A stretch of 32,839 nucleotides of DNA from Deltaproteobacteria bacterium. Its GTDB lineage: Bacteria > Desulfobacterota > DSM-4660 > Desulfatiglandales > HGW-15. The stretch is from positions 1 to 32,839 of the forward strand of contig JAFGGA010000092.1 in NCBI GenBank assembly GCA_016930835.1, given 5' to 3'. The position numbers and the translations under genes are program-made. The notes beneath the pieces were generated by a model, which saw nothing but the letters and a program-made list of their open reading frames with translations, searched no databases and was not told the DNA's origin. Positions 1 to 32,839 of this stretch are shown one piece after another. Each line of letters opens with the position of its first letter. Positions within the stretch are counted from its first letter, which is position 1.

Positions 1-122
1 AACGTTTCTGGATTCAAGCGATCAGCCGTCAGCTTTCAGTGGGCAGCCAAAGCATTTTTAAAACAGGTAGTTAGCTGATGGATGAATGGTCCAGCCAGAA
101 ATTGCGTATTTCTGGATGGACA
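1..122. repeat. Dispersed ~120-bp structured repeat, copy A
   Basis: This stretch aligns along its whole length, by eye at roughly 75-80% identity, with 4219-4341. Each copy begins with an AACGTTT(C/T)(C/T)GGAT block and ends with a similar TATTT(C/T)(C/T)GGATGGACA block. The 3' part of this copy forms a perfect 8-bp hairpin, CCAGAAAT (95-102) with ATTTCTGG (108-115), loop TGCGT. No coding capacity is apparent. It may extend beyond the window edge. It resembles a small non-autonomous element or intergenic repeat; I cannot name the family. Confidence 0.7.
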
Positions 123-660
123 CCATCCTTGTTTTTGGTTACGCGACTGTAAATGATCACCCCTGGTTTTTGCACGGTCATCCCGCGATTTGATCGCGGA
201 ATCCACAATTGGTTTGATTTTTCAAAGAGCTAAACTTTTACGAAAAACCTAACTTGTTGCAAAAAATGAAAATATCCCGAGCGTCGCGCTTTTGAGAGAA
301 TCACCGTTAAGTATGATCATCGGAAGATTCTTTATGAGGCTTAATAAATGCCAAACACCGGTGAAACTGTTTGCTTCAAAAGAGGAGACATTAAGATGGT
401 TGAAAGGTTTTGCGGAATAAAAGGGGACCATCTCCAATTTTTGTTCATCGATGATCCGGATTCGAGGGGCCCGGATACTTGATAACGGGTGTTGGATACC
501 GGCACATACGAATTGACATCAAAAAAGCGAATGATTTAAAATGATAAATATTATTCAGGGAACTCCCAAACCGCCACCATATATCATTGGATGATAGATG
601 TTTAGAACAGTACACTGGGATTTGTCGGGTAAACGTATTTCACGCATAAAAAGATAAGAT
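123..660. other. Intergenic region with palindrome; no convincing gene
   Basis: The region holds a GGATTCC-family palindrome at about 178-206. Its core is CCGCGAT (183-189) paired with ATCGCGG (193-199), so it belongs with the palindromes at 1713-1787, 8511-8625 and 10762-10814. A 44-codon plus-strand ORF from an ATG at 348 to the TGA at 480-482 has a weak GAGG eight bases upstream, but its product is not recognised. The rest is AT-rich and unexplained, and must contain the promoter for the gene at 661. Confidence 0.5.
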
Positions 661-1650
661 ATGTATAATGCCGATCCATCCGAGATTGAGAAATTTTTTT
701 TCCGGGATATTCATCCGCGGGTTCACATGGGCACGGCCAGTGATCGATATGCTGGATGGGTGGGCCAGATATACACGAAGGGCAAATACAACGTATCGTC
801 CAGAACGCATAAGGTGGGCGGCCAGTCCTTTGTAGAAGAGACCTTGCCTGTTGAAAGTGTTGTTGAATATTTCCAGCACTTCTCTGTCCTTGAGATCGAT
901 TTTACCTTTTATATGCCACTTCTGAGTAAGGACCTCAAACCAACCTCCAATTATAAAATATTACAGAGCTACAATAAATATCTGAAAAACGGCGATCGAA
1001 TAATCCTGAAGGTTCCACAAGTGATTTTTGCTCAAAAGATTTGGCAGAAAGGGAAGCAGGTTGAGAACCCCAATTATTTGAATGCGGAGATGTTCACCAA
1101 TCAATTCTATGACCCCGCTAATGCCATTCTGGGTGATAGACTCATCGGATTTATCTTTGAGCAGGAATATCAACGAAAGGCCGACAGGGTCTCACCCAAT
1201 CGATATGTAGAAGACCTTGATCGATTCATTGGTTCATTGCCAAAGGACAATCGGTATCATATTGAGACCAGGACGGATTATTATCATGTCAGTTCGTACT
1301 TTGAGATGCTGGACAGGCATGGTGTGGGGCATGTGTTATCCCACTGGACCTGGTTGCCGCCATTGAGAAAACAATTTATCAAGACAGGACAACAATTTTA
1401 CAATTCCGGGAAACATTGTATCATTAGACTCCTTACACCGCTTCGAAAAAATTTCAATGAATCGTATGCACAGGCCCACCCGTTTGATAATATCATCCCC
1501 GGGATGATGAATCAAGATATGATCGTTGAGACGGTTGAAATCGTGAAAACGGGAATAAGCAATGGTTTTGATGTAAATGTTATCGTGAATAACCGGGCCG
1601 GTGGAAACGCGCCTTTGATCGCAAGAGAGATCGCCGGTCATTTTATATAG
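661..1650 (+). CDS. DUF72 (YecE-like) family protein
   Basis: The 329-residue product matches the DUF72/YecE pattern, a TIM-barrel-like family of unknown biochemical role. Visible family features are an early MGTASDRYAGWVG segment, the LEIDFTFY segment where a strand would follow the YF..F motif, a central RIILKVPQVIF strand, and a C-terminal NNRAGGNAPLIAREIA, which corresponds to the usual NNH..GQAP.NA motif. It is slightly longer than the typical 240-300 residues. There is no signal peptide, so it is probably cytoplasmic. The ATG at 661 lacks a strong Shine-Dalgarno sequence; only an A/G-rich tract precedes it, so the start is moderately uncertain. It stands alone between repeat-rich gaps. 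The family assignment is from recognition; the function remains unknown. Confidence 0.72.
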   Translation: MYNADPSEIEKFFFRDIHPRVHMGTASDRYAGWVGQIYTKGKYNVSSRTHKVGGQSFVEETLPVESVVEYFQHFSVLEIDFTFYMPLLSKDLKPTSNYKILQSYNKYLKNGDRIILKVPQVIFAQKIWQKGKQVENPNYLNAEMFTNQFYDPANAILGDRLIGFIFEQEYQRKADRVSPNRYVEDLDRFIGSLPKDNRYHIETRTDYYHVSSYFEMLDRHGVGHVLSHWTWLPPLRKQFIKTGQQFYNSGKHCIIRLLTPLRKNFNESYAQAHPFDNIIPGMMNQDMIVETVEIVKTGISNGFDVNVIVNNRAGGNAPLIAREIAGHFI

Positions 1651-1712
1651 CGGATGAATAGAGATGCCGAGTTTTTGTTAAGGGCCTCAAAATAGAATAA
1701 ACATAAAAGCCC

Positions 1713-1787
1713 TGGATTCCCAAGCAAGTCTGGAATGACAAAGCACTTTCTCCCTGAACCGTCACCCCGGCGGAAGCAGGGGATTCA
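1713..1787. repeat. Head-to-head pair of GGATTCC...GGAATGAC palindromic units
   Basis: The first unit runs from TGGATTCC (1713) to GGAATGAC (ending 1739). The second is in the opposite orientation, from GTCACCCC (1761) to GGGGATTCA (ending 1787). The arrangement of two inverted units separated by a short spacer matches that at 8483-8646. Units of this type are common between genes in many proteobacterial genomes. Confidence 0.6.
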
Positions 1788-1990
1788 GAAAAGATAAACT
1801 TTCAGGCAAGCGGGATGTCTATTCAATGATCAGAATTTTAATAAAAGCAAAAAAGGCGGAGGTGGACATTACATTCAGGGCCGGAAAAGGCGATCAAGCA
1901 TCACCACAAATATAGGCGGGCATGCAGTTAACCGCCTCAGGCGGAAGAAACGTCTAATCACGCCAGGTGGTGAAACATCGAATCAATAAA

Positions 1991-2046
1991 CCTAAACCCT
2001 AAACCCTGAATCATGAACCCTGACCTTTGTGCCATGCGCCTTGCGC
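1991..2046. repeat. Degenerate 7-bp tandem array (eight heptads)
   Basis: Read in steps of seven from 1991 the units are CCTAAAC, CCTAAAC, CCTGAAT, CATGAAC, CCTGACC, TTTGTGC, CATGCGC and CTTGCGC. They drift gradually from CCTAAAC to C(A/T)TGCGC. The last three units, reverse complemented, share a 20-base identity with the array just after mutS at 25908-25927. The array sits in the probable 5' leader of the molybdopterin gene. The pattern recalls the heptanucleotide repeats described in cyanobacteria; that comparison is an analogy only. Confidence 0.7.
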
Positions 2047-2054
2047 GCTTTTAT

Positions 2055-2060
2055 AGGAGG
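2055..2060 (+). promoter_or_regulatory. Ribosome-binding site deciding the start at 2068
   Basis: AGGAGG lies seven bases before the ATG at 2068-2070. This favours that start over the in-frame GTG at 2029, whose extra 13 residues would be encoded by the heptad array. Confidence 0.85.
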
Positions 2061-2067
2061 ACAATCC

Positions 2068-4182
2068 ATGGTTGATAATCAAGAGACAAAAATAGTCCGG
2101 ACGGTTTGCAGGGAGTGTTATTCAGCCTGCGGTATGCTGGCTTACGTGCAGAACGGCCGGTTGGTCAAATTAGAGGCGGATCCCCGGTCTCCGAGGACCC
2201 GAGACGGGCTGTGCTGGAAGATCCAGGCAAGCATCGAGCGGCTTTATCATCCCGATCGTTTGCATTACCCGTTGAAAAGGATCGGGGAGAGGGGTGAGGG
2301 CAAATGGCAGCGGATCACCTGGGATGAGGCCCTGGATACCATTGCCCTAAAGTTCAATGAGATAAAAGATGTATCCGGGCCGGAATATGTGGCCTTTATC
2401 AAGGGCCGATATGACAGGCGCTGTGACCTGGTTTCACGCATGGGAAATAGCTTCGGCACCCCCAATATCATTGGCATCGATAACACGTGCTATATCCCAA
2501 GCGCCTCAGGCAGGCTGATGACCTACGGGTTCGACGGCAGGCCTGATTTTTCAGGTTCTCCCGATTGTATCATGCTCTGGGGGAGGGAGATCGGGCCGCC
2601 GATCCAACCGGGAACCAAATTCATTGTGGTTAACGCGATCCGAACGGAGGCGGCGAAAAAGGCCGATCTATGGCTTCAACCCCGGCCGGCGACAGACCTG
2701 GCCCTGGCCCTTGGAATCCTGAACGTGATCGTCAATGAAAGGCTTTATGATCAGGATTTCGTGGATGAGTGGACCGTCGGGTTTGAAAAAATGGCGGCAC
2801 ATGTCCAACAATATTCGCCCGAGAAGGTGGCCAAAATCACATGGGTCCCTGCAGAAAAGATCGTTGAAGCGGCGAGGGTCTTTGCCGGCTCCCGGTATGC
2901 TTGTCTCCAGACCGGTAACGCCAGCGAGGATACCTTTAACAGCACGCAGTTCGCCAGGGCCATATCCATTATCCAGGCGATTTGCGGTCAACTGGACATC
3001 CCGGGGGGGACGGTTCAGGCCATGGACGGTCCCATCGACCGGGAAGGCAAGGCTCGGGATGTCTTGTGGGACTTGCTCCCCCCCGAACAGAGGGCAAAAA
3101 GACTGGGGGCGGAAAACGCCCATTTCCCGGCTGATCCGCTTTGGGAACCTATCGCCAACAAACCAGCCGAATTGCAGTCCCAATACCTTGTACGATCCAT
3201 CCTGGAGGGGAAACCTTATGAGGTCAAGGGGGCCTTTATCATCGGGTGCAATCCGGTGATGACCTGGAGTCATTCCATGCGGGCCTTTGACGCCCTTAAG
3301 AGGATCGGTTTTCTGGCCGTAGCGGACCTTTGCATCACGCCCTCGGCCTTTCTTGCGGATATTATTTTACCGAGCGCGTCCCCGCTCGAAGCCGATGCCG
3401 TTGCGGTCAACGGGCTTGGGATGGGAGACACCTATTTGCAGGCACAGCAGAAGGTAGTACAGATAGGGGAGTGCCGTAGCGACCTTGAGATCATCATATC
3501 ACTGGCCAACCGATTGGGATTGGGCCGATATTTCTGGAAGGATCTCCATACCTACCTGGATGCGTATCTGGCGGAAACCGGGATCACCTTTGATGAGCTC
3601 AGACGAAGGAACCATATGGTTTCTTCCGGTATGGGATACCGGAAATATCTCAAAACGGGTTTTAATACGCCTTCCGGAAAGGTGGAGATCTATTCAAGCC
3701 TTTGTGAAAAATGGGGATATGAGCCATTGCCGTCCTATTATGAACCCCGTGAAACCATTGTAAGCGCCCCCGAAATGGTGGATGAATTTCCCCTGATCCT
3801 GACCAGCGCTCATGATAAGATCTTTGTTCATTCACAGGACAGGCACCTGGATGTCCTGCGAAGGCGAAACCCACGCCCGCTGGTGATGATTCACCCGGAT
3901 ACCGCGGCCGGACTGGGTATTCAGGAAGGGGATGAGGTGTTTATTGAAAACAGGCGGGGAAGGATCAAACAGACGGCAACCCTGGGCGAGGATGTCGATC
4001 CCCGGGTGGTCAGTGTCGCCTATGGATGGTGGCTTCCTGAAAAAGGCCCTTCAGGGGAATATGGATGGGTCGAGGCCAATATCAACATCCTGACGGATGA
4101 CGCGCCACCCTACAGCCCTGAAATCGGATCCCCTTCCATGAGGGGGTTTTTGTGCAAGGTTTACAAGGTGGGAGGGACTTGA
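2068..4182 (+). CDS. Molybdopterin oxidoreductase (DMSO reductase family), single subunit
   Basis: The 704-residue product has the DMSO-reductase-family layout. An N-terminal [4Fe-4S] site is formed by Cys14, Cys17, Cys21 and Cys49 (CX2CX3CX27C). It is followed by the Mo/W-bis-MGD domains (EYVAFIKGRY, NTCYIPSASGR, IIGCNPVMTWSH, ADIILPSASPLEAD) and the C-terminal dinucleotide-binding domain from about residue 570. Cys141 is the likely metal ligand, placed as in formate/acetylene-type Cys-ligated members. There is no twin-arginine signal, so it should be cytoplasmic. No iron-sulfur or membrane partner subunit is adjacent. Acetylene hydratase is a relative of this layout, but the Asp that follows the second cluster Cys there is Tyr18 here, so that activity is not supported. 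The substrate is unknown. The convergent NTF2-like/CMD-like operon is its nearest metabolic neighbour. Confidence 0.88.
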   Translation: MVDNQETKIVRTVCRECYSACGMLAYVQNGRLVKLEADPRSPRTRDGLCWKIQASIERLYHPDRLHYPLKRIGERGEGKWQRITWDEALDTIALKFNEIKDVSGPEYVAFIKGRYDRRCDLVSRMGNSFGTPNIIGIDNTCYIPSASGRLMTYGFDGRPDFSGSPDCIMLWGREIGPPIQPGTKFIVVNAIRTEAAKKADLWLQPRPATDLALALGILNVIVNERLYDQDFVDEWTVGFEKMAAHVQQYSPEKVAKITWVPAEKIVEAARVFAGSRYACLQTGNASEDTFNSTQFARAISIIQAICGQLDIPGGTVQAMDGPIDREGKARDVLWDLLPPEQRAKRLGAENAHFPADPLWEPIANKPAELQSQYLVRSILEGKPYEVKGAFIIGCNPVMTWSHSMRAFDALKRIGFLAVADLCITPSAFLADIILPSASPLEADAVAVNGLGMGDTYLQAQQKVVQIGECRSDLEIIISLANRLGLGRYFWKDLHTYLDAYLAETGITFDELRRRNHMVSSGMGYRKYLKTGFNTPSGKVEIYSSLCEKWGYEPLPSYYEPRETIVSAPEMVDEFPLILTSAHDKIFVHSQDRHLDVLRRRNPRPLVMIHPDTAAGLGIQEGDEVFIENRRGRIKQTATLGEDVDPRVVSVAYGWWLPEKGPSGEYGWVEANINILTDDAPPYSPEIGSPSMRGFLCKVYKVGGT

Positions 4183-4218
4183 TTTGGGAATGCCCTAGGT
4201 AGTGTTGATCCACAAATT

Positions 4219-4341
4219 AACGTTTCCGGATACAAGCGATTAATCGTCGGATTTCAGCGGTCAGCCAATGTTTTTCAAAACAAGTGGTTAGCTGATGGCT
4301 GAACGCTCCATTCAGAAATTACTTATTTCCGGATGGACAAT
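4219..4341. repeat. Dispersed ~120-bp structured repeat, copy B
   Basis: This is the second copy of the element at 1-122. It lies in the 168-base gap between the convergent molybdopterin and NTF2-like genes. It can form a stem of AGCGGTCAGCCA (4256-4267) with TGGCTGAACGCT (4296-4307), 11 of 12 pairs, and a second of CAGAAAT (4313-4319) with ATTTCCG (4325-4331). The end blocks read TTTCCGGAT in this copy and TTTCTGGAT in copy A, at both ends in each, so the two ends of each copy have changed together. It could act as a transcription barrier between the convergent genes; this is inference. Confidence 0.7.
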
Positions 4342-4350
4342 GCCACCTGT

Positions 4351-5040
4351 TCATTCTGTTTTAGGAGCCTCTGTCATTATCCTAAGGTCTGAATTTCGAC
4401 CCCTTTCAGACGTCTCTTTGCCGGTTACAGGATGCCTGTAATGGAAGGGACAGATATACCCTGAGGGGTATCTGGGGCTGAATGTTCGCGGGATATCGGC
4501 CTCAGGGGGAGTGAAGTTCGACAGGGAATAGGTTTTAACGGCACGTTCAGGTGCGACCCAACCCACCGCCGGTGAACCGGTATAGAGCTGGTCGAACCGG
4601 AGTTTTTCAAACTTCCATACGTTGTCTTCTTGGATATATTCGGCCATGTATATCCCGCCCATAAAGGCTTCCCGCACACCACTATCCCCGGGGATGGCCA
4701 CGGCACCGAATCCATACCACCGACCCTTTGCCCGCTTACCGTCCGGATCAACAGTGATAATACCGGATAGCTGCATTACCTGATGGAGAAATTCCGGATT
4801 GTTATTGTCGTGGCGCTCGAAATATCTTCTGACCCCTTCCTTCCCCAAATATGTGCCTGCGGCCAGGGTCAAGGAGACATCCGGATCATCGGCAAAAAGA
4901 TCGATGATCTCCGGTGCCATCCAGTGCTCGATGTAATAGCCATAGGCCTTCTGAAGGTTTTTGATAAGCTCGATATCCCGCAGTTCCCTTAGCTCATTTT
5001 CCAATTTCTCTATCCGTTCCAATAATTCTTCTTCGCTCAT
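4351..5040 (-). CDS. NTF2-like / SnoaL-like domain protein
   Basis: The product has 229 residues from the chosen start. A short charged coiled-coil-like helix (EEELLERIEKLENELREL) is followed by an NTF2/SnoaL-type alpha+beta cone fold: IKNLQKAYGYYIEHW.APEIIDLFADDPDVS, then GTYLGKEGVRRYFERH, then a beta-rich part ending in VWKFEKLRFDQLY. Related proteins bind or isomerise small hydrophobic or aromatic compounds, but no catalytic residues can be assigned here. Two in-frame ATGs exist, at 5046 and 5040. A GGGGGA tract (5047-5053) abuts the first and is six bases from the second, so 5040 is preferred. It is the second gene of an operon, 39 bases after the CMD-like gene. The C-terminal ~70 residues are rich in Pro and Ser and extend beyond the usual domain. 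Confidence 0.75.
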   Translation of the reverse strand: MSEEELLERIEKLENELRELRDIELIKNLQKAYGYYIEHWMAPEIIDLFADDPDVSLTLAAGTYLGKEGVRRYFERHDNNNPEFLHQVMQLSGIITVDPDGKRAKGRWYGFGAVAIPGDSGVREAFMGGIYMAEYIQEDNVWKFEKLRFDQLYTGSPAVGWVAPERAVKTYSLSNFTPPEADIPRTFSPRYPSGYICPFHYRHPVTGKETSERGRNSDLRIMTEAPKTE

Positions 5041-5079
5041 GATCATTCCCCCGTTCAGATTGAATATGAAAAACGCAGC

Positions 5080-5379
5080 CTAAAACATGCCATCCAACGC
5101 CCGTGCCGCAACGTATACACATCCAACCCCGCTTATATACTTAGCGACTCGCACTGTCTCCATAATCTCCTCTTTAGTTGCCCCGGCATGTATTGCCGCC
5201 CGGGCAAGAGATCTCACCCCATCAACTGTGCCGTGGGAGGCATCCAGGGCCAGTGCAATCAGTATCTTGGTCTTTGCCGGTAAGGCCCCATCATTAAGGG
5301 CCAGCGCCTTGGTATCATTGACATTTTTTAACAGTGCCGGATCTAGCTTTTCAATAATCTTTAAAGGATTTTCAGGCAT
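5080..5379 (-). CDS. Carboxymuconolactone-decarboxylase-like protein lacking redox cysteines
   Basis: The product has 99 residues and covers a single AhpD/CMD-type helical domain. The family signature around AGATKEEIMETVRVAKYISG is clear. AhpD-type members have CxxC plus a His just before this segment; aligned here, both Cys and the His are replaced (T, G and L in HGTVDGVRSLARA). Peroxidase or thiol-redox activity is therefore unlikely, and the protein may be a decarboxylase-like or binding member. The start at 5379 has GGAGG (5385-5389) five bases upstream, better than the upstream in-frame ATG at 5391. It is the first gene of an operon with the NTF2-like gene. A perfect hairpin at 5418-5439 lies in its leader or promoter. 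Confidence 0.8.
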   Translation of the reverse strand: MPENPLKIIEKLDPALLKNVNDTKALALNDGALPAKTKILIALALDASHGTVDGVRSLARAAIHAGATKEEIMETVRVAKYISGVGCVYVAARALDGMF

Positions 5380-5813
5380 AATAACCTCCATTCATTTTTT
5401 GTGATAAGGATCAAATGCTACCGTCCAACGAGACGGTAGAATAATGTCATTTCGAGCCCGCGATGAGCTCGGTGGAGTAGGTGTTAGCCGAGAAGCCTTG
5501 TTTTATGAATGATCGATGTTTAATGATTTCTCTGTGCCCCCGGGATCTCTGTGGTGAGGAAGAAAGACCCAATTATTTCCTTTGACACCAGAATTGTCAA
5601 TATAAGTTGTCCAACCGACCCATATCGTGGAAAGAAGCCTTTTAATATGTTAATTATTGCAATTATGGTGGTTGCTTGATATTAGTTCGTGTAAAGTAGA
5701 CATAAAAAGGTAATCTATTTATTGATTGTCTTTTGGCGTATCATTCAATTCATGGAGATTTGCAGAGTTATATAATTATTCGCTATCTGCTTTAGCATAA
5801 AAAGGAGAGCCTG
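5380..5813. other. Divergent intergenic region between the CMD-like gene and the decayed toxin-antitoxin pair
   Basis: No gene is seen. Near the CMD-like start there is a perfect hairpin (5418-5439). It is followed by a GTCATTTCGAGC-type intergenic repeat at about 5447-5540, which ends in matching GAGAA/TTCTC blocks. The stretch 5590-5800 is AT-rich and presumably carries the old promoter for the plus-strand antitoxin. AAGGAG precedes the ATG at 5814. Confidence 0.45.
5418..5439 (-). promoter_or_regulatory. Perfect hairpin/operator-like palindrome upstream of the CMD-like operon
   Basis: CTACCGTC (5418-5425) pairs perfectly with GACGGTAG (5432-5439) around a six-base loop, 39-60 bases upstream of the CMD-like start. 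It has no following T-run on either strand, so it does not look like an intrinsic terminator. It could be a repressor operator or an mRNA leader hairpin. Confidence 0.4.
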
Positions 5814-6026
5814 ATGACAACCTTGGAAAAGATCATTGAAAATTTAAAGACCATGCCGGAGTCGGCTGAGGCAGAAGTTCTGGATTATGCTGAATATCTA
5901 ATATTCAAAGAGGGCCTTGAAGACGAAAGTTACAGGTGGAGTGAGTTCTCTTTGGATTCGGCCATGCATGGTGTTGCAGAAGAACCAAGTCCATAGGAGG
6001 TCGAAGATATTAAGGAGAAGTTCTAA
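5814..6026 (+). pseudogene. DUF2281-type antitoxin gene interrupted by an amber codon
   Basis: The open part (5814-5996, 60 codons) starts MTTLEKIIENLKTMPE and contains AEVLDYAEYL and WSEFSLDSAMHG, the pattern of DUF2281 antitoxins paired with PemK/MazF-like toxins. A TAG at 5994-5996 follows SP, where family members usually have a Tyr or similar residue. The frame then continues EVEDIKEKF to TAA at 6024-6026, which matches the expected acidic tail (xxEDIKExF). The break is therefore probably a single nonsense change. AAGGAG precedes the start. The last A of the TAA is the first base of the toxin ATG (TAATG), the usual coupled arrangement. Whether the truncated 60-residue form still folds is unknown. 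Confidence 0.65.
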
Positions 6027-6218
6027 TGATCCGGGAACGGCAGGTTGTCCTATTTCAATTTCCCCGGACAAACCAAACAGATGGTGAGTTGCGTCCTGCC
6101 CGCGTGATCCAAAAGGTCTTCTGTCTTCAAGAGGATTGGCTGATTGGCAAATAACAAATCGCTCCATCAAATAGCTGAAACGTCTAATAGGCTCAACCAT
6201 TCGGTGAATGTATTATGA
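6026..6218 (+). pseudogene. Remnant of a PemK/MazF-like toxin gene
   Basis: From the ATG at 6026, coupled to the antitoxin stop, 42 codons read MIRERQVVLFQFPRTNQ, GELRPARVIQK and EDWLIGK, then stop at 6152-6154. This corresponds to the N-terminal third of PemK/MazF-like endoribonucleases (x-D-I-V-L-F-x-F-P, KLRPALVI, DDWLI). The full proteins have about 110-120 residues. After the stop, the +1 frame reads KSLHQIAETSNRL and runs to TGA at 6216-6218. SLHQ resembles the family's next block (SSQLHQ), so a frameshift plus internal or C-terminal loss is likely. The first block normally has Asp where Gln6 stands here. The toxin should be inactive. Confidence 0.65.
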
Positions 6219-6276
6219 AAGAGTATATAGAAGATATCAAGGAATGAATTTGAATTTACAAGACAAGGAGAAGCTG

Positions 6277-7458
6277 ATGTCAACAAAATTAGATAATAGT
6301 ATTGTATTTTATGCAGCAGGGGATATTGCCCCGTATCGAGAGGATCTAGACACCATTTTCCGGCATGTCAAACCGGTCATTGAAAAGGGTGATCTTGCAT
6401 TTTGCCAGTTGGAGTCATTGATCTCAGATAGGGGTATCCGCCTCCCTCATCGAAATCCCGTTGCTATTGTGGACGGCAAGCCGTTCATGCACGAGGATGT
6501 GTATCTGGGAAAAGCGATTAAAAATGCCGGTTTCACTGTGGTTTCATTTGCAGGCAATCATTGTCTGGATTTAGGGGACGATGCGTTTTTCGATACGATC
6601 AATGCCGTTAAAAAAGAGGGCATGTACATGATCGGTGTCGGTGCCAATATTGAAGAGGCCAGAAAGCCGGCCATTGTTGAACGCAAAGGCACCAAAATCG
6701 CCTTTCTCGCCTATAACTCCATATTACCTCCGGGCTACTGGGCAACACCTAAAAAACCGGGATGTGCACCCCTACGAGGCATTACCGTATACACGCCCCT
6801 GGAACCTGATCAACCCGGAAGGCCCGCGAAGGTACTGACATATCCCAATCGTGAGGACCTGCAGGCCATGATAGCCGATATCGAAAAGATCAGGGGTCAG
6901 GCCGATATCGTTATTGTTTCCCAACACTGTGGGATACATTTTGTTCCTGCGGTTATTGCGGACTACCAGAAAGATCTGGCCCATGCGGCTATTGATTCGG
7001 GCGCCGATCTTGTCTTACAGCACCATTCCCATATTTTAAAAGGTATTGAAGTATACAAAGGAAAGGTTATTTTTTACAGTCTCGGTAATTTCGCGCTGGA
7101 ACTGCCGTACAATAAAGAGTTTCACAAAAAGCCGCCCAATCTGGAAGAGGTGTCAAGGTGGGAGATGTTTCCGGAGTACCTTCCCTGGGCAAAATACGAT
7201 CCGTCCTGTCCCTCATTTCCATTTCATCCGGAGGCCCGCCTAACCCTGATGGTGAAATGCATCATGCATGATAAACAAATCCAAAAGGTGGCGTTCCTGC
7301 CGGTATATCTAAATAATCAAGCTGAACCAGAGATCCAAAAAAGGAATGACAAAAGATTTAATGAAATCATCACATATATTGAAGATATTTCCAGGCGTGA
7401 AAAAATAGCGACAAAATATTCGGTATCTGGAGATGAAGTAATCATTATCGATAACTAA
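6277..7458 (+). CDS. CapA-family (PGA_cap) metallophosphatase-like protein
   Basis: The 393-residue product has the PGA_cap/CapA calcineurin-like layout: AAGDIAP at residues 14-20, CQLESLISD (the NxE-type block), FAGNHCLDLG, SQHCGIHFVP, a DLVLQHHSH metal-binding block and FYSLGNF. Related proteins are linked to polyglutamate or exopolymer synthesis and to other secreted polymers. The asparagine of the usual NLE is Gln-Leu-Glu here. No signal peptide or membrane segment is seen, unlike membrane-anchored CapA, so a cytoplasmic role is possible. The ATG at 6277 has AAGGAG (6265-6270) six bases upstream and is preferred to the in-frame ATG at 6208, which overlaps the toxin remnant. No capBC partners are nearby. 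The substrate is unknown. Confidence 0.8.
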   Translation: MSTKLDNSIVFYAAGDIAPYREDLDTIFRHVKPVIEKGDLAFCQLESLISDRGIRLPHRNPVAIVDGKPFMHEDVYLGKAIKNAGFTVVSFAGNHCLDLGDDAFFDTINAVKKEGMYMIGVGANIEEARKPAIVERKGTKIAFLAYNSILPPGYWATPKKPGCAPLRGITVYTPLEPDQPGRPAKVLTYPNREDLQAMIADIEKIRGQADIVIVSQHCGIHFVPAVIADYQKDLAHAAIDSGADLVLQHHSHILKGIEVYKGKVIFYSLGNFALELPYNKEFHKKPPNLEEVSRWEMFPEYLPWAKYDPSCPSFPFHPEARLTLMVKCIMHDKQIQKVAFLPVYLNNQAEPEIQKRNDKRFNEIITYIEDISRREKIATKYSVSGDEVIIIDN

Positions 7459-7502
7459 AAAACACCATTTATGAGTTTTGGGTTCATTAACGAGGGAATT
7501 CA

Positions 7503-7862
7503 ATGAGATGTGAGAGATGCAAGGAGAAGATCGAAGAGGGGGGAGAAAGGGTGTTTCATGGACAAACGCTCTGCGAGGATTGCTATATGGATGCCCTTTC
7601 GCCCGTCAAGGTCTGCGACCCTTGGGCAGTCTATACGGCCAAATCCTTTTCAAGGGGAGATGGTTCTAATATTCAAATAACTGAAATTCAGTCAAAAATA
7701 TTGGGATTATTAAAGGAGACCGGAGGAGCGGAGCCCGGAATCATATCTGAAAGACTTCAAATAAGGCCATCCGATCTAGAAAGAGAGATCGCGACCCTTC
7801 GGCATATAGAAAAGGTGAGGGGTGAACTGCGGGAAGGGAAAAAGGTGCTTTGTCTATGGTAG
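7503..7862 (+). CDS. Small zinc-ribbon plus winged-helix-like protein
   Basis: The product has 119 residues. Cys3, Cys6, Cys24 and Cys27 (CERC...CEDC) form a probable LIM-like zinc site at the N-terminus. Residues 55-119 (TEIQSKILGLLKETGGAEPGIISERLQIRPSDLEREIATLRHIEKVRGEL) look like a winged-helix/HTH module. A metal-dependent or redox-sensing regulator is possible, but no ligand can be named. GAGGG lies a few bases before the ATG. The gene follows capA by 44 bases and may be in the same transcript. I do not recognise a named family. Confidence 0.65.
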   Translation: MRCERCKEKIEEGGERVFHGQTLCEDCYMDALSPVKVCDPWAVYTAKSFSRGDGSNIQITEIQSKILGLLKETGGAEPGIISERLQIRPSDLEREIATLRHIEKVRGELREGKKVLCLW

Positions 7863-8015
7863 ATAGATCGTTATGGTCCATGAACCGTAGATGCAGAGAA
7901 CGAAGGATCAATGAGTTTAACCACTTGAATCCAGCAATCTTTGAGACTTTTTTTGTATGAGGGTTATCCTAAAATTTGTTGTGAGCGTGTTGGGTCAAAA
8001 AAGAGGAATGAATAT

Positions 8016-8402
8016 ATGGAAGGCACGAAAAATTATCAGCTTTCAACATCTGTGAATGAAGGGATCCTAGAGATCGTCTTTGCGGGAGAGGTCACAAAAA
8101 ACACTGTAGAGAACATCCATACTGATGCGATCACGATCATACGGGAGCAAACCCCCCGGGCTATATTGAGTGATATTAGGGCGTTGAATGGTCGTTATGA
8201 GGATTTTATCGAGGCCTTTTTTCGTACCAGAGAAATGCCTCAGCATGTCAAAACAATCCCTTCCGTTGTTGTCGACACATCTAAAAATAAGGCATTTCAA
8301 TCCTTTTATGAAACCACGGCCGCCAATGTCGGGATCACTATAAAATGGTTTCATGAGATCGAGCCCGCAAGAGCCTGGTTGAAAAGCAAGATTCAAGAAT
8401 GA
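8016..8402 (+). CDS. SpoIIAA/STAS-like domain protein
   Basis: From the ATG at 8016 the product has 128 residues. It begins with an alternating beta pattern (YQLSTSVNEGILEIVFAGEVT), followed by ILSDIRALNGRY, an alpha segment, and a C-terminal AANVGITIKWFHEIEPARAWL. This is the layout of SpoIIAA-like/STAS proteins (PF11964 type), thought to act in protein-protein regulation or lipid-linked functions. AGAGGAA (8002-8008) is eight bases upstream and decides this start over the in-frame TTG at 7941. There is no adjacent anti-sigma or kinase gene, so a partner-switching role is not supported by context. Confidence 0.6.
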   Translation: MEGTKNYQLSTSVNEGILEIVFAGEVTKNTVENIHTDAITIIREQTPRAILSDIRALNGRYEDFIEAFFRTREMPQHVKTIPSVVVDTSKNKAFQSFYETTAANVGITIKWFHEIEPARAWLKSKIQE

Positions 8403-8482
8403 GATGATTAGTATTTGATACGAAATAACATTGGTGTCCAAAATAGATTCAATTCGACCTTTTGTATTATTTGTATGATTTT

Positions 8483-8646
8483 AAATTTTTGAAAAATCTT
8501 GGTCAAATCCATGGATTCCGCGGTCAAGCCGCGGAATGACCAATATCGTTCTCGGTTATGGAACAATAACTTGTCATTATTGTTTTCCGTTCGTCATTCC
8601 GCGGCTTGACCGCGGAATCCAATGTTTGGGTTTTGAAAAAATTTAG
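8483..8646. repeat. Large nested inverted repeat of paired palindromic units
   Basis: The left arm (8483-8540) and the right arm (8593-8646) are inverted copies of each other, with near identity across about 30 bases (TGGATTCCGCGG to CGCGGAATGAC) and weaker similarity in the AT-rich flank (AAATTTTT.AAAA). Each arm is itself a palindrome, TTCCGCGG-TCAAG-CCGCGGAA. The 50-base centre carries a third stem, GGAACAATAA (8560-8569) with TTATTG..TTCC (8577-8588). The whole could fold as a three-way or cruciform structure. Confidence 0.75.
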
Positions 8647-8690
8647 ATTGTTACCATTATGTAAATGATTGTTTTTCAATAATGTCCATG

Positions 8691-8742
8691 ACAGGTTTCA
8701 TTCCAGGGTTCTCTTTTTTCGACAGAGAAGAGAGAAACCTGT
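8691..8742. repeat. Extended stem-loop upstream of the radical SAM gene
   Basis: ACAGGTTTC (8691-8699) is the exact complement of GAAACCTGT (8734-8742). Inside it TTCTCT (8709-8714) pairs with AGAGAA (8724-8729). A C-run follows, not a T-run, so it is not a typical terminator. It may be an RNA leader structure or another intergenic palindrome. Confidence 0.45.
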
Positions 8743-8869
8743 ACCCCCCCAAAAACCGTTTTTGGATAAGCATGATAAAATCAGTGATATAGCCACATTT
8801 TTCTAATCAAGGAAAGAATTTCAATTCCTAACAACGGTGGAGCATCTTCAAGTGGGACGGTCGAGGATC

Positions 8870-10567
8870 ATGCAACGCATTCTGTTTCTCCAATTACCCA
8901 GACTCGAGAACGACTTGGACGGTGAGGAGGAAAATCTTCATCTTGCCGCATTCTATTTGTCCCACGCATTGAAAAAGGCCCACGGAGATCCCGGATACAC
9001 CTTTCGTTCCTTGACCCATGATGAAGAAATGCTGGATGATGCTCACCTCCTGGATCTCATTATCCGATGGGCTCCGGACGTGGTCTGCGCCACCCTTTAT
9101 CTCTGGAATATCGAGCGCACCCTTCATATCCTCCATCATCTCAAGACAAGGATTCCCCATTGCCTCGTTGTCTGCGGCGGGCCTGAAGTGGCACCTGATC
9201 ATCCTTTCCTGTTTAAACGCCTTATAGCGGATATTGTGGTGATGGGAGAAGGAGAGGCCATATTATCGGATATCCTGCAGGCTCTAAAGGAGGGATATCG
9301 GACCGATTATACTCACACGGCATGGAAGGTGGATGGTACATACCAGTGGGGGAAAAATCATACGCCGGTCGTTGGATTGAAAGAGCTCCTGCCACCTCCG
9401 GAAGATCCGGGCTGGCAACCGGACTCTCCTCAAGGCATGGCCTACCTAGAGACCGGCAGGGGATGCCCCATGCGGTGCAGCTATTGCCGGTATTCTCAGA
9501 TGAGAAGGCGTCCTGTTTTCTCGGAACCAGCGCCCATTCTGCAAAGTGTGAAGATCCTCCGTGCAAGGGGGGTCGAACAGATCCGGTTTATCGACCCGAC
9601 CTTGAATGCTAATCCTTCCTTTGACATCCTTCTAAAAGGATTAAAGGCCCTTAACTCGGATCACGGTGTTCGGTTCTTCGCGGAGGTCCAGGCCGACAAA
9701 CTAACAACGGATCAGATTATTGGACTCGCCAATGCCGGTTTTTCAGAATTGGAAGCAGGCGTGCAAAGCCTGAATGCAGACGTTCTGGGTCGTATCCGTC
9801 GGCCTGTCCGGGTGGAGCTTCTGGAAGGGAACATCCGATTCATGACGGACCAGGGCATTCGGGTCACCATTGATCTCATGTACGGCCTGCCCGGTCAAGG
9901 CTTGGATGATGTCATTCATTCACTTCAATGGGCGGAGCGTTTCAAAAATGCCCATGTGCAATGCATGCAGACCTTGCTTTTGCCGGGCACGGAACTACGT
10001 GAGACAAAGGATCAATGGGGTATTGAATCAGATGATCGGCCGCCATATGGCGTCCGATCCACCAATACCATGACCCATGGGGATATAAGGACTATCGAAG
10101 ATTTCATCAATCAAAGCCAGGGGAGCGAGGGAATGGCGCGTAAGTTCGTGGGATATCGCTTACTGGATCTGTTTGAGGAGCGGGTCCGCGTGCCCATTCA
10201 TGCACGGAGCAAGGATAAGATTCTTCCGGGCCGGTCATCTCGCAGGGCTCTTATTTTCCAGGGATCGGATCTCTATTCTCTACGCAATGGCATCCTGGAT
10301 ACCCTGAGGCAGGCCATGGAGGAAGAGCCCCATATTCTTTGGCAGTTTGTGTTGATGCCCGAATATGAAGAACCCCTTGACCTATTAGAGACCATGATCA
10401 ATGAGATCCGAAACCATCCCATTCATTGGCTGGATCTCTTTGCCCATGCCGCGTGTTGGGATCGTATAGCGTCAAGAAGGGTGTTCGTTCATCTGACCAA
10501 GGGCCGATCCTATTCCGCGGGATGGGTGCGCGCGGCTGAGACCCTGTTGGAAGATCATTTTTATTGA
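8870..10567 (+). CDS. B12-binding-type radical SAM protein
   Basis: The 565-residue product begins with a Rossmann-like B12-binding-type domain (RILFLQLPRLEN..., VVCATLYLWNIE, VVCGGPEVAPDHP, VVMGEGE; about residues 1-150). A radical SAM core follows, with cluster cysteines Cys199, Cys203 and Cys206 in GCPMRCSYC and later strands IRFIDPTLNANP, FFAEVQADKL, ELEAGVQSLN and VTIDLMYGLPGQ. The C-terminal ~130 residues are a separate module with no name I recognise. The expected cobalamin lower-axial DxHxxG motif is not visible, as in many members of this group, so actual B12 binding is uncertain. The ATG at 8870 is preferred over the in-frame GTG at 8837. It is convergent with the glycyl radical enzyme and is not a GRE activase by sequence type. 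The substrate is unknown. Confidence 0.85.
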   Translation: MQRILFLQLPRLENDLDGEEENLHLAAFYLSHALKKAHGDPGYTFRSLTHDEEMLDDAHLLDLIIRWAPDVVCATLYLWNIERTLHILHHLKTRIPHCLVVCGGPEVAPDHPFLFKRLIADIVVMGEGEAILSDILQALKEGYRTDYTHTAWKVDGTYQWGKNHTPVVGLKELLPPPEDPGWQPDSPQGMAYLETGRGCPMRCSYCRYSQMRRRPVFSEPAPILQSVKILRARGVEQIRFIDPTLNANPSFDILLKGLKALNSDHGVRFFAEVQADKLTTDQIIGLANAGFSELEAGVQSLNADVLGRIRRPVRVELLEGNIRFMTDQGIRVTIDLMYGLPGQGLDDVIHSLQWAERFKNAHVQCMQTLLLPGTELRETKDQWGIESDDRPPYGVRSTNTMTHGDIRTIEDFINQSQGSEGMARKFVGYRLLDLFEERVRVPIHARSKDKILPGRSSRRALIFQGSDLYSLRNGILDTLRQAMEEEPHILWQFVLMPEYEEPLDLLETMINEIRNHPIHWLDLFAHAACWDRIASRRVFVHLTKGRSYSAGWVRAAETLLEDHFY

Positions 10568-10865
10568 TTTTCATTTCAAGATGAGCAGGGATAATTTGAT
10601 CGCATTGCTGGGAAACGAGTATTGCACTTTGGTCGGTCATGCCGGATCGTCATCCGCCTCTTTTTGTGAACCAACCAAAGTGCAATTATATTAAAATACA
10701 TCAGCGTTTAAAACGCATGGAAAATGATTAACGGTCTCAAATCGTCGTGCTGAAAAGCCAATGGATTCCGGCCTTCACCTGTCTGGGTGCGGGCATGTAC
10801 AGGCAGGCCGGAACGAGGGGTGTGGACAATTATGGGAGAGCGAATATCTGGATACCCCCCGGGTC
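10568..10865. other. Convergent intergenic gap with two inverted repeats
   Basis: Between the stops of the radical SAM gene and the glycyl radical enzyme gene lie the 17-bp inverted repeat at 10621-10686 and a GGATTCC-family palindrome at 10762-10814, in which TTCCGGCCT (10766-10774) pairs with AGGCCGGAA (10805-10813). No gene is seen. Confidence 0.55.
10621..10686. terminator. Possible bidirectional terminator or structured repeat between convergent genes
   Basis: ATTGCACTTTGGTCGGT (10621-10637) pairs with ACCAACCAAAGTGCAAT (10670-10686), 16 of 17 positions. The 32-base loop holds a smaller perfect stem, CGGAT-CGTC-ATCCG. There is no clean T-run on either side, so termination is a positional inference. 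Confidence 0.4.
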
Positions 10866-13277
10866 TTATATGTTCAGTTCCGTTCGTCTGATAATATCAT
10901 CTTGTACGCCTTTTCCCAGGTCAACGAAATACGCACTGTAGCCGGCTACCCTTACGATCAAATCCTGGTACTTCTCTGGGGATTGCTGAGCGTCGAGCAA
11001 CTTTTCCTTTCCTACGACATTGAATTGGATCCATTTTCCGCCTATTTCAGAGTAAGTATTGATGAGCATGCCGAGCTTTCTCAAGTCTTCGGTGGTTGTT
11101 AAGGCTGAATTGTGGAGCTTCACGTTGAGCAATGCCGACGAGCAAGAATCCTGGTCTATTTTTGATGCACTCTTAAGCAGTGCCGTAGGTCCATGAGTGT
11201 CTTGCCCCTGCGAAGGTGATACGGTTCCATCAGCTAGAGTCGTACCGGCCAACCTGCCGTCGGGCGTCGCACCGGTTATGGCGCCGCCTGCCCACATGGA
11301 GGAAATCGAGGCGCCCCCGACCCCCCTGATCCTGCCTCCAACGGGGCGTCTAACCGTTTGATATTTCGCCTCCTCGTCTACAATGAACTTGTAGAGATCT
11401 TTTGCGATTGAGTCAACGTAGTCATCGTCGTTTCCGTACTTGGGGGCCTGCAGACACATTTTTCTGATATTCTCATTTCCTTCCCAATTCTTGGCTAAGG
11501 CCTCTTTCAGCTGTTTCATGGTTATCTTCTTCTCATCAAATACGAGCGATTTGACGGCCGCCAGCGAGTCCGCGGCATTGATGGCACCGACAGGCACCAT
11601 TACCGCCCTGAAATCATATGGAGGCACAGGATCTCTTCCTCCTAACGGTTTTCCCATCTTTATGCCATCATGGACCATAGCCGTCTCAAGAATCTCTACG
11701 GCATCGTAATAACCGTTTACACCCCTTGAGTATGCCAAGAGAGCGCTATGTTCATGCCATAGGCTGATAAAATGCGCCATAAAGTCTTTAAACCCGGCGT
11801 AGAACTCATCGTATGTCTTAAGGTCTTCGACGTTCAGTTTGTAGGGTCCTGCATCCAAACCCGTCTTGGGATCTACACCGCCATGCATAAACACTTCCAG
11901 AACCCTGGGAACGACAAAGAAGCTGCCGCCCAGGAAACTTGCTTTCCCGGGGATAGCTGGGTCCAGGCATCCCGCGAGATGGTAGTTTCGCGCGGATTCT
12001 ACCGGTATGCCTCCAGAGGTCAGATATTCAATAAACGACTTATCCATGGCGATGGCCGGCATTCCTATTCCCGTCTTTACAACTTCCAGTGCCTTAATCA
12101 TTAACTTTTCAGGGGTTTCTTTATGAACCCTCAGTGATATGGTGTGATGCGTTATTTTCGTTTTATCCGCTGCTTCCAATACCAGGTAGGTCAGTTCATT
12201 GGTGGCGTCTTTTCCGTCAGGTTTGACACCTCCGATGGTCATATTTCGCCATTTGGCGAAACCAACGTGTTGTGAACGCTTTGCGCCTGAGAGTTTAATA
12301 TTTTCAGGCTTCATGCATTTGATGCGCAGCTCGCAGAGTAGATCCAAAACTTCATCGTCGGTTATCTTGCCCTCATCCATGTCTTTTTTATAAAATGGAT
12401 ACATATATTGGTCGAATCTTCCCAGATTGTGCGTCGATGCAGGTGTAAACAATATCTGGTTAAACCAAAGCGACTGCATGGCCTCGTGGAAATTTTTGGG
12501 AGCGTTGGCTGGCACCCAACGACAGGCCTCCGCAATTGTTTCCAATTCTTTCTTTCGTTGGGGACCTTTTTCGTTTGCCGCTAAAGCCTCCGCGGCGTCG
12601 GCGTATCTTTCGGCAAGTCGAATGACGGCCTTAAGGACGAGAATAACTGACTCGAGGAAATATTTCTTTTCAACGGCATCCTGGGTGAGTAACTTAAGTG
12701 TCTGAATCTCTTCCTCAGCCTCCTTTATGATCGGGTTCAGTCCGTTAATCCATCTTTCGAAGTCCGCATAGCAATCCGTGAAGTTAAAGGACAGACAGAG
12801 ACCACTGCCCGCGTATGCGCCTCGAAACTCTTCCTTTCTTTTCATGGGCGGAAGAATAATACCCAGTTGGAGGAACCCGAACAGCCGTTCATCGAAAAGC
12901 TTGGATTGGGTAAATTCCGCGCACCTCGTCTCCCAATATTTACCTATTTCTGTTATGGCCTGCCATTCGTTCTCTTCAACCGAGACAATCCCATCTTCTT
13001 CAGCGCCCTTGATATCATCCTCTTTCCACTGTCCCAGAAAAGGGTCGAGTTCAGCCCCCCAAGGTTTGCTTGCCCCTTCACCGACGATCAGCTCATCATC
13101 ATCAATCAATATGGGGATGTTTTCCAGCATATGCGCGTATGCCTTTGCAAATCTCAAGATTGGGGGATCACCCTCATTTTTTTTATAAGATTCTGTGATC
13201 AATCGAGCTTTTTCAGTGCAAAGCGGGAATCTTTTTTTGCGTATTTTGGCCATTTGTTTCTGTATTCTTGTTTCCAT
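10866..13277 (-). CDS. Glycyl radical enzyme (pyruvate formate-lyase superfamily), substrate unassigned
   Basis: The 803-residue product covers the full GRE architecture: the PFL-like barrel and the C-terminal glycyl radical domain. The radical motif RVAGYSAYF has its glycine at Gly779, 24 residues from the end. The thiyl cysteine is Cys437 in AGCLDPAIPGK. Many diol-dehydratase- and lyase-type GREs have GCxE, whereas here the fourth position is Asp439. The segment that carries an active-site His in the dehydratase type (GHTxPDY) reads NFTDCYADF near residue 165. These changes argue against a simple glycerol/propanediol dehydratase or choline lyase. Decarboxylase or fumarate-adding types remain possible but cannot be decided. 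GGAGG is well placed before the ATG. No activase lies in the window. The aldehyde dehydrogenase upstream on the same strand is a possible partner. Confidence 0.88.
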   Translation of the reverse strand: METRIQKQMAKIRKKRFPLCTEKARLITESYKKNEGDPPILRFAKAYAHMLENIPILIDDDELIVGEGASKPWGAELDPFLGQWKEDDIKGAEEDGIVSVEENEWQAITEIGKYWETRCAEFTQSKLFDERLFGFLQLGIILPPMKRKEEFRGAYAGSGLCLSFNFTDCYADFERWINGLNPIIKEAEEEIQTLKLLTQDAVEKKYFLESVILVLKAVIRLAERYADAAEALAANEKGPQRKKELETIAEACRWVPANAPKNFHEAMQSLWFNQILFTPASTHNLGRFDQYMYPFYKKDMDEGKITDDEVLDLLCELRIKCMKPENIKLSGAKRSQHVGFAKWRNMTIGGVKPDGKDATNELTYLVLEAADKTKITHHTISLRVHKETPEKLMIKALEVVKTGIGMPAIAMDKSFIEYLTSGGIPVESARNYHLAGCLDPAIPGKASFLGGSFFVVPRVLEVFMHGGVDPKTGLDAGPYKLNVEDLKTYDEFYAGFKDFMAHFISLWHEHSALLAYSRGVNGYYDAVEILETAMVHDGIKMGKPLGGRDPVPPYDFRAVMVPVGAINAADSLAAVKSLVFDEKKITMKQLKEALAKNWEGNENIRKMCLQAPKYGNDDDYVDSIAKDLYKFIVDEEAKYQTVRRPVGGRIRGVGGASISSMWAGGAITGATPDGRLAGTTLADGTVSPSQGQDTHGPTALLKSASKIDQDSCSSALLNVKLHNSALTTTEDLRKLGMLINTYSEIGGKWIQFNVVGKEKLLDAQQSPEKYQDLIVRVAGYSAYFVDLGKGVQDDIIRRTELNI

Positions 13278-13842
13278 TCCAAGTATCCTCCAAATTATTA
13301 TTAAAAAAATGTTATTATTGAGATTGGATTAACTTATATCCATAAATATACTAGTTATAAATATAAAACTTTCAGGATTTTTTATTTCATTAATATCCTG
13401 CTATTCTAGTTAATTTTGTCAGAATACTTTATATGATCTCAAGTATATTATTACCTTATTGGTATTTCTTGTCTGGTTTGTACTACCAAGTGCTTATTCC
13501 ACGAAATAGACACACCAGCTCCCTGTGCTGACGTTCCTTGCCGGCATGCCAAGACCGCTTAAAGTCATTCGTCTGTGGAGTTTCGCGGCATTCTGGTGAA
13601 GATGGAGAAACGTATAGGTAAAAGCGCTTTGTTAGATAATATGCAAATCCACGTGGCAGGCATTACGTGGTTGATAAGCGATCTTTAATGGAAGTATAGG
13701 GGATATGTCCTTTTGTGTCAAACAAATATGGTTACATATCCATCACATTCCCTGCAAACCATTATAGCAGCAAAGGGGTCCGGCACATAAGGATTTGAAT
13801 GTAGAGCAGTTGCTGAATCAGTTTGGTTAAAACATCCTGAGC
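13278..13842. other. Long AT-rich leader/promoter region of the glycyl radical enzyme gene
   Basis: No gene is seen in these 565 bases. The 200 bases nearest the GRE start (13290-13480) are strongly AT-rich, contrasting with the GC-richer 13500-13680. An inverted repeat GGATATGT (13701-13708) / ACATATCC (13734-13741) lies nearer the aldehyde dehydrogenase stop. A separate promoter for the GRE gene is likely; no confident -35/-10 or -24/-12 match was found. Confidence 0.4.
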
Positions 13843-15288
13843 CTAAAACCATCGAATGTTAAGGAGAAGGTCATACATCCTCTCGAAAGTCTTACCGTAA
13901 GGTGGATAGACAAAGGCGGCACCTAAGGGTAAAACCGCCTGTTTGAAGACGGGGCGGAGTTTGGAAAATTCCATAAATCCTTCGTAGCCGTGATATTGGC
14001 CCATGCCGCTGTTTCCGATGCCGCCGTAAGGCATGTCGTGCTGTACGATATGCATGGCGCAGTCGTTGATGCACATAGCGCCTGACATGGTATTCATAAC
14101 CACCTTTTCCTGAAGCTCGCGATTTTTTGTGAAAAGATAGAGGGCAAGAGGCCTTCCATGCGCTTTTATATATTCGATGCACTGGCCGATATCCTTATAG
14201 GTCTTGATGGGCAGTATGGGACCAAATATCTCTCTTTGCATGATCTCCATATCTTCCGTCACGTTGAGGATAATGGTGGGTGGAATCTTTCTTAACTCAT
14301 TGTCCGGTTTGCCGTCAGGGATGAGGTTGACCAATACAGCACCTTTGGAACGGGCATCGTCCAGGACCTTTAGGAGATGATGGTAGCTTTCATTGTCTGT
14401 AATGGAGGTGTAGTCAACGGATTCCAGAAGTGGATACCGGCGCCGCATAACCCGCTTGGATATTTCCACAAAATCATCCACCATGTGTTCAGGCAGAAAA
14501 AGGTAGTCGGGGGCGATGCAGGTCTGCCCTGAATTCATGAATTTGGTGTAGAGGATCCGTCCGGCCGCTTTTTTGATATTGAAATCTTCACAAATGATGG
14601 TAGGGGACTTCCCTCCCAGCTCAAGGGTCACCGGGGTGAGGTTTTCAGCCGCGGTCTTCATCACCATTCGTCCGGATGCGGGAGAACCTGTAAAAACAAG
14701 GTGGTCAAAGGGAAGGGGAGTGAAATCATCGTAAGAGACCCCAGGTAGGATTGCGATAAGATCTTTATTAAATGACTTGGTAAATAACTGGTGGAGAAGA
14801 TTGCACAGGTTCTTGGAATGGGTCGCCATCTTGATCATGCAGCGGTTGCCAGCGGCTAAAGCGCTGGTCAAAGGGCCTATGACCAGGAACAAGGGATAAT
14901 TCCGGGGTGCGATGATCCCCACCACCCCTTTGGGTTGCGGGATAACCTGGTTTTGGGCCCCCTTGAATGTGAGCGCCACATGCCTTTTCCCGGGTTTCAT
15001 CCATTTCTTTAATCTTCTACGGGTGTAACGGAGACCGGAAACAGATGTAAAGATTTCAAGGATCTTGGTTTCATGTCTTGACCGGTTGCCGAAGTCAGCG
15101 GATACAGCGTTTGCAATCTCCTCCTGGTTCTTTTTTAACAGGTTCTCCAATTTCAGGAGCACATCCAGGCGCTCGTTGAGCGAAAGGTAGGGCTTTTTCA
15201 GACAAGCTGCTTTCTGGCGGTTGAAGATTTGACCGGCTTGGGTCTCTTCACTGCCCGCTTGAGACAGGACCTCCGTTTTATGCTCCAT
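13843..15288 (-). CDS. Aldehyde dehydrogenase, coniferyl-aldehyde-dehydrogenase-like
   Basis: The 481-residue product is an NAD(P)-dependent aldehyde dehydrogenase of the shorter class-3/coniferyl aldehyde dehydrogenase type. The catalytic Cys257 is in SGQTCIAPDY, the general-base Glu223 in LELGGKSP, and the substrate Asn in APRNYPLF (usually PWNYP). The C-terminal part has EIFGPILPI, MPYGGIGNSGMG and FSKLRPVF, also typical. It oxidises an aldehyde to the acid; the substrate is not given by the sequence. GGGGAGG is seven bases upstream of the ATG. The protein ends with a hydrophobic stretch (LGAAFVYPPYGKTFERMYDLLLNI), as in membrane-associated relatives. It lies upstream of the GRE gene on the same strand, but the 565-base gap suggests separate promoters. 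Confidence 0.88.
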   Translation of the reverse strand: MEHKTEVLSQAGSEETQAGQIFNRQKAACLKKPYLSLNERLDVLLKLENLLKKNQEEIANAVSADFGNRSRHETKILEIFTSVSGLRYTRRRLKKWMKPGKRHVALTFKGAQNQVIPQPKGVVGIIAPRNYPLFLVIGPLTSALAAGNRCMIKMATHSKNLCNLLHQLFTKSFNKDLIAILPGVSYDDFTPLPFDHLVFTGSPASGRMVMKTAAENLTPVTLELGGKSPTIICEDFNIKKAAGRILYTKFMNSGQTCIAPDYLFLPEHMVDDFVEISKRVMRRRYPLLESVDYTSITDNESYHHLLKVLDDARSKGAVLVNLIPDGKPDNELRKIPPTIILNVTEDMEIMQREIFGPILPIKTYKDIGQCIEYIKAHGRPLALYLFTKNRELQEKVVMNTMSGAMCINDCAMHIVQHDMPYGGIGNSGMGQYHGYEGFMEFSKLRPVFKQAVLPLGAAFVYPPYGKTFERMYDLLLNIRWF

Positions 15289-15525
15289 GGTAACCTCCCC
15301 TTATTGTTCAAAATAAACCTCTGGGTAGTCATCCATAACGCTGTTTCACAAAAGGGAGGATAAGACCTCTAGGGAAACACGTCAACGGGAAATGAATTCT
15401 TGATCTAAATGAAATGGTGTGTTGATCAATGATCAGATTGCTGAAAATTTACAATAGTACCTCATTGCCTTCACACAGGGTTAATTGAAGGCAGGTCTTC
15501 AGGAAGGTCGGTACATTGTTGGCGT

Positions 15526-15729
15526 TTACATAAAACCTTTTTTGTGCGCGTCCGGTTTAACGTCGGTGAATTTTTCAATGATGCCGCTGAGAATACGCTC
15601 CTTGTGTTTCAGGTATGCGCGGCCCTCTGAATCCTTATTGTGGCGAACCTCGGTTCGAAGCTCCCCCAGACGGTTTTTCAGGATTTTAAAGGCAAGGGAT
15701 GCTTCTTGTTCTCCTAGATGTAGGTCCAT
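15526..15729 (-). CDS. Small charged helical protein of unknown function
   Basis: The 67-residue product is rich in Lys, Glu and Arg and predicted to be mostly helical (LAFKILKNRLGELRTEVRH, then YLKHKERILSGIIEKF). There is no Cys, signal peptide or membrane segment. A strong AAAGGAG seven bases before the ATG supports a real gene. It lies upstream of the aldehyde dehydrogenase on the same strand, 237 bases away. Genes of this type occur as lone small hypotheticals; no function can be given. Confidence 0.6.
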   Translation of the reverse strand: MDLHLGEQEASLAFKILKNRLGELRTEVRHNKDSEGRAYLKHKERILSGIIEKFTDVKPDAHKKGFM

Positions 15730-16080
15730 GGCAATCTCCTTTCCCTTATATTGTTATTACCCCTCAATGAGAGCGTCGCAGTCACAGCGTTCCATGCTCG
15801 AATGTAGTGTTTTGTCGTTCTGTCAGCTCTCATGAATCCAAAAAATGCTTATTACTCCATCTATGGATTTATCCTGTTTTGTGTCGTTTATGTCCGAAGA
15901 GGAAACCGTGATGAGATAGTGATTCAGCGTCTTGTGCCGAATAAAAGATGAGAACTTGCTTTTCTGAAGGGAAGTCGAAAGAGTTCTACCCCGCTTGACG
16001 GTGTGGCCTAGAAGTCATTTCTTTTTAAGAATATAAGGTAATCGGTTTTTTGTGTCAAGTTCACGATGAGCTCGGGTTAT
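15730..16080. other. Intergenic region, no gene seen
   Basis: These 351 bases lie between the small gene start and the HIT gene stop, both on the minus strand. The only structure noticed is a spaced inverted repeat ATGAGAGC (15767-15774) / GCTCTCAT (15826-15833). The promoter of the small gene should be here. The remainder is unremarkable. Confidence 0.4.
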
Positions 16081-16446
16081 TTACACGGGCATCCCGGCCA
16101 GACGCGGGTGCTTACCCAATTCCCACCCTCCAAGGATGTGCAAATGAAGGTGAAACACGTATTGCCCACCGCCACGTTCGACATTGAAGACCAGTTTATA
16201 CCCCGCTTGATCCGTGCCCTGTTCCCTGGCGATTTCTTTGGCCGTGAAGAGCATCTCCTTTAAGATGAAAGCATCTTGTTCTTCCAGATCATTCATGCTT
16301 CTAATATGCTTTTTGGGGACCACTAATATGTGCACAGGTGCACTGGGTTTAATATCCCTGAACGCCACAATATTTTCTCCTTGATAGACAAAATCCGCCT
16401 TGGCTTCGCCATTGATGATTCTGCAGAATATACAGTCACCTTCCAT
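16081..16446 (-). CDS. HIT family hydrolase, HinT type
   Basis: The 121-residue product is a full-length HinT-type histidine-triad protein. It starts with CIFCRIINGEA, has AFRDIKPSAPVHILVVPKKHI, and ends with the triad FHLHLHILGGW. Such enzymes hydrolyse nucleoside phosphoramidates and aminoacyl-AMP. The two N-terminal cysteines (CxxC) resemble zinc-binding members. GGGAG precedes the ATG by eight bases. It is divergent from the rhamnose reductase gene. A second, different HIT protein is at 20971. Confidence 0.92.
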   Translation of the reverse strand: MEGDCIFCRIINGEAKADFVYQGENIVAFRDIKPSAPVHILVVPKKHIRSMNDLEEQDAFILKEMLFTAKEIAREQGTDQAGYKLVFNVERGGGQYVFHLHLHILGGWELGKHPRLAGMPV

Positions 16447-16673
16447 AATCGGTCTCCCTTCTCAAATAATCTATCATGTTTTATCCTCTAGTTTATAATA
16501 AAAATTTTTTCAAGCCAAGTGTATGTTATTTTCGTTTTATATCCATACCTTAATCCTTCCACTTGGTGATTGTGTGATAATACCTACAAGTGAAATGAGT
16601 ACATCGTATCCATGATATGTTAAGATAATTACTAAAAGAAACATGATTCACATTTTGTATTTAAGGGCAGATC

Positions 16674-17591
16674 ATGAAAATTATTGTTACAGGTAGTAGG
16701 GGCATGTTGGGGCTGGATCTGGTTCCGAGGCTGGAGCAAGCCGGTTTTCAGGTGATGGGGGTGGATATTGATGAATTGGATATTACCCGACTTGATGACA
16801 TCTCGCGATATTTTAAGATGGATAGGCCTGGTCTGGTCATCAACTGTGCCGCGTATACGGCTGTGGATCGGGCCGAGAAAGAATCGGATTCGGCATTTGC
16901 CGTGAATCGCGATGGACCGGATAACCTCGCCCGCGTCTGCATGGATCGGAAACTCCCCCTGGTTCATATTTCAACAGATTATGTATTTGACGGGAATGGG
17001 GATCAACCTTACCCTGAAGATGATCCGGTGAATCCCCTTGGCATCTACGGCAAGAGCAAATGGGAGGGGGAAGAAGCGGTTCGGACGTGCCTGAAAGAAA
17101 ATCTCATTATACGGACCGCGTGGCTTTTCGGGGTGCATGGAAAAAATTTCGTGAAGACCATGATCAACCTTTCCTGCGAAAGGGAGGAATTTAATGTGGT
17201 GAGCGATCAGATAGGATGCCCTACCTGGTCGGGGGACCTGTCCGATGCATTGGTTTATATAACGAAGGTTATTCAGAAAAACAGGGCCAGAGTGCCTTGG
17301 GGCACATACCATTTTTGCGGGCAGGGTCAGACCTCCTGGCATGGGTTTGCTTGCGCGGTTGTTGAGGAGACTTCTAAAAGGGGAAAGAGCCAAAGACCAC
17401 GGTTTCAGCCCATTCCGACCTGTGATTACCCGACACCGGCCAAAAGACCCATGTGGTCCGTGATGGATTGCTGCAAGATCCAAAATGCCTCTAATGTCCA
17501 TCCTCTGTATTGGAGAGACGGGCTGGTGAAGATGTTGGAAAGGCTGTATTATGATGCAGGCAAGGATGATGATCCGGGAGGCTCGGATTGA
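16674..17591 (+). CDS. rfbD: dTDP-4-dehydrorhamnose reductase
   Basis: The 305-residue product matches RmlD/RfbD, which reduces dTDP-4-dehydro-L-rhamnose to dTDP-L-rhamnose for O-antigen or other surface polysaccharide. The Rossmann motif VTGSRGMLG is at residues 5-13, followed by NCAAYTAVDRAE, HISTDYVFDG and the catalytic YxxxK (Tyr125, Lys129 in YGKSK). The C-terminal segment has RPMWSVMDCCKI where family members have RPxxSxLDxxK. Length is normal. No rfbA, rfbB or rfbC is adjacent in the window. Confidence 0.92.
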   Translation: MKIIVTGSRGMLGLDLVPRLEQAGFQVMGVDIDELDITRLDDISRYFKMDRPGLVINCAAYTAVDRAEKESDSAFAVNRDGPDNLARVCMDRKLPLVHISTDYVFDGNGDQPYPEDDPVNPLGIYGKSKWEGEEAVRTCLKENLIIRTAWLFGVHGKNFVKTMINLSCEREEFNVVSDQIGCPTWSGDLSDALVYITKVIQKNRARVPWGTYHFCGQGQTSWHGFACAVVEETSKRGKSQRPRFQPIPTCDYPTPAKRPMWSVMDCCKIQNASNVHPLYWRDGLVKMLERLYYDAGKDDDPGGSD

Positions 17592-17637
17592 GTTTTGAGT
17601 TTCACCTCCGAGACACTGAAGATCAAACAACAAAAGA

Positions 17638-17679
17638 TCTTCACCGTCTCCTCCATGTCTCAGTGGTGAAGACGGTTTT
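17638..17679. terminator. Possible bidirectional terminator between convergent genes
   Basis: TCTTCACC (17638-17645) pairs exactly with GGTGAAGA (17665-17672). TTTT (17676-17679) follows on the plus strand, and a T-rich tract follows on the minus strand. The 19-base loop is large. An alternative stem is ACCGTCT/AGACGGT (17643-17649 / 17670-17676). Its position between the stops at 17591 and 17709 supports a terminator role. Confidence 0.4.
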
Positions 17680-17708
17680 CATCAATAATGGAAGAAGCTG
17701 AACCCCAA

Positions 17709-18773
17709 TCACGGTGCGGGCTCACTCTCAATAATCAACTCATTTTCCTTATATCCGAAGAGTAGGAGGATTTCTTTACACAAGGCCAGCATGTCCTTTA
17801 CAGTCAGATGGAGGTCCATATAGATCTCCATTCTGGCGATTTTTTCGCACTCCAAAAATTCGTGGGGGTTTCGACTAAAACAGTTTCTCCCATCCAAAGT
17901 GATAAACAATATGTTTTCAAAGTCTTCCTTGTGTTTATCATAGATAATGTCACAAAGTTTTAATACCATGGCCTTCCATGAATGTACTTCGTATTTCTGT
18001 CCTTGAAATGAAAAGGCCTTGATGGTCTTTCCTTTCACATCCTTTTTCATGATTTTTTTTATCTTATCCAGTATGGGGGGTTGCTGGACCTTTAGTGTGC
18101 TGGCTTTGGTCTTAATCTCGGATAACACAAACTCTCTGACCGTCTCCAGGTCCGGTTCGTAACCGGAAAGCTCTTTGGTAACCTTTGCGATGATATCCAC
18201 CAGATATTTTTCTGGCTCATTGATTACCTTCAACCACGCCTTGGGGAGATGTTCACTGATGAGTACGGCCTTTTTTCTGTCGTAATATATGTTTTCAGCG
18301 GCTTTTTGGGCCTCTCCAGAGATGATGTTCTGTTTATTCAGAAAGGCGTTCAGATCCTGTGCGATATCTTCCGCCCTGTCAAAATGGATATCGAACATGA
18401 GGATTTTTTTTTCTTCAGCATTCCCTCCCATAAGAGGTAAGAAAAATAACCAAGTGGCTCCACTGGTTAACACGGCCAATTTGATATTCCATTGCACGGA
18501 CCAGGCGAAAAGTTGATCTTGAAGGTTTTGCCCGTTGTTAAAATCTTTTTTAACCATTAAAAATAGTTTCTTGGAATTATCACATTTTAATAGAAAATCA
18601 ACCTTCCCATCGCCGACTTGAAAATCCGGTTCGATCTCATCAATATTAAAAGGATCCCACCCCAGTAAGGATAATATTTTCAGTACGATACTCTGCTTGA
18701 TAGCGGCTTCTTCAAGCTTGTTTATCCTGTTTTCAGTCTGAATTTTTTTTATAAATTCAATTAGATCCTGCAT
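17709..18773 (-). CDS. Solitary HsdR N-terminal-domain-like protein, probable lost nuclease site
   Basis: The product has 354 residues. The first ~140 resemble the HsdR N-terminal domain of type I restriction enzymes: QSIVLKILSLLGWDP, then DGKVDFLLK, LFLMVKK, and LFAWSVQWNIKLAVLTSGATWLFF. The PD-(D/E)xK site should be Asp59...(E)xK75. Lys75 and Asp59 are present, but the expected Glu is Met73, so nuclease activity is doubtful. The middle is helical. The C-terminal ~100 residues (KTIKAFSFQGQKYEVHSWKAMVLKLCDIIYDKH) look like a domain often found attached to this N-domain. No hsdM, hsdS or helicase is present. Membrane and FmdB genes lie upstream on the same strand. The function is unknown. Confidence 0.68.
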   Translation of the reverse strand: MQDLIEFIKKIQTENRINKLEEAAIKQSIVLKILSLLGWDPFNIDEIEPDFQVGDGKVDFLLKCDNSKKLFLMVKKDFNNGQNLQDQLFAWSVQWNIKLAVLTSGATWLFFLPLMGGNAEEKKILMFDIHFDRAEDIAQDLNAFLNKQNIISGEAQKAAENIYYDRKKAVLISEHLPKAWLKVINEPEKYLVDIIAKVTKELSGYEPDLETVREFVLSEIKTKASTLKVQQPPILDKIKKIMKKDVKGKTIKAFSFQGQKYEVHSWKAMVLKLCDIIYDKHKEDFENILFITLDGRNCFSRNPHEFLECEKIARMEIYMDLHLTVKDMLALCKEILLLFGYKENELIIESEPAP

Positions 18774-18803
18774 AAGTAACCTCGTAAAAAAATGAACAAT
18801 CCC

Positions 18804-19412
18804 CTAGCTGTTTGCATGACTTCGCGTAGTTTGCAGCCCCTTAATATGCGCTCCTTTACTCATCCAAAGCTGGATGGCCCCGCCAAGGACCATCAAGCCG
18901 TAAAAAATGATCAATGGAGCATGAAGTTGGGTCATAATCAGATAAGCGCCGACCGCACTCGTGTAAAGTATGACAAACCATTTTTCAAAAAAGATAAACA
19001 AAATACCGAATGCAACACCGGTAGCGAGGGACCAGATGGAGATGTTTTCGATGATAATATTCATTCCGAATGGATGAATATTGCCGGTCATCAAACCGGA
19101 ACAAAGGGAGTATATCACAATACCGAAAAAAAGTCCGGCAATAAACAATATTGATTTAATCAGGGTTTTTACCAACAGAATCCCGACGATACCCATAAGG
19201 GCGGCGCTGAGAAACGGAACCCATGGAGAGAATGTCGGGCTCAATGCCGTCCCGAATGCTTTCAGGACAAACACACCCAGGGCGTAGCCTACGCTGGCAC
19301 CCAGGATAAAGCCGATTATCTTCACAGAGATGTTGAATAAGTGCCAACCTGCCACGCAGATTAAAGCGCCTATTACGATTATTGGAATGGCTGGAGCTGA
19401 TATATTCATCAT
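18804..19412 (-). CDS. Multi-pass membrane protein, DUF4203/TMEM198-like
   Basis: From the ATG at 19412 the product has 202 residues and six to seven hydrophobic segments (IPIIVIGALICVAGW, IIGFILGASVGYALGVF, FLSAALMGIVGILLV, SILFIAGLFFGIVIYSLC, LATGVAFGILFIFF, FVILYTSAVGAYLIM, LIIFYGLMVLGGAIQL). The Gly-rich pattern GFILGASVGYxLG is typical of DUF4203-like membrane proteins of unknown function. The start is uncertain: neither the tandem ATGs at 19412 and 19409 nor the in-frame TTG at 19439 has a good ribosome-binding site. It lies 30 bases upstream of the HsdR-N-like gene and could share its transcript. Confidence 0.65.
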   Translation of the reverse strand: MMNISAPAIPIIVIGALICVAGWHLFNISVKIIGFILGASVGYALGVFVLKAFGTALSPTFSPWVPFLSAALMGIVGILLVKTLIKSILFIAGLFFGIVIYSLCSGLMTGNIHPFGMNIIIENISIWSLATGVAFGILFIFFEKWFVILYTSAVGAYLIMTQLHAPLIIFYGLMVLGGAIQLWMSKGAHIKGLQTTRSHANS

Positions 19413-19510
19413 CTTAAGGTGGCCGTCGGCTGTCAGCAATCAGCATTGATGAAAAGGATTATTCAATACTGTTTCCAGTAGGCCGGGTGCTGAATGCCGC
19501 CCTCTGAATA

Positions 19511-19999
19511 CTATAAATAATATAAAGTCTCATCCACGCGGGGCGGGCGCTGTCTGAGTGCCTTTCCTACTTTCTCCTTAAAACTGAACGGCTCTTCTCC
19601 TTCTAAGAGGTCTCCCATTTCCGCCTCTATTTGATCGGGATCTTCTCCGGCTTCCATTCTCGCAAGGGCCTCTTCCATTCCAGGACCAAGGTTTAGACCG
19701 GTCATGTCCGTCAATTTGCGCATGAGATTGACCGCTTGTCTCGGATCATCTTCATCCATGTGTTCGGCCTCTTGGGCAAGGAGATTCATAGCCTGCATCA
19801 TTTTGGATTCATCCATGTCCGGCATGGCCGTCACATCTTCCTCGCCGCGGTTTTTTGATATGGCAAAGGTGGACATCTGTCGGATGAGCCGGGTTTTATT
19901 GCATTTGGGGCAGTGGGGCATGGTTTTCACATTCACGCTGCCCGAGAAAAAATTGAAGATCATATGACAATTTTTACAATAGAATTCATATATAGGCAT
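19511..19999 (-). CDS. FmdB-family zinc ribbon protein
   Basis: From the MPIYEFYC start the product has 162 residues. The N-terminal zinc ribbon has CKNC and CPKC, the FmdB/CxxC-CxxC regulatory-type domain. It is followed by a long acidic tail rich in Glu, Asp and Met (EAEHMDEDDPRQAVNLMRKL, GMEEALARMEAGEDPDQIEAEMGDLLE), which is seen in many Desulfobacterota homologues. AGAGGAA is placed before this ATG, so the upstream in-frame ATG at 20038 is not preferred. The role is unknown; FmdB itself was proposed as a regulator of formamidase genes. Confidence 0.85.
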   Translation of the reverse strand: MPIYEFYCKNCHMIFNFFSGSVNVKTMPHCPKCNKTRLIRQMSTFAISKNRGEEDVTAMPDMDESKMMQAMNLLAQEAEHMDEDDPRQAVNLMRKLTDMTGLNLGPGMEEALARMEAGEDPDQIEAEMGDLLEGEEPFSFKEKVGKALRQRPPRVDETLYYL

Positions 20000-20478
20000 G
20001 AGTCGTTCCTCTAAGCTGTTTGTTTCCATCCCGTTCAAGTTACGCTTCTATCTTTCTTTTCGCCAGCGAGCCGAGAGGTGCCGCGGTTTTATACCTTCGA
20101 GACGCTAGCCTCTTTCCAAGTGAAAAATGGTGAATGTCGGAAATAACTAATTGAAAATTTTGAGTATCTAGGGGCTTGACACATGTTTCATGCTCCTGTT
20201 TTAATAGGAGATCGATTTTTTTAAGGAGATACAAAATAAACGCTTGTACGTCAATTGTTTTTAGATGATGGTTGATTCCTTCTTGTGTTTTTTTTCGATT
20301 TGGGATAAGTTCAATCCCAATATATAGTGTTTTTTCAGATTCCAAATTCTATATAAGCTATCCTTATCATTTCGACCTTGCCCTATTCAGCCATAAGCAA
20401 AAGAAAGGCTGAGTCGATGCGTGGGGTAAGAGGGGATTGTTTCCTGATAATTCCCTTGGCCTGGAGGTCATTCTGGTT
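20000..20478. other. Divergent intergenic region, no convincing gene
   Basis: A minus-strand TTG-initiated ORF (20040-20345) has no ribosome-binding site and no recognisable domain, and is not accepted. A short inverted CAGCC/GGCTG pair lies near 20388-20412. Promoters for the fmdB-like gene (minus) and the phosphodiesterase gene (plus) must lie here. Confidence 0.4.
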
Positions 20479-20955
20479 ATGAAAATCGGGGTTTTGTCGG
20501 ATACACACCTGAACGGGGCCTCACAAGAATTGCGCCGGATATATGACCAGTATCTGGTTGATATGGATTTTATCCTGCACGCAGGCGATTACGTGTCTCC
20601 TGAGGTTATCGAGTTTTTGGATAGGGGTCGCTTTCATGGGGTGCGGGGGAACATGGATCCCTTGCAGATCGCTCAATTGGTCCCGGAAAAGAAGGTGATT
20701 GAATTGGGTGGTCATCGGATCGGTCTTATTCACGGCTGGGGACCGGCTGAAGGTCTTGAGTTTGAGGTCCAAAAGGTGTTCCAGGATGTGGATGTGATCG
20801 TGTTCGGGCATGCGCACATGCCCACGAATCACGTTCGGAATAATATACTGTTTTTTAATCCGGGCGCGGCCATCGGGTATCATCGGTCCTCAGCCAATAC
20901 TATCGGCATATTGGATTTGGGGGAAACCATTCAAGGTAAAATTATTGAAATATAG
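20479..20955 (+). CDS. YfcE-family metallophosphoesterase
   Basis: The 158-residue product has the small calcineurin-like phosphodiesterase layout: GVLSDTH at residues 4-10, ILHAGDYV, VRGNMD, LIHGW and VFGHAHMP, which provide the two-metal-site Asp, Asn and His ligands. Members hydrolyse phosphodiesters with broad specificity. GGAGG lies 11 bases upstream of the ATG, a long but usable spacing; an in-frame TTG at 20437 is less likely. The HIT gene follows after 15 bases, so the two are probably cotranscribed. Confidence 0.88.
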   Translation: MKIGVLSDTHLNGASQELRRIYDQYLVDMDFILHAGDYVSPEVIEFLDRGRFHGVRGNMDPLQIAQLVPEKKVIELGGHRIGLIHGWGPAEGLEFEVQKVFQDVDVIVFGHAHMPTNHVRNNILFFNPGAAIGYHRSSANTIGILDLGETIQGKIIEI

Positions 20956-20970
20956 GAGTCGTGTTTCATT

Positions 20971-21474
20971 ATGAAAGTACTTTGGGCACCGTGGAGAATG
21001 GAATATATCCTTTCCGACAAAAAAGATATTCCCTGCATCTTTTGCCCGGGGCAGGATCGAACAAAGGATGAGGATCGCCTGATCCTGTATGTGGGCATAT
21101 TAACGATGGTGATGATGAATAAATATCCCTATAATAATGGACATCTTCTAGTGGCGCCGATCCGGCACCTTTCGGATATGGAAGCGTTAACCGATGAAGA
21201 GAGTCTGGATCTTTTGCTTACGGTGCGACGTGTTATCGCCATTTTGAAAAAAACCATGAATCCGGAAGGGTTTAATGTGGGATTGAACCTAGGCCAGGTA
21301 GCAGGGGCGGGTGTTGAGGACCATATGCATTTTCACATTGTCCCCCGATGGAACGGTGACAATAATTTTATGACTGTCCTAGGGGATGTCCGGATGATTC
21401 CGGAACATATCCGGGACACATACAGAAAATTGAAACCGTATTTTGAAGCCTTGAGGCAATCCATCGAGAAGTAA
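20971..21474 (+). CDS. HIT family protein, Ap4A phosphorylase-like
   Basis: The 167-residue product belongs to the HIT branch that starts LWAPWRMEYI and has CIFC, NKYPYNNGHLLVAP and the triad DHMHFHIVPRW. It ends with a C-terminal RxxPExIRDTYRKL helix. These proteins cleave or phosphorolyse nucleotides such as Ap4A or Ap3A. It follows the phosphodiesterase gene by 15 bases, with AGGAG upstream. It is distinct from the HinT-type gene at 16081. Confidence 0.92.
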   Translation: MKVLWAPWRMEYILSDKKDIPCIFCPGQDRTKDEDRLILYVGILTMVMMNKYPYNNGHLLVAPIRHLSDMEALTDEESLDLLLTVRRVIAILKKTMNPEGFNVGLNLGQVAGAGVEDHMHFHIVPRWNGDNNFMTVLGDVRMIPEHIRDTYRKLKPYFEALRQSIEK

Positions 21475-21535
21475 CCGATAAAGGGACCCCGGGAAGAAGT
21501 AGTCAAGGATCAGTAATCGGTTGGATAATTTTTTT
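21473..21535 (+). terminator. Possible intrinsic terminator after the HIT gene
   Basis: AACCGAT (21473-21479, overlapping the stop) can pair with ATCGGTT (21516-21522), followed six bases later by seven Ts (21529-21535). The loop is long and GC-rich. A further inverted pair ACCGGTT (21536-21542) / AACCGGT (21566-21572) lies immediately downstream. Either might terminate transcription before lapA. Confidence 0.3.
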
Positions 21536-21660
21536 ACCGGTTTTCGCTGAATGTTGAAGGCCGATAACCGGTAGCACTTCCATTTATTCTCAATAGGATG
21601 ACGATGTTAAAGCTCGGAACATTATTTTTGGATTCACTTTAGATGAAAGGAAGGTCTCAC

Positions 21661-22014
21661 ATGAAACACCTAAAGTTTATGATAGCCATTGTTATTATGT
21701 TATTGGTGGTTGTGCTGATCGCGGAAAACCTTGCCGCATTATCCACAACGGTTGTTTTTCGGATCGTTTTCTTTTCTTTCCGGATTGAAACGGCGGATAT
21801 GCCTCTCTATTATGTCTTGCCTATTGCCTTCCTTTTCGGTGTTTTGATTACCGGGGTCTACGGCATCCGGGAGAGATTTCACCTTAGCAAACAGATCAAA
21901 ACCCTTATGGCTGAATCAAGGGCAAAGGATAAGGAATTAAACTCATTAAGAAATTTACCCATCACATCGGACGACATGGGACCCAACGGTTTCCACAGCG
22001 ACCAAATGGAGTAG
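21661..22014 (+). CDS. lapA: LapA-like inner-membrane protein (DUF1049)
   Basis: The 117-residue product has two membrane segments: KFMIAIVIMLLVVVLIAENLA near the start and YYVLPIAFLFGVLITGVYGI at about residues 44-63. A charged cytoplasmic coil follows (HLSKQIKTLMAESRAKDKELNSLR). This is the LapA/DUF1049 layout. LapA works with LapB in lipopolysaccharide assembly and LpxC control in enterobacteria. AAGGAAGG is six bases before the ATG at 21661, better than the in-frame ATG at 21643. lapB follows after 10 bases, which strongly supports the name. Confidence 0.85.
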   Translation: MKHLKFMIAIVIMLLVVVLIAENLAALSTTVVFRIVFFSFRIETADMPLYYVLPIAFLFGVLITGVYGIRERFHLSKQIKTLMAESRAKDKELNSLRNLPITSDDMGPNGFHSDQME

Positions 22015-22024
22015 AGGAGCCATC

Positions 22025-23302
22025 ATGTTCCATTCGATCTGGCAATGGTTCTTGGAGACGAACAACCAGATATTGATTTTGGGATTCGGTATTGTTTTTA
22101 TCATCGGTTTGATTATCGGCCGTCTCACCTATGGGCACAAACAAAAGGGGACCAAAACGTTACCCGGAGAAGCGGATGATGCCTTTTTTAAAGGCATCCA
22201 ATATATTTTGTCTAATGATAGAGACTCGGCCATTGAGGCATTTACCCAATCCGTCCAGGTCAATTCCGACACCATTGAAACCTATGTAGCTTTGGGCAAT
22301 CTTTATCGTTCCAAGGGTGATATCGATCGAGCTATCCGTATTCGACAGACCATCATCCTTCGACCGAATATTGATGAACAGATAAAACTAAGGGCATTGT
22401 TCGATCTGGGTCTTGACTATCGAAAAGGCGGTTTTTTAAATCGGGCCTTGGGAACCTTTTTGGATGTATTAAAAAAACAACCTTCCAGTCTGGAGACCTT
22501 AATGGAGATTGAAAAGATTTATGAAGAGCTCAAAGACTGGGAAAATGCATTCCTGACTCGTCAAAAAATAGCCAAGCTGGTTCATGAGGATCATGCCCAC
22601 ATATTGGCGCATCATCAAACAGAGATGGGTAAGGTTCTTATGGAGCAAGGTGATTTAAACCGTTCAAAGGCCTGCTTTGAAAGAGCCATATCGATTCATG
22701 ACCGGTGTGTGGATGCCTATCTTCACCTGGGTGATCTCTATTTCAGTAATCAGGATTATAAAAAGGCCATATCCGTATGGAAAAAAGTCGTGAAGATTGT
22801 TCCCCGATTTACAATGCTTGCCTATCGACGTCTGGAAGGCTTTTACACAAGCATGAAAAATCTTAAGCCCGTGGGTGAATTTTTGAAGGAGTGTGCCGAA
22901 CTCAATGCAGATGCTTTTACACATCTGGCATTGGCGAGGTATCTGTATAATGACCGGGATTATGATGGAGCCATCAAGGAACTGAAGAATGCGTTGGACC
23001 TGACCCCTTTTTTCTGGGAGGCCAGAAAATTCATGGGGGAGATTCTTCTTGAAACGGGAAAACGGGAAGAGGCTCTCGAAGCGTATCAAGAACTTATCCC
23101 GCGGCTGACTTTTGAGTACCTGGAGTTTCAGTGTGCCAACTGTGGGTTCCGATCGAATGATCTTCATTGGCAATGTCCCCAGTGTAAAAAATGGGATACC
23201 ATTGATTTTATGGATTCAAAATGGATGACGTCTGAAGGCAAAAAGCATCCACCGGAACCATCTTTAAAAAACGTATATCCGGATTTTGAGGAAGCCACAT
23301 GA
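22025..23302 (+). CDS. lapB: LapB (YciM) TPR protein with C-terminal rubredoxin-type metal site
   Basis: The 425-residue product has an N-terminal membrane anchor (IWQWFLETNNQILILGFGIVFIIGLIIG, about residues 4-35). A tandem of tetratricopeptide repeats runs to about residue 365. At the end is a rubredoxin-type metal knuckle pair, CANCGF and CPQCKKW. This is the LapB architecture; LapB regulates LpxC turnover and LPS assembly at the inner membrane in enterobacteria. Its stop overlaps the mutS start by four bases (ATGA), so lapA-lapB-mutS are translationally coupled. Confidence 0.92.
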   Translation: MFHSIWQWFLETNNQILILGFGIVFIIGLIIGRLTYGHKQKGTKTLPGEADDAFFKGIQYILSNDRDSAIEAFTQSVQVNSDTIETYVALGNLYRSKGDIDRAIRIRQTIILRPNIDEQIKLRALFDLGLDYRKGGFLNRALGTFLDVLKKQPSSLETLMEIEKIYEELKDWENAFLTRQKIAKLVHEDHAHILAHHQTEMGKVLMEQGDLNRSKACFERAISIHDRCVDAYLHLGDLYFSNQDYKKAISVWKKVVKIVPRFTMLAYRRLEGFYTSMKNLKPVGEFLKECAELNADAFTHLALARYLYNDRDYDGAIKELKNALDLTPFFWEARKFMGEILLETGKREEALEAYQELIPRLTFEYLEFQCANCGFRSNDLHWQCPQCKKWDTIDFMDSKWMTSEGKKHPPEPSLKNVYPDFEEAT

Positions 23303-25905
23303 ATCAGATGACTCCCATGCTCAGACAGTTTCTTGAGATCAAGGGCATGTATCCGGATTCGATCCTGTTTTTCCGCATGGGCGATTTTTATGAGATGTTT
23401 TTTGAGGATGCAAAGATTGCCTCAAAGATCCTTGGTATTACTCTGACCTCCAGAGGATCCCACAACGGTCAAAAAATGCCCATGTGCGGCGTACCTCATC
23501 ATTCCTCCCGTTCATATATCGCGAAACTGATTGAAAGCGGAAAAAAGGTGGCCATCTGCGAGCAGGTGGAAGACCCGGCAAAGGCCAAGGGTATTGTCAA
23601 GAGAGAGGTCATCAGGGTTGTAACCCCCGGGTCGGTGTTGGATGACGGGGATGTGGATGATAACACCAACCTCTATCTGGCGGCCATTGCGGGGGGTGAA
23701 GGGTGCTTTGGTCTTGCCTACGTGGATCTTTCCACGGGTGAATTCCGGGTGACGGAAGTGGATCAATGGCGAGCGTTGAAGGATGAATTGGGCCGTATAG
23801 ACCCGGCTGAGCTGCTGATCCCGGAAAATGATGAGATGACCTTGAGGAAGGATCTTTCACTTTACCGTACGGAGATCCTTCCAAGGGATGTGTTTGACCA
23901 AAAAAGGGCGGGGGATTTGTTGAAAGAGCAATTGGGCGCGAAATCTTTGGGGGGATACGGATGCGAGGACATGGAACAGGGCATCATCGCGGCCGGGGCC
24001 GTGGTTCATTACCTCAAAGAGACCCAGAAGGGGAATCCGGATCATATCAAGGATATCGTGAGTTATCGTCTTGGCGACTTTATGTTTCTGGATGAACACA
24101 CGATTTGGAACCTGGAGCTGTTCCGGACCATGAGAAGGCAATCCACCAAAGGCACTTTGTTTCAGATCTTTGATCAGACCGTCACGCCCATGGGTAGCAG
24201 GCTCCTGAAACGTTGGATCGGATATCCTTTGGTTGATCTGATTAAGATCCGAAGGCGTTTGGCCGCCGTATCCAATTTCAGAGACGATCGCATATTCAGG
24301 GAGGAGATCCGCGAGAGGTTGGAAGGGATCTATGACTTGGAACGACTGAACGGTCGCATTTCCATGGGAAGGGCAAACAGCAGGGACCTTGTGGCGCTCA
24401 AACAGTCCATTCTTCAATTACCGGCCATCAAAAGGCAACTGGTCGATTCCACCAGCGAGTTACTGGCGGATATTGCCGAACAATTGGATACGTTGCAGGA
24501 CGTTGCCGAGATCATTGATAAAGCCATATGTGATGATCCCCCCATCTCTTTGAAGGAGGGCGGTATTATCCGGGAAGGGTATCATCCGGAGTTGGATGAA
24601 TTGATAACCATTACCCGGGCAGGCAAGACCTGGATTGCTCAATTCGCCCTTACCGAGCAAAAGCGAACCGGGATTTCCAACCTGAAGATCGGATATAACA
24701 AGGTCTTCGGATACTATATCGAGGTCTCAAAGGCAAATATCCCCCATGTCCCCGAAGATTATATTCGGAAACAGACCCTGGTAAACGGTGAACGGTACAT
24801 TACCGAGGCTTTAAAGGAATACGAAGATAAGGTCTTGGGGGCCGAGGAAAAGCGAGTGGATCTCGAATATGAAATCTTTGAACAGATCAGGGGAAAAGTG
24901 GCCCTGGAAAACAGGCGCATCAAAGACACGGCTGCTTTTATAGGCGAACTGGATGCCTTGGCCGGTCTGGCCGAAACCGCCGAGTTGAACGGTTATACAT
25001 GTCCGGAAGTCAACGAGGAGGGAGATTTGAAGATTATTGACGGTCGGCATCCGGTGATTGAACAAACCGTTCGGGATGAGGCCTTTGTACCCAATGATAT
25101 TTGTTTGGATAATCAAACCCAACAGTTCCTCATTATCACCGGACCCAACATGGCGGGCAAGTCCACGGTCTTAAGACAAACCGCATTAACGGTCCTTATG
25201 GCCCAGATGGGGAGTTTTGTCCCGGCATCCAAGGCGATCATCGGGATAGTGGACCGGATCTTTACCCGTATCGGGGCTTCGGATGACCTTGCCAGGGGAC
25301 AGAGCACCTTTATGGTGGAGATGGATGAGACGGCTAATATATTGAGGCACGCGACACCGAAAAGTCTCGTGATCCTTGACGAGATCGGTCGCGGCACCAG
25401 CACTTATGACGGATTAAGCATCGCCTGGGCCGTGGCCGAGGCATTGCACGATCGCGATGGAAAAGGGGTGAAGACCCTTTTTGCGACCCATTATCACGAG
25501 TTAACGGAGTTATTGGCCTCCAAAACAAGGGCCAAGAATTTCAATATTGCCGTTAAAGAATGGGAAGACCAAATCATTTTTTTAAGGAAGTTGGTTCCTG
25601 GCGGGACCAATAGAAGTTACGGCATACAGGTGGCACGGATCGCAGGAATGCCGCAAGCGGTTGTGGATCGGGCCAAAGAGATCTTGGAGAACCTGGAAGG
25701 GGCGGAACGGGATGATATGGGGAGACCCCGGTTGGCCCGATCCAGGCGCCAGCGTATAAAAGAAGACCCCGCTCAACTCAGCCTGTTCAGAGGTCAGGAA
25801 CAGAGGCTCAAACGCTGGATCACCGGCCTGGATATATCCTCTATGGCCCCGCTGGAGGCCTTGATCGAATTGAACAAGATGAAAGAATATATAGACAAGG
25901 AATAA
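23299..25905 (+). CDS. mutS: DNA mismatch repair protein MutS
   Basis: The 868-residue product is full-length MutS. The mismatch-binding GDFYEMFFEDA (Phe-x-Glu motif) is near residue 32. The connector, lever and clamp domains follow. The ATPase carries Walker A GPNMAGKST at 615-623, Walker B LVILDEIGRG with Asp694-Glu695, and the conserved THYHELTEL. It recognises base mismatches and recruits MutL; mutL is not in the window. The tail after residue 800 holds QLSLF, the beta-clamp-binding-type motif. The start overlaps lapB by four bases. The TAA is directly followed by a heptad repeat array. Confidence 0.97.
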   Translation: MNQMTPMLRQFLEIKGMYPDSILFFRMGDFYEMFFEDAKIASKILGITLTSRGSHNGQKMPMCGVPHHSSRSYIAKLIESGKKVAICEQVEDPAKAKGIVKREVIRVVTPGSVLDDGDVDDNTNLYLAAIAGGEGCFGLAYVDLSTGEFRVTEVDQWRALKDELGRIDPAELLIPENDEMTLRKDLSLYRTEILPRDVFDQKRAGDLLKEQLGAKSLGGYGCEDMEQGIIAAGAVVHYLKETQKGNPDHIKDIVSYRLGDFMFLDEHTIWNLELFRTMRRQSTKGTLFQIFDQTVTPMGSRLLKRWIGYPLVDLIKIRRRLAAVSNFRDDRIFREEIRERLEGIYDLERLNGRISMGRANSRDLVALKQSILQLPAIKRQLVDSTSELLADIAEQLDTLQDVAEIIDKAICDDPPISLKEGGIIREGYHPELDELITITRAGKTWIAQFALTEQKRTGISNLKIGYNKVFGYYIEVSKANIPHVPEDYIRKQTLVNGERYITEALKEYEDKVLGAEEKRVDLEYEIFEQIRGKVALENRRIKDTAAFIGELDALAGLAETAELNGYTCPEVNEEGDLKIIDGRHPVIEQTVRDEAFVPNDICLDNQTQQFLIITGPNMAGKSTVLRQTALTVLMAQMGSFVPASKAIIGIVDRIFTRIGASDDLARGQSTFMVEMDETANILRHATPKSLVILDEIGRGTSTYDGLSIAWAVAEALHDRDGKGVKTLFATHYHELTELLASKTRAKNFNIAVKEWEDQIIFLRKLVPGGTNRSYGIQVARIAGMPQAVVDRAKEILENLEGAERDDMGRPRLARSRRQRIKEDPAQLSLFRGQEQRLKRWITGLDISSMAPLEALIELNKMKEYIDKE

Positions 25906-25906
25906 A

Positions 25907-25969
25907 GGCGCAAGGCGCATGGCACAAGGTGCAAAGGGAAATGAACATCGAACCTTCAACGTCGATTGA
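25907..25969. repeat. Degenerate 7-bp tandem array after mutS
   Basis: In steps of seven the units read GGCGCAA, GGCGCAT, GGCACAA, GGTGCAA, AGGGAAA, TGAACAT, CGAACCT, TCAACGT and CGATTGA. The first four are clearly related; the later ones are more degenerate. A 20-base stretch (25908-25927) is the exact reverse complement of part of the array at 1991-2046. Confidence 0.6.
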
Positions 25970-26145
25970 TGTATAAAATAAAGTGACGTTATGGGCATGG
26001 TCATAAAAAAAAGACAAAAAATCACTCGAACTTAAACACTCATTTTTTCGATTCAGTGCCGGGTGATGGACGTTCGATCAACGTTCGTTGAAACATAGGT
26101 ATTAGGATGCGGAATAGAACAGGATTAGGAAATTTCTTTTTCAAA

Positions 26146-26233
26146 TTCAATGTTGGACATTGGACGTTCGACCCACCCTACGGCGGGCAGTTGCTTGCCC
26201 GCCTTTGGCGAATTCGATGTTCATTGTTCAACC
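26146..26233. repeat. Heptad array interrupted by a palindromic insertion
   Basis: Units TTCAATG, TTGGACA, TTGGACG and TTCGACC (26146-26173) are followed by a 39-base block. Units TTCGATG, TTCATTG and TTCAACC (26213-26233) then resume. The block contains a perfect stem GGCGGGCA (26182-26189) / TGCCCGCC (26196-26203) with a six-base loop. The block looks inserted into, or grown within, a heptad tract. Confidence 0.65.
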
Positions 26234-26244
26234 CAACTCACGGG

Positions 26245-27963
26245 ATGATAGCTTTGGTCTGGGTCCTCTTTACGCTATCACTTATCGGAGCTAACCCGGC
26301 TTTTTGTGCGACCGAATCCAAAGTCAAGGCCATGCTGGACAACGCGGATCAATGTCGTAAGGAGTTATATCTTTCTTCAACAAAGATGAAATATCGTCAC
26401 CATTGGGCAAAGTGCATCAATCAGTATGAAACCATATACAAGGCTTATCCCAATAGTGAATACGCCCCGTGGGCCATGTACCATACAGCCCGGATGTTTA
26501 CGAAACTCTATACCATATCCGGTAAAGAGTCCGACCTGGATGAAGCCTTGGATCTCTATGATCTTTTGATCAGGAAGTATACTACACACAGGCTCGCGGA
26601 CGATTCCCAATATTATATCGGTGAAATACACGATAAATATAAGAAAGACCCGGCTCAGGCCTATGTGGAGTATTTGAAGGTTGAGATCAAATATCCGTCA
26701 GGCGATATGAAGGAAAAGGCCCGTGTTAGGCTGGATGATCTCGCCGTGGTCCTAGGGAAAAAAGCAGATTCAAACAGCAACGGGAGCGCCGCTTCATCCC
26801 CGTCGGAGCGTACCCGGGTAAAAGGTATCCGGCACTGGTCCACTCCGACCTATACCCGCGTGGTGATTGATCTGGACAACCCGGTAGAATATAGCTCTCA
26901 TCTCCTGAAAAGAGATCCGGACCTGGACATGCCGAAGCGGCTTTACCTGGACCTGGAAAATACATTTGTCGATCCCGGGATTGAGACCACTATCCCCATT
27001 CAGGGTGGGCTGCTTCAAAGGGCCAGGGCGGGCCAGTTTGATCCCGATACGGTTCGTGTGGTATTGGATGCCCAAAGTGTTGAAGAATACAAGGTTTTCC
27101 CCCTTTACAATCCTTTTCGTATCGTGGTCGACGTACAGGCCGTTGAAATAAACGATCAATCGGGAAACCTCGCAGATGCCATAATCCCGAAACCGACCCG
27201 CACGCCTCGAAGAGGAGTTCTGAAGACGACCCAGCCGGATCAAGCCCTTTCTTTGGCCGGTCAATTGGGACTCAGCGTCAAGACGATCGTTATCGATCCG
27301 GGCCATGGCGGTAAAGACCCTGGCTGTCACTTGGGGAAAGGAATCATGGAGAAGGATATCGTCCTGGCCCTCGCGAAGATCCTAAAAAAAGAGATCGAAG
27401 AAAAATTAGGTTGCGAGGTCTTATTGACAAGGACCCAAGACGTTTTTGTCCCCCTGGATGAGCGGACCGCCTTCGCCAATGTTCACAAGGCCGACTTATT
27501 CATTTCCCTTCATATCAACGCCCATAGACAGAAAAATGTCTTCGGTGTTGAGACCTATTTTTTGAATATGGCCACAGATCAGGATGCCGTCGTGGTGGCT
27601 GCGCGGGAAAATGCCACTTCCGAGAAGAACATCAGCGACCTTCAAACCATATTGAATAACCTGTTGCTCAATACCAAGATCAGTGAATCCAGCAAATTGG
27701 CTTATGAGGTCCAGGACGGTATGATGGACCATATCAAGATAAAATATAATCCCATACGGGATCTTGGCGTGAAACAGGCCCCATTCTATGTACTTGTAGG
27801 TGCCCAGATGCCGGCCATCCTGGTGGAAACCGGTTTCATCACAAACGATACCGAGCGAAAGCGCCTCCAGAGCGATTCATACCGCCAGGTACTGGCCAAC
27901 GGTATTGTAAAAGGGATTGAATCCTATATCAATGGTATTGAGATGGCGTTTTCAGGTGGTTGA
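26245..27963 (+). CDS. N-acetylmuramoyl-L-alanine amidase with TPR and AMIN domains
   Basis: From the ATG at 26245 the product has 572 residues. It starts with a signal peptide (MIALVWVLFTLSLIGANPAFCA). TPR-like helices follow (about 25-155), then an AMIN domain (GIRHWSTPTYTRVVIDLDN onward), and a C-terminal Amidase_3 domain. Amidase_3 zinc ligands and catalytic residues are His354 (IDPGHGG), Glu369 (GIMEKDIV), His423 (SLHINAH) and Glu528 (LVETGF). It cleaves the amide bond between MurNAc and the stem peptide in the periplasm, as in AmiA/B/C cell separation. The ATG has only a weak Shine-Dalgarno. The more upstream in-frame ATG at 26107 would translate the repeat and is rejected. The 3' end overlaps the convergent PEP-CTERM gene by 35 bases. 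Confidence 0.93.
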   Translation: MIALVWVLFTLSLIGANPAFCATESKVKAMLDNADQCRKELYLSSTKMKYRHHWAKCINQYETIYKAYPNSEYAPWAMYHTARMFTKLYTISGKESDLDEALDLYDLLIRKYTTHRLADDSQYYIGEIHDKYKKDPAQAYVEYLKVEIKYPSGDMKEKARVRLDDLAVVLGKKADSNSNGSAASSPSERTRVKGIRHWSTPTYTRVVIDLDNPVEYSSHLLKRDPDLDMPKRLYLDLENTFVDPGIETTIPIQGGLLQRARAGQFDPDTVRVVLDAQSVEEYKVFPLYNPFRIVVDVQAVEINDQSGNLADAIIPKPTRTPRRGVLKTTQPDQALSLAGQLGLSVKTIVIDPGHGGKDPGCHLGKGIMEKDIVLALAKILKKEIEEKLGCEVLLTRTQDVFVPLDERTAFANVHKADLFISLHINAHRQKNVFGVETYFLNMATDQDAVVVAARENATSEKNISDLQTILNNLLLNTKISESSKLAYEVQDGMMDHIKIKYNPIRDLGVKQAPFYVLVGAQMPAILVETGFITNDTERKRLQSDSYRQVLANGIVKGIESYINGIEMAFSGG

Positions 27964-28711
27964 TAGGGTCAAAAATGCCCGTGCTCATCGATGAAGGGGA
28001 AACGTCTCGGTAAATCCATTGGATATCAACCTTTTTTGATTTTTTCCTAAAGCCTGCAAAACCTAATAATCCACCACCGAGAAGAAGCATAGTCGCTGGT
28101 TCTGGGACAGGTGCAGCGGTCACATCGCCATCCCTTACCGCCCAAGTAAAAATTTCAGAATTGGGCCAGCGAGCCCATTGGCTCCCGTTACTAAATGCGA
28201 AATACCAATACCTGTCCCAGCTCGGTAAATAGGTGGATGTCCAGTATGGGTCTGATCCCCCAAATGTCCCATCCGGATTCGTCCAAAGATCTCCTTGAAT
28301 GTTCATGAACATTGCCAAATCTGGGTCGGAGCTATCATAAATGGATGCGCCTGCAATACCACCTAATTCATCATAGAAAAGGTGCCCCATTTCACTCGTG
28401 TTTTTATTGTAGGCATCATTATGCCAGCCGTCTGGTCCGGTACCGTCAGGATTTAAGGCTGTGGGTAGACGCCAATCATCATAGCCCCCGAATATGAGCT
28501 GATCAGCCCAAGTCGTGGCTTCAGCCCATGTCATCCTACCGTCCGTGTCATAACCGGATGTATAAGCGAAGTTTGCATCTTGCAGCCAAGTGATGTCAAA
28601 GGCATCATCATAGATCATTCCATTGCCTCGATCCCAAAGTGTCGCGTTCGAGATCCCGACTGCCGAGAATATCCCTATTACTGTGCATAAAGACATTAAG
28701 TATTTTTTCAT
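27929..28711 (-). CDS. PEP-CTERM protein with DUF1566-like domain; C-terminal frame probably shifted
   Basis: The 260-residue product has a signal peptide (MKKYLMSLCTVIGIFSAVGISNA). A DUF1566-type domain follows (DITWLQDANFAYTSG, TWAEATTWADQLIFGGYDDWRLPTA, YWTSTYLPSWDRYWYFAFSNG, WAVRDG), and then the sorting signal VPEPATMLLLGGGLLGFAGFRKK. PEP-CTERM proteins are exported and processed by an exosortase; none is in the window. Normally the protein ends a few residues after the Arg. Here about 37 more residues follow, and they overlap the amidase gene. One extra A in either A6 run (28032-28037 or 28040-28045) would give a stop at 28028-28026, so a homopolymer indel or sequencing error is likely. 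AAAAGGAG precedes the ATG at 28711. Confidence 0.85.
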   Translation of the reverse strand: MKKYLMSLCTVIGIFSAVGISNATLWDRGNGMIYDDAFDITWLQDANFAYTSGYDTDGRMTWAEATTWADQLIFGGYDDWRLPTALNPDGTGPDGWHNDAYNKNTSEMGHLFYDELGGIAGASIYDSSDPDLAMFMNIQGDLWTNPDGTFGGSDPYWTSTYLPSWDRYWYFAFSNGSQWARWPNSEIFTWAVRDGDVTAAPVPEPATMLLLGGGLLGFAGFRKKSKKVDIQWIYRDVSPSSMSTGIFDPINHLKTPSQYH

Positions 28712-28993
28712 GGCAACCGCTCCTTTTATGTTTGCGTTTGAAATAAGCAGACTCATTCATTTCTGGACGAGTGAGAAGTATATCAAAAAATATGCCAGCT
28801 TGATTGTAAAATATTTCCCGTAATAACAGAGAGTTGGGGAAATCGAATCCATTCGATGGGATATTTATGGAAAAAGATACCCGAAGCATGTGTAAAATTT
28901 TTTCAATTATTGAAACGTATTACATATTCTTGGGGTTTAGAGGAGGAGAATGGATCTTAAAAGTGATCTCAAGAAAAATAATGAATAGGAAGA

Positions 28994-31066
28994 TCAGATG
29001 GAGAATTTGGATAGATCCGCAAGGTTTAAGAAAAGCCGTGATAAGTGTTGTAAGATTGCCACACGGTTGTTCTTCAACTCCGGGCTTTCTTTTGTTAAGA
29101 TTTCGACCCCTTGAAAAAAGTCATCCACGGGCTTTCGTAATCCTGCGATGGTGTTCAGGGCTTTTAGGTATTGTCTTTTTTGCATAAGTTGAGAAACATC
29201 ATCCTTCATGGCTTGGTAAGCATCCCATAATCGTGATTCGCAGGGTTCCGTAAAAAAGATCGGATCAACGGTTAATGAACCTTCCTGGTTCTTTAAGATA
29301 TTGCTGATTCTTTTAAATGTGGTGGCGAGAGGTTCAAACTCCTTGGATTCATCAACGAATTGATTAAGCTGCTCGATTCTGTAGCGAAGGTCACCGATAC
29401 GGTCAAATGTCGCTGATATAACTGCTTCAATCAGATCGGAACGATAATCGGATCGGAGCATCATCTGTTTGTATCGTTCCTGGAAGAAGGCGAGGATGCT
29501 GTCAGATGCCTGATCCTTATCAAAGTCGATATGGCCTGTGAATAGATCTAATGAGGTGGAAATAAAATCTCTCAAAGAGACATCCCATTCCGTTTTTTCA
29601 AGGATTCGGATAATGGCCAGGGCATGCCTGCGAAGGGCAAAGGGGTCGGCAGCGCCTGTAGGTTCCATCCCAATGGCGAAAAACCCGGCAATGGTATCCA
29701 TGCGATCCGCCAGTCCCACAATAGCTCCGATGGTGGAGGAGGGCAGTTCATCACCAGCCTTTACAGGCAGATAATGTTCCTGTATGGCAAGGCACACCTC
29801 TTCTGGATGACCATCCAGAAAGGCGTATTCCCTGCCCATTACACCCTGGAGGGATGGGAATTCACCAACCATATGAGTGACCAGATCACATTTGCTTAAT
29901 CCGGCAGCCAGCTTGATTGAATCGATCTTCTCCGGTGCGATTGTGCTCCCTAGGTATTCAGCCAAATGTGTAAAACGTTCTACCTTACCAAAAGAAGTCC
30001 CTAGATCAGCCTGATAAATGACACCCTTTAGTTCCTCCAATCGATCCTCAAGCCTTGTTTTCCTGTCTTCATGAAAAAAGAAGTCGGCATCCGAGAGCCT
30101 GGCCCTGAGGACCCTTTCATGTCCTTTTTGGACAACGGATTCATCCTTGGCACGGGTATTGTTGACGGCCACGAAATAGGGGATCAACCGGCCATCCGGG
30201 CCGTTGACGGCGAAATATTTTTGATGTTTTTTCATGGCCGTGATGAGCACAGGGGCCGGAAGGGCTAAAAATGCCTGATCAAACGAGCCGCAGACCACAG
30301 AGGGGAACTCCACGAGGTTGGCCACAGTGGTCAATAATTCGGGGTCGATCAAGGGCGTACCGGATAGGTCTCCGGTTTTTGCAATCACCGCCTTTTCAAT
30401 GGCCTTTTTTCGTTCCTCCGGGTCGATCATGACGGATTGTTTTATCTTAAGGAGGTAATCCTGAAGGTTTTTGATGTCCATTTCCCGAGATCCCAGGAAT
30501 CGATGACCCATGGTCTTATTGTTGCTCTTAATCCCCGCCATCTCAAATGGGATTATTTCTTCACCCAAAAGGGCCAGGATCCAGTGGATGGGCCGTACAA
30601 ATGGAATGTTGATGCTTCCCCACCTCATGGTTTTGGGCCATGGAATGCGGGAGATGAGTATAGGCAAGGACTCGGATAAGATGGCCTTTGTGGGTCTCCC
30701 TGTGACGTGGACCTTCACGTGGAGATACTCACCTCTGGGCGTTTCAATACAGCCCAGGGTATCAACAGGGACTCCGTATTTTTGGGCAAATCCCAGGGCT
30801 GCCTTGGTGGGATTTCCTTGTGCATCATAGGCTGCCTTCTTCGGAGGGCCGGTAATTTCTTGAACCATGTCGTCTTGTGTGTCCGCTATGCCTTTGCTGA
30901 TAAGGATCAACCTTCGCGGGGTTCCGTAGGTATGGAAAGTTTCATAATGAATACGATTTTCTTTGAAAAAAGATTCGCTCAGATTCTTAAGCTCTTTGAG
31001 CCCATTTTCCAGATAATCCGATGGGATCTCTTCGGTCCCGATCTCCAGTAATAAATCATTAGACAT
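28994..31066 (-). CDS. glyS: Glycyl-tRNA synthetase beta subunit
   Basis: The 690-residue product has the GlyS start (LLLEIGTEEIPSDYLENGLKEL), RRLILISKGIADTQDD, the block RIPWPKTMRWGS, and the C-terminal HD-like and anticodon-binding regions (LADRMDTIAGFFAIGMEPTGAADPFALRR). It forms the alpha2beta2 glycyl-tRNA synthetase with GlyQ and charges tRNA-Gly. It starts directly after the glyQ stop (TAA ATG). The length is normal. Confidence 0.97.
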   Translation of the reverse strand: MSNDLLLEIGTEEIPSDYLENGLKELKNLSESFFKENRIHYETFHTYGTPRRLILISKGIADTQDDMVQEITGPPKKAAYDAQGNPTKAALGFAQKYGVPVDTLGCIETPRGEYLHVKVHVTGRPTKAILSESLPILISRIPWPKTMRWGSINIPFVRPIHWILALLGEEIIPFEMAGIKSNNKTMGHRFLGSREMDIKNLQDYLLKIKQSVMIDPEERKKAIEKAVIAKTGDLSGTPLIDPELLTTVANLVEFPSVVCGSFDQAFLALPAPVLITAMKKHQKYFAVNGPDGRLIPYFVAVNNTRAKDESVVQKGHERVLRARLSDADFFFHEDRKTRLEDRLEELKGVIYQADLGTSFGKVERFTHLAEYLGSTIAPEKIDSIKLAAGLSKCDLVTHMVGEFPSLQGVMGREYAFLDGHPEEVCLAIQEHYLPVKAGDELPSSTIGAIVGLADRMDTIAGFFAIGMEPTGAADPFALRRHALAIIRILEKTEWDVSLRDFISTSLDLFTGHIDFDKDQASDSILAFFQERYKQMMLRSDYRSDLIEAVISATFDRIGDLRYRIEQLNQFVDESKEFEPLATTFKRISNILKNQEGSLTVDPIFFTEPCESRLWDAYQAMKDDVSQLMQKRQYLKALNTIAGLRKPVDDFFQGVEILTKESPELKNNRVAILQHLSRLFLNLADLSKFSI

Positions 31067-31945
31067 TTATTTGCCTTCCTTGTTCGTCAATGGGAAACCC
31101 ATTCCCTCTCGTTGAGCCAGATAATTCTTGGATACATTCCTGGCGAGATTCCGTATGCGCTCGATGTACTTTGTCCTTTCCGCCACACTAATGGCGCCCC
31201 TTGCATCCAGGATATTAAAGGTATGAGAACACTTGAGACAGTAGTCATAAGCGGGTAGGACCAACCCTTCCTTGCTGATCCGAATGGATTCATGTTCGTA
31301 CATATCAAAGAGATTGAGGAGCATATCCACATCGGCCAGTTCAAAGTGATAAATGGAGAATTCCCTCTCCCCCATTTTATGGACATGACCGTATGTGATG
31401 TCGTTGGTCCAAATGAGATCGTAGACATTTTCCTTTTCCTGCAAGTACATGGCGATCCGTTCCAGACCGTAGGTGATCTCCACGGAAATCGGATCCAACT
31501 TAATGCTGCCTGCCTGCTGAAAATACGTGAACTGGGTGATCTCCATGCCATCCAACCACACCTCCCATCCTAGTCCCGAGGCGCCGAGGGTGGGGGATTC
31601 CCAGTCATCTTCCACAAAACGGATATCATGCTCCAATGGGTCAATGCCGAGAGCCCTCAGGCTATCGAGGTAGATATCCTGGATCTCCAGGGGAGATGGT
31701 TTAACAATCACTTGATATTGGTAATAATGCCCTAAACGGTTGGGATTATCCCCATACCGGCCGTCTGTGGGACGGCGGGAGGGTTCCACATAGGCTACGG
31801 ACCATGGTTCAGGTCCAAGCGCCCTCAGCAGTGTGGCGGGATTAAAAGTACCGGCGCCGACCTCCTGATCGTATGGCTGTTGGATCAGGCAGCCTTTTTC
31901 AGCCCAATATTTCTCCAGATTGATGATGAGTTCCTGAAACGTCAT
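31067..31945 (-). CDS. glyQ: Glycyl-tRNA synthetase alpha subunit
   Basis: The 292-residue product is a class II synthetase catalytic subunit: [62 protein letters not shown], and [16 protein letters not shown]. It activates glycine within the two-subunit enzyme. GGAG precedes the ATG. The glyQ-glyS order and zero-base junction are standard. It is transcribed divergently from the Nudix gene. Confidence 0.97.
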
Positions 31946-32133
31946 ATGGACTCCAAAAACAGTTATGTAAAATGAGGAAACGTCACAACGATTTTTAAGG
32001 GTAGGGAAGTTATCACCGGCAGGTCAAGATGTCAAGAAACACGCCCTCTGAACTTTTTTTCTAAATTTTATGGACAATGGGGAATAAAATGGTTAATAAA
32101 CTGGCAACTGTTATGATTCAGCGAGCAACGTAA

Positions 32134-32742
32134 ATGGATACAATCAGGAAAATTAGAGAAATATTAATTGGCCGGGAGCCTAAACCCATTGAAGGGGGGT
32201 ATGGCGCATTTATTCATGCAGCCGTATTGATGCCTCTTTTTCATGATGAGACGGGTTACAAGATCCTTTTTACCAAGCGGACCGATAAGGTGGAACATCA
32301 TAAGAGACAAATTTCTTTTCCGGGCGGTGCCGTAGATAACGGGGACGGATCCCTGCAGGAGACGGCGCTCCGGGAATCTCATGAAGAGATCGGGCTGCTG
32401 CGGGATGATGTGCAGATTTTAGGGCCATTGGATCAGACGACCACATTCGGGAGTGATTTCGTCGTGCATCCTTTCGTCGGGTATATTCCTTATCCCTATG
32501 ATTTCACCATCAACCCTAAGGAGGTGGATCGAATCATTACCGTGCCCCTGGATGTATTTTTATCTGATCAGGCCATTTATAAGAGAGACAGGGCGGAATT
32601 TGAGGATTATGTCTATCAAGGAACGTCCTACTATTATAACGGTGATGTGATATGGGGGGCAACGGCCCGGATTATGGAGAATTTTATTCATATCGTCGGT
32701 GACAAATTGCGCTTGTCTAATAGTCGGAATTCATATATATAA
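32134..32742 (+). CDS. Nudix hydrolase, CoA pyrophosphatase type
   Basis: The 202-residue product is a Nudix protein of the NudL/CoAse type. The upstream block TKRTDKVEHHKRQISFPGG is typical of this branch, and it is followed by the Nudix box G(x5)E(x7)REUxEExGU (GAVDNGDGSLQETALRESHEEIG). Such enzymes cleave coenzyme A to 3',5'-ADP and 4'-phosphopantetheine or act on related diphosphates. The strand DFVVHPFVGYI follows. The ribosome-binding site is weak. It ends 10 bases before the tRNA gene, and its last codons overlap the presumed tRNA promoter. Confidence 0.88.
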   Translation: MDTIRKIREILIGREPKPIEGGYGAFIHAAVLMPLFHDETGYKILFTKRTDKVEHHKRQISFPGGAVDNGDGSLQETALRESHEEIGLLRDDVQILGPLDQTTTFGSDFVVHPFVGYIPYPYDFTINPKEVDRIITVPLDVFLSDQAIYKRDRAEFEDYVYQGTSYYYNGDVIWGATARIMENFIHIVGDKLRLSNSRNSYI

Positions 32743-32743
32743 T
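32713..32743 (+). promoter_or_regulatory. Possible sigma-70-type promoter for tRNA-Pro
   Basis: TATAAT (32738-32743) lies nine bases before the mature tRNA start. TTGTCT (32713-32718) is a weak -35 candidate at a long spacing of 19 bases. It overlaps the Nudix 3' end, so the tRNA may also be read through from that gene. Confidence 0.35.
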
Positions 32744-32752
32744 CCTTTATGT

Positions 32753-32829
32753 CGGGACGTGGCTCAGTCTGGTAGAGCACCGCGTTCGGGACGCGGGAGT
32801 CGCTGGTTCAAATCCAGTCGTCCCGACCA
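32753..32829 (+). tRNA. tRNA-Pro (anticodon CGG)
   Basis: The gene is 77 bases long with CCA encoded at 32827-32829. The acceptor stem is CGGGACG/CGTCCCG. The anticodon stem is CCGCG/CGCGG, with loop TTCGGGA and anticodon CGG at 32787-32789. The T-loop is TTCAAAT and the D-arm GCTC..GAGC. It decodes the proline codon CCG. Confidence 0.95.
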
Positions 32830-32839
32830 GTAAAATCAA

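Follow-up and report, generated by a model that had tools for sequence, protein, structure and literature searches.

Several glycyl radical enzymes (GREs), namely the B12-independent glycerol and diol dehydratases (GD, DD), choline TMA-lyase (CutC), trans-4-hydroxyproline dehydratase (HypD) and isethionate sulfite-lyase (IslA), are eliminases that carry a CXE motif at the thiyl radical cysteine. In the structure of HypD, a distance of 2.5 A separates H160 from E436 of this motif, and the H160Q and E436Q variants are both inactive (PMC7077986). The X-succinate synthases (BSS, MAS) have a Cys loop of the CMSP type.

The protein described here, P0001, is encoded in a stretch of 32,839 nucleotides (the window) from a Deltaproteobacteria bacterium (GCA_016930835.1, contig JAFGGA010000092.1). 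Judging from its sequence, it is a real and conserved member of an uncharacterised GRE subfamily and has a distinctive catalytic pair. GD and DD (1r8w, 5i2a) and CutC (5faw, 9f3w) share with it the fold family, the thiyl Cys, the glycyl radical motif and an acidic residue two positions past the Cys, and they give the highest phmmer scores; in CutC, too, the His column holds Asp. P0001 differs from them in having only 34–36% identity, CXD for CXE, an extra loop at residues 136–162 and a branch of its own. HypD has similar Cys and Gly loops, and positions 168 and 439 of P0001 are the counterparts of its H160-E436 contact pair; at 31% identity, P0001 differs in having Asp at both positions and Ser281 in the column of HypD Asp278. 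IslA and the (2S)-3-sulfopropanediol (DHPS) lyase HpsG have, like P0001, a Trp at the GD Y339 column (W343) and an acid two past the Cys. Compared with IslA, the Arg of SFRSS and that of DVRYV are replaced by Phe164 and Gly654, and a Gln is replaced by D168.

The gene and its place among glycyl radical enzymes

P0001 is read from an ATG start through 803 codons that are free of internal stops. It matches the PFL-like family at E=2e-154 (516 bits, cut-off 24.3) and the Gly_radical family at E=4e-29 (101.8 bits, cut-off 22.2), and with such E-values the GRE assignment is not due to chance. The features of the locus are collected in Table 1.

Table 1. Positions of the features in the window and, where available, their conservation.
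Feature	Position	Strand	Remarks
GRE gene P0001, 803 aa	10866..13277	-	Intact ORF; PF02901 + PF01228
Gly779 codon, glycyl radical position	10941..10943	-	Kept in 10/10 orthologs
Asp439 codon (GCLD instead of GCxE)	11961..11963	-	Asp in 10/10 orthologs
Cys437 codon, thiyl radical position	11967..11969	-	Aligned with GD C433; kept in 10/10 orthologs
His377-His378	12144..12149	-	Invariant in subfamily; second position is Pro in all nine references
Asp168 codon, column of GD H164 / HypD H160 / CutC Asp	12774..12776	-	Asp in 10/10 orthologs
Subfamily-specific loop, residues 136–162, preceding NFTDCYADF	12792..12872	-	Mostly unmatched in nine references
Shine-Dalgarno GGAGG of GRE	13287..13291	-	Read from sequence
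Promoter-like site TTGACA-17-TATACT, between aldehyde dehydrogenase and GRE	13693..13721	-	11/12 consensus match; a match to the consensus alone, no evidence of function
Aldehyde dehydrogenase (PF00171)	13843..15288	-	Pfam; neighbour, left out of the system

The aldehyde dehydrogenase lies upstream on the same strand, 565 bp away, and P0001 looks monocistronic. The first-pass annotation had taken this neighbour as a speculative hint of an aldehyde intermediate. That link was dropped: none of the ortholog neighbourhoods examined contains a homologue of the dehydrogenase, and the GRE comes with a Shine-Dalgarno sequence and a promoter-like site of its own. A B12-binding radical SAM protein (8837-10567, plus strand), whose best NCBIfam matches are far under cut-off, is convergent with the GRE. 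The window also encodes a PGA_cap-family protein (6208-7458, plus strand), with a 53% homologue adjoining the GRE and activase cluster of contig C114 (L025), and a SnoaL_4 protein (4351-5046, minus strand), relatives of which adjoin the ortholog of genome G004.

When P0001 is compared with solved structures using phmmer, eliminases take the top scores among GREs, with CutC at 480 bits, glycerol dehydratase at 459 and isethionate lyase at 411; hydroxyproline dehydratase reaches 368 and TutD (benzylsuccinate synthase) 275. Aligned identity to nine references is 30–36%. The NCBIfam model of the PFL2-3 subfamily gives 572.7 bits, under its cut-off of 678. No NCBIfam equivalog is reached, every score being less than 55% of its own cut-off. 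The best-scoring equivalog is HpsG (NF048011), with 518 bits against 1000, while HpsG proteins of the phylum over the cut-off score 1180–1560; the CutC model (TIGR04394) gives 516 against 1050 and the HypD model (NF043068) 471 against 1100. With C437-L-D439 at the CXE site, P0001 is kept out of the eliminase class here and is proposed only to work like its members. It has GCLDP at the site of the CMSP-type loop of TutD and MasD.

Sequences of GREs from the same genome, from relatives and from the nine solved references were aligned, and unrooted trees were built by a quick maximum likelihood search with SH-aLRT support only. A second tree also took in HpsG, PflD, the protein of genome G131 and a Novosphingobium plasmid protein. 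P0001 belongs to an ortholog group of 10 members (SH-aLRT 100), itself part of a 20-member subfamily (SH-aLRT 100). This subfamily forms its own branch, on the side where the eliminases lie, and holds none of the 11 references, namely GD, DD, CutC, HypD, IslA, HpsG, PflD, PFL2 of Archaeoglobus, 9rco, TutD and MasD. The branch with TutD and MasD is set apart at SH-aLRT 97–98. Close clustering with a characterised GRE is thus not seen among these references. Since the subfamily is deep, kinship is a weak guide to the reaction class. The branch is described nowhere in the open-licence literature searched (on GCxD, on PhdB residues, and on GREs in Acidobacteria and Dehalococcoidia). A scan of viral contigs for homologues gave one partial match, at 34%.

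Catalytic residues and paralogs

The radical residues can be read directly from the sequence: Cys437 sits in RNYHLAGCLDPAIPGKAS (AGCLDPAIPGK) and Gly779 in DLIVRVAGYSAYFVD (RVAGYS). C437, D439, D168 and G779 are all kept in orthologs of several phyla, which have near-invariant motifs. The first-pass annotation had reported intact radical residues, GCLD in place of GCxE, and an altered His segment, NFTDCYADF. All three hold; the segment covers residues 165–173, with D168 at the His column. Seven references have Glu in the column of position 439, and TutD and MasD have Ser. In the loop before the segment, PP(M/W) and AYAGSGLCL are kept among orthologs.

H160 contacts E436 in HypD, and D168 is in the column of H160; positions 168 and 439 should therefore touch. 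If the alignment holds, we infer that the window group has an Asp-Asp pair instead of the His-Glu contact pair. The columns are aligned without gaps over 168–176, but they adjoin a 27-residue loop that is mostly unmatched in the references, so this stretch of the alignment is less certain. An AlphaFold2 model built from eight sequences was too poor for use (mean pLDDT 58.6, active-site segments <50).

Other residues differ from those of GD. In the alignment, W343 takes the column of Y339, A656 that of Y640, and Gly or Ala at 450 that of D447; His-His replaces x-Pro. The loss of D447 and Y640, which bind glycerol in GD, speaks for a different and probably larger substrate. It is likely to be larger than glycerol or choline.

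The first-pass annotation had read the active site as pointing to a reaction outside the well-known dehydratase and choline-lyase classes, which is only half borne out. In favour of this, it clusters with no characterised GRE tested and both active-site changes are present in 10/10 orthologs. For the choline lyases the altered segment alone is insufficient, because CutC also has Asp in the His column.

The genome carries about 12 GRE loci. Six of these encode sister paralogs of the same subfamily (two on contig C113, two on C114, one each on C132 and C196), with 47–50% identity. They are like P0001 in having His-His but unlike it at position 168, which is hydrophobic (Leu, Ile or Met). GCxD is typical across the subfamily: five of these six full-length paralogs have it, and one has GCLE. 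As most GRE functions are separated at identities higher than 40–50% (PMC11528403), the paralogs probably act on other substrates than P0001.

Among the relatives collected, GCxD was seen only in this subfamily. Other departures from GCxE are common outside it (GCVY, GCMR, GCAG, GCxH, GCAN). A missing CXE Glu is therefore not rare in uncharacterised GREs, and it is the conserved Asp that marks the branch. Three further GREs that this genome encodes (L028:2976-5408, minus strand; L028:7060-9531, plus; L024:2630-4819, minus) group in a clade apart and have GCAN, GCVH and GCSH where CXE is expected. Relatives' GREs with GCVY, GCVT, GCMR, SCVSR or GCAG (L033-L038, L043, L045, L046, L048, L052) make up several uncharacterised clades, most of them on the fumarate-adder side of the tree.

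Fragments and outlying members also occur. At the end of contig C7 there is a GRE fragment (L028:12811-14501, plus strand) with GSMN at the thiyl site, a change of Cys to Ser, and at the end of contig C196 a C-terminal fragment (L024:7669-8361, minus strand) with the radical motif RLGGTS. These could be the two halves of one GRE (563 + 230 aa). No ortholog was found in 60 relatives at 1e-120. Novosphingobium is an aerobic genus, and plasmid Mpl of Novosphingobium sp. PP1Y carries an ORF for a GRE-like member of this subfamily (L082:3905-6400, plus strand) with GCLG and RIGGCS, and with HP at the position of His377-His378. It adjoins a transposase-like ORF, and no activase is evident among the nearby ORFs.

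Activase, orthologs and gene neighbourhoods

A Pfam scan of the window found no GRE activase, in line with the first-pass annotation; the sole radical SAM protein was ruled out as an activase because it is of the B12-binding type. The earlier suggestion that the activase be sought elsewhere in the genome bore fruit: two full-length GRE activases, both over the TIGR02494 cut-off, are present on contigs C7 and C114, the latter at 19587-20510 of its contig. The gene is thus an orphan with respect to its locus, as had been claimed, but not with respect to its genome.

In four orthologs (L018, L019, L020, L022) an activase directly adjoins the GRE. These activases share 54–55% identity with the C114 activase and about 41–45% with that of C7, so the C114 enzyme is likely to activate P0001 in trans. 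Genome G131, and the genomes from which L017, L019 and L021 come, contain relatives of the C114 enzyme at 54–74%; of ten same-family genomes lacking the GRE, nine gave no match at 1e-40. The pairing of GRE and activase is not universal, as genomes G004, G008 and G016 have orthologs but activases of only 46%.

The ten orthologs are 60–80% identical and come from Desulfobacterota-like, Acidobacteria, Dehalococcoidia, Bacillota and SM23_31 assemblies. They are rare: of the 297 genomes sampled from the phylum, 4 have one, the window's own included. The closest (L017, PLLL01000022.1; 80%) is from an assembly named Dehalococcoidia, and orthologs of same-family genomes reach 67–69%, which suggests gene transfer or mis-binning.

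Carboxylesterases lie near the orthologs L019, L020, L022, L059 and L060, and other alpha/beta hydrolases also occur. FAD_binding_2 proteins are found near L018 and L020, and UGSC-family selenoproteins near L018, L019, L059, L060 and L061. The L018 neighbourhood has class III CoA-transferases and a MaoC protein, and that of L022 a 2-hydroxyacyl-CoA dehydratase-type protein. Part of these assignments is by similarity to a scanned homologue, rather than by a scan of the neighbour itself. Around the paralogs there are TRAP transporters, CoA-transferases and MmgE/PrpD proteins. The window shares with the ortholog loci only the SnoaL_4 protein and a distant molybdopterin oxidoreductase.

The pattern suggests the breakdown of ester-containing natural products, without naming a substrate. 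Esterases and UGSC proteins recur and no gene is common to all ortholog loci; no substrate is claimed from the neighbourhood. A lead towards benzene activation in ORM2 Desulfobacterota (PMC13101534) was also set aside; in the part of that source considered, the cluster comes without a described GRE.

The UGSC family (PF24696) has 12 genes in the genome of the window (G000), ten of them with an in-frame TGA (selenocysteine). In L059, a TGA in frame before GSC gives UGSC. Genes of this family include L059:7044-8753 and L066:2102-3928, and the N-termini of the UGSC proteins of L059-L061 resemble signal peptides.

Possible reactions and their meaning

The preferred reading, to which we give a probability of about one half, is that P0001 is a functional, cytoplasmic, catabolic GRE that is activated in trans by the C114 activase and performs a radical 1,2-elimination, with D439 as the base and D168 as its partner. 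The trans-activation, the acid/base role of the aspartates and the reaction class are what we infer here. An activase would install the radical on Gly779, which would pass to Cys437 as a thiyl radical. This would abstract a hydrogen from the substrate carbon bearing OH (or NH). With the D168-D439 carboxylates taking over the acid/base role of His-Glu, a leaving group would be lost from the adjacent carbon, and the Cys would give its hydrogen back. The substrate is perhaps derived from an ester-bound natural product. Elimination via the Asp-Asp pair is the most economical reading of the sequence. The inactivity of HypD E436Q does not imply the effect of an E-to-D change at that site, and position 168 is hydrophobic in the sister paralogs, so the pair is not required across the subfamily.

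Other chemistries can be considered. P0001 might be an aryl- or alkylacetate decarboxylase of the HPAD, IAD or PhdB type, with D439 serving as the Glu that contacts the thiyl Cys. The motif is compatible with this, since the Glu of HPAD and IAD also coordinates the thiyl Cys (PMC6181972); moreover, the source of PhdB is an Acidobacterium (PMC6181972), and orthologs of P0001 occur in Acidobacteria. The 483 bits of the IAD model (NF033718) may seem to favour it as well, but that score is far under the curated cut-off of 1100, as are the 381 bits of the HPAD model (NF033715) under 1150. HPAD structures match more weakly in phmmer, at 381 and 256 bits (the latter for 2y8n). A small HPAD-type subunit was not recognised among the neighbours scanned, in a search that was not systematic. 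HPAD and IAD are set apart by these curated scores only, the trees not having included them or PhdB. Taken together, decarboxylation is unlikely. Fumarate addition, as by an X-succinate synthase, is the most improbable of the readings considered: although GREs are many in the genome and its relatives, and the latter include MasD-like enzymes (L056), the Cys of TutD and MasD is followed by the CMSP residues, their branch is separate, and no small bss- or mas-type subunit was recognised among the neighbours scanned.

Alternatively, the Asp-Asp pair and the new loop could set a radical chemistry beyond elimination, decarboxylation and addition, for instance one that opens a ring or cleaves a C-O ether bond in a cyclic or aromatic natural product. 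The unique pair, loop 136–162 and His377-His378 agree with this, as do ortholog neighbours such as carboxylesterases, abhydrolases, FAD_binding_2 proteins, CoA-transferases and UGSC selenoproteins, and many GRE clades are still uncharacterised (PMC11528403). The neighbours differ between genomes, however, and may reflect general catabolic islands; we regard such chemistry as possible but somewhat doubtful. It is very unlikely that P0001 is a decaying or non-catalytic paralog in a genome with expanded GREs. The gene is isolated, without an adjoining activase, and another GRE fragment of the genome (L028) has lost its Cys; against this stand the intact frame, the near-invariant motifs across phyla and the Shine-Dalgarno sequence of its own.

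More broadly than the elimination reading, the subfamily may tentatively be seen as a class of GREs that has acid/base machinery of its own (the pair, His377-His378 and the loop), a substrate new to GREs and a shared activase that acts in trans on several of them. The window group would then use Asp168-Asp439 and the sister groups Asp alone, for example in C-O cleavage of an ester-derived natural product of plants or microbes.

With a natural Asp at the base and a His partner replaced by Asp or by a hydrophobic residue depending on the group, the subfamily offers a natural experiment on how the reaction is controlled. The branch-specific activase is a practical partner for expression and EPR. 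The branch points to a group of anaerobic reactions, as yet uncharacterised, among bacteria of sediment, peat and the subsurface.
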